Source: Streptomyces sp. NBC_00289 (GTDB lineage: Bacteria > Actinomycetota > Actinomycetes > Streptomycetales > Streptomycetaceae). Taken from it: DNA of 64,000 nt. The notes under the pieces were generated by a model, which saw only the letters and a program-made list of their open reading frames with translations, ran no database searches and was not told where the DNA came from. The stretch lies in assembly GCF_041435115.1 (NCBI RefSeq), contig NZ_CP108046.1:10106001-10170000 (forward strand), written 5' to 3'. Within the stretch, counting starts at the first letter, position 1, and every line of letters begins with the position of its first letter. Below, in pieces: positions 1 through 64,000 of this stretch. The position numbers were made by a program, and so were the translations under genes.

Positions 1-295
1 GTGCGGGACGGCCGGTGGACGACGATCGGCGCGCCAGTCACGTCTTCCAGCATGCTGCCGACTGGGGGCCGGGGCGAGTCGTGCCTTCGCCACGGCAGAT
101 CTTGCAGCGAGGACGCTTATCAGTGAGGGCTCACGCACGAGGTTTGGTGACTGGACTCGCTTCGTGGGACTGACGAGGGCGTAGGAACTCCCATCACCCC
201 AAGTCAGCGGGCACCTCTTCTCATTTCGCCGTCCACAGACTGACTATCGTGCGGGTGGATCCAGGCCTCACTCACCCCGACAAGGTGCTGACCAG
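1..295. other. No gene supported at the left edge
   Basis: I see no convincing coding frame here. A minus-strand frame near 1-51 is open to the window edge but is far too short to judge; it could be the start of a leftward gene lying outside the window. Confidence 0.4.
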
Positions 296-304
296 TGAGC
301 TTCT

Positions 305-1056
305 TCAGCGTTGCTTTTCCAGGGTGAGGACGGCCTTGGCGATTGACGTGAGTGTGTTGGGACTGACGCGGGCTTTGCGGAAGATCCGCCAGGCTTTGAG
401 TCGTGCGAAGGCCCGTTCGACGGGCGAGCGGAGTCGGGCGTGTGCCCGGTTGACGGCCTTCTCTTTGACGGTGAGCTCACGGTTTCGGTGTCTTTTGACG
501 GGTGTGGCGAACGTTCCGCCGGCACCCTGGTACGCCTTGTCCGCGAGGGCGGGGATCTTCAGTCGCTCACAGATGGGGCGATGTTGTGGGTGCGGGCGGC
601 GGTGATGTCCGCGGTCCGTCCGGGCAGGGCCGGCGAGTACCAGACGAGCTCACCGGCCGGGCCGGTGACCGTCTGGATGTTCACGCCGTGCTTGCCGTGC
701 TTGCCTGAATAGTCGTCCTGGCTGTTGCCCACGCGGTCGCATTCGGCGAGCGTGCCGTCGACGAGGATGTACTCAGGGCGGGCTTGCCGCAGCGCGTGAG
801 TGAGAGAGGGTGCGCGGGCGGCCAGGTGGGTGATCACGCTGTGTACATGTGCGTGGGCGGTGCTCTCGCTGATCCGGAAGCCGGCGGCGATCTGGGCGAG
901 GGTGTCGTGCTTGCGTGGGTACACGAGCGTGATGAGGGCCCGCTGAGAGGCCGGCAGTTTGCGCCGGCGGTCACCCTCGCGGGTGATGATCAGCATCGTG
1001 ACCCACTCCACGAGGGCATGCGGAAGGTCGAGTGCGGCAGGATAGGTAACCAACAA
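305..1056 (-). pseudogene. IS5-family transposase, frameshifted (IS5-A)
   Basis: The N-terminal two thirds (559-1056) has the IS5/DDE_Tnp_4 signature: a helix-turn-helix stretch, then [11 protein letters not shown] with the first catalytic Asp, then [10 protein letters not shown]. The frame is lost near 550. The remaining C-terminal part, ending [11 protein letters not shown] and a stop at 305, lies in another frame of the same strand. It is a diverged relative of the intact IS5 copies at 27.3 and 33.1 kb. An end-like sequence starting TGAGCTTCTTCAGCG lies at 296. The product is almost certainly inactive. Confidence 0.8.
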
Positions 1057-1174
1057 GGCTCCCTGACAAATGAGTTGAGACGTGAGATCTCTCGCTCAAC
1101 TGTCCGGGAGCCTTGTCCGTTACGAGCCCTTGTCTGTCACCCGATCGGTAGTCGGCAGGCGGTCAGGTAAACAG

Positions 1175-1360
1175 AAAGTGCCCCTGACCAGCAAGAATGG
1201 GGATTGTTGAGGTCCTTGTTCCTGCCGCCGCCGGAGGCACTTCCCAGGTGAAGCACTCTATCGGGTCCTACTTCCGCGTCCGTGTCCAGGACGACGGCCG
1301 CCAGGTCGTCTCCCAGGCAGGGCGGTCCTGCTCGTCGAAACGGTCCGCAAGACCGCCCTT
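1175..1360 (+). pseudogene. IS1380-family transposase, N-terminal remnant
   Basis: A short frame encodes the conserved IS1380 N-terminus (SYFRVRVQDDG, VVSQAG), matching the starts of the copies at 5.8-7.5 and 48.9-50.6 kb. The frame is already shifted just after VVSQAG and the sequence then meets the left end of the IS4 element. Upstream, the AGTGCCCCTGACCAGCAA leader resembles the non-coding leader of the other IS1380 copies. No continuation is found beyond the IS4, so the rest of this copy is lost. Confidence 0.75.
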
Positions 1361-1566
1361 AGCCTCAATACCAGTGACTTAGGGTGGTGGCTGGTAGGGT
1401 GCGTGGCGGGGAGGTGCCGGGATGCCACGGCCGGGTCAGGTGAATCCGGAGACGGACGAGCGGTTGTCGGATCGCATCGCGGTCGGGCTGTTGACGCGGT
1501 CGTTCCCGCCGGTGTCGGCGTACGGACTTTTCTCCCCAGCCGTGTACGGGCGAACGTCCCCAGCTG

Positions 1567-2337
1567 TCAGGCCACTTCGGTCTCTCGCTCGATGGCCTGG
1601 AGTCGGTTCTTGAGCCGGTAGCTTGGACCGTTGATCGCGATCACTTCGCAGTGGTGCAGGAGGCGGTCGAGGATGGCGGTGGCCAAGACCTCGTCGCCGA
1701 AGACCTGGCCCCATTCGCTGAAGGTCTTGTTCGAGGTCAGGATGATCGAGCCCTTCTCGTAACGCTTGGAGATCACCTGGAAGACCAGGTTCGCCTCGGC
1801 GCGTTCGAGGGGCTGATAGCCCACCTCGTCGACCACGAGAACGCTCGGCCGCAGATAGGTGCCGAGTTTGTTGACCAGCCGTCCGGCCGACTCGGCGGCC
1901 TTCAGGTTGCGCACCATGTCGTCGAGGCTGGTGAAGTAGATCGAGTAGCCGGCCCGGCAGGCCGCGACAGCGAGGGCGACGGCGATATGTGTCTTTCCGA
2001 CCCCGGGCGGCCCGAGCAGGGCGGCGTTCGCCTTGCCGTCGACGAAGGAGAGGCTGGCGAGGTCTTTGACCTTGCGTGGGTCGAGCTCGGGCTGGAACGA
2101 GAAGTCGTATTCGTCCAGCGTCTTGTGGTGTGGCAGCTTGGACAGTCGCAGGCCCTGGCGGAAGCGGCGGTCGTCGCGGACGGCGAGCTCTTCGGAAAGG
2201 ACCAGGTCGAGGAAGTCGAGGTAGCCCATCTTCGCCTCGTCGGCTCGGCGGGTGTACTCGTTGATGGTCTCCGCCAGGTGGGGCAGGCCGAGCTTGCCGG
2301 CCGTGGTGCGGATGCGGTTGCCGGTCAGCTCGCTCAA
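1567..2337 (-). CDS. istB: IS21 helper ATPase IstB
   Basis: This 256-residue protein is the AAA+ helper of IS21 transposition, related to DnaC. It assists IstA in strand transfer and target choice. The Walker A motif GPPGVGKTH lies near residue 108 and a Walker B-like VLVVDEVG near 166. The length is normal for the family. Its ATG overlaps the stop of istA (2334-2337), the usual translational coupling of the istAB operon. It appears intact, although its partner istA is destroyed. Confidence 0.92.
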   Translation of the reverse strand: MSELTGNRIRTTAGKLGLPHLAETINEYTRRADEAKMGYLDFLDLVLSEELAVRDDRRFRQGLRLSKLPHHKTLDEYDFSFQPELDPRKVKDLASLSFVDGKANAALLGPPGVGKTHIAVALAVAACRAGYSIYFTSLDDMVRNLKAAESAGRLVNKLGTYLRPSVLVVDEVGYQPLERAEANLVFQVISKRYEKGSIILTSNKTFSEWGQVFGDEVLATAILDRLLHHCEVIAINGPSYRLKNRLQAIERETEVA

Positions 2338-2960
2338 GAGGACTCCTTCGTCGGGGAGTTGGTGGTGAAGGGGCGGGTGCCGGTCAGTTCGTCGTAGACC
2401 GACAGCGGCCGCCGTCCGACCTCGACACGGGTGGCTGCGGCCCGGTCCAACAGGGCCTGCAGCGGGCCGACTTGACCGCCAGCAGGTGGTTCGCGACGCG
2501 GTGATGGTGTCACCTCACCGGTCGTGGTGCGACGCCCCTTGCCAGTGGGCAGGCCGTCCCAGTGCGTCTCCTCGACGACGCGGACGCCACGGCCGACCGC
2601 CCGCGGATGGGTGGACAGCAAGGTCTCGCCGCTGGCATCGGGGACGGTCGAGTGCAGCATGACCTGGGACTTCGTCGCCCGGATCTCGACGAGCTGGCGG
2701 GGGCGGACCTTGCGTGCGGGCACTGAGTAGAGGTTGCCGCCGAAGGCAACCAGGCAGTCCTTGCCGACCGGCCGCAGATGACGCTCGGCCACCAGGTAAG
2801 GAGTGGGCGGGAGCGGTTTGAGGGCCGCGTGGTCGCGGGCGGCCCGGATCCCGATGACTTCCCGATGCGTCTTGTGGATCTGGTCCCGTCGCCTCGGCAC
2901 CCAGGCGGAAAACGCGGCGTCCATCTCCTCGAGCGAGGAGAACGCCCGCCCGGACAGGAC
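2334..2960 (-). pseudogene. IstA transposase, C-terminal part
   Basis: The frame contains the C-terminal region of IstA: AFSAWVPRRRDQIHKTHREV followed by the PYLVAERHLRPVGKDCLVAF beta-rich domain. It ends in an overlap with istB. The integrase core that should precede it is missing; upstream the sequence changes abruptly into an IS1380 fragment at about 2960-2990. Confidence 0.85.
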
Positions 2961-2989
2961 ATGGTCTCGAGGTCCGTCACCGCGGGCAT

Positions 2990-3471
2990 GCCACGGTCGA
3001 GGACCACATCCGGTGCGGCAAGACCACCGGCTTCGGCCGCTTCCCCTCCCGCGGCTTCGGTGTCAACGCCGTTTGGCTCGAACTCAGCCTCGCGGCGATC
3101 GACCTGCTCGCCTGGACGCGCGTCCTGCTGCTGGACGGGGAACTGGCCACCGCCGAGCCGAAGAAGCTCCGCTACCGGCTGCTGCACGTCGCTGCCCGCC
3201 TCACCCGCGGCGGCCGACGCCTGCGCTTGCGGATATCGGCGACCTGGCCATGGAGAAACGAACTGGTCGCGGCTTTCCACCGCCTCGCCGCACTGCCCCG
3301 TCCAGCCGGCTGACTGGCAACCACCCCGCCGGCCCACGACCCGAAGGCCCCTGGAGAACCCGACCACCGCGCCGGGATTCCGCCATGCCCGAGCACCGAA
3401 ATCGCGTCCGTCACCCGACAGCCGCCCCTCAGCAACGCCTCATCGCCCCAACCGAAATGCCGAGGCTAGAG
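2990..3471 (+). pseudogene. IS1380 transposase C-terminal fragment inside istA
   Basis: On the plus strand, about 105 residues from 2992 to 3313 match the C-terminal end of IS1380 transposases: a WLELSLAAIDLLAW segment, KKLRYRLLHVAARL, WPWRNELVAAFHRL, and a stop. An IS1380-type terminus CGAGGCTAG follows at about 3464-3471. The N-terminal three quarters are missing together with roughly 200 codons of istA. This indicates insertion followed by a deletion running from inside this element into istA. Confidence 0.8.
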
Positions 3472-3807
3472 CTTGACGCGCTGATAGTTGCCGGCGAACC
3501 CGTACTCCGCGGCCAGTCGCTCGTGGATCACCGACGCCTTCATCAGGATCTCGGCCCGCAGCATGGCATCGACCAGCGGCGCGAACTCGTCGATCTTCCT
3601 GGGCACCAACTGGCCACTGGCCGAGCGACGCGGCGGCGTCGCCGGACCCGCGAGGTACTTGCGGACCGTCTTGCGGTCCAGCCCCGTCTCCCGGGCGATC
3701 TCCGACAGGCTCATCGCCCCGGACTCCAACAACCCCCGAAACCGCCGTAGTTCCGACCAGCGACGTGGATCCAAGACCACCGCCAACCACCCCCTGCCGC
3801 AGCACAT
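3472..3807 (-). pseudogene. IstA transposase, N-terminal part
   Basis: The frame encodes the IstA N-terminal helix-turn-helix (SLSEIARETGLDRKTVRKYL) and the start of the following domain (VIHERLAAEYGFAGNYQRVK). It stops where the IS1380 end abuts it. Together with the C-terminal part it accounts for only about 320 of the roughly 500 residues of a normal IstA. Confidence 0.82.
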
Positions 3808-5373
3808 CGACTACGCAGCAGAGTGCCGACCAACGATCCTCACCGCCTCAGGAACTGGCCGCATTCATCCGTACGCGGGTGGGCACGTTCAGGTGTACGC
3901 CGACAGCCGGAGCTGGTGGATCGGGTGGTGGCCCAGTGCGGGAGGTCCGGGCAGCGTAACCGGCTGCTGCCGCCGCGCGTGGTGGTCTACTTCGTGCTGG
4001 CGATGTGCTTGTTCTCCGGCCAGGGCTACGAAGAGGTCGCTCGGCTGCTGACGCATGGGCTGACCTGGGCGAAGCGCTGGTCGGGGTCGTGGCAGGTACC
4101 GACCACGGGGGCGATCTCGAGAGCGCGCGCGAAACTCGGTCCAGAACCGCTGAAGGCCCTGTTCGCCTCGGTGGCCCGGCCGTTGGCCACGGAATCGACA
4201 CCGGGTGCCTTCTACGGCCGGTGGCGGCTGATGGCCATCGACGGCACAGTCTTCGACGTTCCGGACAGCCAGGAGAACGTGGCGCACTTCGGGCGCCCGA
4301 AGACCCACCGCACCCAGCGGTGTGCGTATCCGCAGGTGCGGGTGGTCGCGCTGGCCGAGTGCGGCACCCATGCCATCACCACGGCGGCTCTCGGCCCATG
4401 CACCACGTCCGAACTCGTGCTGGCCCGCGAGCTGTTCGGTCACCTGGGCGAGGACGATCTGCTGCTGGCCGACCGCGGCTTCACCGGCCTGGAGCTGTGG
4501 CGGGCGGCCTCGGCCGGCGGTGCGGACCTGCTGTGGCGCATCCGTTCCCACCAGGTGCTGCCGGTCCGCGAAGAGCTGCCCGACGGCTCGTACTTGTCAG
4601 AGATCGTCGCGGCCAGAGACCACCGCAAGCGTGCCGACCCGGAAATGGTGCGGGTGATCGAGTACACCCTGGACGATCCCGGGCAGGACGCCCCTTACCG
4701 GCTGATCACCACGGTCCTCGATCCCGATGCCGCCCCGGCCACCGAGCTGGCCGCCCTCTACCACCAGCGGTGGGAGTTCGAGAACACGCTGGACGAGCTG
4801 AAGACCCATCAACGCGGACCTGCCCAGGTCCTGCGCTCCCGCTCACCCGAAGGCGTCGAGCAGGAGGTCTGGGCACACCTGCTGGTCCACCACGCCATCC
4901 GCACCCTGATGCACGACGCCGCCGAGCAGGCCGGCCTCGACCCCGACAGGCTCTCCTTCACCCGGAGCATCCGCCTCGCACGACGCCAGGTCACCGCGCA
5001 GGCGGCCTTTTCCCCTGACCGTCTGACCGCCGCCCTCACCGACGGACTCCGCGAGATCACCGCGCGCCTGTTACCCACCCGCCGCAGACGCTCCAACCCG
5101 CGCGTGGTCAAACGCAAGATGTCCAACTTCGGCGTCAAACGCGACGAGCACTACACCTGGCCTCAGCCCACCCGGGACCCAGCAGACGCCATGACCATCG
5201 CCCCGCACTGGCGCACCGCCCCGATCAACCCGTCAGCCAAAGCCCGACGAAGCTAGGTCACTAAGTCACTGGTATTGAGGCTAAGCAGTTATTGCTCTCG
5301 CATACCGCCTTGCGTTGGGATGCACTAATGAGGGAAAGTTTCACGAATAAATACGAACGGCTTATTTATCTAA

Positions 5374-5808
5374 ATGTGTCAAGATTTTGAATCTGCGGTT
5401 CACCACTCCTTGTGTTTCGGGTGCGGGCCATCTCATGGAACAGGCCTTGGCCTCAACGTTGTCCGCGACAGCCCAGAGCAGGCGCACGCAACGTTTCTGG
5501 TGACAGTTGATCATCAAGGTCCTCCGGGGTTTATTCATGGCGGGTTGCTGGCCTGCCTCTTTGATGAAGTCTTCGCGGGGGCAATTAAGCTGATGAATAT
5601 ATTTGCAGTCACTGTGCGGCTAGAAACGGACTTTCTGGCACCGATACCAATCGGCAGCCGCATCAAAATTGCGGCTCACTGCATAAAGACGGCTGGTCGT
5701 AAGATGCAGTGCACCGGAACGGTTACACTGACATCGCAGAATAATCAGATAGCTGCCAGAGCCAGTGCCCTTTTCGTCAGTATCTCAGCCGAACAACTGG
5801 GTACCTAG
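5374..5808 (+). CDS. PaaI/YiiD-type hotdog thioesterase
   Basis: This 144-residue protein fits the single-domain hotdog acyl-CoA thioesterase family. The helix-starting motif FIHGGLLACLFDEV (residues about 50-63) matches the HGG active-site signature, followed by the beta strands TVRLETDFLAPIPIGSRIKI. It would hydrolyse an acyl or aryl thioester in the cytoplasm; the substrate cannot be told. GC content is visibly lower than in the surrounding transposases, suggesting transfer. The TAG stop is the first triplet of the adjacent IS1380 end, so a few native C-terminal residues may have been lost. No clear ribosome binding site precedes the ATG. The AT-rich stretch just upstream holds a small inverted repeat (about 5348-5370). 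Confidence 0.75.
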   Translation: MCQDFESAVHHSLCFGCGPSHGTGLGLNVVRDSPEQAHATFLVTVDHQGPPGFIHGGLLACLFDEVFAGAIKLMNIFAVTVRLETDFLAPIPIGSRIKIAAHCIKTAGRKMQCTGTVTLTSQNNQIAARASALFVSISAEQLGT

Positions 5809-7485
5809 CCTCGATCGTTCATGAGTCCTTGTCGGTTTGTTGACGGGGACTCTGCGTTTGTGTGGTGGGGTCTTTTCGGGGCTGGGGCAGGCCGAGGGCC
5901 CGGCTCTCGCGTCGGATGGGCGCCGGGTTCCACTTCACCGGTGTGGTGGTGCGGGTTTGTCGGGACGGGCGATGTGGCTGGTCAACCGGGGTTCGGCAGG
6001 GCGTGGAGCCTGACGATCGCGTGGCTGATGACAGCGGTCCAGGGCCATCGGGCGGGCAGGCGGAGCCAGCGGCGACGGCCGGTGTTCACGAGCTGAGCGG
6101 CGGCGGAGAACAGCCGCAGCCGGAGCTTCTTGGGTTCCCAGCGGCGGGCCTCGCCGGTCAGCGCGAGCATCGGCATCCAGGCGAGGAGGTCGAGCGCGAG
6201 GGAGACGATCTCCAGCCAGATCTGGTTCTGGGCCGTGTCGTGCAGGGGCAGATTGCGCAGGCCGGTGGCACGGGCGCCTCGGATGCGGTCCTCGCAGCGT
6301 GCCCGTCTGCGGTGACGCAGTTCGAGGTCGGCGAGCTGGCCGCCTTTCGTGTTGGTCGCGAAGCAGGTGAGCCGGTTGCCGTCGAGGTCGGTGAAGCGCA
6401 ACTGGGCGCCGGGGTGCGGGCGTTCTTTGCGGACGATCAGCCGCATGCCCGTGGGCCAGGTACTCAGGTCGGGCATGTCGGTGATCTCGGCGACCCAGGC
6501 GCCGGGCCGCTCGGTGCCGTCGGCGTCGTAGGCGGGTGTCCATGCCTTCTTCGGGATCTTCAGTACGGCCTGGTGGATGGCGTCGGTGGTGGTCATTCCG
6601 ACGGAATACGACAGCCACCGGCCCCGGCGGGAGAGCCAGTCGAGGAAGGTGTGGGTGCCGCCGGCGGAGTCGGTGCGGATCAGTGTCTGCCGTCCCCGCC
6701 GCAGGTGTTTGGGCAGTTGGGCCAGGGCGAGTTGGGCGGTTTCGATGTGGTCGGCGGCGGTGTTGGAGCCCGCGTTGCCGGGCCGCAGCAGGGCGGCCAC
6801 CGGTTCCCCGGATCCGGCTGGGCCGTGGTCGACGAACGCGACGAGCGGGTGATGGCCGAAGGTCTTCTTCCAGGTCGGGGTGGCGTCCTGCTTCTCGGAG
6901 TGTGCGAGCACCAGTACCCCGTCGATGTCCACGATCACTTGGCCGTCGGCGGCCGGACTGCTTGTCCCGGCCAACTCCCAGACCCGCGTGCGTACTTCGG
7001 AACGTGCGCCCCGGATTGCCGCAAGAGCCTTCGGGCCGGAGGCGGCGAGCGCGTCGACGAGGCGGGAGACGGTCGGATCGGAGGCCACCGGGCCGAACAC
7101 AGCCGGCTCGGCCCGCAGCATGCCGACGTCTGCCAGACAGTTGCCGCCGAGCGCGACGGCCAGCGCCACATCCAGCAGGATCTTGCCTGGGTCGTGCACG
7201 GCCCGCGGCTTGCGCCACGGTGCCAGTGCCGCCGCTATCGCACCGTCCAGGCCACACTTGCGGGCCGTCTCGACCAGCAGCACCGCCCCGGCCTGCGAGA
7301 CCACCCCGCGGCCGCCGCCCTCGACACGGACGCGCGGGTACGACCCGCTACTCTTCTTCACCTGGAGAGTGCTTCTTTCCTTGCAGTGACAGGACCCTCG
7401 ACAAGTCCCATCGTTGCAGGTCAGCAGCACTCTCCGCTTTTTTGATCAAGACCCGGACAGACCCACTCGCGAAAGCGCGAGGCTA
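5806..7485 (-). mobile_element. IS1380-family element, complete
   Basis: The ends are TAGCCTCGATCGTTCATGAG at 5806 and the complementary CGCGAGGCTA ending at 7485, enclosing one transposase gene on the minus strand. No direct repeat of flanking bases is evident. The left end overlaps the stop codon of the thioesterase gene, and the right end truncates the start of an IS66 relic. Confidence 0.85.
5982..7361 (-). CDS. IS1380-family transposase
   Basis: About 459 residues, a normal length for this DDE transposase family. I prefer the GTG at 7361 (VKKSSGSYPRVRVEGG), which aligns with the N-terminus of the copy at 49 kb; the frame is open to 7430. Catalytic-type motifs include VDIDGVLVLAHSEKQDA, LIRTDSAGGTHTFLDWL and the conserved C-terminal block ARATGLRNLPLHD. 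No frameshift is visible, so this is the one IS1380 copy in the window that could still be active. Confidence 0.88.
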   Translation of the reverse strand: MKKSSGSYPRVRVEGGGRGVVSQAGAVLLVETARKCGLDGAIAAALAPWRKPRAVHDPGKILLDVALAVALGGNCLADVGMLRAEPAVFGPVASDPTVSRLVDALAASGPKALAAIRGARSEVRTRVWELAGTSSPAADGQVIVDIDGVLVLAHSEKQDATPTWKKTFGHHPLVAFVDHGPAGSGEPVAALLRPGNAGSNTAADHIETAQLALAQLPKHLRRGRQTLIRTDSAGGTHTFLDWLSRRGRWLSYSVGMTTTDAIHQAVLKIPKKAWTPAYDADGTERPGAWVAEITDMPDLSTWPTGMRLIVRKERPHPGAQLRFTDLDGNRLTCFATNTKGGQLADLELRHRRRARCEDRIRGARATGLRNLPLHDTAQNQIWLEIVSLALDLLAWMPMLALTGEARRWEPKKLRLRLFSAAAQLVNTGRRRWLRLPARWPWTAVISHAIVRLHALPNPG

Positions 7486-8615
7486 GCGTTGCCAGCTGGT
7501 GACTGCTCAGGTCCTTGTGTGACCTGCGCTTGACCGTCTCGTTGGTCTGTTCGTGGCTCTGACCAAGCGCCAGGTGTCGTACGAGGAACCTCGCGCGTTG
7601 ATGAACTTGAGGCGGAAAACGCCGAGGGCACGAATCTGGAGCCGGTCGCCGGTCGCCGATCCCGATGCCGTCATCGAGCATCGCCCTGCCGCGTGCGGCG
7701 GCTGCCTGGACACCCTGGCCCCCAGGACGCCGAGGCGGTCGAGTTCTCGGTATCGCAGGTCTTCGAGCTTCCCGATCCGGGGCTGATCGTCACCGAGCAC
7801 CGGATGCTGAAGGTCCGCTGCCACCGCGGGCACATCACACGCGCCGCGGATCCCCACGGTGTGGGGGCGCCAGCCCAGTACGGATCCGGCGTGCACGCAC
7901 TGGCCGTCTATCAACTCGTCCACCAGCACGTTCCCTGTCTGCGGATCGCGGCCGGCGCGGCCGACCTGCACGGCGCCAACCTCTCCGAGGGCTTCGTCCA
8001 CACCGCCCTGCTGCGGGCCGCCGCCCGGCTGATCCCCTTCAGTGCACGCGTCGTGGCGCTGCTGCAGCTGGCGGATGTGGCGCACTTCGACGAGTCCGGC
8101 ATCCGCGTCAGCTCCTCGCTGCACTGGGCACGTCGCCTGCACCCCCCGTCTGACCTGGTACAAGGCACACGCCAAGCGCGGCAAGGCCGGCATGGCAGAT
8201 GCCGGAGTGCTGCCGCACTTCACCGGCACCACCGTCACCGACGCCTGGTCCTCCTACCTCGGCTACGGCCGCGCCGGCGCGCTGCGCAACGCGCACATCC
8301 CGCGCGACCTGGACGGCGTTCACCACGCCGACCCCACCGGCCAGCAGTGAGCGAAGGCCGCCATCGACGCCCTCACCGCCGGAAACGACGCCGCGCATAC
8401 GGCCCGCGAGACCGAGCGCGACGCTCTGACCAGCGAAGAAATCGCTTCCTGGAAACACAGTTCGACGGGGCGGTCCAGGCCGGACGCTCCATCAACCCGA
8501 CCCGCCACCGAAAACGAAAAAGATCTTCGCCCGGCAGCTCGTCGACCGCCTGTCACGCCGCCGCGAGGACATCCTGCGCTTCCTGCACGACCTGACTGCC
8601 CTTCACCAACAACCA

Positions 8616-10076
8616 CAGGGCCCCGGCGTGTGCCTGGATCGTCCGGTTTGGTTATGTGATGCCGTAGAGGGCGAGGACGCGGGGGCGCTCGGTGTGGGCT
8701 CGTCGTCCGGCGGCGGTGTTGACGTAGCCGGCGAGCTTGAGCGCGCTGCGGATCAGGTCGCGGAGGGTAGCGAGTACGGCGGGCGCGTTGCGGGTTCTGA
8801 CCTGGGACTTGTCCTCGTTGAAAGTGACATCTCGACACCAGTGGACGGTATTTTCCACGGTCCAGTGCCCGCGAGCCCAGGACGCGATCTCGGCTGCGTT
8901 CGCTTCCTCGGCGGGCAGGTCGGTGATGGCGTAGACGGTCTCGCTGGACCATTTTTTCGCCCCGTAGAGACGGCGTCGGCGCTGGATCCGCAGGACCTGG
9001 GCCGCGCGGGGGAAGAGTAGGCCGTCGATGGTGACGACCTGCACGAGTCGTTGTTCGTGGCGGCCGTGGCCCCGGGCGTCGTCGCGGTGGATCACAGGGA
9101 TCTCCTTCCAGGGCAGGGCGTGGAGTTGGCGGGCCTGGCCGCGCTGGTTGTTCTTGATGGTCAGCAGGTAGTGAGCGCCGCGTTCGCGCAGGTAGATGGC
9201 GTGGTCGCGTTGGGCGTGGAGGGCATCGGCGGTAACGACCACCCCCGTGAGATCCGCGTCGTCGATCTGGTCGAGGAGAGGTGCGAACTCGGGGATTTCG
9301 TTGGTCTTCGCGCCGATCTCGCGGGAGGCGAGAGTGACACCGTCGCCGTGACGGACGGCGGACAGGACGAAGACGCGGCTGCCGTCCGGGCGCCTCGCGC
9401 CGCGCAGGCACTTGCCGTCCACCGCGATCGCCCGCCGCCGGAGCCGTACCGGCTCGGCGCGGGCGGCCGCCCGGTGAGCCCGGCGCTGTTCACGTTCGGT
9501 GCCACCGTCGGGCATCACCGGCTCCGGCCGGCGGGGCTGTGCGGACAGCAGAGGCCGAAGGTAGTCGTAACCGGCCGCGCCGATCTCACCGGGATCGAGT
9601 CGCCCCAGGACGCTGCGCAGGGTTTTCTCGCTCGGCACCCGGTAGCGGCCAAGGAGTGGGTGGTAGGGCAGGCCGAAGGCGGCCAGTTCCTCCGGCGCCG
9701 CACGTCGGCACCACTCCGCCGCCGCGGTGATCGAGTCGTGGCCGGACGGGGTCATCGCGCAGACCACCAGGGCCAGCAGCGAGGAGAGCCGGTACCGCAC
9801 TCCGCAAGCCCCTCTCGGATCGGTGACCGACTCGAACTCGGCGACCAGGCAGCGCACTTGCTCCTTGGCGGCACCCTCGCCGAGGGCTTCCAGGCAGGGC
9901 GCACAAGGCACGGGGACAGCGACAAGGGATGATGGAGAAACGAACACGGCACCTTCGTGGATCTTGCAGCGTAGAGAACTACATGATCCACAGGTGCCGT
10001 GTTCACCTGCTTCCGGGGCCCACCACCGAGATCAACACCCCAGACCGGGACGATCCAGGCACTCGCCGGGGCCCTG
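8616..10076 (-). mobile_element. ISAs1-family element A, copy 1 (1461 bp)
   Basis: Termini CAGGGCCCCGGCG and complement. A perfect 10-bp duplication CCAACAACCA flanks it at 8606-8615 and 10077-10086, within IS66 sequence. The intact duplication means this is a simple and probably recent insertion. Confidence 0.93.
8652..9947 (-). CDS. ISAs1-family transposase
   Basis: A 431-residue DDE transposase of the ISAs1 (DDE_Tnp_1-associated) family. Motifs in order: a DPRGACGVRYRLSSLLALVV N-terminal block, IAVDGKCLRGAR (Asp), VVTADALHAQRDHA (Asp), YLLTIKNNQR, and HWTVENTVHWCRDVTFNED (Glu). The GTG at 9947 is the first start after the terminal repeat. The protein is full length and differs at only a few residues from the copy at 61 kb, so it may be functional. 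Confidence 0.92.
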   Translation of the reverse strand: MFVSPSSLVAVPVPCAPCLEALGEGAAKEQVRCLVAEFESVTDPRGACGVRYRLSSLLALVVCAMTPSGHDSITAAAEWCRRAAPEELAAFGLPYHPLLGRYRVPSEKTLRSVLGRLDPGEIGAAGYDYLRPLLSAQPRRPEPVMPDGGTEREQRRAHRAAARAEPVRLRRRAIAVDGKCLRGARRPDGSRVFVLSAVRHGDGVTLASREIGAKTNEIPEFAPLLDQIDDADLTGVVVTADALHAQRDHAIYLRERGAHYLLTIKNNQRGQARQLHALPWKEIPVIHRDDARGHGRHEQRLVQVVTIDGLLFPRAAQVLRIQRRRRLYGAKKWSSETVYAITDLPAEEANAAEIASWARGHWTVENTVHWCRDVTFNEDKSQVRTRNAPAVLATLRDLIRSALKLAGYVNTAAGRRAHTERPRVLALYGIT

Positions 10077-10268
10077 CCAACAACCAGGCCGAACAGGACA
10101 TCCGCATGATCAAAATCCAGATGAAGCTCTCCGCGGCTGGCGCACCCCCGACAGCGCCAACCGCTGGCTCCTCGTGCGCTCCTTCCCCCTCCACCGCCCG
10201 CAAACAAGGCCGCGACCTCTTCGCCGGAAACGTCTGGCTGCCGCCCGCTCACGCGTAATCAATACCTA

Positions 10269-11419
10269 CTGACCTTCAAAGGGTGGTGTCGTAGCGGCTG
10301 ACGCCTCTTGATCCCTGCGGTATGCCGACCGCATGAGGTATGCGCAAGGGGGCGGACTGACCGACGAACGGCGGGCCTTCCGCGAGAAGTTGAGGATGGA
10401 GGCGGCCGAGCGGTTCAGGCAGGGCGACGAGAACCCGGTCATCGCTCACGACCTGCGGGTCAGCGTCCGGTCGGTACAGCGGTGGCGCAGAGCCTGGTCG
10501 CAGAACGGGCCCCGGGCCCTGGCCTCCAGGGGCCCGGCATCGCTGCCGCTTCTCAATGACGAACTGTTCGCCGTGCTGGAGCGTGAGCTGGCCAAGGGGC
10601 CGGTGGCACACGGGTGGCCGGACCAGACCTGGACCCTGTCGCGGATCAGGACGCTGATCGGGCGCCGCTTCCACAAGAGCTACACCGTGCAAGGGGTCGC
10701 CGCCCTGCTCAAGCGGCACGGTTGGAGCTGCCAGGTTCCCGCCCGGCGGGCGATCGAGCGGGACGAGAACGTGGTGGCCGGCTGGGTGAAGGAGACCTGG
10801 CCCCAGGTGGAAGGACCGTGGCGGCGCTCGACGCCTGGCTCGTCTTCGAGGACGAAGCCGGATTCTCGATGACGCCGCCGATCATCCGCACCTGGTCCCA
10901 CCGCGGCCACACCCCTGTGGTCCGCGTCCGGGGCCGCTCCCGCCGCCGCTTATCGGTGGCCGCCGTGGCCTGCTACAAGACCGGCGAACCCTCGCGGCTG
11001 ATCTACCGGCCCTGCCCAGACGCCCGGCCCGATGGGCGCAAAAGCTTCTCCTGGAAGGACTACCGCGACCTGATCCAGACCGCCCACCAGCAGCTTGGCG
11101 GCCCGATCGTGCTGGTCTGGGACAACCTCAACACCCACCTCACCGCCGGCATGCGCCGCTACATCGCCGACCGCGACTGGCTCACGGTCTTCCAACTCCC
11201 GCCCTACGCACCCGACCTCAACCCGGTCGAGGGCATCTGGTCCGTCCTGCGACGCACGACCACAGCCAACCGCGCCTTCGCCAACCCCGACGACCTGATC
11301 ACTGCCGTCCGACGCGGCCTACGCCAGCTCCAGTACCGCCACGACGTCCTCGACGGCTGCCTCACCGGCACCGGCCTCCGGCGCCAGCCACCATGACGAC
11401 ATCACGCATTCAAGGTCAG
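10269..11419 (+). mobile_element. IS630-family element (1151 bp)
   Basis: Ends begin CTGACCTTCAAAG on the left and read complementary CAAGGTCAG on the right. TA dinucleotides flank both sides (10267-10268, 11420-11421), the duplication expected for IS630. It contains two overlapping transposase frames. Confidence 0.88.
10333..11396 (+). CDS. IS630-family transposase in two frames
   Basis: The first frame (10333-10872) encodes a winged-helix DNA-binding half: MRYAQGGGLTDERRAFREKL, then SVRSVQRWRRAW. The second frame, shifted by -1 near 10815, encodes the DDE half: FEDEAGFSM, IVLVWDNLNTH, and APDLNPVEGIWSVLR. Splitting into two frames with a -1 shift is common in this family and may be programmed, but the overlap has no obvious A-rich slippery site, so a plain mutation is also possible. 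Confidence 0.8.
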
Positions 11420-11760
11420 TAAGTAGTCACCAGGTCATCACGGACATCGTCGGCATTCCCGGTGGCCCCACTCAGCAACCGTTGGAGGCCGTCGGGGGTG
11501 GCCGGCGTATTCGGCCAGTTACCAGCCGTTCTTGCGGCCGACCGGACCGAGCAGGACCGGACATAGTCGCGCATTCGGCGTCGGGCGTTGGCGCGGTCGA
11601 AGCGGTGCCCGATACGGAGAAAGAGGTCGTTGAGTTCCCCCTTCCAGGCCGCGTCCGCGAGGTCGTCGATCACATTGGAAGGCTGCCCGGATCGCATCCC
11701 AGACAGTTCTCAATGCACTCGTTGGAGGGGCAGTCCGCCAAGACCGCCCCTGGCCCACCC
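11420..11760 (-). pseudogene. IS701-like transposase N-terminal remnant
   Basis: The minus strand encodes FLRIGHRFDRANARRRMRDY, then (shifted) LGPVGRKNGW and NTPATPDGLQRLLSGA, the N-terminal block of IS701-family transposases, ending near DVRDDLVTTY. At least one frameshift is present and nothing of the catalytic core remains. It lies directly against the IS630 right end. Confidence 0.7.
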
Positions 11761-11821
11761 TCAGCCATCTACACTCCCGACGACGCCTCTGACAAGGCCA
11801 AATAGCGAAACGCTGCTGGAG

Positions 11822-11847
11822 TGACTAAGCCACTGGCATTGAGGTTA
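11822..11847. repeat. IS4-type terminal repeat remnant at the secE stop codon
   Basis: The sequence TGACTAAGCCACTGGCATTG followed by AGGTTAG is a diverged version of the IS4 right end at 5262-5285. No IS4 body adjoins it. Its outer bases overlap the TAA stop of the SecE gene. Confidence 0.6.
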
Positions 11848-12066
11848 GCCGAAGACGTACGTGACGGTCGTTCGGAAGCCGTAGTCGAAAACGATCACGG
11901 CAGCGATCATGACCATCACGAAGACGACCACTACGGACGTGTAGGCCATGAGTTGGCTGCGCTTGGGCCAGACTACCTTGCTCAGTTCGGCGACAATCTG
12001 CCGATAAAACATCACAAACCATCTTAACATTCCTCTTTTGGCGTGTTTTCTGCCTCTTCGAGTCAT
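11845..12066 (-). CDS. secE: Preprotein translocase subunit SecE, orphan paralogue
   Basis: This 73-residue single-span membrane protein carries the SecE signature: a basic N-terminus, an amphipathic helix FYRQIVAELSKVVWPKRSQL (residues about 21-40), then one transmembrane helix (about 42-62) and the YVFG end typical of actinobacterial SecE. SecE clamps the SecY channel. The housekeeping secE normally sits upstream of nusG and rplK; neither is here, so this is an extra copy. Compared with the usual Streptomyces protein from memory, the acidic N-terminal extension is missing and the core is diverged. The ATG is preceded by AAGG-type sequence in an AT-rich leader. The native C-terminus is complete, with the stop formed at an IS-end junction. 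Confidence 0.85.
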   Translation of the reverse strand: MTRRGRKHAKRGMLRWFVMFYRQIVAELSKVVWPKRSQLMAYTSVVVVFVMVMIAAVIVFDYGFRTTVTYVFG

Positions 12067-12750
12067 CCTTAATTCCCTTACCCGCTCCGTACATCAGGCT
12101 CGTAGAGAGCGCCCACGATGTATGTCACTTCTGTCGCTCATTCACGGCCATAGCAGACCACAGGCAATATGGCTTACCCTTCGGCTTACGCCGAAGATTG
12201 CTCGAAAAAATAGTCAAGCTCAAACAAATCTCTCACCAGGCAGCTGAGTCGACGCTCCGCAACGGCACCCTGTGCAACCCCAACCCACCCCTAACAGGGT
12301 GACCAGCGCCATACGGGTCTCCAGCACAGCATGGCCATCAAGCATGCTGATAGATTCGGCACGACGCGCGGCGAACCAGCGCCCCGTACAGCCTGGCTAG
12401 AAGCCGCCGAGATGTTTCAGGCACCGCAAATGGTCAAGTGTGGGGCAGGATGCCTATGTGTTGAGGCGGCTAAGCAGACGCTGCAAGCAGCATCGCGCGC
12501 TCCTTGATCTGCGACGCGCCACTGTTGCAGCAGGGTTGATTTGGTGGTCAAGTCTGGTTGTGGAGTCCGTAGAGGGTCACATCGGGGGGCACAGAGAAAA
12601 GGTACACGGGCTTCCAGCGGCCACTGGGAGCCCGTGCTCCCCTTTGCACCTGCCACATTTATGCTTCCGTACACCCGGCCACCTGAGCAATCCCTGCTCA
12701 GACAGGACCTTTGCGTGAGGGGGTCTTCCCCCGTGATGGTGGGCACGCGG
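12067..12750. other. AT-rich leader of secE and non-coding DNA
   Basis: The first 170 bases are clearly lower in GC than the surroundings and probably hold the promoter of the secE gene. The rest has no supportable gene. An imperfect hairpin at about 12605-12636 (CACGGGCT paired with AGCCCGTG) could be a terminator or an IS-end relic. Confidence 0.4.
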
Positions 12751-13665
12751 TTATTGATCACGCGGCGAGCGTGAGTTGAGCGGTGTGGTGTCGGTGTTGT
12801 ATGCGTTGGTGCCATTGGTGGAGTGCCGGCGGCGGGTGTTGTAGCGGGTGAGCCAGGCGAAGACGGTCCTGCGGCAGGTGCCAGCGTCGCCGTAGTCGTG
12901 GGCGCCCTGAAGGGCCTCGCGTTTCAGGGACGCGTGGAAGCTTTCGCAGGCCGCGTTGTCGGCGCTGGTGCCGGCCGCGCCCATCGGCCGGGTGACGCCG
13001 AGTTGGTCGCAGAGGTCGGCGATGGCCCGGGATCCGTATTGGGCTCCGCGGTCGGGGTGGAACACGGCGCCGTCCAGGCGGCCGCGGGTCGCGGCTGCCA
13101 TCCGCAGTGCGTCGGCGACCAGGCTGGTGCGCATGTGGTCGGCGATGGACCAGCCGACGGCCTTGCGGCTGAAGCTGTCGCCCATGTATTTCCGGCCGGG
13201 TTCGGTGGCGGTGAAGTCCCGCTGGAACAGGTCCGCAACCTGTGAGGTGGCCGGGGCCCGGATGGTGGTGCGCACGCGTCTGCGCAGGCGGATGCAGGTG
13301 ATGGAGAACGTCCGCGTGATTCGGGCGACCCTCTTTCGTTGACCCGCCGCCCTTTCGCGCGGAGCTCGGCGGTCACGCGCTGGGAGCCGTAGGTACCACC
13401 GGACTCGGCGTGGACTGCGCGGATCAGTCGGCCAGGATCCGGTCCTTGTGCTGCCGGGTGGCCCGGGCCTCGGCGCTGGCGAGCCACTTGTAGTAACTGG
13501 ACCGGTTCACGTGCAGGACGTGGCAGAGCCGCTTCGCTTCGTAGGTGTTCCGGTGGTCGTCAACGAACTGGAAGCGGCTGATCACCGGTTCGTCTCTCTG
13601 GCGAAATACTTGGCGGCCTTGCAAAGGATGTCCAGCTTGAACTGCGGCGGATAGTTCTTCATGAC
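12751..13665 (-). pseudogene. IS3-family transposase, frameshifted and deleted
   Basis: The orfA start (MKNYPPQFKLDILCKAAKYF, near 13663) runs directly into orfB sequence (VISRFQFVDDHRNTYEAKRL), so most of orfA is deleted. orfB continues through HVNRSSYYKWLA and GGTYGSQRVTAELRAKG but shifts frame near 13420 and again near 13330. The catalytic C-terminal part (12751-13275) keeps FHPDRGAQYGS and DNAACESFHASLKRE. It is not functional. Confidence 0.82.
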
Positions 13666-13766
13666 CAGGAGATGGCCGTTCTCAGATCCTCAGGATCCAG
13701 TGTCTCGTGTGTCCAGAATCAAGGGGCCAGGCCCGCCAGCGCGTCCTGCCCGAGATGGCGTCCCGC

Positions 13767-15173
13767 GTGATGGTGTAGGCGATCACCGTGCGGGTGTGCG
13801 CGGGCGGGTGCCCGGGGCGTGCATCCGGTGACGGTCTCCGCTCCCTGCGCATGAGGCAGGCCACCGTGCAAATCTCCCTGGTGAACGGCCAGTTCAACCC
13901 TGGAGGTGCCCGATGGCCTTGTCCCAGTCTGACCTACAACGCCTGCTGGAGTCACTACGCACGGCGGACGGGATCGAGCTCGTCCGCAACGTCGCCGAGC
14001 GCATGCTGCAAGAGCTGATCGAGGCCGAGCTCAGCGGCCGGATCAGCGCCCAGTGGAACGAGCACACCGAAGCCCGCACCGCCTTCCGCAACGGCCACCG
14101 GGAGAAGACCTTGGCCACCCAGGCCGGCGATCTGGACCTGGCGATACCGAAGCTGCGCAGCGGCAGCTTCTTCCCCAGCCTGCTGGAACGGCGGCGCCGC
14201 ATCGACCAGGCGCTCTACGCCGTCATCATGGAGGCATACGTGCACGGGGTGTCCACCCGCTCGGTCGACGACCTGGTCAAGGCGCTCGGCGCGGACAGCG
14301 GAATCTCCAAGAGCGAGGTCTCACGGATCTGCGGTGACCTGGACGAACAGCTCACGGTCTTCCGCGGCCGGCCCCTGGATCACAGCCGCTTCCCCTACCT
14401 CTACCTGGACGCCACCTACTGCAAGGTGCGCGTGAACCACCGGATCGTCTCCCAGGCCGTGGTCATCGCCACCGGCATCAGTGAGGACGGCGGCCGTGAG
14501 GTGCTGGGTGTGATGGTCGGTGACAGCGAGACCGAAGCGTTCTGGAGCGAGTTCCTGCGCTCCTTGCGCGAACGCGGCCTGGGCGGGGTCCGTCTGGTCA
14601 TCTCCGACAGTCACAGCGGCCTGGTGGCAGCGATCCGCAAGGTCATGCTCGGTGCCGCCTGGCAGCGTTGTCGTGTCCATTTCTTGAGGAATGTGTTTTC
14701 CGTGATCCCCAAGGAATCCGGGGAAATGGTCGCGGCGACCATCCGCACCATCTTCATCCAGCCCACCGCCGAAGCCGTCCATCACCAACTCGATGCGGTG
14801 GCCGACATGCTCGGGCAGCAGTTTCCCAAGGTCAGGCAGATGCTCCTGGACGCCAAGGAGGACCTGACCGCCTTCGCTGCCTTTCCCATCTCGCATTGGA
14901 AGAAGATCCAGTCTTCAAATCCCCTGGAGCGGATCAACCGCGAGATCAAGCGCCGCACCGACGTCGTGCAGGTCTTCCCCAACCCGGCCGCCCTCGAGCG
15001 GCTGGTCACCGCCGTGCTCAGCGAGATGCACGACGAATGGATCGCCTTCCCCCGCCGCTACCTGTCCGAAGGCAGCATGACTGCCATCTACGCCGCCGAA
15101 CACGCCGACCACACCACCCATGCACTCCCCAACACCCCGAACACTACGGAGGATTGATCGCCTACACCATCAC
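13767..15173 (+). mobile_element. IS256-family element (1407 bp)
   Basis: Perfect terminal repeats GTGATGGTGTAGGCGATCA on the left and complement on the right. No 8-bp direct repeat is seen in the flanks, so one side has probably been rearranged. It truncates an IS1182 relic on its right. Confidence 0.88.
13913..15157 (+). CDS. IS256-family (mutator-type) transposase
   Basis: A full-length 414-residue transposase. The DDE residues lie in YLYLDATYCKVRV, LVISDSHSGLVAAI and WKKIQSSNPLERINREIKRR, and the characteristic CRVHFLRNV follows the second Asp. The ATG is preceded by GGAGG (GGAGGTGCCC) at good spacing. The sequence shows no damage, so this is a candidate active element. Confidence 0.93.
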   Translation: MALSQSDLQRLLESLRTADGIELVRNVAERMLQELIEAELSGRISAQWNEHTEARTAFRNGHREKTLATQAGDLDLAIPKLRSGSFFPSLLERRRRIDQALYAVIMEAYVHGVSTRSVDDLVKALGADSGISKSEVSRICGDLDEQLTVFRGRPLDHSRFPYLYLDATYCKVRVNHRIVSQAVVIATGISEDGGREVLGVMVGDSETEAFWSEFLRSLRERGLGGVRLVISDSHSGLVAAIRKVMLGAAWQRCRVHFLRNVFSVIPKESGEMVAATIRTIFIQPTAEAVHHQLDAVADMLGQQFPKVRQMLLDAKEDLTAFAAFPISHWKKIQSSNPLERINREIKRRTDVVQVFPNPAALERLVTAVLSEMHDEWIAFPRRYLSEGSMTAIYAAEHADHTTHALPNTPNTTED

Positions 15174-15175
15174 AG

Positions 15176-15660
15176 GGGACGTGACCCTGCCCGAACACCA
15201 CAGCGAGCCGTTCCCGCTTGGTCTTCGAGGCTGGCAGCGTCCAGCCTTCGACCCGCTGCCCGTAACGGTGGGCGATTTCGGGCACGTCCACCACGCCGGC
15301 CAGCCAGGACGGGGCAGCCGCTGAGAGAGCCTCAAGTGCGGCCCGCACGCTCTCCCCGGCCAGCTCCAGCCGGTCAAGTCCCTGACCGCGCTGATCACAT
15401 GGGTCGCATCGGTGCGCTGTTTCCCGCCCGCCGCCACCAGCCCCTTATCCGGCAGTGCTCCACCAGCCGTTCGAAGAGGACCCGCTCCATGCCGTGTTCC
15501 ACCAGGCGGGCACGGAACTTTGACAACACCGTGAAATCGAAGCCGGTGTCCTCCAGCTCCATCCCGAACGCGTACTTCCCATCAATCGCCCACCGCCATC
15601 GCCGCGGCCTGCCGATCGGTCAGGTCCTCAGCGAACTGCAACACCGTGCCCAGCGATAGA
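15176..15660 (-). pseudogene. IS1182-family transposase N-terminal fragment
   Basis: Minus-strand pieces match the first third of the IS1182 transposases at 34 and 54 kb: KQRTDATHVISAVRDL, then in another frame RAALEALSAAAPSWLAGV and HRYGQRVEGWTLPASKTK. It ends abruptly at the IS256 right end. Several frameshifts are present. Confidence 0.78.
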
Positions 15661-15760
15661 GTAGCTACCCGGCCTTGGGGCAAGGGCCCAGGTCTCTGGA
15701 CGATGCTCTGGCCCTATTGGACGATCCGTGTCAGGCGTTCTGGGACTGGTCAGCTGTTGG

Positions 15761-16231
15761 TCAGAATGGGTGCGGTTCCGCGGGAGCCGGGCTCGACGGC
15801 GACTGTGCTGGAGCGGAGTCGGGTCTGGCCGTTGGGGCGGGCTGGCCCTGGGCGGGCATTCCTGGGCGGTAGGTCTTGGTGATGGTCGCGGTCGCATGCG
15901 CCAGGGATGCGGCGACTTCCTCGACGTCGATCTCAAGGACGGTGCGGCGCTGGCCTTCCTTGCCATCGTAAGTGCGTTGTTTGAGGCGGCCCTGAACGAT
16001 GACACGCATCCCCTTGGCCAGCGACTGCGCGGCATTTTCGCCGGCCTGTCGCCACAGCGAGCAGCGCAGGAAAAGGGTTTGCCCGTCGACGAACTCATTG
16101 CGGTCACGGTCGAAGACGCGGGGGGTGGATGCCACGGTGAACCCGGCCACCGGGATACCGGAGTTGGTGTAGCGCAGTTCCACGTCGGCGGTCAGGTTGC
16201 CCACCACCGTCACCAGCGTCTCGCCCGCCAT
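15761..16231 (-). CDS. ssb: Single-stranded DNA-binding protein paralogue
   Basis: This 156-residue protein has an N-terminal OB-fold of about 110 residues ([20 protein letters not shown], then [20 protein letters not shown] and [20 protein letters not shown]). A Pro/Ala-rich linker and the tip AEPHPF follow. It binds ssDNA in replication and repair. The tip departs from the usual acidic DDDIPF peptide that docks partner proteins. A second ssb away from rpsF/rpsR is usual for competence, plasmid or integrative-element roles. It is divergent from a small gene at 16311, with about 80 bp between them. Confidence 0.92.
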
Positions 16232-16310
16232 ACCGCCACCCTCTTTGCCGTCCGCTCACCGCAATACGCCCACCGTACCGGCCCTGCACCCTGGCTGGCA
16301 CGATGACCGT

Positions 16311-16523
16311 ATGACGAGCGAGGAGCACACGCTGGAGACGGCAGCCCAGGCACTGCACGATGCACAGGAAGCCGTCCACACGGCTCGCCGGAACCTGACC
16401 GCGGCGATCGTGGCCGCATACCAAGGTGGGGAGTCGGCAGCCCGGATCGCGATGCGCACCGGTAGGCACATCATCGAGATCCGGAATCTGCTGGCCGCCG
16501 CCCAGGCATCCCGTCGCAGGTAG
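16311..16523 (+). CDS. Small helix-turn-helix-like protein of unknown function
   Basis: The frame encodes 70 residues: an N-terminal amphipathic helix rich in Glu and Ala (residues 1-28) and a segment AYQGGESAARIAMRTGRHII (37-56) that resembles a helix-turn-helix turning at Gly-Gly-Glu. It is divergently arranged with ssb; both starts could share the 16232-16310 intergenic promoter region. I do not recognise a named family. An antirepressor or small DNA-binding partner is possible but unproven. Confidence 0.6.
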   Translation: MTSEEHTLETAAQALHDAQEAVHTARRNLTAAIVAAYQGGESAARIAMRTGRHIIEIRNLLAAAQASRRR

Positions 16524-17372
16524 ACCAGTTGTCGCGGCGAGGTTCCCCCGCAGCCGACCCTCACCCCGGAGTCGCTTCGCCTTCTGAGATGAGGCGACGC
16601 CCGGCCCGTCGAGTTGCAGCCGAGTGACAACCCGACTTCACCTGCGGCGGCCGGGCCGGGGCCCGCATGGACGTGAATCTACGCCGCTGCCTGACGCTCG
16701 TACGGTTTGGTATGCGGCTCAGCGGTGTCCTCACGCCGTGTTCTGGCCCGGGCCCGGCAGCCCGGTGTCCGACCTGCCAGGATGACAACCAGGGCGTGTT
16801 ATGTAACCCGTGGCGCGTCCTGCGGCCATTCAACAACCGGCCGCGGGGCGCACGGTCTCGGGTGTCCGTAACGGCGCGGCGGCCAGCCCGCGGGCTCAGC
16901 TGACCTGCCCCGACCCTGCTGTGCTGGGGCGAGCCATACTGAGGATGACCTCGCTTCGCGTATACGGGGCGGCCGAGAGCGGGAAGTGAGTTTGGCCCGC
17001 TGGCGTTCCGCCCGCTCGCTCGGCAGTGGCCCGTGGCCGGACGCGCGCCACAAGCTGACCCGGGAACAGTCGTCCTGTTATGACGAGTGCGGCGGGCAGG
17101 CTCTGTCAGCGCGCGTGGCGGCCACGCGGACGGCGCGGTCCGGAGCTGCTTCGCCGTGGAGGGCTGCCGCCGTCGGCTGGTGGGGATGGGGAGGAGAAGC
17201 GGCCCGGAACAGCGGAACGGGCGCTGTCACGTTGGCTGGCCGGTGCGGGATGATCTTCGGCCGCTCCGGCTCCAGCCACGGCGGATGCGGGCCGTGATCC
17301 CCGCCCGTTCTGAGTCCTCAGCCGACTGCGCGACGCACCGCCCCGGCTGAGTTCCGCCGATAGTGTGGTCGT
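16524..17372. other. Long intergenic region without a supported gene
   Basis: About 850 bases with no frame that looks coding and no IS end that I can recognise. The last 40 bases (around TAGTGTGGTCGT at 17360) probably hold the promoter of the following TPR gene, which has almost no leader. It may contain a decayed gene beyond recognition. Confidence 0.4.
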
Positions 17373-18421
17373 ATGTCCCGCAAGCGCCGCCCCGCACACG
17401 GCCTGCCCGTCCTCGTCGAGCGGACTGATGCCCTGCAAGCCGAAGAGTTGGAAGCGCTGGCCCGCAAGTATTCCCAGGACCAGGAAGAACTCCTGACCGA
17501 GGCCGCAGAGTTCTACAGCCGCGCAGGCCAGCACGACAACGCGCTCGCGCTCTACCAGCAGGTGCTGGACGCCAACTGCCGAGATCCCCACCTCATCCAG
17601 GCTTTCCGCATCGACACGCTCTGGAATGCAGGACGCACCGACGAGGCCCGCGAAGCCGCCGAAGCCTTGCGTCGCCGGCACCCCGCCCATGCCGTCACTT
17701 GGGAGATCATCGCGGAGATGCTCGAGGTCGCTGACCACCTCCACGATGCTGCGGACTGGTTCACCGCCGGAGGGACCCACCTCTTGGGCCCCACCGCCCC
17801 TCTCTCCGTTGACGCTGTCCACGACGCGGCAGATGGCAACGGCATCGAGATGCTCATCATCAGCCGCCACCGTGTCAGGCGCCGCCTCGGCCAGCCCTGC
17901 GACGACCTCGACCAGCTCGCACACGACCGCTACGACAACCGCCCGGCACAACTTCGCGCGACCAGCACCCTCGACGACCTCCACAACCCGAAACTGCGAG
18001 AAGCAGCAGGCAAGGATCCCCAAGCCCTGATCGCCTCGATCGAGAAACTGTCCCGCGAGGTCGAAGCCCGCCGCTCTGCCCTCTCCCGGCCCCACCTGAC
18101 CTGCGCACTCTTCTGGAGCCCTGACGAGTTCGCCCAGCTGCTGACACATGGCCCGAGCTGGCCGACCACTACGGCACCGAGCACCACGAACACATCCGCC
18201 ACATCGAGCAGATGCTGCAATGCCTGTCCAACGAAAGCGAACCCCACCTCGGCATCGCGCACGGCACTGTGACCGACTTCGAGTCCTTCACCCGCGAGGA
18301 GAACCTCGCTCCCGGGGACGGGGACACCCGAGCCCACTACGCCGCCGACCTCGCAGCCCGGGGCCAGGCCACCCCATGGACTCCGCCCCGCAACACCCCC
18401 TGCTGGTGCGGCTCCACACAC

Positions 18422-19757
18422 CAGGGCGATTGCAAAGTCGTCTGATCCCGGATCGTTGCAGGTCAGTTAAGCCCGATGAGGTCCAGGGGGCGTTCGTAGG
18501 GGCGGAGGGCTGTGGTGCGGAGTCCGGCGGCGATGTTGGTGTGGCCGGCGTCGCGGAGTTGGTTGATGGCGAAGCTGCGGAGGGTGGCCATGTTCTCCGG
18601 GCTGTGCCCGGTGCGGATCTTGGAGGCGTCTTCGCGGAAGGCGGTGTCGCGGACGAAGTGGAGCCTGTTTTCGATCACCCAGTGCGCCCTCGAGATCGTT
18701 GCGATCCGTTCGGGAGACGCCTGGCGGCTGGTCAGGTCGGTGATCACGTAGACCGTTTCCCGGCTCTGCTTGCCGGTCTTGGTGTCGGTGCGGTGGCGTA
18801 CGACCTTGGCGGCCTGGGCGGCGTGGGGGAAGTCGACGCCGAGGCCGGTGACGGTCAGGGCCTGCACGACCCGGGTCTCCTTACGTCCGTGGCCGGTGGT
18901 GCGGTCGTAGAACTTCGCCGCCGCCTGCTCCCAGGGCAGGGTCCGCAGCTGCTCGTAGAGGTTCTTCTGGTTCCGCTTCACGGTGAAGGCGTAGTGCGCC
19001 TTCTTGACGTCGACGAGGAAGCGGGCGTGCTCGCGCTGGGTGTGCAGAGCATCGCCGGTCACGGTGACACCCTGCAGGTCAAAGGGGTCCAGTAGGGCGG
19101 CGAAGCAGGTGATTTCGTTGGTCTTCTCGGGAATCCTGAGCGGGGTGACGGTCATGCCGGTGCCGGTCATCGCGGCCAGCAGGTGCGCGGCCGGGGTGGT
19201 GCCGTGGCGCGAGCCGCGGGCGCTCTTGCCGTCGACGGCGAGGGTGTCGGTGCTGGCCGGGTCATGGCCGAGGAGGTCGGCCAGGCCGCCGGGGCAGGTG
19301 TCCTTGACGACCCGGCGGATGGTCGCGCCGCTGGGCGGGACACGTACGGACAGGTCGGTCGCGGTACGGGCACCGAGCCGGGCCAGGACGTCCTGCGGCG
19401 CGTCAGCCGCCCACTCGTCGATCGCCACGAAGCTCCTCGCACCGGTGACCACGGCGGAGCAGGCGATCAGCAGTACTGCCACGAAGGGGTGACGCTTTCC
19501 GCGCCGGCACCGCGGATCGGCAAGTGCCCGCAGCCGCCCGGCCAGCAGACCCGTCGCACCATGCTGACGGGTGGGCGACTTGACCAGGCAGACGGTGGCA
19601 GACTGGCGGCACATCGAAGCTCCGTTGCGGGACGGCGACTTGGGAAGGTCACCTCCACAACGGAGCTTCGTTGCATCCGGTCGCGCGCCCTCCCGACATC
19701 GTCACACTGCCGTGACCAGCACACTCACGAGATCACCGCGACTTTGCAATCGCCCTG
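18422..19757 (-). mobile_element. ISAs1-family element B (1336 bp)
   Basis: Perfect 19-bp ends CAGGGCGATTGCAAAGTCG and complement. A perfect 10-bp duplication CTCCACACAC lies at 18412-18421 and 19758-19767. Removing the element and one repeat restores the SEC-C reading frame, confirming the boundaries. Confidence 0.96.
18463..19614 (-). CDS. ISAs1-family transposase (type B)
   Basis: A 383-residue DDE transposase: LAVDGKSARGSRHG (Asp), VTVTGDALHTQREHARF (Asp), YAFTVKRNQKNLYEQL, and HWVIENRLHFVRDTAFREDAS (Glu). It belongs to the same family as element A but is only distantly similar and shorter. No damage is seen, and the clean target duplication suggests recent activity. Confidence 0.92.
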   Translation of the reverse strand: MCRQSATVCLVKSPTRQHGATGLLAGRLRALADPRCRRGKRHPFVAVLLIACSAVVTGARSFVAIDEWAADAPQDVLARLGARTATDLSVRVPPSGATIRRVVKDTCPGGLADLLGHDPASTDTLAVDGKSARGSRHGTTPAAHLLAAMTGTGMTVTPLRIPEKTNEITCFAALLDPFDLQGVTVTGDALHTQREHARFLVDVKKAHYAFTVKRNQKNLYEQLRTLPWEQAAAKFYDRTTGHGRKETRVVQALTVTGLGVDFPHAAQAAKVVRHRTDTKTGKQSRETVYVITDLTSRQASPERIATISRAHWVIENRLHFVRDTAFREDASKIRTGHSPENMATLRSFAINQLRDAGHTNIAAGLRTTALRPYERPLDLIGLN

Positions 19758-19906
19758 CTCCACACACAAGTACAAGAAATGCTGCGATAACCCCGCCCTC
19801 ACCACCTGACCAAGATCCAAACGGGCTCTTTCACCAAACTCGCGACAGAGCCAGAACTGAGTGGCCGTTGACAGTGGGCGCCCAGGGCACCGGCCGTGGT
19901 CCGTTA

Positions 19907-20353
19907 CTGACATCGGCTCGTCAGGGTGAACTTCGGCCAAGTCCCTGACGAGGTTGGATCGGTGGCCGTATTCCGGGGTGTGTGAGATATGCGGATGGGG
20001 GCGGGCTGACTGCCGCGGGACGCCGGCGCCGGGAGACTGTGCGGCTGCAGGCGGCCGAGCTGTTCGAGCGGAAGGTCAAGCCATCGGAGGTCGCGCGGCA
20101 GCTGCGGGTGAGCCGGAAGTCGGTCTACCAGTGGCAGCAGTTGTGGCGGGACGGCGGTGTGCAGGCACTGGCCTCTCGCGGCCCGGGCGGGTCGCGGTGC
20201 CGTCTGTCCCCGCGCTGTCTTCAGAAGCTGGCCGCGTATCTGGAGCAGGGTCCGGCCGCGCACGGCTGGGTGGAGGACCAGGTATGGGACGGCTTCGCGG
20301 GTGGCCACGCTGATCGGCAGGAAGTTCCACGTCTCCTACAGCGTCTCGGGGCC
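19907..20353 (+). pseudogene. IS630-family remnant, DNA-binding half
   Basis: The end CTGACATCGGCTCGTCAGGG follows a TA at 19905-19906. The frame at 19982 encodes MRYADGGGLTAAGRRRRETV through GWVEDQVWDG, matching the IS630 at 55.5 kb, then shifts frame (ASRVATLIGRKFHVSYSVSG). It stops abruptly at about 20353 where an IS481-type tail begins. The catalytic half is missing. Confidence 0.8.
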
Positions 20354-20477
20354 ACTCGGTCATCGTCGACGGTGCCGAGGTCTTCAACGGGACTACAACT
20401 ACCCTTGTCCCCACGGCGGCCTCGGAGGCCAGACACCCCACGAACGCCTCAGGCAGAAAACCACGACCCAGGCGTAA
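20354..20477 (+). pseudogene. IS481-like transposase C-terminal scrap
   Basis: The residues YNYPCPHGGLGGQTPHERLR just before the stop at 20477 match the conserved C-terminal end of IS481/IS3-type integrases (the HGG-L-G-TP-ERL box). Only about 35 residues survive. Confidence 0.65.
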
Positions 20478-21105
20478 TCAGTGATCGCCAGTTGCACACC
20501 TGTAGGAACTCCTGGATGCGCTGGTCGCTGTTCTCCCTGAAGCCGCCGTCCTTGCCCTCACGGCCACTGCCGTCCGCGACCGCGAGCACGTCCTGCCGGA
20601 TTGCCTGGCGGCGCCCGCCACCACCAAGGCGTCGCGACCGCCTGCCACCAGCAACGACACCACTGTCACCAACCGTGATCAAGAACTACAGCTGCCGTTT
20701 GTGCACCGACTCAGCCGGTCCGGCACGGCAGTTGTAGTTTCGATGTCTGTGCTGGTCAGCGCCTTGCCGGGGTGGGTGCCTGACCGATCGTCAGGAGCAC
20801 GCTCGATCGCGGACCAGGCCGTGATCGCAGATGAAGTAGTGATCACTCACCCAAAAGACGGAATCCCGTGATCATCTGTGATGGGCACCAGGTTTCCCCG
20901 GAGGTGTCAGGCGCAGGGTTGTCCCGGCTGGGGCCGGGACAACCCTGCAGCCCCAACAGCGACGCATCGCTGGACCTCGGCGGAGTGCGCGACATGACAC
21001 GCCGGTCTGACATCTCAAAACAGCGTCAGGTCCCTGTCACTGGTGTCGGCGATGACGGGACGGAACCAGCGGGGGAGACCGTCCAGGCGGTCAGGCCCGG
21101 GCCGC
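20478..21105. other. Non-coding stretch with no recognisable gene
   Basis: No supported gene. Around 20685-20740, CTACAGCTGCCG and CGGCAGTTGTAG form an inverted pair of the kind seen at IS ends, but no transposase can be assigned. A strong hairpin lies at 20913-20948 (separate entry). Confidence 0.4.
20913..20948. terminator. Strong perfect hairpin, possible terminator
   Basis: GCAGGGTTGTCCCGGC and its exact complement form a 16-bp stem with a 4-base loop. No T-run follows on either strand, which is common for actinobacterial terminators. With no clear gene next to it, it could also be an IS end or an extrusion target. Confidence 0.5.
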
Positions 21106-21109
21106 GGCG

Positions 21110-21400
21110 GCCACGGCCGGGTCACGGGCGATCGCGGTGAACGTATCGCCGCCATGGAGCCCGAGCAGGATCTGCTCACGCTCGTCGATCGTCAGGCAGC
21201 CGGGACGAGGCCCCAACCAAACGGCTTCGCATCGAGATGCCGTCCACTGCGGGCCATGACGCCGACCATCGGCGCGCTGCAGCCGATCTCGCGGGCGATG
21301 TCGACCAGCCGCCAGCCCTTCGCATACAGCCTGAGCGCGAGCTGCTTCTGCTCCCGGCTGATATGACCATGCTTGCCCTGCATCCGGATCCTCCTGTGAT
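21110..21400 (-). pseudogene. IS30-family transposase N-terminal remnant
   Basis: The minus strand encodes MQGKHGHISREQKQLALRLY and WRLVDIAREIGCSAPMVGVM, the IS30 helix-turn-helix. After a frameshift near 21200 it continues as GCLTIDEREQILLGLHGGDT and FTAIARD. The DDE core is missing. Confidence 0.78.
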
Positions 21401-21456
21401 CAGCGACTGTCTCATCTCGCAGGACTCGTTGCACTGACCGCTTGAATCCGCCCGAG

Positions 21457-21655
21457 CTAAGCCACCTCGATGCCGCGCTCGAGCATCAACTCCTCGACGT
21501 CGCGCACACTCAGGTGAACCGGTGGTACAGCCACACACAGGGGGAGATGACCTCCGGCGGGAAGCGGAACCCCCGGTACGACACCGCGTCCACGAGCAGC
21601 CCCTCCAACGATCCGGCCAGACGGATGATCATGCCAGCTGAGAAGGCCTCCACTC
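21457..21655 (-). pseudogene. IS6-family transposase N-terminal fragment
   Basis: Minus-strand sequence nearly identical to the start of the IS6 at 40.4-41.2 kb (SVRDVEELMLERGIEVA and the preceding CVAVPPVHL-type shifted frame). Only about 65 codons remain, with a frameshift. It lies immediately left of the IS3 element. Confidence 0.75.
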
Positions 21656-21727
21656 AACCGTCAACTGATTCGGGGACCGGGAGCTGAGGGGCCTCGCGTT
21701 TTCCGGACAGGCTTCTGACCGTTTATT

Positions 21728-22591
21728 TCACGCGGCGATTCGCAACTTCTCGTACTCGGCATGGACTTCGCGTGGAGGGCGGTACCCCACCGCCGAGTGG
21801 AGGCGTTTGCGATTGTACCAGAATTCGATGTAGCGAGTGATGTCCTGCTGGGCGACCTCGCGGGTCAGGTAAGTCACCCTTGATACGCGCTCGTTCTTCA
21901 GGGCGCCGAAGAATGATTCGGCCATGGCGTTGTCGAAACAGATCCCGGTGCGGCCGGCAGATCTGCGGAGCCCGAACCGGTCCAGCGTCCTCCCGAACTC
22001 GGCTGACATGTAGTTACTTCCGCGATCCGAGTGAAATATCGCGTCGGCCGAGAGGTTCCTGTTCCGTGCCGCGTTACGGATCGCCTTGGATATCAGTGGG
22101 GTTTGGTAGTGGTCGTCCATCGCGTAACCGATGACTTCCTTCGTGCAGCAGTCGATTACCGTCGCGAGGTACAGCCAGCCTTCCCCGGTCCCGATATAAG
22201 TAATGTCACCGACGAGCTTTTCGCCGGGTGCGTCCGCGGTGAAGTTGCGGCCGACGAGGTCCGGCACTTGGCCGGCCGCGGCCTTGGTGAGGTTGAACCT
22301 CTTCGGCTGTGGCTGGCAGGACTCAAGTCCCAGCTCGCGCATCAGGCGGCGGACCAGTTCCAGGCCGACGCTGATGCCCCAGCGGTGCAGCTGGGCTTGG
22401 ATGCGACGGTGGCCGTAGGTGCTGTCGGAAATGTCGAAGGCTTTCTTGATGAGCAGTTTCAGTTCCTCGCGCCGCTGTGTCGTCGCGGATTCCGGGCGGG
22501 ATCGCCAGTCGTAGTAGCCGGATCTGGAGACGCCGAGTCTGCCGCACATGAACTCGACGCTGTATGCGCACTCCGCAGTGTCGAGCCGCAT
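21728..22591 (-). CDS. IS3-family transposase OrfB
   Basis: This 287-residue integrase-type catalytic subunit is complete. It has an HTH_21 region (SGYYDWRSRP to TYGHRRIQAQLHRWG) and the rve core with VGDITYIGTGEGWLYLATVI (Asp), IFHSDRGSNYMS (Asp) and MAESFFGALKNERV (Glu). It is normally expressed as an OrfAB fusion by -1 frameshifting from orfA, which lies just upstream but has a stop codon. The catalytic protein itself looks undamaged. Confidence 0.9.
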   Translation of the reverse strand: MRLDTAECAYSVEFMCGRLGVSRSGYYDWRSRPESATTQRREELKLLIKKAFDISDSTYGHRRIQAQLHRWGISVGLELVRRLMRELGLESCQPQPKRFNLTKAAAGQVPDLVGRNFTADAPGEKLVGDITYIGTGEGWLYLATVIDCCTKEVIGYAMDDHYQTPLISKAIRNAARNRNLSADAIFHSDRGSNYMSAEFGRTLDRFGLRRSAGRTGICFDNAMAESFFGALKNERVSRVTYLTREVAQQDITRYIEFWYNRKRLHSAVGYRPPREVHAEYEKLRIAA

Positions 22592-22616
22592 CTCATCGAT
22601 GAACTGTACTTGCTTG

Positions 22617-22907
22617 CTACCGGGGATCCTTCGCGAAGTACGCCGCGCATTTTTTCAGGAAGGAGTTTTCCATCTCCAGCTCACGGTTCCGCCGTTCGAG
22701 TTCCTTCAGGCGTACCCGCTCGTTCACCGTGAATTCTGCATCGGGAGCCGGTTCCTGCTGCTTCTGGTGCTTCTTCACCCAGCCGCGTAGCGTCTCCGAG
22801 TTCAGCTCAAGCTCCCGGGCAACTTCGGAGATCGTCTTGCTTGACCTCAACGCGATCTGGACTGCTTCCTCACGGAACTATGGCGAGTACTTACTGGGTG
22901 GCGCCAC
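22617..22907 (-). pseudogene. IS3-family OrfA with nonsense codon
   Basis: Reading from GTG at 22907 gives VAPPSKYSP, then TAG (22878-22880), then FREEAVQIALRSSKTISEVA and a coiled Glu-rich helix (RLKELERRNRELEMENSFLK). A Glu codon is expected at the TAG by comparison with related OrfA proteins known to me. Re-initiation at 22850 is conceivable but would lose the first helix of the DNA-binding motif. Confidence 0.8.
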
Positions 22908-23056
22908 TTCTTCCTCGTTTCCTGTTCAGGACAACCCTATTGGGTCCCTGTCCGGAAACTTCGGGGCCCCTCAAGCTCCACCTCCCGCACCAGGGCCCGC
23001 TCCGCGCCCGTGTCCGGCAAGCCGGCCGACTGCCGGAAGGCACCGCCCTGGCCGCG

Positions 23057-23812
23057 TTACAGGAAGTTGTTAGGCCAGATCATGGTGCGCCACATGTGTG
23101 CGACCGGTGAGCCATCAAAGCCCAGGCCCTGATCGGGTTGCCGGAAGTGCCGGCCGATGATGTCTTCGAACTCGGCGATGTCGATGTCGTTTTCGTTGTC
23201 GAAGGTGTACAGGTCGTTGAGGGTGACCAGACGCGCTGTCATGTACCAACGGTGTGCACGAATGTGCTCATAGGCACTGTGTATGTGTGCGGGTGGGGCG
23301 TATTGCGGGCCGAAGAAGGTCCGGTATGCCTCGGGGTAGTCGTAGCCAACCGACGGGTCGGGAAAGAAACGCAGGATCTCGTGCTGGCGGATAGCCCAGG
23401 CGACTTTCTCGGAGACGTAAGGGGCCACCAGCTGGGCGCCCCAGTGTCCATGGTGGCTGCGCAGCAGGCCGCCCACAGCGATGTCGTGGAGGAGACAGGC
23501 CAGCACCACCTCCTCGTTCAGCCCCAAGTCTCGGGCCCGGCGGGCGCTGTGCAGCATATGCCGGGCGGTGAAGGGCTCAAGGCGCAGCCGGAAGAAGTCC
23601 GCCAGAGTCGGACGCTCGGGCATCGGGGGCAGAGCAGGGTTGTCACCCATCATGAACACTTTGCCAGGACGCAGCTCAGCCAGCAGTTCCTCGCCGGTGG
23701 CGTGATGCGCGGTGCCCATCATGGCGATCGACGGCAGAACGGCCATTCGTTCCAATCCCTCCTGGCCGTGACCAGGGCGGGGCTGGGGGACAGGTTCGAT
23801 GCTGGTGGTCAC
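23057..23812 (-). CDS. HD-domain metalloprotein of unknown substrate
   Basis: About 251 residues from a GTG near 23812 that follows a GGAGAG ribosome binding site (the frame is open to 23884). Metal-ligand candidates follow the HD pattern: RHMLHSARRARD, ACLLHDIAVGG (His-Asp), HHGHWGAQL, IRQHEIL and VTLNDLYTFD. This arrangement fits HD-domain phosphohydrolases, and also the mixed-valent di-iron oxygenases of that superfamily (PhnZ/MIOX-like). I cannot decide between them. The C-terminus (GFDGSPVAHMWRTMIWPNNF) looks specific to a subgroup. GC matches the host, and the flanks are IS debris on both sides. Confidence 0.7.
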   Translation of the reverse strand: MTTSIEPVPQPRPGHGQEGLERMAVLPSIAMMGTAHHATGEELLAELRPGKVFMMGDNPALPPMPERPTLADFFRLRLEPFTARHMLHSARRARDLGLNEEVVLACLLHDIAVGGLLRSHHGHWGAQLVAPYVSEKVAWAIRQHEILRFFPDPSVGYDYPEAYRTFFGPQYAPPAHIHSAYEHIRAHRWYMTARLVTLNDLYTFDNENDIDIAEFEDIIGRHFRQPDQGLGFDGSPVAHMWRTMIWPNNFL

Positions 23813-23981
23813 TGATGAAACTCTCCTGAAGTCCCCCGCTTCTCGAACACATAGGTCATGTTCTGAGTTTTGGGCGGGTCCCACTATGTCCCGGAGGACG
23901 ATCGCCTCACCCCTGAAGAGCTAGGTAGTTGATACCTCACTTGAAGCGAGCCTCCTCCCCGAACACGGCAGCTGTGGGTCA

Positions 23982-24590
23982 ATGGGGCGTGAACATCTGA
24001 GAGGGGTTGTCGTGGAGGCCGGAGCGACACCGTCGTACAAGGGGTACCGGTACCCGGCGGAGGTCATGTCCCGCTGCGTGTGGCTGTACCACCGCTTCCC
24101 GCTCTGCTTCCGCGAGGTCGAGAAGCTCATGCTCGCCCGCGGCGTGATCGTCTCCCACGAAACCGTCCGGCAGTGGTGCACCAAGTTCGGGCCCCAGTAC
24201 GCGGCCGGCCTGCGCCGCCGGAGGCCGAAGGCCGGCGACAAGTGACATCTGGACGAGGTCTACGTGAAGATCAACGGCGAGTGGCGGTACCTGTGGCGGG
24301 CGGTGGACCAGGACGGCAACGTCCTGGACATCCTGGTCCAGTCCCGGCGGAAAGCCAAGGCCGCCAGGCGGTTCATGGTCAAGCTGATGGAGGAGCAGCG
24401 GCGGGTGCCGCGAGTGCTGGTGCGGCAAGCTCCGCAGCTACGGCGCTGCACACCGGTAGCCCATGCCCTCGGTGGAGCACCGGCAGTCGAAGTACCTGAA
24501 CAATCGGGCGGAGAACTCCCACCAGCCGACGAGGCAACGCGAACGCGGCAGTCGCATGCGAGAAACACGCCGACCGCACTGGACTGAGCC
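23982..24590 (+). pseudogene. IS6-family transposase, nonsense and frameshifted
   Basis: SYKGYRYPAEVMSRCVWLYH to RRRRPKAGDK is followed by TGA where Trp of the WHLDEVYVKI motif is expected. HLDEVYVKINGEWRYLWRAV and VQSRRKAKAARRFMVKLMEE continue in frame. From about 24430 the frame is shifted, but the underlying sequence still reads as the HRSHKGLNNRAENSHQP region. Confidence 0.85.
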
Positions 24591-25174
24591 CCGAGGGCAA
24601 AGAGATCCAGGCCTGGATGTGCCCCCAGGCCACATGCCGTAATGGGCCTTGACCTCGGCGATACTCAGCTTCGAGGCAATCGGCCGAGCCGACGGTGGCG
24701 GCGCACTCTTCCGCGGCTACCATCACCTGCTGAGCGGCGCACAAGTCACCTTCTGCGCTTGTCCGCACGGTGAAGGTGGCGGTCTTGCTTGCGGTGGCCC
24801 GCGGCGGACCCGTCGACCAGCACCTCGAAGCGCTTGATGATGGCGGACGCTGCGTGTTTTTTCCAGGCCAGGGTGGCCGAGGGGTTACTCAACACTGTCG
24901 GTGGGACCTGGATTGATCGCCGGGTGCCGGAGCACTGCATCTTCTGCAGCCTCATCGCCCACAACCTCCTCGAAACGCATGGACTGTGGCTGGGATCACG
25001 GCACCGTAGGCGGCAGTTGAGTAACGCCTGCTCGCCTTTGGTGCTAATGGGGGTGGATACCTTGCAGCCTTGGTGCGGCGATGGCAGCAAATATCTCCGG
25101 TAGCGGGGCCGTGCAGCCCGTCGTCACAGCGCTGCGGTTGATGAGTCCGAAGATCACATTGACCGGGGTGGGCG
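24591..25174. other. Non-coding or unrecognisable stretch
   Basis: Several frames are open but none resembles a family I know. It may hold fragments of more than one decayed gene. The end of this stretch presumably contains the promoter of the secreted protein starting at 25175. Confidence 0.35.
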
Positions 25175-25858
25175 TTGAGACAGAAGCACCGCAGGGACCG
25201 CAGGAAAAAGCTGATCGTCTACGGTGTCGCCTCAGCTGTGGTCGCCACCGCCGCCGTGGGCACCCTCGCTATGGCATCGTCCGAGTTCCCGCGCCGGACG
25301 GACGGCAAGGGATTGGCTCCGAATCTCAAGCTCCAGACCCAGTTCAAGGAAGCCGCTCAGGAGTTCGACGTTCCGCAGAGCGTGCTGATGGCGGTCTCGT
25401 ACCGGCAGACGCGCTGGGAGAGCCACGGCGGGCTGCCGAGCACAACCGGCGCGTACAACGTCATGGGTCTAACCCGGGTGATGCCCGCCGACGTAGAGGA
25501 CGGCGAGGAGACCGGCGAACACCGGCTCACGCATCTCAACATGAGCGGTGACCCGGCCGTCGAGAAGCACTTCAACCCTCAACGCGCGCTCACCAGCCTC
25601 TCTGACGAGCACGTCGACACGGGTGACCCCCGGCTGCACTCGCTGGACAAGGCGGCCGAACTCGTCCACGAGCCCGCGAAGTTGCTGCAGAGTGATGCCG
25701 GGCAGAGCATCCGCGCGGGCGCGGCGCTGCTTGCCCGGTATCAGCGTGAGGCCACCGGCGACCTACCGGACGACCCGGGCCGGTGGTATCCGGCGGTCGC
25801 CCGCTTCAGTCAGGCGCCCGACAGGACAGGCGCGGACCTGTTTGCCAAGAAGCACTGA
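25175..25858 (+). CDS. Secreted amidase-like protein, C-terminally truncated
   Basis: From a TTG at 25175 the protein has a basic N-terminus (RQKHRRDRRKK), a hydrophobic helix (about 13-34) acting as signal peptide, and a domain FKEAAQEFDVPQSVLMAVSY ... RWYPAVARFSQAP ... ADLFAKKH. This resembles the N-terminal region of large Streptomyces secreted N-acetylmuramoyl-L-alanine amidases, whose catalytic domain normally follows. Here the frame stops after 227 residues, exactly where GC falls and a fragment of an unrelated enzyme begins. It is therefore a truncated gene that might still be secreted but lacks the hydrolase. Confidence 0.7.
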   Translation: MRQKHRRDRRKKLIVYGVASAVVATAAVGTLAMASSEFPRRTDGKGLAPNLKLQTQFKEAAQEFDVPQSVLMAVSYRQTRWESHGGLPSTTGAYNVMGLTRVMPADVEDGEETGEHRLTHLNMSGDPAVEKHFNPQRALTSLSDEHVDTGDPRLHSLDKAAELVHEPAKLLQSDAGQSIRAGAALLARYQREATGDLPDDPGRWYPAVARFSQAPDRTGADLFAKKH

Positions 25859-26049
25859 ACATTTCTGAAATCGCCTCGGCCATGGGATTGCGGGCTTGGC
25901 GGGTCGACGCGCCCCAGGCCATACAAGATGCAGTGCAGGAAGCGCTCAAAACTGGCGAGCCAGGAGTGATTGAAGTTATGATTGATTCGACCGTTCTTCC
26001 CCCCGTGGGTGATCGCGTAGAAACTATCGCCGGCTTTAAAGGCAAGTAA
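25858..26049 (+). pseudogene. ThDP-dependent enzyme, C-terminal scrap
   Basis: Sixty-three residues (ISEIASAMGLRAWRVDAPQA, then AVQEALKTGEPGVIEVMIDS and PPVGDRVETIAGF) match the end of the thiamine-diphosphate-binding domain of acetolactate-synthase-like or decarboxylase enzymes. The rest is missing; it is joined without any IS to the truncated amidase gene. It ends 21 bp before the aminotransferase start, so the two were probably one operon. Confidence 0.72.
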
Positions 26050-26070
26050 TTTACGAAACTGGCGGCGAAA

Positions 26071-27168
26071 ATGAGTAACTATTTCCGTGATGAAGTAAAC
26101 CAACTTTCCAGCTATCAGAAAATTCCTGACCCGAACGCTGTAGCAAAGAATTTGGGTCTGCACCGTGTGGCCAAACTGGACACTAATGAGATCTACTACC
26201 CTCCACTTCCCGGTGTGGCTGAGGCCGTGCAGGCAGAACTGGGAAAGCTGCATTACTATCCTGACATGACAAACGCCCTTGTAGTCGACGCTCTGTCGCA
26301 TCACTATGGGCTGATATCTGAGGGGCTGTGTGTAGGAGACGGCTCGGCCGCATTGATCGAAGCAATTGTGAAAGGGGTAACTTGCTCTGGGTATGATGAG
26401 GTCGTGTACTCGTGGAGATCCTTCGAGGCATATCCCTTAATTGCCACGATGGCGGGAGCCAAGCCGATTCCGGTTCCCCGAGCCGCGGATCACGGCCACG
26501 ATTTGGCTGGAGTACTCAAAGCAATCACTCCAGCAACTCGAGTTATCATAATTTGCAATCCAAGTAATCCTACGGGTGCATACATGCCGTTACGAGAGAT
26601 CGAAACGTTCTTGGCAAGCGTCTCTCCCAGTGTACTTGTTGTGCTGGACGAAGCATATCGCGAATTTATTCACCCACGCCCCCATTTTGATACCTTGCCA
26701 CTCGCCTCTAGGGTGAAGAACCTTATTATCTTGCGGTCATTTTCCAAGGCTTGGGGTCTTGCAGGACTTCGAGTGGGCTGGTCGTATAGTAGTCCAGACC
26801 TTGCTCGGGGCATCCAAAAATGTATTCTTCCGTTTTCCGTTAGTAGGATCGGGCAGGCAGCCGCAGTCGCCGCTCTAAGCCAAGAAGAAGAGATGCGCCG
26901 GAGGGCGGCTGAAATTGCCGCTGAGCGAGATGCGTTGCTTGCGATGGTGCGCCTTCATACGCCCGAGGTGCCATATTCCCAGGGCAACTTCATATGGCTT
27001 CCTATTGGCGATCTAGCTGCAGCCTTCGGTTACGAGGCTGAGCAACGAGGATTCATTGTGCGCGCCTTCGCGGGCGAAGGGATACGCGTTACGGTAGGCA
27101 CCGCCGAGCAAAATGCAGACTTCGTAGCCGCTTACCCCAATGTATTGCAGGCCATTGGCTTTCGGTGA
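26071..27168 (+). CDS. HisC/CobD-like class I/II aminotransferase
   Basis: A full-length 365-residue PLP enzyme. The internal aldimine lysine lies in ILRSFSKAWGLAGLRVGW (about residue 227), the pyridine-binding Asp in VLVVLDEAYREF, the Asn in IICNPSNPTG, and the substrate-carboxylate Arg region near IRVTVGTAEQN. It resembles histidinol-phosphate aminotransferases and threonine-phosphate decarboxylases. Absence of his genes and the ThDP-enzyme scrap upstream point to a secondary-metabolite role. Base composition is much less GC-rich than the host, a sign of transfer. No strong Shine-Dalgarno sequence precedes the ATG. Confidence 0.85.
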   Translation: MSNYFRDEVNQLSSYQKIPDPNAVAKNLGLHRVAKLDTNEIYYPPLPGVAEAVQAELGKLHYYPDMTNALVVDALSHHYGLISEGLCVGDGSAALIEAIVKGVTCSGYDEVVYSWRSFEAYPLIATMAGAKPIPVPRAADHGHDLAGVLKAITPATRVIIICNPSNPTGAYMPLREIETFLASVSPSVLVVLDEAYREFIHPRPHFDTLPLASRVKNLIILRSFSKAWGLAGLRVGWSYSSPDLARGIQKCILPFSVSRIGQAAAVAALSQEEEMRRRAAEIAAERDALLAMVRLHTPEVPYSQGNFIWLPIGDLAAAFGYEAEQRGFIVRAFAGEGIRVTVGTAEQNADFVAAYPNVLQAIGFR

Positions 27169-27250
27169 GAACTACTGCTTCGTTCCTCAAAGGACGTACA
27201 CGCTACCCTTCAGTGGGAGATCGGCGGCTTCGCTGTAGTTCCTCGATCAC

Positions 27251-28139
27251 TGAGCGTTTTCAGGGTGGCCACTGATCGAGTGATGCAAGGGGATGGCTGG
27301 CAGGGCAACGGACGAGGCTCCCAGGCAGTTGAGAGAGGTATCTGACATGCGATCTCGGTTGCCGGGGAGCCCCGTTGATTACGTATCCTGCCGCACTCGA
27401 CCTCCCGCATGCCCTCGTGGAGACGGTCACGATGCTGATCGTCCTTCGTGAGGGTGACCGCCGGTGCAAGCTCCGTCCGTCCGCGCGTGCGGTTGTCGCG
27501 CTCGTGTACTTGCGCCAGCACACCACGCTGGCCCAGATCGCCGCTGGTTTCCGCATCAGCGTCGGGACCGCGCACGCCTATGTCCGCTCCGTGGTGGGCC
27601 TGCTGGCGCGCCGGGCTCCGGGGCTGACGCGGGCCCTGCGTGAAGTGAAGGCCCGGGCGGAATACGTGCTGGTGGACGGCACCCTCGCGGAGTGCGACCG
27701 GGTCGGTGACGGCCGCGGGGACTACTCGGGAAAGCACCGGCGTCACGGTGTGAACCTGCAGGTCGTCACCGATCCGGACGGCACCATCGTATGGATCTCG
27801 AAGGCGCTGCCCGGTCGCACCCACGACCTCACCGCCGCCCGCACCCACCGGATCATCGACACCTGCCGCAGACTCGGTATCCCGGTCCTGGCCGACCTCG
27901 GCTACCTCGGTGCCGGCGGCACCATCACCACCCCGATCCGACGTTCTCCCGGCAAAGAACTCAACCGCCGGCAGCTATCGCTGAACAGGGCTCATGCCCG
28001 CCTGCGCTACCCGGTCGAGCGCGGCATGGCCCGATTGAAGACCTGGCGGATCTTCCGCAAAGCCCGCTGCAGCCCCACCTGGCTCACCACCGCAGCCAAA
28101 GCCGTCCTCACCCTTGAGAGCTACTGCTGAAAATCCTCA
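27251..28139 (+). mobile_element. IS5-family element, copy B (889 bp)
   Basis: Ends TGAGCGTTTTCAGGGTGG and, on the right, the complement of TGAGGATTTTCAGCAG. The encoded transposase is identical to that of the 889-bp copy at 33064-33952, which lies in the opposite orientation. Confidence 0.9.
27375..28130 (+). CDS. IS5-family transposase (DDE_Tnp_4 type)
   Basis: A 251-residue transposase: an N-terminal helix-turn-helix ([20 protein letters not shown]), [13 protein letters not shown] (Asp), a [12 protein letters not shown] strand, [12 protein letters not shown] (Asp), and [20 protein letters not shown] (Glu). Complete, starting at the frame's first start codon at 27375. Identical to the copy at 33 kb, so at least one duplication is recent. 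Confidence 0.92.
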
Positions 28140-28149
28140 CTGCGCGCGG

Positions 28150-28405
28150 CAGGGCCCCGGCGTTTGCCCGGGTCGTCCGGTTTGATCATGTGATGCCGTA
28201 GAGGGTGAGGACGCGTGGGCGTTCGGTGTGGGCTCGGCGTTCGGCGGCGGTGTTGACGTATCCGGCGAGCTTGAGCGCGCTGCGGATCACGTCGCGGGCG
28301 GCAGCGAGTACGGCAGGTGTGTTACGGGTCCTGACCTAGGATTTATCTTCTCCGAAGACGACATCTCGTACCCAGTGGGCGGTGTTTTCCACGGTCCAGT
28401 GTCCG
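28150..28405 (-). pseudogene. ISAs1-A terminal remnant (transposase C-terminus)
   Basis: Starts with the ISAs1-A end CAGGGCCCCGGCG and continues with sequence parallel to the C-terminal 70 codons of that transposase (start of the mirrored frame at 28190). It breaks off within the codons for the HWTVENT motif, where it is fused to an IS6 tail. Confidence 0.8.
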
Positions 28406-28640
28406 CTCCGCTCCTACGGCGTCGCCCACCGCGAGCTGATGAGCTCGGTCGAGCACCGTTCCCACAAGGGCCTGAACAACCGCACCGAGAACAGCCACCA
28501 GCCGACGAGACAGCGCGAACGGGCGATGAAGGGCTCCCGCTCCGCCGGAGGAGCGCAACGCTTCCTGCCCGCGTTCAGCGAGCGCGCCAACTCCCTACTC
28601 AAGACCACCTTCAAGGCCCTGCGCAGAGCCAGGCCAGAAA
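28406..28640 (+). pseudogene. IS6-family transposase C-terminal remnant
   Basis: LRSYGVAHRELMSSVEHRSH, KGLNNRTENSHQPTRQRERA and the tail AGGAQRFLPAFSERANSLL match the last 75 residues of IS6 transposases. It begins exactly where the ISAs1 remnant ends. Confidence 0.8.
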
Positions 28641-28768
28641 ACTGGTGGAGGCGATCGGGAACCGGATAGAAGAGGTCGGGCTGCGTCTGCATCCCGGCAA
28701 CACCCGGATCGTCTACTGCAAGGACGCGAACCGGCGGGTCTCGTATGAGCACACGGCGTTCACTGGCG
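28636..28768 (+). pseudogene. Group II intron reverse transcriptase fragment
   Basis: KLVEAIGNRIEEVGLRLHPG and NTRIVYCKDANRRVSYEHTA align with residues around 255-300 of the intron protein at 57.9 kb (just C-terminal to the YVDD box). Only about 44 codons survive, followed directly by an IS5 fragment. Confidence 0.78.
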
Positions 28769-28999
28769 CACTGGTGTACCTCCGCAAGTACGACACGCTG
28801 CACCAGATCGCCGCCTGATTCGGGATCAGCGTGGGCTTGGGCACAGCCCACGCTTACGTCCACGCTGTCGCGGCTCTCCTGGCTGCCCGGGCACCGGGCC
28901 TGACCGCAGCCCTGCGAAACTCCGACGCCCGCTACCTCTGCTCGATGGGACGCTCGCCGAGTGCGACCGGGTCGGTGATGTCGGCGTCGGCTGAACCTG

Positions 29000-30735
29000 G
29001 GTTCTGGATCACTTTCAGTGCTAGGGCCACGGAGGGTCACCGAAACCGCGATCATGAACGGCATCGCGCGGTGAGGAGGACCCGTTTGCGGAGCAGGTCG
29101 AAGTTGGCTCGGCCGAACATCTGCCGCTTCAACATCTTGATCTTGTTGTTCTGACCCTCGACCGCGCCGGAGCTGTAGCGAAGGCTGAGGCCGGCGACGA
29201 CGGCATCGAGATCCTGGCCGAGACCGGTGACGAAGGTATGAAGGGCTGGCAGGTCCTCGGCCCGGACGCTCGTGATCCACTTGTTCAGGTCCCGGCCCTG
29301 ACGGTTGTTCATGAGCTCGGCAAACGTGCGGACGTGGTGGGCGGTGCGGTCGAGCGCGGGGCAGCGAGCCAGGATCGCTTTGAGCTGCTGGGTCTGGTCC
29401 TCGGTGAGGCGGTCGGGATGGCGGGTGAGCCAGCTGGTCACATTCCGCACGGACGGCGTCTTGTGGGGCGGGTCGTGCGGAAAGTTCTCGCGGAGTTTGG
29501 CCACGTAGACCTTCACCACGTTCTCGCCGCCGGGGTAGCCACGTTCGCGTACTTCCTCGAACAGGCGGCGGGCGACGGTGCAGCCCTCCGCCCACCGCTG
29601 GTGCAGGTAAGGCTTGTAGGGGTCGAGAATGCTGGCTCGGCCGGTCCACCGGCCAACCAGGAGTTCGTCCGCGCTTGCCGCGTTGGCGAAGCGGCGGACG
29701 GTATTGCGGGCCAGCCCCTGTTGGCGGGCGATCGCGCGCAGTCCGATGCCCTGCTCGAGGAGAGCGTGGATAGCCGCGTGCTGTTCCCGGATGCGGTCGG
29801 AGAGTCGGCCGGTTGTCCGCGGCCCTCTGGGAGAGGGCGGATCGAGGTTCGTGTTCTCCGTGTCCGCGACGGCCTGGGCCGTGGCGGCGTCGTGCGGCTC
29901 ACGTAGCAGAGCGCGGTGTTGAACGACTGTCTTCTCGACGGCCTCAGTAAGGTTCGACCAGATGTGCCATCGGTCCGCGACGTGGATGGCGTTCGGGGCG
30001 CCGAGCCGTCCGGCCTCGGCATAGGCGGTGGAGCGGTCCCGACAGATCACCTCGATGCCGGGATGGTCGGCGAGCCACTTGGCGACCGTCGACGTCGTCC
30101 GGTCCGGCAGCAGGTCGATGGGCTGACGGGTTTCGATGTCGATCAGGATCGTGCCGTACTTGTGGCCCTTGCGCAGCGCGAAGTCGTCCACCCCGAGCAC
30201 CCGCGGTGTCGAGGTCTCGGGCTCCGGCAGGCGACGGATCAACCGCAGCAGTGTCGACCTGCTCACCCCGGCGGCCAGAGTCTGGGAGAGGCGGGCACCG
30301 GCACGGCCGGCCAGCATCACCGCCACACGCTCCAGCACTGTCTGCAGCCCGGCGCTGCGTCGGCCGTGCCGGACGGTCAGTCCGTCGACCTGCTCGGCGA
30401 ACGTCGCCTGTCTGCACAAACGTTGGCCGCAGCGGAACCGCCGCACCTGTAACTCGATCAGCACCGGACGCCCTCTGACCGAGCTGTCGGCGAGCCGCCG
30501 TACGTACCGGCTGTGCACCCGAGACGACAGCGTCCCGCACGCTGGACATACGACCCGCTCCGCAACCGCCCGGGCCCGCACGGCCACCAACTCGCCGTCA
30601 GGCACAACGTTTTCGATCACGACACCTTGGACCTGGTGGAACCACAGGTTCTGGAGGAGAACATCACCCACGACCGTTCATGATCGCGGTTTCGGTGACC
30701 CTCCGTGGCCCCAGCACTGAAAGTGATCCAGAACC
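29000..30735 (-). mobile_element. ISL3-family element (about 1736 bp)
   Basis: Long, nearly perfect terminal repeats of about 55 bp begin GGTTCTGGATCACTTTCAGT on both sides. It contains a single intact gene. No 8-bp target duplication could be recognised. Confidence 0.9.
29052..30671 (-). CDS. ISL3-family transposase
   Basis: A complete 539-residue transposase. An N-terminal zinc ribbon (CPACGTLSSRVHSRYVRRL, then RRFRCGQRLC), the DDE_Tnp_ISL3 core with LGVDDFALRKGHKYGTILID and VICRDRSTAYAEAGR, and the C-terminal SGAVEGQNNKIKMLKRQMFG motif with the Glu. An insert carrying a second helix-turn-helix (GIGLRAIARQQGLARNTVRR) lies between the catalytic residues, as in other long ISL3 members. No damage seen. 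Confidence 0.93.
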   Translation of the reverse strand: MGDVLLQNLWFHQVQGVVIENVVPDGELVAVRARAVAERVVCPACGTLSSRVHSRYVRRLADSSVRGRPVLIELQVRRFRCGQRLCRQATFAEQVDGLTVRHGRRSAGLQTVLERVAVMLAGRAGARLSQTLAAGVSRSTLLRLIRRLPEPETSTPRVLGVDDFALRKGHKYGTILIDIETRQPIDLLPDRTTSTVAKWLADHPGIEVICRDRSTAYAEAGRLGAPNAIHVADRWHIWSNLTEAVEKTVVQHRALLREPHDAATAQAVADTENTNLDPPSPRGPRTTGRLSDRIREQHAAIHALLEQGIGLRAIARQQGLARNTVRRFANAASADELLVGRWTGRASILDPYKPYLHQRWAEGCTVARRLFEEVRERGYPGGENVVKVYVAKLRENFPHDPPHKTPSVRNVTSWLTRHPDRLTEDQTQQLKAILARCPALDRTAHHVRTFAELMNNRQGRDLNKWITSVRAEDLPALHTFVTGLGQDLDAVVAGLSLRYSSGAVEGQNNKIKMLKRQMFGRANFDLLRKRVLLTARCRS

Positions 30736-30818
30736 AGGATTCGGGCGACGGCGAGAGGTGACAGCCGGGCCGACTATTCGGGCAGGCGCCGCCGTCACGG
30801 AGTGAACTTGCAGGTCTT

Positions 30819-30985
30819 GTGTCCTGAACACGAAAAGGAGTTGGTTGTAGGGCAGCTTCTGGAAGTGATGCTGTGCGGGAGATGAAGGAAATCATGGCCC
30901 TTCGGCTTCGCCCTGCGGGGGGAGATGCCAAACCGCCTCATCCTGCGTGGATGAAGACTGTCGTAGTGAGCGATGCGCATTCACG
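30819..30985 (+). other. Group II intron 5' end fragment
   Basis: GTGTCCTGAACACGAAAAGG and the following 150 bases (including GGAGATGAAGG, ATGGCCCTTCGGCTTCGCCC and TGCGGGGGGAGATG) parallel the 5' domain I of the intron at 57346. The fragment ends at 30985 against an IS256 remnant. Confidence 0.78.
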
Positions 30986-30988
30986 ACC

Positions 30989-31195
30989 TCACGTGGTCAC
31001 CACGGTCTTCGAACGAGTGTTGTTGCGGGTGTTGCCGTCGGCGGCCCTGTCATGCTTCTCGTGGCCGAGATGATCGGCGATCTCACCCTCGAGAGCGGAC
31101 TCCAAGAGCCTCTTCGTCAGCTGCTGCATTAGCCCGCCCTCACCGGTCAACTTGATCCCGCCAGCCTTCGCGCGGTCCACCAGTTGCCCGATCAA
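30989..31195 (-). pseudogene. IS256-family transposase N-terminal fragment
   Basis: MIGQLVDRAKAGGIKLTGEG, LMQQLTKRLLESALEGEIAD and HLGHEKHDRAADGNTRNNTR match the beginning of mutator-type transposases of a different subgroup from the intact IS256 at 14 kb. It is cut after about 68 codons. Confidence 0.82.
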
Positions 31196-31201
31196 CTGAC
31201 C

Positions 31202-31789
31202 TCATTTGTTCCTGGCTGGCGGTGGTCGTAGTTCGTGGGGCCTGTTCAGGTGGCGGCAGGTGTGCTGCAGGATGTGGCGGGCTTGCAGGAGGTGGACCGT
31301 GGTGGCGGGGTCTTGTTCGGTGTTTGCGGTGTGTGCGATTGCTGCGGCGGTTTCGTTGATGAGGTCGCGGACCGCGGCGACCAGGTGCGGGATCCAGGAC
31401 TGGTAGAGCCGTCGGTCGAGCGTGGGATTGGGGCGAGTCTGGGTGCGGTGGCGGGCGTGGACCAGCCAGCGGTGGGCCGGGATGCCACCGGTAACGGGCC
31501 GGAGTCGCTGCTCGGTGGTCAGCGCCAGGCGTAGTTGCCAGATACGGGCCTGCGATCCGGGCAGGCGCGTCATATCGTCATGGAAGGCCAGGAGGGCGTC
31601 GATGAGCAGGCCGGACCACCGGCGCAGGCGGTCGGTGTGGGCGGGCATGCGTCCGGGGCCGCCGGCTGCCTGGTGGACGGTCCACCAGAGCTGGCTGCGT
31701 GCGGCGTCTTCCGCCCCGCAGGGCATGCCGCTCGCGGCTGTGGTGCAGGAGCCTGCGTTGTCCGGCTGGGCGCCTGCTGGGCTGGTCAT
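31202..31789 (-). CDS. Hypothetical protein, translationally coupled to its neighbour
   Basis: A 195-residue frame starting MTSPAGAQPDNAGSC, with its ATG overlapping the upstream stop as ATGA. It is rich in Trp, His and Arg; LWWTVHQAAGGPGRMPAHTD and the helical IPHLVAAVRDLINETAAAIA are notable. No membrane segment is evident. I do not recognise the family; the composition and coupling make it likely to be real. The stop lies a few bases from the IS256 remnant, but there is no sign that the end was lost. Confidence 0.6.
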   Translation of the reverse strand: MTSPAGAQPDNAGSCTTAASGMPCGAEDAARSQLWWTVHQAAGGPGRMPAHTDRLRRWSGLLIDALLAFHDDMTRLPGSQARIWQLRLALTTEQRLRPVTGGIPAHRWLVHARHRTQTRPNPTLDRRLYQSWIPHLVAAVRDLINETAAAIAHTANTEQDPATTVHLLQARHILQHTCRHLNRPHELRPPPARNK

Positions 31790-32094
31790 GCCTGGCATCC
31801 ACCGCAGGCCGGCGCCGTGTAGGCGTGGGTGGCCTGTTCCAGGCACCAGGCCATCCGCGCGGTGAAGAGCTCGGGGCAGTCCCCGGCCCGCTGCGCGACC
31901 GCTCCCGCGCACCCGCCGGGCACTGTCGCGTGGCGGGCCAGCTCCTCGGCGACCGCCGCGCACACCGTCTTTGTACTGATCTGGTCCGGTGGGCGCAGGG
32001 GCGAGCAGAACAGGGCCTGTGCCCACACTCGGATCACTTTCTCGGCCACCGGTCCGGCCGAAAGTTGTGAAGTCGTGCCCATTGCGTCACACAT
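31786..32094 (-). CDS. Small conserved-looking hypothetical protein
   Basis: A 102-residue frame with KVIRVWAQALFCSPLRPPDQ, VCAAVAEELARHA and ELFTARMAWCLEQATHAY. From memory this resembles a small protein found repeatedly in Streptomyces accessory regions; no function is known to me. It ends in CGGCQA and its TGA overlaps the next gene's ATG. Upstream, a further frame (32034-32324) overlaps its start and might be part of the same set. Confidence 0.6.
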   Translation of the reverse strand: MCDAMGTTSQLSAGPVAEKVIRVWAQALFCSPLRPPDQISTKTVCAAVAEELARHATVPGGCAGAVAQRAGDCPELFTARMAWCLEQATHAYTAPACGGCQA

Positions 32095-32812
32095 TCCTGA
32101 TGGGAAATCCGCCCGGTGTGCCCACGGTCGAACGGGTCAGAACGGGCCTGGTCTCCCAGGTTCCGCCGCATCCCGGGGCGCGGCGTGAGCAGCTGGTGCT
32201 CACCGTGGCGCACGGGGGCGCTGAGCGAGCGAGTGGCAGACGTCACGGGGGTGCCGTGCTCGACCATGTCGGCCCACGCGCGCTCGGCGGCCTGGAAAAT
32301 CTTGTCCTCCCGTGCCCACGTCACGGCGGGCCGTGACTCGATGTGGGTCGCGCAGCGTGCGGTGTTGGCCGCGGCGAGGGCCTACCGCGCTGCGCTGGCC
32401 AGTTGGTGCCCGGTGCCGCGCCTGCCCGCGGCTGCTGTTCGGCTCGGCGGGCATGCATCGCCGAGTAGCGGTGGCCGGTGTCGTCGGCGTACGAGCTGAA
32501 GTGGCTCTGACACGAAAATGCGGTGTGCCTGTGCTTCATAGTGAAGTCCAGGTCTTGCGCCGTCGGAGGACTTGCCCGAGTCGGTGGCGAGGTCGCCGAC
32601 GACCGAGACGCCGCCCTTGCCGTCCTCCTGGAACTGCGTCAGGCGGCGGAAGAGCAGGTTGGCGACCTGGCCGGCGTCCGAGACATAGATCTAGCCAGGG
32701 TCGAGGTGGGAGAGACCCGCCTCCTGGTAGACCTGGATGGTGCCGCCACTCCTAGCACCGGGAACCTCCTGGGCGGACCAGTGGAGGCGGCCGCGTCGCG
32801 TAGGTGCTCGGT
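32095..32812. other. Unresolved stretch with possible decayed genes
   Basis: Minus-strand frames at 32034-32324 and 32321-32539 overlap by GTGA and could be two small coupled genes, but their composition is not convincing. From 32560 to 32700 the minus strand reads YVSDAGQVANLLFRRLTQFQ and DGKGGVSVVGDLATDSG, a protein-like fragment that I cannot place. Confidence 0.35.
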
Positions 32813-33063
32813 CTACAGGTCGTCGGGCAGGAGGCGGAATGCCTGGTGGCCGGTCAGCGGCCGGATCATGCGGAAATGCCGGTCGGTAGTGAGAAGGACC
32901 TCGGTCCGGTAGGCGGCTGCGAGGGCGACGTTCATGGCGTCGGTCAGTCCGACGCCTTTGCCTTGGTCGGCGTCTGCATAGCCTTCGGCGACGGCGATCG
33001 CCGCGCTCAGGTGTGTGGCGAGAGAGGGGATCTCGAAGCGGCGCACGGCTGTATTGCGTTCGA
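32813..33063 (-). pseudogene. PIN-domain (VapC-like) toxin, C-terminal part
   Basis: About 80 residues: LATHLSAAIAVAEGYADADQ, then VGLTDAMNVALAAAYRTEVL, LTTDRHFRMIRPL and a stop at 32813. The GLTDAMNVALA and LTTDRHF blocks are the third and fourth acidic motifs of PIN ribonucleases. The N-terminal half, with the first catalytic Asp, and any antitoxin gene are missing because the IS5 copy C begins at 33064. The GTG at 33046 is only an internal codon. Confidence 0.75.
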
Positions 33064-33952
33064 TGAGGATTTTCAGCAGTAGCTCTCAAGGGTGAGGACG
33101 GCTTTGGCTGCGGTGGTGAGCCAGGTGGGGCTGCAGCGGGCTTTGCGGAAGATCCGCCAGGTCTTCAATCGGGCCATGCCGCGCTCGACCGGGTAGCGCA
33201 GGCGGGCATGAGCCCTGTTCAGCGATAGCTGCCGGCGGTTGAGTTCTTTGCCGGGAGAACGTCGGATCGGGGTGGTGATGGTGCCGCCGGCACCGAGGTA
33301 GCCGAGGTCGGCCAGGACCGGGATACCGAGTCTGCGGCAGGTGTCGATGATCCGGTGGGTGCGGGCGGCGGTGAGGTCGTGGGTGCGACCGGGCAGCGCC
33401 TTCGAGATCCATACGATGGTGCCGTCCGGATCGGTGACGACCTGCAGGTTCACACCGTGACGCCGGTGCTTTCCCGAGTAGTCCCCGCGGCCGTCACCGA
33501 CCCGGTCGCACTCCGCGAGGGTGCCGTCCACCAGCACGTATTCCGCCCGGGCCTTCACTTCACGCAGGGCCCGCGTCAGCCCCGGAGCCCGGCGCGCCAG
33601 CAGGCCCACCACGGAGCGGACATAGGCGTGCGCGGTCCCGACGCTGATGCGGAAACCAGCGGCGATCTGGGCCAGCGTGGTGTGCTGGCGCAAGTACACG
33701 AGCGCGACAACCGCACGCGCGGACGGACGGAGCTTGCACCGGCGGTCACCCTCACGAAGGACGATCAGCATCGTGACCGTCTCCACGAGGGCATGCGGGA
33801 GGTCGAGTGCGGCAGGATACGTAATCAACGGGGCTCCCCGGCAACCGAGATCGCATGTCAGATACCTCTCTCAACTGCCTGGGAGCCTCGTCCGTTGCCC
33901 TGCCAGCCATCCCCTTGCATCACTCGATCAGTGGCCACCCTGAAAACGCTCA
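33064..33952 (-). mobile_element. IS5-family element, copy C (889 bp)
   Basis: Same length and ends as copy B at 27251-28139, but inverted. It truncates the VapC-like gene on its left side. The two copies delimit a 4.9-kb segment. Confidence 0.9.
33073..33828 (-). CDS. IS5-family transposase, identical to copy B
   Basis: The 251-residue protein is identical to that encoded at 27375-28130, with the same intact DDE motifs ([24 protein letters not shown]). See copy B for domain detail. Confidence 0.92.
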
Positions 33953-34049
33953 CTGAGAACACCCCGACTTTGACCCCCGACTCGACTCCGTTGCGCATTT
34001 CGGTCGAGGGTTACGCGACAGGGCGACTCTGCTGCGCAATTGGTGAGGT

Positions 34050-35792
<1,743 letters not shown>

Positions 35793-35888
35793 CTCCCCCG
35801 CAGCCGCACGGCAGGAAAGCGGCCACGGGCACGATCACCTCGTCAACACGCCACTCTTCGCAGCGAATTGCGCAGCAGAGTCGCCCTG

Positions 35889-36237
35889 ATGTGACTCGTG
35901 ATCGATGTTGTCGTTGAGTGAGTCGTCGTCGTGCTCCGAGGAGACGACCAGCTGCTTGATGTTGAGGAATGGACACCCACAACCCCGACCTGGTCCTCGC
36001 CACCCTCAACGGCAAGGGCAAGCTGGAGCCCGGGCCCTGCTTGCGCAGGTACATCACGACCGGCCACCTCGACACAGGCCGGGGGCGCGATGTCGGCGGC
36101 GGTGACCAGACATCTCAGACGATGGTGACCGGGCCCTCCAGACGACGGTGAAGCAGGGCGGGGAAGCGGGGGAAGTCCTTCTTCGTGTAGCCGCCCGACG
36201 GCTTGACCGCTAGATCATCCGGGGCTCCTCGCCCTCC
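35889..36237. other. Stretch without a supported gene
   Basis: Several short frames, none convincing. The first part (to about 35950) is rich in GTCGTCGTC-like low-complexity sequence. Confidence 0.35.
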
Positions 36238-36323
36238 TTGAAGCAGATCCACGCCACCCGCCGGTTCGGCCCCGCCTACGCCGCGGCGCTGCGCCGGCGC
36301 CGCCCGAAATCGGATGATTAAGC
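36238..36323 (+). pseudogene. IS6-family scrap
   Basis: RRFGPAYAAALRRRRPKSDD resembles the segment just before the WHLDEV motif in the IS6 copies at 24.2 and 40.9 kb. It abuts the left end of IS110 copy 1. Confidence 0.6.
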
Positions 36324-37715
36324 CTGTCCGGCCGGAAGGCCCGACTGCTGATGGGATGGCGTGCCCGCCGGGGCTGTGGCGGCGTGAGCACTGGATCCAT
36401 TAGGGCGCGAGCTGTGTCTTCCGCTGGCCACGTGCACGTGGTACGTCGAGAGGTTGGAGAAGCGGGTGCTGTTCGTCGGCGACGACTGGGCCGAAGACCA
36501 CCATGATGTCGAGGTCCAGGACGGTTCGGGCCGCAGGCTCGGGACCGCCCGGCTGATGGAGGGTGTCGAAGGGATCGCCAAGCTGCACGCCCTGGTCGCC
36601 CGGTACGGTGGCCAGGACCTGGAGCCGGGGCAGGTAGTGGTCGGGATCGAGACCGACCGCGGGCCGTGGGTGCAGGCCCTGCTCGCGGTTGGCTACCAGG
36701 TCTATGCGGTCAACCCGCGGCAGGCGGCCCGGTTCAAGGAACGCTACGGCACCTCCGGCGCGAAGAGCGAAAAGGGCGACGCGCACGCGCTCGCGGACAT
36801 GGCCCGCATCGACCGCGATCAGTTACGGCCGATCGCCGGGGACAGCGAGCAGGCCCAGGCCGTCAAGGTCGTTGCCCGCGCCCATCAGACCCTGATCTGG
36901 GAACGCACCCGCACCTTCCAGCGCCTGCGGAACACGCTGCGCGAGTACCCGGCGCGCTCACTGCCTACGCCAGCTTGGAGCTGACCAGCACCGACGCCCT
37001 GGAACTGCTGGTCAAGGCCCCCACACCCGAGCGGGCGTCGAAGCTGACGAAACAGCAGATCACCGCGGTGCTGGCCCGGCACCGCCGCCGCAACCGCGAC
37101 CAGAGGGCCGCGACGATCGCGGCCGCGCTGCGCGAGCCCCAGCTCGACGTCGCGGCCCCGGTGACCGCCGCCTACGCAGCCGCGGCGACCGCGCACGCCC
37201 GGCTGCTGATTGCCCTCAACGAGCAGATAGACACGTTGGAGGGTGAAGTGAAGGCACATTTTCGGGCACACCCGGACGCTGAGATCTACCTGTCGATGCC
37301 CGGCATCAGCGAGATCGTCCGGGCCCGGGTGCTCGCCGAGTTCGGGGACGACCCCGCCCGCTACGCGTCCGCGAAGGCACGCAAGAACTACGCCGGCACC
37401 AGCCCGGTCACCCGCGCTTCCGGCAGGAGCCACACCGTCCAGGCCCGCTTCGTCCGCAACAACCGCCTCGCCGACGCGCTGCAGCGCCAGGCGTTCTGCG
37501 CGCTGCAGAACTCACCCGGAGTCCGCCGCTACTACGACAAGCAGCGAGCCCGCGAACTCGACTACAACCCCGCCCTGCGTCAGGTCGGCAACCGCCTCGT
37601 CGGCATCCTCCACGGATGCCTCAAGACCCGCACCCGCTACGACGAGGCCACCGCCTGGGCCCACCACGCCAACCTCGCCACGAGTTGACACCCAACGCCA
37701 TGGGATGTCTGACAA
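36324..37715 (+). mobile_element. IS110-family element, copy 1 (1392 bp)
   Basis: Compared with copies 2 and 3, identity runs from CTGTCCGGCCGGAAGG (36324) to GGATGTCTGACAA (37715). As expected for IS110, there are no clear terminal inverted repeats or target duplications. About 130 bp of non-coding DNA precede the gene. Copies 2 and 3 share a further 106 bp on this side, so copy 1 may be truncated at the left. Confidence 0.85.
36454..37688 (+). CDS. IS110-family (DEDD) transposase in two frames
   Basis: The first frame (36454-36984) has the RuvC-like DEDD domain: LFVGDDWAEDHHDVEV, VVGIETDRGPW and YGTSGAKSEKGDAHALADMA. The second frame (from about 36955) has the Transposase_20 domain with IYLSMPGISEIVRARVLAEF and the catalytic Ser region NYAGTSPVTRASG. 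The break after RNTLREYP is present at the same place in all three copies. Either one dead copy was amplified or the frames are joined by frameshifting. Start ATG or GTG near 36454 follows GAGAGG. Confidence 0.85.
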
Positions 37716-37768
37716 CACCTCCCGGGGCCCCTGAGGATGTCCGTCAAAGCGGATCAAACCCAAGACCT

Positions 37769-38704
37769 CTACCCACGCGACGGCTCAGGCACCAACGTCT
37801 TCTCCGGCTCACCACGCGACGGCTCAGGCACCAACGTCTTCTCCGGCTCACCACGCGACGGCTCAGGCACCAACGTCTTCTCCGGCTCACCACGCGACGG
37901 CTCAGGCACCAACGTCTTCTCCGGCTCACCACGCGACGGCTCAGGCACCAACGTCTTCTCCGGCTCACCACGCGACGGCTCAGGCACCAACGTCTTCTCC
38001 GGCTCACCACGCGACGGCTCAGGCACCAACGTCTTCTCCGGCTCACCACGCGACGGCTCAGGCACCAACGTCTTCTCCGGCTCACCACGCGACGGCTCAG
38101 GCACCAACGTCTTAGCGGGTGAACTTCGAGGGTTTCGGCCGATTCGAATCACGTTCAGAACGGTTCCGGTGATGGTGACCCGTGAGGCTGGCAGAGAAAG
38201 TGGCGGAGCTGAAATGCGAGTAGCATTCCGGTTCACCACGCCAGTCTGAGTACCATCCGGCAGGAATATCCAGCCCGCATCAATATCATGGCCTTCGGTT
38301 ACTGATACTGCTTTATACATGGCGACAGATCGACCAGTTTTGAGGTCAAAGGCTGTGGAACTACCGTGTCGCTCAAGGATCCCGGACGCGTGGTCGTTCC
38401 TCGCCTTTCCTGAGAGGCGCGCTCCATCCGGTCCATTCAGTTCAAATGCGCCATCTCCGGAAGCGGCCCCACTGAACCAATCTCCCACTTCATGGCCATC
38501 GCACAAATAACCATAAGCTTTTTCGCCGAAAACAGAAATTGCCAAAGCTGCTCCGCCTCCTATGTGACTGGAGTAGTCTATCGCACGTATTCTCCTGTCC
38601 TGCGATTGCACTGCACAAAGTGCAGCAATGATGCAAGTAATCATTAAAGCGACCAGTCCGACGACAGTCGGAGGACACGAAAATCTGCCAACTTTCAGTT
38701 TCAT
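37769..38704 (-). CDS. Membrane-anchored or secreted protein with 13-residue tandem repeats
   Basis: I start at ATG 38704, preceded by GAAGGGG at good spacing, giving 311 residues; the frame is open to 38812. Residues about 14-34 are hydrophobic (VVGLVALMITCIIAALCAV), a signal peptide or anchor. A globular domain (about 40-170) follows, with AYGYLCDGHEVGDWFSGAAS, LNGPDGARLSGKARNDHASG and SVAMYKAVSV. The C-terminus is nine copies of KTLVPEPSRG joined by GEPE, ending in a stop right after the last copy. The YLCDG-W-G-DGA pattern recalls, from memory, a domain of actinobacterial secreted proteins without assigned function. The core gene is lower in GC than its surroundings. It lies between inverted IS110 copies. 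Confidence 0.75.
   Translation of the reverse strand: MKLKVGRFSCPPTVVGLVALMITCIIAALCAVQSQDRRIRAIDYSSHIGGGAALAISVFGEKAYGYLCDGHEVGDWFSGAASGDGAFELNGPDGARLSGKARNDHASGILERHGSSTAFDLKTGRSVAMYKAVSVTEGHDIDAGWIFLPDGTQTGVVNRNATRISAPPLSLPASRVTITGTVLNVIRIGRNPRSSPAKTLVPEPSRGEPEKTLVPEPSRGEPEKTLVPEPSRGEPEKTLVPEPSRGEPEKTLVPEPSRGEPEKTLVPEPSRGEPEKTLVPEPSRGEPEKTLVPEPSRGEPEKTLVPEPSRG
37773..38113. repeat. 39-bp coding minisatellite, eight full units plus a partial
   Basis: The unit starts CCACGCGACGGCTCAGGCAC. Eight units from 37773 to 38084 and a ninth of 29 bp to 38113 appear base-perfect. Each encodes 13 residues of the tandem-repeat protein on the minus strand, and the array stays open in several frames because 39 is a multiple of three. 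There are no spacers, so it is not CRISPR. Confidence 0.97.
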
Positions 38705-38891
38705 AAATACCCCTTCGCGCAGAATACGGCATCCTGATTGTTGCATCGATATCACAAGAGTGGCGAGTGTGGATCCGAGGCAAGGAAGACGGTTCCATAT
38801 ACGTATCTTCAACCCGAGCTATCCAGGTATACGATACTCACTTCCAATGGCTCGCAAAAGATCAAGCTGCTACTGAGTCTTTGCCAGGGCA

Positions 38892-40283
38892 TTGTCAGAC
38901 ATCCCATGGCGTTGGGTGTCAACTCGTGGCGAGGTTGGCGTGGTGGGCCCAGGCGGTGGCCTCGTCGTAGCGGGTGCGGGTCTTGAGGCATCCGTGGAGG
39001 ATGCCGACGAGGCGGTTGCCGACCTGACGCAGGGCGGGGTTGTAGTCGAGTTCGCGGGCTCGCTGCTTGTCGTAGTAGCGGCGGACTCCGGGTGAGTTCT
39101 GCAGCGCGCAGAACGCCTGGCGCTGCAGCGCGTCGGCGAGGCGGTTGTTGCGGACGAAGCGGGCCTGGACGGTGTGGCTCCTGCCGGAAGCGCGGGTGAC
39201 CGGGCTGGTGCCGGCGTAGTTCTTGCGTGCCTTCGCGGACGCGTAGCGGGCGGGGTCGTCCCCGAACTCGGCGAGCACCCGGGCCCGGACGATCTCGCTG
39301 ATGCCGGGCATCGACAGGTAGATCTCAGCGTCCGGGTGTGCCCGAAAATGTGCCTTCACTTCACCCTCCAACGTGTCTATCTGCTCGTTGAGGGCAATCA
39401 GCAGCCGGGCGTGCGCGGTCGCCGCGGCTGCGTAGGCGGCGGTCACCGGGGCCGCGACGTCGAGCTGGGGCTCGCGCAGCGCGGCCGCGATCGTCGCGGC
39501 CCTCTGGTCGCGGTTGCGGCGGCGGTGCCGGGCCAGCACCGCGGTGATCTGCTGTTTCGTCAGCTTCGACGCCCGCTCGGGTGTGGGGGCCTTGACCAGC
39601 AGTTCCAGGGCGTCGGTGCTGGTCAGCTCCAAGCTGGCGTAGGCAGTGAGCGCGCCGGGTACTCGCGCAGCGTGTTCCGCAGGCGCTGGAAGGTGCGGGT
39701 GCGTTCCCAGATCAGGGTCTGATGGGCGCGGGCAACGACCTTGACGGCCTGGGCCTGCTCGCTGTCCCCGGCGATCGGCCGTAACTGATCGCGGTCGATG
39801 CGGGCCATGTCCGCGAGCGCGTGCGCGTCGCCCTTTTCGCTCTTCGCGCCGGAGGTGCCGTAGCGTTCCTTGAACCGGGCCGCCTGCCGCGGGTTGACCG
39901 CATAGACCTGGTAGCCAACCGCGAGCAGGGCCTGCACCCACGGCCCGCGGTCGGTCTCGATCCCGACCACTACCTGCCCCGGCTCCAGGTCCTGGCCACC
40001 GTACCGGGCGACCAGGGCGTGCAGCTTGGCGATCCCTTCGACACCCTCCATCAGCCGGGCGGTCCCGAGCCTGCGGCCCGAACCGTCCTGGACCTCGACA
40101 TCATGGTGGTCTTCGGCCCAGTCGTCGCCGACGAACAGCACCCGCTTCTCCAACCTCTCGACGTACCACGTGCACGTGGCCAGCGGAAGACACAGCTCGC
40201 GCCCTAATGGATCCAGTGCTCACGCCGCCACAGCCCCGGCGGGCACGCCATCCCATCAGCAGTCGGGCCTTCCGGCCGGACAG
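38892..40283 (-). mobile_element. IS110-family element, copy 2 (1392 bp)
   Basis: Inverted relative to copies 1 and 3 and the same length as copy 1. The 106 bp beyond its left end (40284-40389) are repeated inverted at 41179-41284 next to copy 3. Confidence 0.88.
38919..40153 (-). CDS. IS110-family transposase in two frames, copy 2
   Basis: Protein sequences of both frames (39623-40153 and the part of 38919-39941 downstream of the shift) are identical to copy 1, including the break after RNTLREYP. See copy 1 for motifs. Confidence 0.85.
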
Positions 40284-40389
40284 CAGGGGCACGGTCTGAC
40301 AACAGAGCTCGTACAGCTCCGGTGGAGATAGTGCTCACCTGCTGGCGGCCACTCATCGAGTCTCGCCTACGACCCGACGAGCCCCATTA

Positions 40390-41178
40390 GGTTGAGTGAG
40401 TCGTTGGGGTGGTCGGTTCGGGACGTTTTCAGCCGTAGTCGTGGCGTCTAGTTCAGGCTGCGGTGGGGAGGGCGAGGTGCCGGTGATCTGGTTCCAGACG
40501 GCGAAGCGGATGATCATTTCGGTGCGGTAGCCGGGTGCGGTGAGCAGGTGGCGTCGGGGTCGGAAGTGGGGTGAGATGCCGCTGAACGCGGCCAGGAACC
40601 CTTGCGCGGCGCCGACGGAGCGGAAGCCCTTCCTGGCGCGCTCGCGTTGCCTCGTCGACTGGTGGCTGTTCTCCGCGCGGTTGTTCAGGCCCTTGTGCGA
40701 GCGGTGCTCCACCGAGGGCATCACCGTGCGGTGGGCGGCGCCGTAACTGCGGAGTTTGCCGGTGACGATCACCCTCGGCACGGTGCGGGTCTTCGTCATC
40801 AGTTTCCGGCACGTTCCCGTCCTGGCCGACGGCCCGCCACAGGTACTTCTGCACGCCGTTGATCTTCACGAAGACCTCGTCGAGGTGCCATGTGTCGCCC
40901 GGCCGCGGGCGGCGCCGGCGCAGCGCGTTGGCGAAGGCGGGGCCGAACCGGCGTGTCCACTGGTGGATGGTCTCGTGGCTGACCTCGATGCCGCGCTCGG
41001 GCATCAGCTCCTCGACGTCGCGCAGGCTCAGGCTGAACCGGTGGTACAGCCACACGCAGTGGGAGATGATCTCCGGCGGGAAGCGGAACCCCCGGCACGA
41101 CACCGTGTCCACGAGCAGCCCCTCCAGCGATCCGACCAGACGGATGACCATGCCACCGGAGAAGGCATCCACTCAACC
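40390..41178 (-). mobile_element. IS6-family element at the palindrome centre (789 bp)
   Basis: Ends GGTTGAGTG on both sides. The flanking bases are CCCCATTA on the left and TAATGGGG on the right: inverted rather than direct, because the element sits exactly at the symmetry axis of the palindrome. Confidence 0.85.
40453..41172 (-). pseudogene. IS6-family transposase with internal deletion
   Basis: The N-terminal part is intact (GFRFPPEIISHCVWLYHRFS, RDVEELMPERGIEVSHETIH and TWHLDEVFVKINGVQKYLW). After DGNVPE near 40797, roughly 20 codons are missing and the frame changes. The C-terminal part (SYGAAHRTVMPSVEHRSHKG, LNNRAENSHQ) continues in another frame to about 40450. It is not functional as it stands. 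Confidence 0.82.
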
Positions 41179-41284
41179 TAATGGGGCTCGTCGGGTCGTA
41201 GGCGAGACTCGATGAGTGGCCGCCAGCAGGTGAGCACTATCTCCACCGGAGCTGTACGAGCTCTGTTGTCAGACCGTGCCCCTG
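41179..41284. repeat. 106-bp inverted repeat beside IS110 copy 3
   Basis: Exact-length inverted counterpart of 40284-40389. It contains TTGTCAGACC, which resembles the IS110 right end (TTGTCAGACATCC). It may be part of the true IS110 left end or host DNA duplicated with it. Confidence 0.85.
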
Positions 41285-41424
41285 CTGTCCGACCGGAAGG
41301 CCCGACTGCTGATGGGATGGCGTGCCCGCCGGGGCTGTGGCGGCGTGAGCACTGGATCCATTAGGGCGCGAGCTGTGTCTTCCGCTGGCCACGTGCACGT
41401 TGTACGTCGAGAGGTTGGAGAAGC

Positions 41425-42887
41425 CAGGGCCCCGGCGAGTGCCTGGATCATCCCGTTCTGGGATGCTGATCTCGGTGCTGGGCCCCGGAAGCAGGTGAAC
41501 ACGGCACCTGTGGATCATGTAGTTCTCTACGCTGCAAGATCCACGAAGGTGCCGTGTTCGTTCCTCCATCATCGCCTGTCGCTGTCCCCGTGCCTCATGC
41601 ACCCTGCCTGGAAGCCCTTGGCGAGGGTGCCGCCAAGGATCAAGTCCGCTGCCTCGTCGCCGAGTTCGAGTCGGTCACCGACCCGAGAGGGACTTGCGGG
41701 GTGCGCTACCGGCTCTCCTCGCTGCTGGCCCTGGTGGTCTGCGCGATGACCCCGTCCGGCCACGACTCGATCAGTGCGGCGGCGGAGTGGTGCCGACGTG
41801 CGGCGCCGGAGGAACTGGCCTCCTTCGGCCTGCCCTACCACCCACTGCTCGGCCGCTACCGGGTGCCGAGCGAGAAGACCCTGCGCAGCGTCCTGGGACG
41901 CCTGGATCCCGGTGAGATCTGTGCGGCGGCCTACGACTACCTTCGCCCCTTGCTGTCCGCACAGCCCCGCCGGCCGGAGCCGGTCATGCCCAACGGTGGC
42001 ACCGAGCGTGAACAGCGCCGGGCCCACCGGGCGGCCGCCCACGCCGATCCGGTACGAATCCGGCGGCGGGCGATCGCGGTGGACGGCAAGTGCCTGCGCG
42101 GCGCCCGCCGCCCGGACGGCAGCCGGGTCTTCGTCCTGTCCGCCGTCCGCCACGGTGACGGTGTCACGCTCGCCTCCCGCGAGATCGGCGCGAAGACCAA
42201 CGAGATCCCCGAGTTCGCACCTCTCCTCGACCAGATCGACGACGCGGATCTCGCGGGGACGGTCGTGACCGCCGATGCCCTCCACGCCCAACGCGACCAC
42301 GCCACACCTACCTCCGCGAACGCGGTGCCCACTACCTGCTGACCATCAAGAACAACCAACGCGCACAAGCTCGTCAACTCCACGCCCTGCCCTGGAAGAA
42401 GATCCCCGTGATCCACCGCGACGACGCCCGGGGCCACGGCCGCCACGAGCAGCGGCTCGTGCAGGTCGTCACCGTCGACGGCCTGCTCTTCCCGCACGCG
42501 GCCCAGGTCCTGCGCATCCAGCGCAGACGCCGTCTCTACGGCGCGAAGAAATGGTCCAGCGAGACCGTCTACGCCATCACCGACCTGCCCGCCGAGGAAG
42601 CGAACGCAGCCGAGATCGCGTCCTGGGCTCGCGGGCATTGGACCGTGGAAAATACCGTCCACTGGTGTCGAGATGTCACCTTCAACGAGGACAAGTCCCA
42701 GGTCAGGACCCACAACGCGCCCGCCGTACTCGCCGTCCTCCGCGACCTGATCCGCAGCACACTCAAGCTCGCCGGCTACGTCAACACCGCTGCCGGACGA
42801 CGAGCCCACACCGAGCGCCCCCGCGTCCTCGCCCTCTACGGCATCACATGATCAAACCGGACGATCCAGGCACTCGCCGGGGCCCTG
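41425..42887 (+). mobile_element. ISAs1-family element A, copy 2 (1463 bp)
   Basis: Same ends as the copies at 8.6 and 60.9 kb. A perfect 10-bp duplication TTGGAGAAGC lies at 41415-41424 and 42888-42897, in the leader of IS110 copy 3. It is 2 bp longer than the other copies because of a small insertion in the transposase gene. Confidence 0.95.
41554..42851 (+). pseudogene. ISAs1-family transposase, frameshifted
   Basis: The frame is intact from 41554 through IAVDGKCLRGAR and VVTADALHAQRDHA. Near 42300 a 2-bp insertion (CCACACCTACCTC against CCATCTACCTG in the intact copies) shifts it. The C-terminal part from 42408 keeps HWTVENTVHWCRDV. It could be mobilised only in trans by another copy. 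Confidence 0.88.
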
Positions 42888-42935
42888 TTGGAGAAGCGGG
42901 TGCTGTTCGTCGGCGACGACTGGGCCGAAGACCAC

Positions 42936-45095
42936 GTGCGCCACGAGGCGCTTGAAGTCGAGCGGGGGTGAGAGACCTTCGACTCCTGGCCGTCGCAGCG
43001 GCTGGGTGAAGCTGAGGGCAGCCTGATCCGGGAGACGCCGGGGAGGGTGGGAGCAGCCCTGACAACGTCGGGACGTGCCAGTACTGCCAGATGGCGCGGG
43101 TCCGGTCAGCGAGACGGGAAGGTGTACGAGAGGAACCAGTGTCTGACGCCCCTTAACGGCCCACCAGCTCAAATCTGGCGGATATGGGCTGGTCGCGGTG
43201 CATACCTGCTCCTCGTGCGAGAGCGGGTAACTCCTGGTCGCCATGTGATCAACGGCCAGGAGGCCACGGTGAATGTCTGCGGCGTAGTCGTGGCGATGCC
43301 GCAGGGGTAGAGCTGGGCGCCTCACCCGTCGATCGACTCTCAAGTGAACGTGGGAACCGTCCGGTGTCGTCCTCGCCCCGCGCAGCCAGTGCGGCGGAAG
43401 GACAGGCACGTCGTCAGCTTTCGGCGCCGGGCGGGGCGGAGGCTCCGTAGTAGTCCGAGGCCGGGAAAGCCGGCCGCATGGCGAAGGGGGCCAGCAAGTC
43501 AGTAGTGGACGTACTGGAAGACCAGGAGACCGCTGGTGAATACGAGTGATCTGCCGCTCGGCTCGTTCCGGGCTGAACGGCGGGTACTGGAGATCCAGAC
43601 CAAGCTGCACCGTTGGGCGAACGACGATCCTCATCGTCGGTTCGACGATCTGTACAACCTCGTCTGCGATCCCGCGTTCCTGGCCATGGCCTGGGAGCGG
43701 GTCGCGGGGAACAAGGGTGCGCGCTCGGCCGGAGTGGATGGCATGACCGTCACCTTCGTCCGGGAACGGATTGGCGAGGCTCAGTTCCTCGCCGAACTGC
43801 GGGAGCAGTTGAAATCCCGCAGCTTCCGTCCGGTGCCGGTCAGGGAACGGATGATCCCCAAGCCGGGGTCGCGCAAGCGGCGGCGCCTTGGGATTCCGAC
43901 CGTGGCCGACCGGGTGGTCCAGGCGGCCTTGAAGCTGGTGCTGGAGCCGATTTTCGAGGCGGACTTTGCGCCGTGCTCGTACGGCTTCAGGCCCAACCGG
44001 CGTGCGCATGACGCGATGGCCGAGACGCGCTTTCTGGCATCCAAGACCTACGAGTGGGTGCTGGAGGGCGACATCAAGGCCTGCTTCGACGAGATCTCGC
44101 ATTCGGCCCTGATCGACCGAGTGCGGGTTCGGATCGGGGACAAGCGCGTGCTCGCGCTGGTGAAGGCGTTCTTGAAGGCGGGCATCCTCACCGAGGTCGG
44201 CACCTCCAGGGAGACCGTCACCGGCACTCCGCAGGGCGGGATTCTCTCGCCGCTGCTGGCCAACGTGGCCCTCTCGGTCCTGGACGAGCACTTCACCAAG
44301 ATCGAGGGCGGACCACAGACCAGCCCGAAGCGACGGTTCACCCGGCGCCAGAAGGGGTTGGCCAACTACCGGTTGATCCGGTACGCGGACGACTTCGTCA
44401 TTCTGGTCTCGGGCACCCGAGCTCACGCGGAAGCACTGCTTCCCGAAGTGGCGGAGGTCCTCTCCACCGTCGGCCTGCGGCTGTCGGAGGAGAAGACACT
44501 GATCACGCACATCGACGAGGGCCTCGACTTCCTCGGCTGGCGCATCCAGCGCCACCAGAAGCGGGGAACCGACCGGCAGTACGTCTACAACTACCCGGCC
44601 AAGAAGGCACTTCGGTCCATCAAGGCCAAGACGAAGGCGCTCTGCCGGATGAACGTCAGCCTGCCGCTGGCAGTCCTGCTGCACAAGCTCAACCAAGTGC
44701 TGCGGGGCTGGACGGCCTACTTCCGCCCCGGGGTGTCTGCCCGGGCCTTTCAATACCTGCGCATGATCGTCTGGCGTCAGGTCTTCGGATGGCTCCGCCG
44801 CAAACACCTCGGAACCGGATGGAAGGAACTCCGCCGCCGCTACTGCGACGGCGGATGGTGGCCACACGACGGCGACGTCGTCCTGTTCAACCCCGGCTCG
44901 GTAGTCACCACGCGATACCGGCCCAGAGGGACGACCATTCCGTCGCCCTGGCCCAGCACGACCTGAGGAAAGCAACTGCTCAACAGGGCTTGTGGAGAGC
45001 CGGATGCGGGGCCAACTCGCACGTCCGGTTCGGGAGGGCGGCGCGGAGAAACGGGCTGGGAGGAACCCCAGTACCGCGCTCCGCGCCGACCCCAC
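42936..45095 (+). mobile_element. Group II intron 1 (2160 bp) in IS110 copy 3
   Basis: The 5' end GTGCGCCACGAGG fits the GUGYG consensus and the 3' end is ...CCCAC. Exons join as GAAGACCAC/CATGATGTCG, exactly the IS110 sequence of copies 1 and 2. Domain V lies near 44996-45031 (GAGCCGGATGCG ... CGCACGTCCGGTTC), followed by a domain VI hairpin. A reverse transcriptase gene occupies the domain IV position. Splicing would restore the IS110 transcript. Confidence 0.95.
43536..44966 (+). CDS. ltrA: Group II intron reverse transcriptase/maturase 1
   Basis: A 476-residue protein of the LtrA type from a GTG preceded by AGGAG. RT blocks: SAGVDGMTV, RRRLGIPTVADRVVQ, YGFRPNRRAHDAM, GTPQGGILSPLLANVAL and the active-site RYADDFVIL. 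The maturase X domain follows (LNQVLRGWTAYFRPGVSARA). There is no HNH endonuclease domain, so retrohoming would use nicks at replication forks. The length is normal for an endonuclease-lacking member, and no damage is seen. Confidence 0.93.
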   Translation: MNTSDLPLGSFRAERRVLEIQTKLHRWANDDPHRRFDDLYNLVCDPAFLAMAWERVAGNKGARSAGVDGMTVTFVRERIGEAQFLAELREQLKSRSFRPVPVRERMIPKPGSRKRRRLGIPTVADRVVQAALKLVLEPIFEADFAPCSYGFRPNRRAHDAMAETRFLASKTYEWVLEGDIKACFDEISHSALIDRVRVRIGDKRVLALVKAFLKAGILTEVGTSRETVTGTPQGGILSPLLANVALSVLDEHFTKIEGGPQTSPKRRFTRRQKGLANYRLIRYADDFVILVSGTRAHAEALLPEVAEVLSTVGLRLSEEKTLITHIDEGLDFLGWRIQRHQKRGTDRQYVYNYPAKKALRSIKAKTKALCRMNVSLPLAVLLHKLNQVLRGWTAYFRPGVSARAFQYLRMIVWRQVFGWLRRKHLGTGWKELRRRYCDGGWWPHDGDVVLFNPGSVVTTRYRPRGTTIPSPWPSTT

Positions 45096-46374
45096 CATGA
45101 TGTCGAGGTCCAGGACGGTTCGGGCCGCAGGCTCGGGACCGCCCGGCTGATGGAGGGTGTCGAAGGGATCGCCAAGCTGCACGCCCTGGTCGCCCGGTAC
45201 GGTGGCCAGGACCTGGAGCCGGGGCAGGTAGTGGTCGGGATCGAGACCGACCGCGGGCCGTGGGTGCAGGCCCTGCTCGCGGTTGGCTACCAGGTCTATG
45301 CGGTCAACCCGCGGCAGGCGGCCCGGTTCAAGGAACGCTACGGCACCTCCGGCGCGAAGAGCGAAAAGGGCGACGCGCACGCGCTCGCGGACATGGCCCG
45401 CATCGACCGCGATCAGTTACGGCCGATCGCCGGGGACAGCGAGCAGGCCCAGGCCGTCAAGGTCGTTGCCCGCGCCCATCAGACCCTGATCTGGGAACGC
45501 ACCCGCACCTTCCAGCGCCTGCGGAACACGCTGCGCGAGTACCCGGCGCGCTCACTGCCTACGCCAGCTTGGAGCTGACCAGCACCGACGCCCTGGAACT
45601 GCTGGTCAAGGCCCCCACACCCGAGCGGGCGTCGAAGCTGACGAAACAGCAGATCACCGCGGTGCTGGCCCGGCACCGCCGCCGCAACCGCGACCAGAGG
45701 GCCGCGACGATCGCGGCCGCGCTGCGCGAGCCCCAGCTCGACGTCGCGGCCCCGGTGACCGCCGCCTACGCAGCCGCGGCGACCGCGCACGCCCGGCTGC
45801 TGATTGCCCTCAACGAGCAGATAGACACGTTGGAGGGTGAAGTGAAGGCACATTTTCGGGCACACCCGGACGCTGAGATCTACCTGTCGATGCCCGGCAT
45901 CAGCGAGATCGTCCGGGCCCGGGTGCTCGCCGAGTTCGGGGACGACCCCGCCCGCTACGCGTCCGCGAAGGCACGCAAGAACTACGCCGGCACCAGCCCG
46001 GTCACCCGCGCTTCCGGCAGGAGCCACACCGTCCAGGCCCGCTTCGTCCGCAACAACCGCCTCGCCGACGCGCTGCAGCGCCAGGCGTTCTGCGCGCTGC
46101 AGAACTCACCCGGAGTCCGCCGCTACTACGACAAGCAGCGAGCCCGCGAACTCGACTACAACCCCGCCCTGCGTCAGGTCGGCAACCGCCTCGTCGGCAT
46201 CCTCCACGGATGCCTCAAGACCCGCACCCGCTACGACGAGGCCACCGCCTGGGCCCACCACGCCAACCTCGCCACGAGTTGACACCCAACGCCATGGGAT
46301 GTCTGACAATGCCCTTCGGAGGGATTGTCCTCAATAATCGATAATCACTCCGCAATCGGCCGACTGCCAGGGCC

Positions 46375-46790
46375 ATGTATATCGGCCTGTTGGCGACCTG
46401 GCCCTCGCGGATCTTCACGTTGATGCAGGTCAACGCCCGCGACGTGAAGAACGTCCCGGGCCGGCCCAAGACCGACAAGCTGGACGCGATCTGGCTGGCC
46501 AAGCTCACCGAACGCGGCATGCTCCGGCCCTCGTTCGTGCCCCCGAAACCGATCCGGCAGCTCCGGGACCTCACCCGCACCCGCACCGTGCTCACCGAGG
46601 AACGCACCCGGCACAAGCAGCGCGTGGAGAAGCTCCTCGAAGACGCCCAGATCAAACTCTCCACCGTGGCCACCGACATCTTCGGCGTCTCCGGCCGCGC
46701 CATGATGGACGCCCTGATCGCCGGCCAGCGCAACCCGAACGTCCTCGCGGAGATGGCCAGAGCCCGGATGCGGAACAAGAAAGCCGGGTC
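46375..46790 (+). pseudogene. IS110-family fragment of a second subgroup
   Basis: MQVNARDVKNVPGRPKTDKL, DAIWLAKLTERGMLRPSFVP and TVLTEERTRHKQRVEKLLED are internal DEDD-domain sequence. The fragment continues to IFGVSGRAMMDALIAGQRNP. Both ends are missing. It lies just right of copy 3 and is not closely related to it. Confidence 0.82.
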
Positions 46791-47186
46791 TTCGAAGTTA
46801 GAGGTCGGGCAGATAGGCGTGGTGCGGGTACCCCGGCAGTGAGACAGGCACAGGTCCTGGCGATCATGGAGTTACGACGCTCTGTGATCACTGGGTAGAC
46901 CTGTGCCTGCGCTGCCATCATGGCTGACCGAACCGCTCTGGGGCCAATTCGCTGCCTTGCTGCCCGAACGACCGGAATACCACCCGGACCATCCGCTGGG
47001 CTGCCACCGCCGGCGCATCAGCGACAGGATCATCTTCGACAGGATGCTGCAGCTGCTGCGCTTCGGCTGCTCCTACCAGGCGATCGCCGACACGACGTGC
47101 TCGGCCACAACGATCCGCAACCGCCGCAACGAGTGGATCCGGCTCGGCGTCTTCGCCAGGTTCAAGCAGATCGCGCTGGAGTCTTA

Positions 47187-48481
47187 GGGCTCGTAGCGAA
47201 ACAAGTTATGAATCAGTCGCGCGGCGCGTACGTTTCCTGCTATGCCGATCGATATGGAGTCCCTGGCCCGGCGCTACGAGGCGATCCGGGATCACCTGAC
47301 CGAGCGGCAGCGACGGTTGTGGCTCGGCAACGAGGCTCGTGAGCTGGGTGGCGGCGGTGCACGGATCGTCTGTGAGGCGACCGGGGTGTCCCAGGACACG
47401 ATCCGACGGGGCCGCGGGGAACTGGACGATCCGCAGCCGCTGGCGGTCGGGCGGTCCCGGGGGCCGGGAGGCGGCCGCAGACGGGCCGAGGTCCTGGACC
47501 CGCAACTGGCCGTGGACCTGGATGCCCTGGTCGAGCCGGAGACTCGTGGTGATCCGATGAACCCGCTGCGCTGGACCACGAAATCGCTGTCGCACCTGGT
47601 TGCCGAGCTGGTCAATCGGGGACACCGGTGCACCGAGAACGTCGTGGCCCGACTGCTGCACGAGGCCGGCTACTCCTTGCAGGGCAACGCCAAAACCGTC
47701 GAGGGCAAGCAGCACCCCGACCGCGACGCCCAGTTCCGCTACCTCAACGATCAGGTCAGGGCGGCCCTCGCTGCCGGACAGCCCGTCGTGTCCGTGGACT
47801 GCAAGAAAAAGGAACTGATCGGGAACTTCAAGAACGTCGGCAAGGAATGGCGACCGCCTGGGGACCCGGTGAAGGTCAACGTCCACGACTTCCCCGGACC
47901 GGCCGGCAAAGCCATCCCCTACGGCGTCTACGACATCGGCGCCAACGCCGGCTGGGTCAGCGTCGGCATGGATCACGACACCGCCGCGTTCGCCGTGAAC
48001 ACCCTGCGGACCTGGTGGAACAACGTCGGCCGGGCCGCATATCCGCAGGCCACGACACTGACGATCACCGCGGACAGCGGCGGATCCAACGGCAGCCGAC
48101 TACGGGCCTGGAAGACCGGGCTGGCTGCCCTCGCCGCCGAGACCGGCCTGTCGATCACCGTGCTGCACCTGCCGCCGGGTACTTCGAAGTGGAATCGCAT
48201 AGAGCACCGGCTGTTCTCCGCAATCACCATGAACTGGCGCGGGACACCACTGACCAGCCACGAGGCCGCCGTTTCCCTGATCGGTGCGACGACGACCGAG
48301 ACCGGCCTGACCGTGTCCGCGGCCCTGGACACCGGTGTCTACCCCACAGGCATCAAGATCAGCGACAAGGCCATGAAGGCCCTCCCGCTGACCCGTCACG
48401 AAACCCACGGCCAGTGGAACTACACCATCAGCCCACCCGCCGACACTCCCGAACCCGCAGACGTTAAATCACACTGAGCCC
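47187..48481 (+). mobile_element. ISAzo13-family element (1295 bp)
   Basis: Ends GGGCTC and complement GAGCCC, with a 3-bp duplication TTA at 47184-47186 and 48482-48484. Removing it rejoins the IS5 codons GAG TCT TAC GAC without frameshift. Confidence 0.88.
47242..48477 (+). CDS. ISAzo13-family transposase
   Basis: A complete 411-residue transposase. An N-terminal helical DNA-binding region (RYEAIRDHLTERQRRLWLGN, CEATGVSQDTIRRGRGEL) is followed by PVVSVDCKKKELIGNFKN (Asp), LTITADSGGSNGSRLRAW (Asp) and LPPGTSKWNRIEHRLFSAIT (Glu). The terminal domain has TGLTVSAALDTGVYPTGIKI. The length is typical and no defect is seen. Confidence 0.92.
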   Translation: MPIDMESLARRYEAIRDHLTERQRRLWLGNEARELGGGGARIVCEATGVSQDTIRRGRGELDDPQPLAVGRSRGPGGGRRRAEVLDPQLAVDLDALVEPETRGDPMNPLRWTTKSLSHLVAELVNRGHRCTENVVARLLHEAGYSLQGNAKTVEGKQHPDRDAQFRYLNDQVRAALAAGQPVVSVDCKKKELIGNFKNVGKEWRPPGDPVKVNVHDFPGPAGKAIPYGVYDIGANAGWVSVGMDHDTAAFAVNTLRTWWNNVGRAAYPQATTLTITADSGGSNGSRLRAWKTGLAALAAETGLSITVLHLPPGTSKWNRIEHRLFSAITMNWRGTPLTSHEAAVSLIGATTTETGLTVSAALDTGVYPTGIKISDKAMKALPLTRHETHGQWNYTISPPADTPEPADVKSH

Positions 48482-48927
48482 TTACGACCGGATCGTGGGC
48501 CTCGTCCTGGACCAGATCGCCGTCGACGGCTCGATAACCAAGGCCCCCGGCGGCGGCGAGGTCGCCGGGCGTTCCCCCGTGGACCGCGGCAAACAAGACC
48601 TGAAACGCTCGGGCATGACGGATGGTTACGGCATTCCGCTGGGCCGCGTCCTGGCCGGAGCCAACCGGCATGACTCCCCGCTGCTCGCCCCGACCCTGGA
48701 CCGCCTGGACGACCTCGGACCGCTGCCCGATGACATCACCATCCACCTGGACGCCGGCTACGACTCCGACAAGACCCGCACCCTGCTCGATGAACGCGGC
48801 CTGCACGGCCGGATTGCGCGCAAAGGCGAAAAGGCGCCGGTCCCAACCAGCGTCGTGCACACCAGCACCCCGTCGGCAAGCAGGTCAAAACGGACACGGT
48901 CGGAACCGGCGGAAAAAAGCAAGCAGC

Positions 48928-50590
48928 TTAACCTCGCGCTTTCACGAGGTGGGCTGTCCAAGCGTTGATCAGAAACACGGAAAGTGCCCTTGACCTGCAA
49001 CGATAGGACTTGCTGAGGGTCCTGTTGGCTGCAAGGGAAAGAGCACTTTCCAGGTGAGAGAGCCTATCTCGTCGTACCCACATGTCCGTGTCCGGGGAGA
49101 CGGTCGGCAGGTGGTCTCGCAGGCCGGTGCGGTCCTGCTGCTGGAGACGGTCCGCAAGACGGGCCTTGACCAGGCGATATCCGCAGCTCTGGCTCCGTGG
49201 CGCAAACCGCGGGCCGTCCACGATCCCGGCAAGATCCTCCTGGACGTTGCCCTGGCGGTCGCACTGGGCGGGGACTGCCTCGCGGACGTCGCGATGCTGC
49301 GGTGTGAGCCGGCCATCTTCGGCCCGGTCGCCTCCGATCCGACCGTCTCCCGCCTGATCGACACCCTCGCCGCGTCCGGCGAGAAAGCCCTGCAGGCCAT
49401 CCGGTCCGCACGCTCCGAAGTCCGCCATCGTGCCTGGTCGTTGGCCGGCGAGAACGCCCCGGACGCCGACGGTCAGGTCACCGTCGACCTCGACGGCGTC
49501 CTCGTGATCGCCCACTCCGACAAGCAGGACGCGGCGCCAACGTGGAAGAAGACCTACGGCCATCACCCGCTGACGGCCTTCGTCGACCAGGGACCGGGCG
49601 GAACCGGAGAGCCGGTCGCCACCCTCCTCAGACCGGGAAACGCGGGCTCCAACACCGCTGCCGACCACATCACCACCGCCCAACTCGCCCTGGCCCAACT
49701 GCCCAAGCGATACCGACGAGGACGGCAGACGCTGATCCGCACGGACTCCGCCGGCGGCACCCACGACTTCGTGTCCTGGCTCGCGAAGCGGGGCCGATGG
49801 CTGTCCTACTCGGTCGGCATGACGGTCAGCGAAGCCATCCACGAACACGTGCTGAAGGTCCCCGCCTCGGCCTGGACCCCGCCATCGAGACCGACGGTGA
49901 GGCGCGGGACGGGGCCTGGGTCGCCGAGCTCACCGGCAAGCTCCTTAACGGCTGGCCCAAGGGCATGCGGCTCATCGTCCGCAAGGAACGGCCTCATCCT
50001 GGCGCCCAGTTGAGGATCACGGACGCGGACGGCATGCGGATCACATGCTTCGCGACCAACACCACCGGCCGGCCGATCGCCGCCCTCGAGCTGCGTCACC
50101 GGCTCCGGGCACGGGCTGAGGACCGGATCCGGGCCGCCCGGGCCACCGGCCTGCGCAACCTGCCCCTGCACGGCACCGCCCAGAACCGGGTCTGGATGGA
50201 GATCGTCCAGATCGCGCTCGACCTGCTGGCATGGATGCCCATGCTCGCGCTGACCGACCGGGCGAGGCTCTGGGAACCGCGTCGCTTGCGCTTTCGCCTG
50301 TTCTCCGCGGCCGGCCAGCTCATCACAACCGGTCGGCGCAGGATTCTCCGCCTCGCCCGGCACTGGCCCTGGACCGACGAGATCACCGCCGCCCTCGAAC
50401 GACTCGCGCTCCTGCCCGACCCCGGCTGACCAGCAACCCACCGTCCCTGCGACAGCATCACCCGCCCCGGGCAGTGGAACCCGGCGCCCACTCGACGCGA
50501 CAGCCGGGCCACCGGCCCGCCAGCCCGCTCCGGAAAGGGAAAGGGGCCCACCGATTCCGTCGGCGGACCCTCACGAAAGATCGAGGCTAA
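48928..50590 (+). mobile_element. IS1380-family element B
   Basis: Ends TTAACCTCGCGCTTTCACGA and, on the right, the complement of TTAGCCTCGATCTTTCGTGA. Only three bases separate its right end from the left end of IS4 copy 2. Confidence 0.85.
49054..50429 (+). pseudogene. IS1380-family transposase, one-base frameshift
   Basis: The first frame (49054-50013) carries VRVRGDGRQVVSQAGAVLLL and TVDLDGVLVIAHSDKQDAAP. Near 49882 one base is missing: ACCCCGCCATCGAG, where an extra G would restore TPAIETDGEARD. The second frame then runs through GMRLIVRKERPHPGAQLRIT and ARATGLRNLPLHGTAQNR to a stop at 50429. Confidence 0.88.
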
Positions 50591-50641
50591 TCACAATACC
50601 AGTGACTTAGTGGTCTGAGTCGTAAGTCCTTCGGGGGTTGA

Positions 50642-51817
50642 TCATGTTTCCGGCGTCGCGGAGGATTCTTCTGGGTGATCGGCGGTGTGCCGGTCGAGCC
50701 TGGCCAGCAGATCGTCCAGGTCGGAGGTGGTGCACCTCCATTGGAACGGCTGTGCCGTGGCGTTGTAGCGGTCTTCGAAGGCTCGGAGCCGGTTCTCGAC
50801 CTCGTTGAGGTCGGTGAAGTCGTTGGGCGAGACGACCTTGCGCTGCACGACGGAGAAGTAGATCTCCACCTGGTTTAACCAGGAGGCGTGGACCGGGGTG
50901 TGGACGAGGACCGCGTTCGGGTGGGCGGCGGTGAGCCGGCCGGCGGCCTTCTTGCCGCGGTGGGAGGAGCCGTTGTCCACGACCCAGAACACGCGTTTCG
51001 CGCTGGCGTAGGGCTCTTGGGTCATGACCTGGTCGACCAGGGCCATGAACGGGGCGATGCCGGTTCTCGGCTCGCAGCGGCCGAAGATCTTCGCGTGGTG
51101 GACGTCGTAGGCGGCCAGGTAGGCCAGCGCTCCACCGCGTCCGTAGGTGTGGTTCACCCGCATCGCCCTGGCCTGCCCAGGGGCCAGGGTGGGGTGGCAG
51201 CGGCAGCGGGCCTGGACGGAGGTCTTCTCATCCGCACTGATCACGTACTCGTCCGCGCCGAGCGCTTCGCCGTTCCAGATGCGGGCATAGAGGTCGAGCA
51301 CGCGCTCGGCCCTGGAGCGGAAGGCGGGGTCGGTGATGAAGATCCAGGACTGGTACTGCCAGGGCTTGAGCGCGTCCTGCTTGAGCCAACGCCGCACGGT
51401 GGAGGCGGAGATCGCGCCGGCGATGGCGCGGGCGACGACCTCGCGGGCCAGCTCCGGGGCCGACCAGCGCGACAGCGGCATCCCGCTCTCGGCGGGCAGC
51501 TGACAGGCCAGGGCCTTGACCTGGGCGGCCTGCAGCGGCGTGAAGGAGGCCGGACGGCCGGAGCGCTTGCGGTCGGACAGGGCGGGCAGCCGGTGCCCGG
51601 CAAATCGGCCGCGCCAGGTGCGGACGGTGTCCAGGTGCAGCCTGGTCTCCCGGGCGATGCGGGCGTTGGAGCGGTTCCGGGCCGCGTGCAGGACGACCTG
51701 GGCGCGCTGGCGGTGCCGGTGCTCGGTTTTGTGACCGTAGGCCATGGTCTTGAGCCGCTTGCGCTCGGAGGCGGTCAGAGTGATCGGGCAGGCGGAGGCA
51801 ACGGGCAAGGCAGACAT
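50642..51817 (-). CDS. IS630-family transposase (passenger-carrying type)
   Basis: From ATG 51817 (MSALPVASACPITLTASERK) the protein has 391 residues; the frame is open further upstream. Helix-turn-helix segments (NRSNARIARETRLHLDTVRT, GRPASFTPLQAAQVKALACQ) precede the DDE core: EYVISADEKTSVQARCRCHP (Asp), VFWVVDNGSSHRGKKA (Asp) and PVHASWLNQVEIYFSVVQRK (Glu). A single uninterrupted frame. It is divergent from the passenger gene with about 70 bp between the starts. Confidence 0.92.
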   Translation of the reverse strand: MSALPVASACPITLTASERKRLKTMAYGHKTEHRHRQRAQVVLHAARNRSNARIARETRLHLDTVRTWRGRFAGHRLPALSDRKRSGRPASFTPLQAAQVKALACQLPAESGMPLSRWSAPELAREVVARAIAGAISASTVRRWLKQDALKPWQYQSWIFITDPAFRSRAERVLDLYARIWNGEALGADEYVISADEKTSVQARCRCHPTLAPGQARAMRVNHTYGRGGALAYLAAYDVHHAKIFGRCEPRTGIAPFMALVDQVMTQEPYASAKRVFWVVDNGSSHRGKKAAGRLTAAHPNAVLVHTPVHASWLNQVEIYFSVVQRKVVSPNDFTDLNEVENRLRAFEDRYNATAQPFQWRCTTSDLDDLLARLDRHTADHPEESSATPET

Positions 51818-51886
51818 GCCGATCACGAGAAGTGGATCAGGACAGGCCGCATCCTGCCGCATCCCGGTCCCCGGCCCTGCGGCAGG

Positions 51887-52222
51887 ATGTCCGCTGTGCC
51901 AACGCCCTCGGAACATACCCGGCTCCAGCTTGAGCTGTACCTGAATATGCGCGCCCAGGCCGCCTGGCCGCAGCTGGCCGGCCTCCACGTCCGCCACCGG
52001 GGCCAGTTCGCCTACGTGGAAGGCGAACTGGCCGACGGCGAGTGCATCAAGCTGATGCGCCTGCGCTACCACGGCACCGCGAGCCGCTGGGGCTTCGCCC
52101 CGCACGACCCGGCCAGCGACCGCTACCAGGACGCCCTCCTGCCCACCGGCAGCGCAAGCGGCACCCCCGAGGACGCCCTCGACACCGCCTGCCACCTCCA
52201 CCTCACCGCCCTCGACACCTGA
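51887..52222 (+). CDS. IS630 passenger protein of unknown function
   Basis: This 111-residue frame lies wholly within the terminal repeats of the IS630. It begins MSAVPTPSEHTRLQLELYLN and includes GQFAYVEGELADGECIKLMR and LRYHGTASRWGFAPHDPASD, then ends DALDTACHLHLTALDT. The pattern (a small alpha/beta protein with GELADGE and LRYHG-WGFA) reads as a genuine soluble protein; I know no function. Translation probably starts at ATG 51887 after AGG. It may assist or regulate transposition, or be cargo. Confidence 0.7.
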   Translation: MSAVPTPSEHTRLQLELYLNMRAQAAWPQLAGLHVRHRGQFAYVEGELADGECIKLMRLRYHGTASRWGFAPHDPASDRYQDALLPTGSASGTPEDALDTACHLHLTALDT

Positions 52223-52325
52223 CCGCGCACACCCACAACCAGCTCCGAAGTCAACCCCCGAAGGACTTACGACTCAGACCACTTAGGGTGGTGGCTGGTA
52301 GGGTGCGTGGCGGGGAGGTGCCGGG

Positions 52326-53651
52326 ATGCCACGGCCGGGTCAGGTGAAGCCGGAGACGGACGAGCGGTTGTCGGATCGCATCGCGGTCGGGCTGTTGACG
52401 CGGTCGTTCCCGCCGGAGCTGGTGGATCGGGTGGTGGCCCAGTGCGGGAGGTCCGGGCAGCGTAACCGGCTGCTGCCGCCGCGCGTGGTGGTCTACTTCG
52501 TGCTGGCGATGTGCTTGTTCTCCGGCCAGGGCTACGAAGAGGTCGCTCGGCTGCTGACGCATGGGCTGACCTGGGCGAAGCGCTGGTCGGGGTCGTGGCA
52601 GGTACCGACCACGGGGGCGATCTCGAGAGCGCGCGCGAAACTCGGTCCAGAACCGCTGAAGGCCCTGTTCGCCTCGGTGGCCCGGCCGTTGGCCACGGAA
52701 TCGACACCGGGTGCCTTCTACGGCCGGTGGCGGCTGATGGCCATCGACGGCACAGTCTTCGACGTTCCGGACAGCCAGGAGAACGTGGCGCACTTCGGGC
52801 GCCCGAAGACCCACCGCACCCAGCGGTGTGCGTATCCGCAGGTGCGGGTGGTCGCGCTGGCCGAGTGCGGCACCCATGCCATCACCACGGCGGCTCTCGG
52901 CCCATGCACCACGTCCGAACTCGTGCTGGCCCGCGAGCTGTTCGGTCACCTGGGCGAGGACGATCTGCTGCTGGCCGACCGCGGCTTCACCGGCCTGGAG
53001 CTGTGGCGGGCGGCCTCGGCCGGCGGTGCGGACCTGCTGTGGCGCATCCGTTCCCACCAGGTGCTGCCGGTCCGCGAAGAGCTGCCCGACGGCTCGTACT
53101 TGTCAGAGATCGTCGCGGCCAGAGACCACCGCAAGCGTGCCGACCCGGAAATGGTGCGGGTGATCGAGTACACCCTGGACGATCCCGGGCAGGACGCCCC
53201 TTACCGGCTGATCACCACGGTCCTCGATCCCGATGCCGCCCCGGCCACCGAGCTGGCCGCCCTCTACCACCAGCGGTGGGAGTTCGAGAACACGCTGGAC
53301 GAGCTGAAGACCCATCAACGCGGACCTGCCCAGGTCCTGCGCTCCCGCTCACCCGAAGGCGTCGAGCAGGAGGTCTGGGCACACCTGCTGGTCCACCACG
53401 CCATCCGCACCCTGATGCACGACGCCGCCGAGCAGGCCGGCCTCGACCCCGACAGGCTCTCCTTCACCCGGAGCATCCGCCTCGCACGACGCCAGGTCAC
53501 CGCGCAGGCGGCCTTTTCCCCTGACCGTCTGACCGCCGCCCTCACCGACGAACTCCGCGAGATCACCGCGCGCCTGTTACCCACCCGCCGCAGACGCTCC
53601 AACCCGCGCGTGGTCAAACGCAAGATGTCCAACTTCGACCCTGATGGTTAA
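52326..53651 (+). CDS. IS4-family transposase, C-terminally truncated
   Basis: Starting MPRPGQVKPETDERLSDRIA, this copy is continuous through the point where IS21 broke copy 1 (SFPPELVDRVVAQCG). It keeps all DDE motifs (MAIDGTVFDV, LLLADRGFTG, QRWEFENTLDELK). At 53636 the native tail is replaced by FDPDG and a stop from the adjacent IS1182. About 36 C-terminal residues are missing, so activity is doubtful, and the element has lost its right end. Confidence 0.88.
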   Translation: MPRPGQVKPETDERLSDRIAVGLLTRSFPPELVDRVVAQCGRSGQRNRLLPPRVVVYFVLAMCLFSGQGYEEVARLLTHGLTWAKRWSGSWQVPTTGAISRARAKLGPEPLKALFASVARPLATESTPGAFYGRWRLMAIDGTVFDVPDSQENVAHFGRPKTHRTQRCAYPQVRVVALAECGTHAITTAALGPCTTSELVLARELFGHLGEDDLLLADRGFTGLELWRAASAGGADLLWRIRSHQVLPVREELPDGSYLSEIVAARDHRKRADPEMVRVIEYTLDDPGQDAPYRLITTVLDPDAAPATELAALYHQRWEFENTLDELKTHQRGPAQVLRSRSPEGVEQEVWAHLLVHHAIRTLMHDAAEQAGLDPDRLSFTRSIRLARRQVTAQAAFSPDRLTAALTDELREITARLLPTRRRRSNPRVVKRKMSNFDPDG

Positions 53652-55439
53652 TTCGGGGTCAAGCCGCGAGGGCGAGTTCGAGGCGGGCGAGGTGGCTGGT
53701 CCTGGTCCGGTCCATGGGGTGGCCGTTCCACCAGGCGTGGAGTCGGATGAGGTTGAGAGCGACGGCCGAGTAGACGTGCTCGAGGTGCGTCCGGGCCAGG
53801 CCGCGGTAGCGGGCACGGCGGGTGCCGGTGACCGCGACGGCCTGGCGGATGGTGCCCTCGACGCCTGCTCGTCGTCGGTATTCGTGCTGCCAGTCACGGG
53901 TGGCCTGGGCGAGGCGGGCGGTGTGCTGGAGCTCGTGGAGTTGGCGGGGCAGGACGGTGAGCTGCCGGTATCCGGCCTTCGAGGTGGTGCACCGGCCCCG
54001 GGCCGGGCACGGCTGGCAGGTGGTCTTGGCGAACTTGATGACCACGGCGTCGGTGCCGCGCTGGGTGCAGGGGCTCCAGGACGAGCTGGTGCGGCCCTGC
54101 GGGCAGACGGCGTTCTGCTGTTCGAAGTCGATGGCGAACGCGGCCCGGTCGTAGCCGGCACCGGCTCTGGCCTGGGGCGAGCAGTCGCCCAACAGCGGGC
54201 TGATCAGCACGGTGCCGAAGTCCTTGAGCGAGGAGGCGACAAGCGCCGCGGAGGGATAGCCGGAGTCGACGTAGTGCTCGCCCGGAGCCAGTTTCCGGCC
54301 GGCCAGGGTCTGGTGGATCGGCTCGGTCATCGACGCGTCCGGCACGGTGGCATCGGTCGTGGCCACGTTCGTGACCAGGTTCGGGGCGCGGTTGTCGCCA
54401 TCATCGTCGTCACAGGTCTCGGACAGGTGGATCTTGTATCCCAGCCAGAACAAGTCCTCGCCCTTGGCCGCCCAGCGGGCGTCGGTGTCGTACGGAGAGC
54501 CGAGACGGACTCTGGCCGGCGGGAGACCGTCCTCGTCCCCCGCCCGCCGCCGCACCTCCCGTCCTCTGGGGGTGTCGGTGACCTGGTAGTTCTGCACCAG
54601 TACGGTCCGCAAGACCTGCACCGCGGGCAGCTCGCGCAGCCATCCCGGCACGTCGGCGCGGTAGACCGCTTCCAGCAGTGTGACCGCATCCGTTCCGAAC
54701 GCGACGGCCAGGTCGGCGCGCTTGGACGCGGTGACGGGCAGCCGCCAGGAACCGACCCGGGCCGCATAACGCCTGGACCATGGTTCGACGTCCACGACCG
54801 TGGCGAGCCAGCCCGGTGCCGCGGCCGCAAGCGCCTCCAGCACGGCCCGCACACTCTCACCGGCCAACTCCAGGCGGTTCATGTCCCGCACCGCGCTGAT
54901 CACGTGAGTGGAGTCTGTCCGCTGCTTCCCGCCCGGCTTGACCAGGCCCTTCTCCTTCAACGCGGCCAGCAGCAGGTCCAAGGCCCGCTCCTCCAGGCCG
55001 TGCTCGACCACCCGGGTGCGGAACTCCGACAACACCGACGCGTCGAACCCCTCGTCCGCCAGGCCGAGCCCGAGCGCGTATTTCCAGGTGAGGTCCTTGC
55101 GGGCGGCATCGGCGGCCTGCCGGTCGGTGAGGTTCTCCACCATCTGCAGCACCGTGACCAGCGCCAGCAGGCCCGGCGAGAGTGCCGGTCGGCCCCGTGC
55201 ACCGAACGCACCGGAGAACTCCGTGTCCGGGAACACCTCGGGCAACTGGTCCCGGATCGCCACCGCGAGCGGCGGCTCCTTACGCGCGTATATCTTCCGC
55301 ACCGCCGCAGCGATCTCCGGCGACGGTTCCGGCCACGACCGCGGCGACATCGACAAAACGAGCCCCTCCCCGGCCGGACCCTCCCGGCACAGGAGGAACC
55401 TGCCCACCCACTCCCACCAGCACCCTCAGCCGCACGAAT
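53637..55439 (-). mobile_element. IS1182-family element B (boundaries approximate)
   Basis: Transposase gene plus short flanks between the IS4 truncation (53636) and the IS630 left end (55442). TAATTCG occurs near both edges (53650 and, inverted, 55436), but no long terminal repeat is clear. The IS630 may have removed or displaced the right end. Confidence 0.7.
53659..55350 (-). CDS. IS1182-family transposase B
   Basis: I choose ATG 55350 (MSPRSWPEPSPEIAAAVRKI), giving 563 residues; the frame is open to 55407. Domains match element A: FGARGRPALSPGLLALVTVL, RTDSTHVISAVRDMNRL (Asp), HYVDSGYPSAALVASSLK (Asp), a CQPCPARGRC cysteine pair and YRRRAGVEGTIRQAVAVTG (Glu). The linker that holds the Ala-Gly repeat in element A is CDDDDGDN here. 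Appears intact. Confidence 0.9.
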   Translation of the reverse strand: MSPRSWPEPSPEIAAAVRKIYARKEPPLAVAIRDQLPEVFPDTEFSGAFGARGRPALSPGLLALVTVLQMVENLTDRQAADAARKDLTWKYALGLGLADEGFDASVLSEFRTRVVEHGLEERALDLLLAALKEKGLVKPGGKQRTDSTHVISAVRDMNRLELAGESVRAVLEALAAAAPGWLATVVDVEPWSRRYAARVGSWRLPVTASKRADLAVAFGTDAVTLLEAVYRADVPGWLRELPAVQVLRTVLVQNYQVTDTPRGREVRRRAGDEDGLPPARVRLGSPYDTDARWAAKGEDLFWLGYKIHLSETCDDDDGDNRAPNLVTNVATTDATVPDASMTEPIHQTLAGRKLAPGEHYVDSGYPSAALVASSLKDFGTVLISPLLGDCSPQARAGAGYDRAAFAIDFEQQNAVCPQGRTSSSWSPCTQRGTDAVVIKFAKTTCQPCPARGRCTTSKAGYRQLTVLPRQLHELQHTARLAQATRDWQHEYRRRAGVEGTIRQAVAVTGTRRARYRGLARTHLEHVYSAVALNLIRLHAWWNGHPMDRTRTSHLARLELALAA

Positions 55440-55441
55440 TA

Positions 55442-56609
55442 CTGACTTCGGCTCGTTAGGGTGATCTTCTTCGACGTCTCTGATGGGTCTGGAGTGTTGT
55501 CTGTATTCCGTGGTGTATGAGGTATGCGGATGGGGGCGGCCTGACCCCTGTGGGACGTCAGCGCCGGGAGACGGTACGGATGCAGGCGGCGGAGCTGTTC
55601 GAGCAGGACATCAAGCCGCCGGAAGTCGCACGGCGCCTGAGGGTGAGCCCGAAGTCGGCCTACCAGTGGCAGCAGATGTGGCGGGACGGTGGCGTGCAGG
55701 CTCTGGTCTCTCGTGGCTCGAGTGGATCGCGATGCCGTCTGTCCCCGGGCTGTCTGGAAAAGCTGGCTGCGTTTCTCGATGAGGGGCCTGCCGCGCATGG
55801 CTGGGTGGAGGACCAGGTGTGGACGGCTGCCCGGGTGGCCACGCTGATCGGCAGGAAGTTCCACGTCTCCTACAGCGTCTCGGGTGCCACGAGGCTGATG
55901 CACCGGCTCGGCTTCAGTCCTCAAGTACCCGCGCGGCGGGTGGCCGAGCGCGATGAGCAGGCCGTGACCGTGTGGAAGGAGGCGACCTGGGCCGAGGTAA
56001 AAGAGTCCGGGCGGCGTGCGGGGGCTACGTCTGCTTCGAGGACGAGGCGGGCTTCACGCGACGACCGCCCAAAGGACGCACCTGGGGCCGGCGCGGCCGC
56101 ACCCCGCAGGTCACGGTGAGCGGGCGACGCTCGGGCCGCCTGTCGGTGGCCGGACTCATCGCGATGCGGCCCGGCTCCCGCACCCGGCTGTGTCACCGCC
56201 TGCGCACCCATCCCGCGGGCAAAGGCAAACGCCGCAGCATAGGCGAACGGGACTTCATCGCGCTGATCGACGGAGTCCACCACCTCGTCAAGGCCCCGAT
56301 CGTGCTGGTCTGGGACCGGCTGAACACCCACGTCTCCCACGCCATACGTGAGTTGATCGCCGAGCGTGAATGGCTGACGGTATTCCTGCTGCCCGCCTAC
56401 TCGCCCGACCTCAACCCCGTCGAGTGGGTATGGGCACATGTCAAGCGCAGCCTGGCCAACCTCGCCGTGGTCGCCCTCGACCGGCTCGAAGTCCTCGTAC
56501 GCAACCGGCTCAAACGCCTCCAGTACCGGCCCGACACTCTTGACGGCTTCATAGCAGGCACCGGCCTGACCTTCGACGACCCAGCGTCACCCTGATGCGC
56601 CGAAGTCAG
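55442..56609 (+). mobile_element. IS630-family element (1168 bp)
   Basis: Ends CTGACTTCGGCTCGTTAGGG and, on the right, complementary CGCCGAAGTCAG, flanked by TA at 55440-55441 and 56610-56611. Confidence 0.9.
55517..56595 (+). CDS. IS630-family transposase with probable -1 frameshift
   Basis: Frame 1 (55517-56119) encodes the DNA-binding half (MRYADGGGLTPVGRQRRETV, LRVSPKSAYQWQQMW). At GTAAAAGAGTCC near 56001 a -1 shift (AAAAG run) leads to KRVRAACGGYVCFEDEAGFT. It continues with VLVWDRLNTHVSH and YSPDLNPVEWVWAHVK, completing the DDE set. The copy at the right window edge has the same run (ATAAAAGAGCC) and the same shift, which favours programmed frameshifting over damage. Confidence 0.85.
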
Positions 56610-56611
56610 TA

Positions 56612-56815
56612 ACACCCCTGGAGACAACCCCGGCGCCCCACGGACACCGAACGCGTCCGCGAACGGATCGTCCCTGAAGACCTCCCCAAGCCGATCCCGC
56701 ACCCGGATCGGCAGACTCCCCTTCGGGAAAGCGGCACGAGTCACCTTCACCGTCCGCTTCGAAACCGACGGCAACCCCTTCGCCTGCAACGACACCCGCA
56801 TCACCCCCGCTACCG
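56612..56815 (-). pseudogene. IS1182-family N-terminal remnant
   Basis: MRVSLQAKGLPSVSKRTVKV, TRAAFPKGSLPIRVRDRLGE and DAFGVRGAPGLSPGVL match the start of the IS1182 transposase A. It is cut by the IS630 right end. Confidence 0.82.
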
Positions 56816-56896
56816 CACGACAAGGAAAGCGACCGCACGAGAGATCATCACCCACTCACCGGAACCAGACCCCGAAAATTGAGCAACAGAGTCCTG

Positions 56897-57303
56897 GAAG
56901 GCACGCGCGCCGAGTGCGACCGGGTCGGCGACACCCGGGCCGACCACTCGGCCAAGCACCGCGGCACGGAGTGAACGTGCAGGTGGTTACCGACCCGGAC
57001 GGCCGGCTGCGGTGGCGCTCACCCGCACTGCCGGGCCGGACTCACGCCAGGGCATCCCATCCTGGCCGACTTCGCCCATCAGGGCAGCCGCCCCTGGCTG
57101 ACCACCGGCATCAAACGCAGACCACTACAGGAACTCACCCCCATCGAGAAGACCGTCAACCGGGCCCTGGCCGCGGCATGGGCACCGGTCGAGCGCGGCG
57201 TCGCCCGCCTGAAGTCCTGGCGGATCTTCCGCAGATCCCGATGCAGTCCCAACCGCATGACGTCAATGCCAAAGCCGTCCTCACTCTGGAGCGTCAACGC
57301 TGA
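56897..57303 (+). pseudogene. IS5-family transposase remnant
   Basis: Pieces in different frames: [20 protein letters not shown], then ILADFAHQGSRPWLTTGIKR and PVERGVARLKSWRIFRRSRC, ending in NAEEAH-type sequence. It corresponds to the C-terminal two thirds of IS5-A. The group II intron lies 43 bp beyond its end. Confidence 0.78.
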
Positions 57304-57345
57304 AGAAGCTCACTGATCTGCAAGCCCTAACTACCCGGCCTTGTT

Positions 57346-59277
57346 GTGTCCTGAACGTGAAAGGAAGAAGCATGTAGGAACTCTTCTTGTAGCGATGTTG
57401 TACGGAGGATGAAGGTATGGCCCTTCAAATTCACCCTGCGGGGGGAGAATTTAAACCACCTCATGCTGCGCTAGCTGAAGACTGCCGTGGTGAACGATGA
57501 GGAAAAGGCGTCCATTGAGACGTCAGGTGGGGATCGGGAAGGCGAGCGCAAGCGAATCGCTGCTGACGTGTCGAAAAGTAGAGTCGACATCAGAACCGGG
57601 GTGTCAAGGCAGTCCCGGGATGAGTCTGGCGGGTGCCCGTTTATTGGCCAGGCGGTGTCCGGCATGCAGGCGACGCGAGCCCGGTCTGCGGCCTTCGTAC
57701 GGAACAGGAGAAGGCGGGCTTGGATACGTCTCCGCTGGTGAGCGGGGAGAGAGGGAGCGTCCCGGGCGGTCCGAAGCCGTGAGGGACTGAGTACCGACGC
57801 CAAGTACGCCGGCGGACCGGCTCGTAGTAGTGATGAAACCCCTGTAACGGGGGCGGAGCGAAGGGGCCGGGTCGTTCGTGACTGTGTTTATTCGATCAAC
57901 CGGACGTTACCCGGGAGGAGTCGTGTGAACGAGGTGAAAGCGTCAGGCAAGCCGTTCAATATTTCCAAGCAGTCCGTCTGGGAGGCGTACGAGAAAGTCA
58001 GGTCGAACAAGGGCGCAGCGGGCGTGGATGCGGTGTCGATGGAAGAATTCGAGAAGGATCTGAAGAACAATCTATACAAGATCTGGAATCATCTTTCCTC
58101 CGGCACCTATTTTCCGCCTCCGGTGCGTGCGGTGGAGATCCCCAAGAAAGAGGGCGTCCGGATATTGGGCGTGCCCACGATCGGGGATCGTATAGCCCAG
58201 ACGGTGGTTGCCGGGGTGCTGGAGGCCAAGGCCGAGCCGGTCTTTCATCCCGACTCCTACGGTTACCGTCCTGGGCGGTCGGCGATTGATGCTGTGGGCC
58301 GGTGCCGGGAGCGCTGCTGGAAGGCGGACTGGGTCATCGACCTGGATATCCGCGCATTCTTCGACAGCGTTCCGTGGGACCTGGTACTCAAGGCGGTCGC
58401 CGCCCACACTGATCCGTCCAATCCGTCCCAGTCCTGGGTCCTGCTGTACGTGCGACGCTGGCTCGCCGCACCGCTGCAACTGCCCGACGGGACACGGCGC
58501 GAGCGGGACCGGGGGACGCCCCAGGGCTCCTCGGTCTCGCCGGTCCTCGCCAACCTCTTCCTCCACTACGCCTTCGACGCCTGGATGGCGCGGAACTTCC
58601 CCGCCATCGGGTTCGAACGGTACGTGGACGACGCGGTGGTCCACTGCGTCAGCGAACGCCAGGCACGCTTCGTGCTCAAGGCGATCGAGAAGCGGATGGC
58701 CGAGGCAGGGCTTGAACTGCACCCGGAGAAGACGCGGATCGTGTACTGCCAGGATGCCAACCGGCGTGCCTCGTACGAGCACACCGAGTTCACCTTCCTG
58801 GGATTCACCTTCCGCACCCGCTCCGCGGTACGCAAGGACGGCCAGATGTTCCGGTCGTTCCTCCCCGCCATCAGCGGGGAAGCCCTGCGCAGGATCAGTT
58901 CCGAAGTGCGGTCCTGGCGGCTGCACCACCGCACCAGCCTGACCGAAGCAGACCTCGCACGGTTCATCAACCCGATCATTCGCGGGTGGATGACGTACTA
59001 CGGAGCCTTCTACCAGTCGGCCCTCCATCCCCTCCTGGAACGCGTCAACGCCTACCTGATGCGGTGGATGCGCAAGAAGTTCAAACGGCTGCGGGGCAGG
59101 AAGAAAGCCCAAACGGCGTGGAACCAGGCCGTCGCACGGCGACCCCGGTTCTTCGCCCACTGGGCCTGGACCACCCATGCCCCCCGCGTCTGGTGACCAG
59201 AACGACAAGAGCCGTATGACGAGAGATCGTCACGTACGGATCTGTGAGGGCCGAGGGGTGAAAATCCCCTCGGCTAC
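57346..59277 (+). mobile_element. Group II intron 2 (about 1932 bp)
   Basis: Starts GTGTCCTGAACGTG. Domain V lies at about 59210-59243 (GAGCCGTATGACGAG ... CGTCACGTACGGATC). A domain VI stem (GCCGAGGGG ... CCCCTCGGC) with a likely branch-point A follows, and the end is ...GGCTAC at 59277. The flanks do not rejoin any gene I can read: IS5 debris lies on the left, IS630 C-terminal debris on the right. Confidence 0.88.
57925..59196 (+). CDS. ltrA: Group II intron reverse transcriptase/maturase 2
   Basis: A 423-residue protein starting GTG or ATG at 57925 (NEVKASGKPFNISKQSVWEA). RT blocks: KGAAGVDAVSMEEFEKDL, GVRILGVPTIGDRIAQTVV, YGYRPGRSAIDAVG, RGTPQGSSVSPVLANLFLHY and the active-site ERYVDDAVVH. 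The maturase domain ends RFFAHWAWTTH without an HNH module. It belongs to a different class from intron 1 (YVDD rather than YADD, shorter). It appears intact. Confidence 0.92.
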   Translation: MNEVKASGKPFNISKQSVWEAYEKVRSNKGAAGVDAVSMEEFEKDLKNNLYKIWNHLSSGTYFPPPVRAVEIPKKEGVRILGVPTIGDRIAQTVVAGVLEAKAEPVFHPDSYGYRPGRSAIDAVGRCRERCWKADWVIDLDIRAFFDSVPWDLVLKAVAAHTDPSNPSQSWVLLYVRRWLAAPLQLPDGTRRERDRGTPQGSSVSPVLANLFLHYAFDAWMARNFPAIGFERYVDDAVVHCVSERQARFVLKAIEKRMAEAGLELHPEKTRIVYCQDANRRASYEHTEFTFLGFTFRTRSAVRKDGQMFRSFLPAISGEALRRISSEVRSWRLHHRTSLTEADLARFINPIIRGWMTYYGAFYQSALHPLLERVNAYLMRWMRKKFKRLRGRKKAQTAWNQAVARRPRFFAHWAWTTHAPRVW

Positions 59278-59299
59278 TCGGCGGACTGGCCCTCTCTAC

Positions 59300-59416
59300 C
59301 ATGCAGGCGGCTCAAGGCGCTGCAGTACAGGCACAACATTCTCGACGGATTCCTCGCCGGGGACAGGCCTCGCACTCGACAGACCAAAGTGAACCTATTA
59401 CGCCGAAGTCAGTAGA
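59300..59416 (+). pseudogene. IS630-family C-terminal remnant
   Basis: LKALQYRHNILDGFLAGDRP just before a stop, followed by the IS630-type end CGCCGAAGTCAGTA, matches the tail of the IS630 at 55.5 kb. It forms the 3' flank of intron 2. Confidence 0.75.
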
Positions 59417-59717
59417 GGACAGGGCGCTCGCCGGCACAGTCCGCATTGACCTCCGCTCGAGGGGTTCATCGGGATTCTGCGCGGCCTGCCTGCGGTGACA
59501 AGGCCTGAGGCTCCTTGGCCGCGTGAAGTGAGTCACGTAAGGGTCGGATGGTTACGCGGCAAGTCTCCCTCCATCATCCGTTCTCGGCAGGCGAGTTGAT
59601 GACTCGATTCTGGACGATTGAGACTCACTGCCTTGCCCCCAATGCAACAAAGTGATCTTAGTGGCGGCATTATGCCTTGTTCCGGACATGTGCTTTCACA
59701 TACCTTTTCGTCGATCC
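59417..59717. other. Upstream region of the wall hydrolase gene
   Basis: No coding frame. The lower-GC stretch 59590-59700 probably contains the promoter that drives the riboswitch-controlled transcript. Confidence 0.4.
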
Positions 59718-59896
59718 TGGGGAGATCGCTGAATCCTGCCACCGCCCGGCTACCCCCACCCACCCGCGCATGGCAGGGGTGAGAGGGACTTGCAGGCAAG
59801 CCGCCGATCCGGACACCAGACCGGCTAGGGGTGAACCCCGCCCAGAACGCGACCGGGCATTTCCCGCCGGAACCCGACAGCTCGCCTCGCGGGCGC
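59718..59896 (+). promoter_or_regulatory. ydaO/yuaA-type c-di-AMP riboswitch
   Basis: Conserved elements appear in order: GATCGCTGAATCCTGCCACC at the 5' side, GGCAGGGGTGAGAGGGACTT, GGGGTGAACCCC, and GGAACCCGACAGCTCGCCTC at the 3' side. These match the ydaO consensus as known from Streptomyces cell-wall hydrolase genes. High c-di-AMP would switch the downstream gene off. It lies 17 bases upstream of the start codon region, in the expected orientation. Confidence 0.85.
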
Positions 59897-59913
59897 CAGA
59901 GAGGACATTCGCC

Positions 59914-60642
59914 ATGACCGCACGAGGTAAGCATCGCCGCACGAAGACCGGCCTCATCACCCGGGGCATGGTCACCGCTGGCACGGGCTGCATCGCACTT
60001 GCCTTCCCGCTCGTGAGTGCGACCAGCGCCCACGCGGCGACCCCGGCGCGGGCTCTCGAACTCATCAGTGCCGCCGTAGTCCCCAACGTCCAGCTCATCA
60101 CTTACAAGACGGTTGCGGGCGACACCCTGCGCAAAGTCGCGCAGAAATTCCCGTCGAGCGGAGGCTGGAAGAAGCTGTACTGGGCGAACCGTGCGGTCAT
60201 TGGTGACAACCCCGCCCTCATCAGAGCGGGCTTGACATTGACCGTGGGAACCAAAACGCTGGAACCTGCGGCGATAGAGTCAGTTCTGGAAACACCTGCC
60301 GCTTCAACCTCCACTACCTACGCCAACGAGCTCGACGGTTGGATCAAGCAGTCCTTGGCCATCATGGCCAAGGCCGGTATTCCGGGCAGCTACGACGGCA
60401 TCTACCGCAACGTGATGCGCGAGTCTTCCGGCAATCCGCTCGCCATCAACAATTGGGACTCCAACGCGGCCGCGGGCACCCCCTCTAAGGGCCTCCTCCA
60501 GGTAATCGACCCCACGTTCCAGGTTTACCACGTGGCCGGCACGTCGATGGACCCCTACGACCCAGTCGCCAACATCACGGCAGCCTGCAACTACGCTGCC
60601 GACAAGTACGGCTCGATCGACAACGTCAACGGCCCATACTGA
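59914..60642 (+). CDS. Secreted LysM / transglycosylase-like wall hydrolase
   Basis: ATG 59914 follows GAGAGG, giving 242 residues. The signal peptide has a basic start (MTARGKHRRTKTG), a hydrophobic core and an AHA cleavage site near residue 40. A LysM domain follows (about 60-105, YKTVAGDTLRKVAQKFPSSG to LTLTVG). The C-terminal domain is an SLT/lysozyme-like fold with the likely catalytic Glu in IYRNVMRESSGNPLAINNWD, then SKGLLQVIDPTFQVYH. The protein would cut peptidoglycan outside the cell during growth or spore germination, like Rpf/Swl-type proteins. Complete, and controlled by the riboswitch. Confidence 0.9.
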   Translation: MTARGKHRRTKTGLITRGMVTAGTGCIALAFPLVSATSAHAATPARALELISAAVVPNVQLITYKTVAGDTLRKVAQKFPSSGGWKKLYWANRAVIGDNPALIRAGLTLTVGTKTLEPAAIESVLETPAASTSTTYANELDGWIKQSLAIMAKAGIPGSYDGIYRNVMRESSGNPLAINNWDSNAAAGTPSKGLLQVIDPTFQVYHVAGTSMDPYDPVANITAACNYAADKYGSIDNVNGPY

Positions 60643-60778
60643 TCAGACACCCATACGTCCTGCGTGCCACGGCCCCGGCGTTGTTCCTGCTTCACGCGAC
60701 ACGCCCAGTTTGACTGGTTGCCCGTTCGGGGTGAGGTGGCAAACCAGCGCGACTTCTGATGATCTTTCAGGTCTCTAG

Positions 60779-60899
60779 CCTCGCGCTTTCACGAGCGTGC
60801 CCGTCCATGCCTTGACCAAATAAGCGGAGAGTGCTCCTGAACTGCAACGATGGGGACTTGCTCAGGGTCTTGTTGGCTGTACGGAAAGGAGCACTCTCC
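60779..60899. repeat. IS1380 end and leader remnant
   Basis: TAGCCTCGCGCTTTCACGAG is the IS1380 terminus, followed by the non-coding leader (GCAACGATGGGGACTTGCTC, GGAGCACTCTCC). The transposase gene that should follow is replaced by ISAs1-A. Confidence 0.8.
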
Positions 60900-62360
60900 C
60901 AGGGCCCCGGCGAGTGCCTGGATCGTCCCGGTCTGGGGTGTTGATCTCGGTGGTGGGCCCCGGAAGCAGGTGAACACGGCACCTGTGGATCATGTAGTTC
61001 TCTACGCTGCAAGATCCACGAAGGTGCCGTGTTCGTTTCTCCATCATCCCTTGTCGCTGTCCCCGTGCCTTGTGCGCCCTGCCTGGAAGCCCTCGGCGAG
61101 GGTGCCGCCAAGGAGCAAGTGCGCTGCCTGGTCGCCGAGTTCGAGTCGGTCACCGATCCGAGAGGGGCTTGCGGAGTGCGGTACCGGCTCTCCTCGCTGC
61201 TGGCCCTGGTGGTCTGCGCGATGACCCCGTCCGGCCACGACTCGATCACCGCGGCGGCGGAGTGGTGCCGACGTGCGGCGCCGGAGGAACTGGCCGCCTT
61301 CGGCCTGCCCTACCACCCACTCCTTGGCCGCTACCGGGTGCCGAGCGAGAAAACCCTGCGCAGCGTCCTGGGGCGACTCGATCCCGGTGAGATCGGCGCG
61401 GCCGGTTACGACTACCTTCGGCCTCTGCTGTCCGCACAGCCCCGCCGGCCGGAGCCGGTGATGCCCGACGGTGGCACCGAACGTGAACAGCGCCGGGCTC
61501 ACCGGGCGGCCGCCCGCGCCGAGCCGGTACGGCTCCGGCGGCGGGCGATCGCGGTGGACGGCAAGTGCCTGCGCGGCGCGAGGCGCCCGGACGGCAGCCG
61601 CGTCTTCGTCCTGTCCGCCGTCCGTCACGGCGACGGTGTCACTCTCGCCTCCCGCGAGATCGGCGCGAAGACCAACGAAATCCCCGAGTTCGCACCTCTC
61701 CTCGACCAGATCGACGACGCGGATCTCACGGGGGTGGTCGTTACCGCCGATGCCCTCCACGCCCAACGCGACCACGCCATCTACCTGCGCGAACGCGGCG
61801 CTCACTACCTGCTGACCATCAAGAACAACCAGCGCGGCCAGGCCCGTCAACTCCACGCCCTGCCCTGGAAGGAGATCCCTGTGATCCACCGCGACGACGC
61901 CCGGGGCCACGGCCGTCACGAGCAGCGGCTCGTGCAGGTCGTCACCGTCGAGGGCCTGCTCTTCCCGCACGCGGCCCAGGTCCTGCGGATCCAGCGCCGA
62001 CGCCGTCTCTACGGGGCGAAAAAATGGTCCAGCGAGACCGTCTACGCCATCACCGACCTGCCCGCCGAGGAAGCGAACGCAGCCGAGATCGCGTCCTGGG
62101 CTCGCGGGCACTGGACCGTGGAAAATACCGTCCACTGGTGTCGAGATGTCACTTTCAACGAGGACAAGTCCCAGGTCAGAACCCGCAACGCGCCCGCCGT
62201 ACTCGCTACCCTCCGCGACCTGATCCGCAGCGCGCTCAAGCTCGCCGGCTACGTCAACACCGCCGCCGGACGACGAGCCCACACCGAGCGCCCCCGCGTC
62301 CTCGCCCTCTACGGCATCACATAACCAAACCGGACGATCCAGGCACACGCCGGGGCCCTG
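60900..62360 (+). mobile_element. ISAs1-family element A, copy 3 (1461 bp)
   Basis: Same ends and length as copy 1. No target duplication: the left flank is IS1380 leader (AGCACTCTCC) and the right flank is GGCTTGGGTG. The left and right flanks therefore come from different sites, implying a deletion or recombination through this copy. Confidence 0.93.
61029..62324 (+). CDS. ISAs1-family transposase, copy 3
   Basis: A 431-residue intact protein, nearly identical to copy 1 (for example, VTVEGLLFPHAAQVLRIQ here against VTIDGLLFPRAAQVLRIQ there). All three catalytic motifs are present (VDGKCLRG, TADALHAQRD, HWTVENTVHW). Confidence 0.92.
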   Translation: MFVSPSSLVAVPVPCAPCLEALGEGAAKEQVRCLVAEFESVTDPRGACGVRYRLSSLLALVVCAMTPSGHDSITAAAEWCRRAAPEELAAFGLPYHPLLGRYRVPSEKTLRSVLGRLDPGEIGAAGYDYLRPLLSAQPRRPEPVMPDGGTEREQRRAHRAAARAEPVRLRRRAIAVDGKCLRGARRPDGSRVFVLSAVRHGDGVTLASREIGAKTNEIPEFAPLLDQIDDADLTGVVVTADALHAQRDHAIYLRERGAHYLLTIKNNQRGQARQLHALPWKEIPVIHRDDARGHGRHEQRLVQVVTVEGLLFPHAAQVLRIQRRRRLYGAKKWSSETVYAITDLPAEEANAAEIASWARGHWTVENTVHWCRDVTFNEDKSQVRTRNAPAVLATLRDLIRSALKLAGYVNTAAGRRAHTERPRVLALYGIT

Positions 62361-62386
62361 GGCTTGGGTGGTGTTGATGGTCACTG

Positions 62387-62640
62387 TCATGCGGTGCAGG
62401 GCAGGGCCTGGAGGCCGGTGGTGTCGCAGAAGATGAGGCTGCTGAGGTCGGCGCAGAGGTGGCGGGTGGGGTGGGTTATGCAGGCGGTGACTGCGTCGTC
62501 GAGGAGGGGGTAGTGGCGATGTCGAGTTCACCGGTGATGCGGCGCTGGGTGTGGATGTGGAGCAGGTCGTGTTGGTGCGCTGGCCCACCTGCGTGCCACC
62601 TGGCCGACAGGCCTGTGTGCTGTGGGATGGTCTTTGCTGT
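62387..62640 (-). pseudogene. STAS-domain anti-sigma factor antagonist (RsbV-like), damaged
   Basis: LLHIHTQRRITGELDIATTP, then after a frameshift near 62500 LDDAVTACITHPTRHLCADL and SSLIFCDTTGLQALPCTA with a stop at 62387. FCDTTGL corresponds to the phosphorylation-site loop of anti-sigma antagonists. The N-terminus lacks a clear start. It lies just downstream of an anti-sigma ATPase-like pseudogene, the usual operon partner. Confidence 0.72.
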
Positions 62641-62652
62641 GTCCTGATGGTT

Positions 62653-63105
62653 TTAGGCGGCGGTCAGGTTTGCCCAGTGGTTGATGAGGCCTGCGGGGGT
62701 CGGGGTCTGTGTGGGCGCCGGTCTGGTGGGTGAGGGCGTTGATGATGGTGGTGCCGCGGCTGTGTTCGTCTCCGGGCCGGGAGGCTGCCCAGGTGGCGGG
62801 GGTGGGCTGGGGGCCGCCGTCGCTGACGCGGACGTGTAGCTGGCCGCGTGCTGTGGCGGCCTGCAGGTGCAGGGTGACGGGGGTGCCGCGTGGGTGATGG
62901 CGTTGGTGACCAGCTCGGAGATCACCAGCAGCGTGTCGTAGACCTGTGTCTGGGTGAGGCCCCAGGAGGCCAGGACCGGGCGGGCTTGGTGACGTGCTGC
63001 GGCCGGAGCGGTCGGCCCGTGCTCCAGCGGCAGGTCGAAGAGGCGCGGCTGGTCGGATGCTGCGCGTTGCGACTGTCGGGGAGGTGTGGTGGTGGGGGGA
63101 GTCAT
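62653..63105 (-). pseudogene. RsbW-like anti-sigma ATP-binding protein, frameshifted
   Basis: From ATG 63105: RLFDLPLEHGPTAPAAARHQ, VLASWGLTQTQVYDTLLVIS and ELVTNAITHA, the N-box of GHKL ATPases. Near 62893 the frame shifts (RGTPVTLHLQAATARGQLHV, RVSDGGPQPTPA), and near 62715 it shifts back (AGLINHWANLTAA, stop at 62653). Two changes that almost cancel leave an altered middle with the D-x-G motif in the wrong frame. It is probably non-functional unless the shifts are sequencing errors. Confidence 0.75.
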
Positions 63106-63330
63106 CGGTAATCACTGCCTGATCCGGGTGGACGGAGATCTGGTGGACCTGTTTTTAAGGACACACCCGCAGGGCGGTGGGAGGGGTGAGCAACCACTAC
63201 CCAAACGCGGCGAAACGCCCATACTGCCTGGTCAAGGCCGGGCATTGGCAATTGAGTGACGGCAGTGTTCTGGATCGCGGCCCGTCGTTCTCGCGCTCGA
63301 AGGCCTTACGACGTGGTGCCGTGGGCGTTA

Positions 63331-64000
63331 CTGACTTCGGCTTGTCAGGGTGACGCTGGATTGTCGAGGGTCAGGCCGGTGCCGGCTATGAAGCCGTCGA
63401 GGGTGTCGGGCCGGTACTGGAGGCGTTTGAGCCGGTTGCGAACGAGGGTTTGGAGCCGGTCGAGGGCGACGACGGCGAGGTTGGCCAGGCTCCGTTTGAC
63501 GTGCGCCCATACCCACTCGACGGGGTTGAGGTCGGGTGAGTAGGCGGGGAGCAGGAACACCTTGAGCCATTCACGTTCGGCGATCAGTTCACGCATGGCG
63601 TGGGAGACGTGGGTGTTGAGCCGGTCCCACACCAGCACGATCGGCGCCTTGAGGAGGTGGTGGACGCCGTCGATCAGCGCGATGAAGTCGCGCTCGCCCA
63701 TGCTGCGGCGCTTGCCCTTGCCTGCGGGGTGGGTGCGCAGGCGGTGGCACAGCCGGGTTCGTGAGCCTGGCCGCATGGCGATCAGCCCGGCCACCGACAG
63801 GCGCCCCGAGCGGCGGCCGCTGACCGTCACGACCGGGGTGCGGCCGCGCCGGCCCCAGGTTCGCCCTTTGGGCGGTCGGCGGGTGAAACCCGCTTCGTCC
63901 TCGAAGCAGATGTAGCCTCCGCAGGCCGCCCGGGCTCTTTTATCTCCGCCCAGGTCGTCTCCTTCCACGCGGTGACGGCCTGCTCGTCGCGTTCGGCAAT
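63331..64000 (-). mobile_element. IS630-family element, runs off the right edge
   Basis: The end CTGACTTCGGCTTGTCAGGG starts at 63331 after a TA (63329-63330). It is the same subgroup as the element at 55442. The distal end lies beyond the window. Confidence 0.85.
63345..64000 (-). CDS. IS630-family transposase, catalytic part (partial)
   Basis: The DDE half (63345-63968) is intact: CFEDEAGFTRRPPKGRTWGR, VLVWDRLNTHVSHAMREL and YSPDLNPVEWVWAHVKRSL. Just upstream, ATAAAAGAGCC marks the -1 shift from the DNA-binding frame, whose codons (ERDEQAVTAW) continue to the window edge. Confidence 0.85.
   Translation of the reverse strand, partial: CRTRRAGRHRVEGDDLGGDKRARAACGGYICFEDEAGFTRRPPKGRTWGRRGRTPVVTVSGRRSGRLSVAGLIAMRPGSRTRLCHRLRTHPAGKGKRRSMGERDFIALIDGVHHLLKAPIVLVWDRLNTHVSHAMRELIAEREWLKVFLLPAYSPDLNPVEWVWAHVKRSLANLAVVALDRLQTLVRNRLKRLQYRPDTLDGFIAGTGLTLDNPASP

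What the first reader, a model, noticed from the sequence alone, without database searches (positions are those of the whole stretch)
37716..38891. Protein with perfect 39-bp coding minisatellite, trapped between inverted IS110 copies
A membrane-anchored or secreted protein ends in nine 13-residue repeats (KTLVPEPSRG plus GEPE). The eight full DNA units look identical, so the array is very young or kept uniform by recombination. The stop codon follows directly after the last repeat. A Pro/Glu/Lys repeat stalk after a globular domain suggests a wall-spanning or surface-display tail whose length can vary. The array begins about 55 bp from one IS110 end, and the gene is lower in GC than its surroundings. 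This is the most novel-looking non-mobile gene in the window.
Basis: partly seen in the sequence, partly recalled or inferred. Interest (0 to 1): 0.78.

Follow-up and report, generated by a model that had tools for sequence, protein, structure and literature searches.

The report
Orphan barrel protein with repeat tail
A membrane-anchored barrel protein that normally sits beside two partner genes, one for an electron-transfer protein, has here become a lone gene near the end of a Streptomyces chromosome and grown a long, perfectly repeated disordered tail; a sister gene nearby grew a different tail with the same core motif, and that one differs by one repeat between the two chromosome ends.

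Summary
The 39-bp coding minisatellite is real: eight identical units plus 30 bp, ending the ORF 37769-38701 (minus strand). The window lies in a ~682-kb terminal inverted repeat (TIR) of a 10.6-Mb chromosome, and the other arm has the same array. The globular part is an anchored beta-barrel. None of 110 loci read from other genomes has a repeat tail (one, L198, was not readable to its end), and most stand in a conserved operon, barrel - DUF6529 - Rieske. The window gene lacks those partners and the usual N-terminal Pro/Ser/Thr linker, and has a C-terminal repeat tail instead. A second orphan paralogue in the same TIR, 111 kb away and without IS110 nearby, shows the same change with a different 57-bp unit. 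Both units encode KTxxPxPSRG, mostly with different synonymous codons, so the tails look older than their present copies. Among 66 differences between the TIR arms, the only one above 5 bp is exactly one 57-bp unit. Best reading: a disordered tail whose units are turned over by slippage or recombination, much like the in-frame repeats of archaeal Borgs. IS110 is a bystander. A "stalk" is unlikely because nothing lies beyond the tail. What the tail does is inferred, not shown.

The parts
37769..38701 (-). ORF of 310 aa (ATG at 38701 behind a GAAGGGG ribosome-binding-like stretch, read by eye): TM helix 11-32, beta domain about 40-187, repeat tail 197-310
38114..38701 (-). anchor plus globular domain (196 aa); homologous to a family matched in 82 of 392 sampled Streptomyces genomes, own genome included
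37772..38113 (-). perfect 39-bp minisatellite, eight full units plus 30 bp, coding KTLVPEPSRGEPE repeats; predicted without secondary structure
37735..37763 (-). end of an insertion element that looks IS3-like (label by eye); ~28-bp matches in this genome and in 23 of 198 other Streptomyces genomes; begins just past the stop codon
36324..37715 (+). IS110-family element copy 1 (Pfam DEDD_Tnp_IS110 and Transposase_20 in two different frames)
38892..40283 (-). IS110-family element copy 2, identical to copy 1 and inverted
38702..38891 (-). upstream region between the start codon and IS110 copy 2; promoter not looked for

Best explanation
The gene is an orphaned, fast-evolving paralogue of a membrane-anchored beta-barrel protein whose ordinary form sits in an operon with DUF6529 (a membrane protein) and a Rieske 2Fe-2S protein. 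In the TIR of this strain two such orphans exist. Both lack the Pro/Ser/Thr linker between anchor and barrel and carry instead a C-terminal disordered tail made of in-frame tandem units with a KTxxPxPSRG core. The units are copied, lost and homogenised by replication slippage or unequal/inter-arm recombination in multiples of three bases, so tail length can change in single-unit steps without breaking the protein. The tail most likely serves as a flexible, length-tunable extracytoplasmic extension that contacts or threads the cell wall, or offers repeated sites for a partner or for O-glycosylation. Shown: repeat, homology, absence of operon partners and linker, second tail, one-unit difference between the assembled arms. 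Inferred: mechanism of unit turnover, that the shared motif is under selection, and the tail's task.
For: Lack of tails elsewhere: 110 outside loci plus the own core copy read (103 distinct domains), median 4 and at most 27 residues after the domain (L198 is cut by an in-frame stop, so its end was not seen). Operon: DUF6529 match in 103 and Rieske match in 101 of 116 loci, neither at the 5 own TIR loci (names from Pfam); no DUF6529 match anywhere in the own arms and plasmids held. Sister gene: 57-bp units, 12 in the left arm and 11 in the right. 66 differences in ~682 kb between the arms, only that one longer than 5 bp. Shared motif 7 of 10 residues: 1 of 20,000 shuffles reaches it in the best 10-residue stretch, 5 of 20,000 over the whole unit; 5 of the 7 shared residues use different synonymous codons. 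The motif occurs nowhere else in the own sequence fetched. Domain folds confidently (mean pLDDT 87.5); tail has no secondary structure, block pLDDT about 45-65. Both TIR copies keep the residues invariant in the alignments.
Against: No expression data. The window's own array has the same unit number in both arms. The tails have opposite net charge (-7 and +24), so a common charge-driven role is unlikely. Whether the two tailed proteins are each other's closest relatives is unresolved (49% of 200 bootstrap trees), so convergence is possible. Reads inside a TIR cannot be told apart by arm, so the one-unit difference could be an assembly effect. Tandem repeats as such, perfect ones included, are common in the core of this chromosome (26 rows in 280 kb with period at least 9, 3 or more copies, score at least 80), so the arrays stand out by length and score, not in kind.
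Confidence: 0.55

Rival explanations
1. Neutral decay: the two orphans are under relaxed selection in an IS-filled TIR, and the tails are harmless slippage products that happen to stay in frame.
For: Orphaned from the operon; long tree branches 1.55 and 2.17; surroundings full of transposase-like ORFs; no such tails in the outside loci read.
Against: Both reading frames are open with the family's invariant residues kept; both units are multiples of three; both tails sit at the same place and share a motif with different codons.
Confidence: 0.3
2. Wall-spanning or display stalk.
For: Pro-rich disordered repeats in a protein with a TM anchor.
Against: Nothing is carried beyond the tail; the barrel starts about 9 residues after the TM helix. 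In ordinary relatives the spacer lies between anchor and barrel.
Confidence: 0.06
3. Assembly artefact or IS110-driven rearrangement that made the array.
For: The array is 56 bp from an IS110 end; the many 1-2 bp length differences between the arms suggest a noisy long-read assembly.
Against: Same array in both arms; a different array in a paralogue without IS110 in the 12 kb around it; the IS3-like element end, not IS110, is the direct neighbour of the array.
Confidence: 0.05
4. The array matters as DNA or RNA (recombination site, regulator, opposite-strand ORF 37737-38249), not as protein.
For: The opposite strand is also open across the array.
Against: Unit length keeps the domain's frame; the two units share 7 of 10 residues but only 19 of 30 bases; the opposite ORF starts inside the insertion-element end.
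Confidence: 0.04

Closest known systems
In-frame amino-acid tandem repeats (aaTRs) of archaeal Borg elements (PMC9879509; start of abstract, passages and section 2.2.2 read)
   Same: Perfect head-to-tail units divisible by three, unit number differing between close copies, disordered regions rich in Pro/Thr/Glu/Lys, often in extracellular or membrane proteins, host homologues without the disordered region, homologous proteins sharing repeat composition, linear replicon with long inverted ends.
   Different: Bacterial chromosome; two strong arrays in the 682-kb TIR rather than pervasive ones; both in one protein family; Borg units are A-enriched, these are GC-rich.
Barrel protein of the barrel - DUF6529 (PF20139) - Rieske operon of Actinomycetota (the barrel itself matched no Pfam or NCBIfam model above its cut-off)
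   Same: Anchor plus homologous barrel domain with Y-[LF]-C-D-G and other conserved residues.
   Different: No DUF6529 or Rieske neighbour, no N-terminal Pro/Ser/Thr linker, added C-terminal repeat tail, GC about 53% before the array instead of about 70%.
TbpB / fHbp / NHBA eight-stranded barrels (solved structures)
   Different: Sequence identity 9-18%; only part of the domain covered; no evidence of shared function.
Lysostaphin N-terminal repeat region (PF25533)
   Same: Weak profile match to the tail; tandem 13-residue repeats there are recalled, not from a call.
   Different: 25.2 bits against a cut-off of 60; the tail comes after the globular domain; composition match only.

Membership tests
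Barrel family of the barrel-DUF6529-Rieske operon | Homologous anchored barrel domain | tested here: met
   E 1e-26 and 42% identity to the NBC_00233 protein, 48% to SKN60, same tree group with support 100/99
Barrel family of the barrel-DUF6529-Rieske operon | Adjacent DUF6529 and Rieske genes | tested here: not met
   absent at all 5 own TIR loci; DUF6529 match at 103 of 116 loci
Barrel family of the barrel-DUF6529-Rieske operon | Pro/Ser/Thr-rich linker between anchor and barrel, protein ends soon after barrel | tested here: not met
   PST fraction 0.17-0.20 against a median 0.63 of 111; 8 of the 111 are also below 0.35
Borg-type aaTR protein | Perfect in-frame units divisible by three making a disordered region in an extracytoplasmic protein | tested here: met
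   (location inferred from the predicted TM helix)
Borg-type aaTR protein | Unit number differs between close copies | tested here: inconclusive
   sister array 12 versus 11 units between arms, window array equal in both; arms share reads
Borg-type aaTR protein | Encoded on a Borg element | tested here: not met
   window is in a 10.6-Mb Streptomyces-type chromosome
TbpB/fHbp/NHBA barrel superfamily | Common descent of the barrel | tested here: inconclusive
Lysostaphin_N (PF25533) | Score above Pfam's gathering cut-off | tested here: not met
   25.2 bits against 60
Passenger of an IS110 composite element | Gene moves with flanking IS110 copies | not testable with these tools
   no second location outside the TIR pair in this genome; gene not found in 198 other genus genomes by DNA

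The most novel reading that the evidence does not exclude
Two orphan barrel paralogues in a bacterial TIR carry fast-cycling, motif-conserving repeat tails, and the two chromosome ends hold different tail lengths of one of them at the same time. The linear chromosome would then act as a two-copy reservoir that generates and homogenises tail-length variants: a bacterial counterpart of the Borg tandem-repeat proteins.
Probability: 0.22. Interest if true: 0.7.

Novelty: new variant of a known kind. Interest (0 to 1): 0.5.

Why it matters
Two arms of one TIR are a built-in comparison: almost identical sequence, with a repeat-unit change standing out against few other differences. With two paralogues bearing different repeats around one shared motif, it allows a test of whether perfect repeats are young or merely kept uniform. 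It also brings to light a widespread actinobacterial operon (barrel - DUF6529 - Rieske) and shows one of its proteins occurring alone in a changed form. A search of the open-access library for the word DUF6529 found no paper.

Tried and rejected
Considered and rejected: IS110-made array (no IS110 match around the sister array); low GC as a special feature (45 such segments in 800 kb); phage origin (viral-contig scan with A3: 74 pattern stretches, none a relative); plasmid origin (tblastn against plasmids: only one Nonomuraea record of 11.85 Mb; DNA search none). My first thought that the two arrays are the only tandem repeats of note was weakened by a control: the core regions are richer in repeats than the TIR, some of them perfect; what remains is that the two arrays have the highest scores (1358 and 682; next 382) in the 1.97 Mb examined. 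The whole-protein search with the tail found only the window's own protein (7,994 candidates scored, a capped set). The search with the sister gene's domain found nothing at E 0.001 among 1,055 candidates, not even itself, so that protein is not in the database. No sequence match better than E 0.089 in solved structures. Foldseek proper could not be run, so the fold comparison rests on VIA-align's second look at Foldseek's ranking. Paper searches (listings seen only, apart from PMC9879509) gave nothing closer than the Borg paper. Not all profile matches were read to the C terminus: one search matched 81 other genomes and 29 were read, one search matched 50 and 29 were read (some genomes in both), so a rare tailed relative could have been missed.

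Full report
Observation. The array is as described: period 39, 8.7 copies, 100% matches, eight full units plus 30 bp at 37772-38113, in frame with an ORF on the minus strand whose likely start is the ATG at 38701 (310 aa), and closed by TAG. Fifty-six bases separate it from an IS110 copy; much of that is the end of another insertion element, recognised by ~28-bp matches at seven further places in this genome and in 23 of 198 other Streptomyces genomes (a 24th genome, G065, matched another part of the query). Beside one such end in this genome lie ORFs that read like an IS3-type OrfA/OrfB pair (L005; label by eye). The two IS110 copies are identical over 1392 bp and inverted; the copy that I scanned has its two transposase domains in different frames, so the identical second copy has the same.

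Where it is. The window is part of a 10,626,179-bp contig, and an identical copy of gene and array lies near the other end. I fetched 800 kb from each end. The ends are inverted copies over about 682 kb. A walk along both found 66 differences, nearly all of 1-2 bases, many in runs of one base, four of them single-base changes. Only one is longer than 5 bases.

The ordinary form. In 103 of 116 loci the barrel gene has a DUF6529 match close by, and in 101 a Rieske match (Pfam names for examples). Of the 13 without DUF6529, five are the own TIR loci (two genes, both arms, one fetched twice), two are at contig ends (L072, L197), and six are others (L052, L079, L108, L109, L110, L112). Ordinary members have an N-terminal Pro/Ser/Thr-rich linker (median fraction 0.63 of the 35 residues before the domain, n = 111, eight below 0.35) and stop a median of 4 residues after the domain, at most 27. 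All 111 ORFs end in a stop codon, not at a contig end, and hold 103 distinct domains; one, L198, is broken by an in-frame stop inside the domain. This genome has an ordinary core copy, too (L060).

The second tail. A further own paralogue lies in the same TIR, 111 kb further out (C1:370369-371655 and its mirror). It too lacks the operon partners, is low in GC (56% before the array), is short of the linker (fraction 0.20), and ends in a repeat tail, but of a different unit: 57 bp, KTAAPAPSRGGSTSTTSPP. It has 12 units in the left arm and 11 in the right. Two variant units near the end of the array, which differ by a synonymous base, keep their order in both arms, so the unit lost or gained is among those before them. 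Neither half of the IS110 transposase matches anything in the 12 kb around it. No other locus read has a repeat tail.

Old tails, young copies. Each array is almost perfectly uniform, yet the two units differ: 19 of 30 bases agree in the shared part, but 7 of 10 residues do (KTxxPxPSRG), five of them through different synonymous codons. In 20,000 shuffles the best 10-residue stretch reached seven matches once, and the whole-unit comparison five times. The motif is found nowhere else in the own sequence held (21 and 20 occurrences in the two arms, the numbers of units in the two arrays). The simplest reading is that the motif goes back to a common tail or is favoured by selection, while the copies within each array are refreshed. 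A tree puts the two tailed proteins in a well supported group of four with NBC_00233 and Streptomyces sp. SKN60 (100/99), but does not settle whether the tailed pair is one branch (49% of 200 bootstrap trees) and warns of long branches. So one origin with unit replacement and two origins with convergence both stand.

Control. Tandem repeats are common in this chromosome: 26 rows in 280 kb of core around 5.0-5.28 Mb and 17 in 180 kb around 3.0-3.18 Mb at period 9 or more, three or more copies and score 80 or more (some rows overlap), against 3 rows in one 682-kb TIR arm. Some core arrays are perfect as well. What sets the two TIR arrays apart is their length and score (1358 and 682; the next in 1.97 Mb is 382). 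Seventy TRF rows of score 50 or more are found in each arm; three differ in copy number, two of them by a tenth of a copy and one by a whole unit.

How it may work. The full-length model shows a TM helix, the barrel about nine residues behind it, and a tail without secondary structure. A stalk that lifts a domain would have to lie between anchor and domain, as the Pro/Ser/Thr linker does in ordinary members; here the spacer has in effect moved to the free end. I therefore favour a flexible extracytoplasmic extension that touches or threads the wall or offers repeated sites, its length changing by whole units. The opposite net charges of the two tails (-7 and +24) speak against a purely electrostatic role. 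Slippage or recombination between units and between arms is inferred from the pattern, not observed.

Comparison with what is known. The closest match in print that I found is the work on archaeal Borg elements (PMC9879509; start of abstract, passages, section 2.2.2). There, perfect units inside genes are divisible by three, can differ in number between related elements, mostly make disordered regions, are enriched in extracellular and membrane proteins, and often have similar composition in homologous proteins, while the host's homologues lack the disordered regions. Here the setting is a bacterial linear chromosome, and the two strong arrays of the TIR fall in one protein family. I call it a new variant of a known kind.

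Limits. Reads in a TIR cannot be assigned to an arm, so the one-unit difference needs anchored long reads. Part of the profile matches were not read to their C termini. Function rests on inference.

Noticed in passing
L063:1500-4407; L230:9109-10568; 103 of 116 loci: Conserved operon for which the paper search for DUF6529 found nothing: anchored barrel protein, DUF6529 membrane protein, Rieske protein; in Streptomyces sp. SKN60 also an anti-sigma-like gene upstream (below the families' cut-offs).
   Followed up: partly
C1:602010-604224 (left arm; L145): Low-GC stretch with an ECF-sigma-like ORF (by eye), an anti-sigma match and a Rieske match but no barrel or DUF6529, like a broken-up SKN60-type cluster.
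   Followed up: partly
C1:1-682394 and mirror: Very long TIR (about 682 kb) with many insertion elements, 99.99% identical between arms.
   Followed up: yes
36324-37715 and 38892-40283: Two identical inverted IS110 copies with a frame break between the DEDD and Transposase_20 parts; further partial copies near C1:474-479 kb and 166 kb of the left arm.
   Followed up: partly
34791-34833: Perfect (TCCGGC)7 run inside a DDE transposase ORF (34050-35792 minus), coding a Gly/Ala run.
   Followed up: no
left arm 1-800000: 45 separate stretches below 58% GC (600-bp windows), most not examined; could be a set of foreign genes.
   Followed up: no
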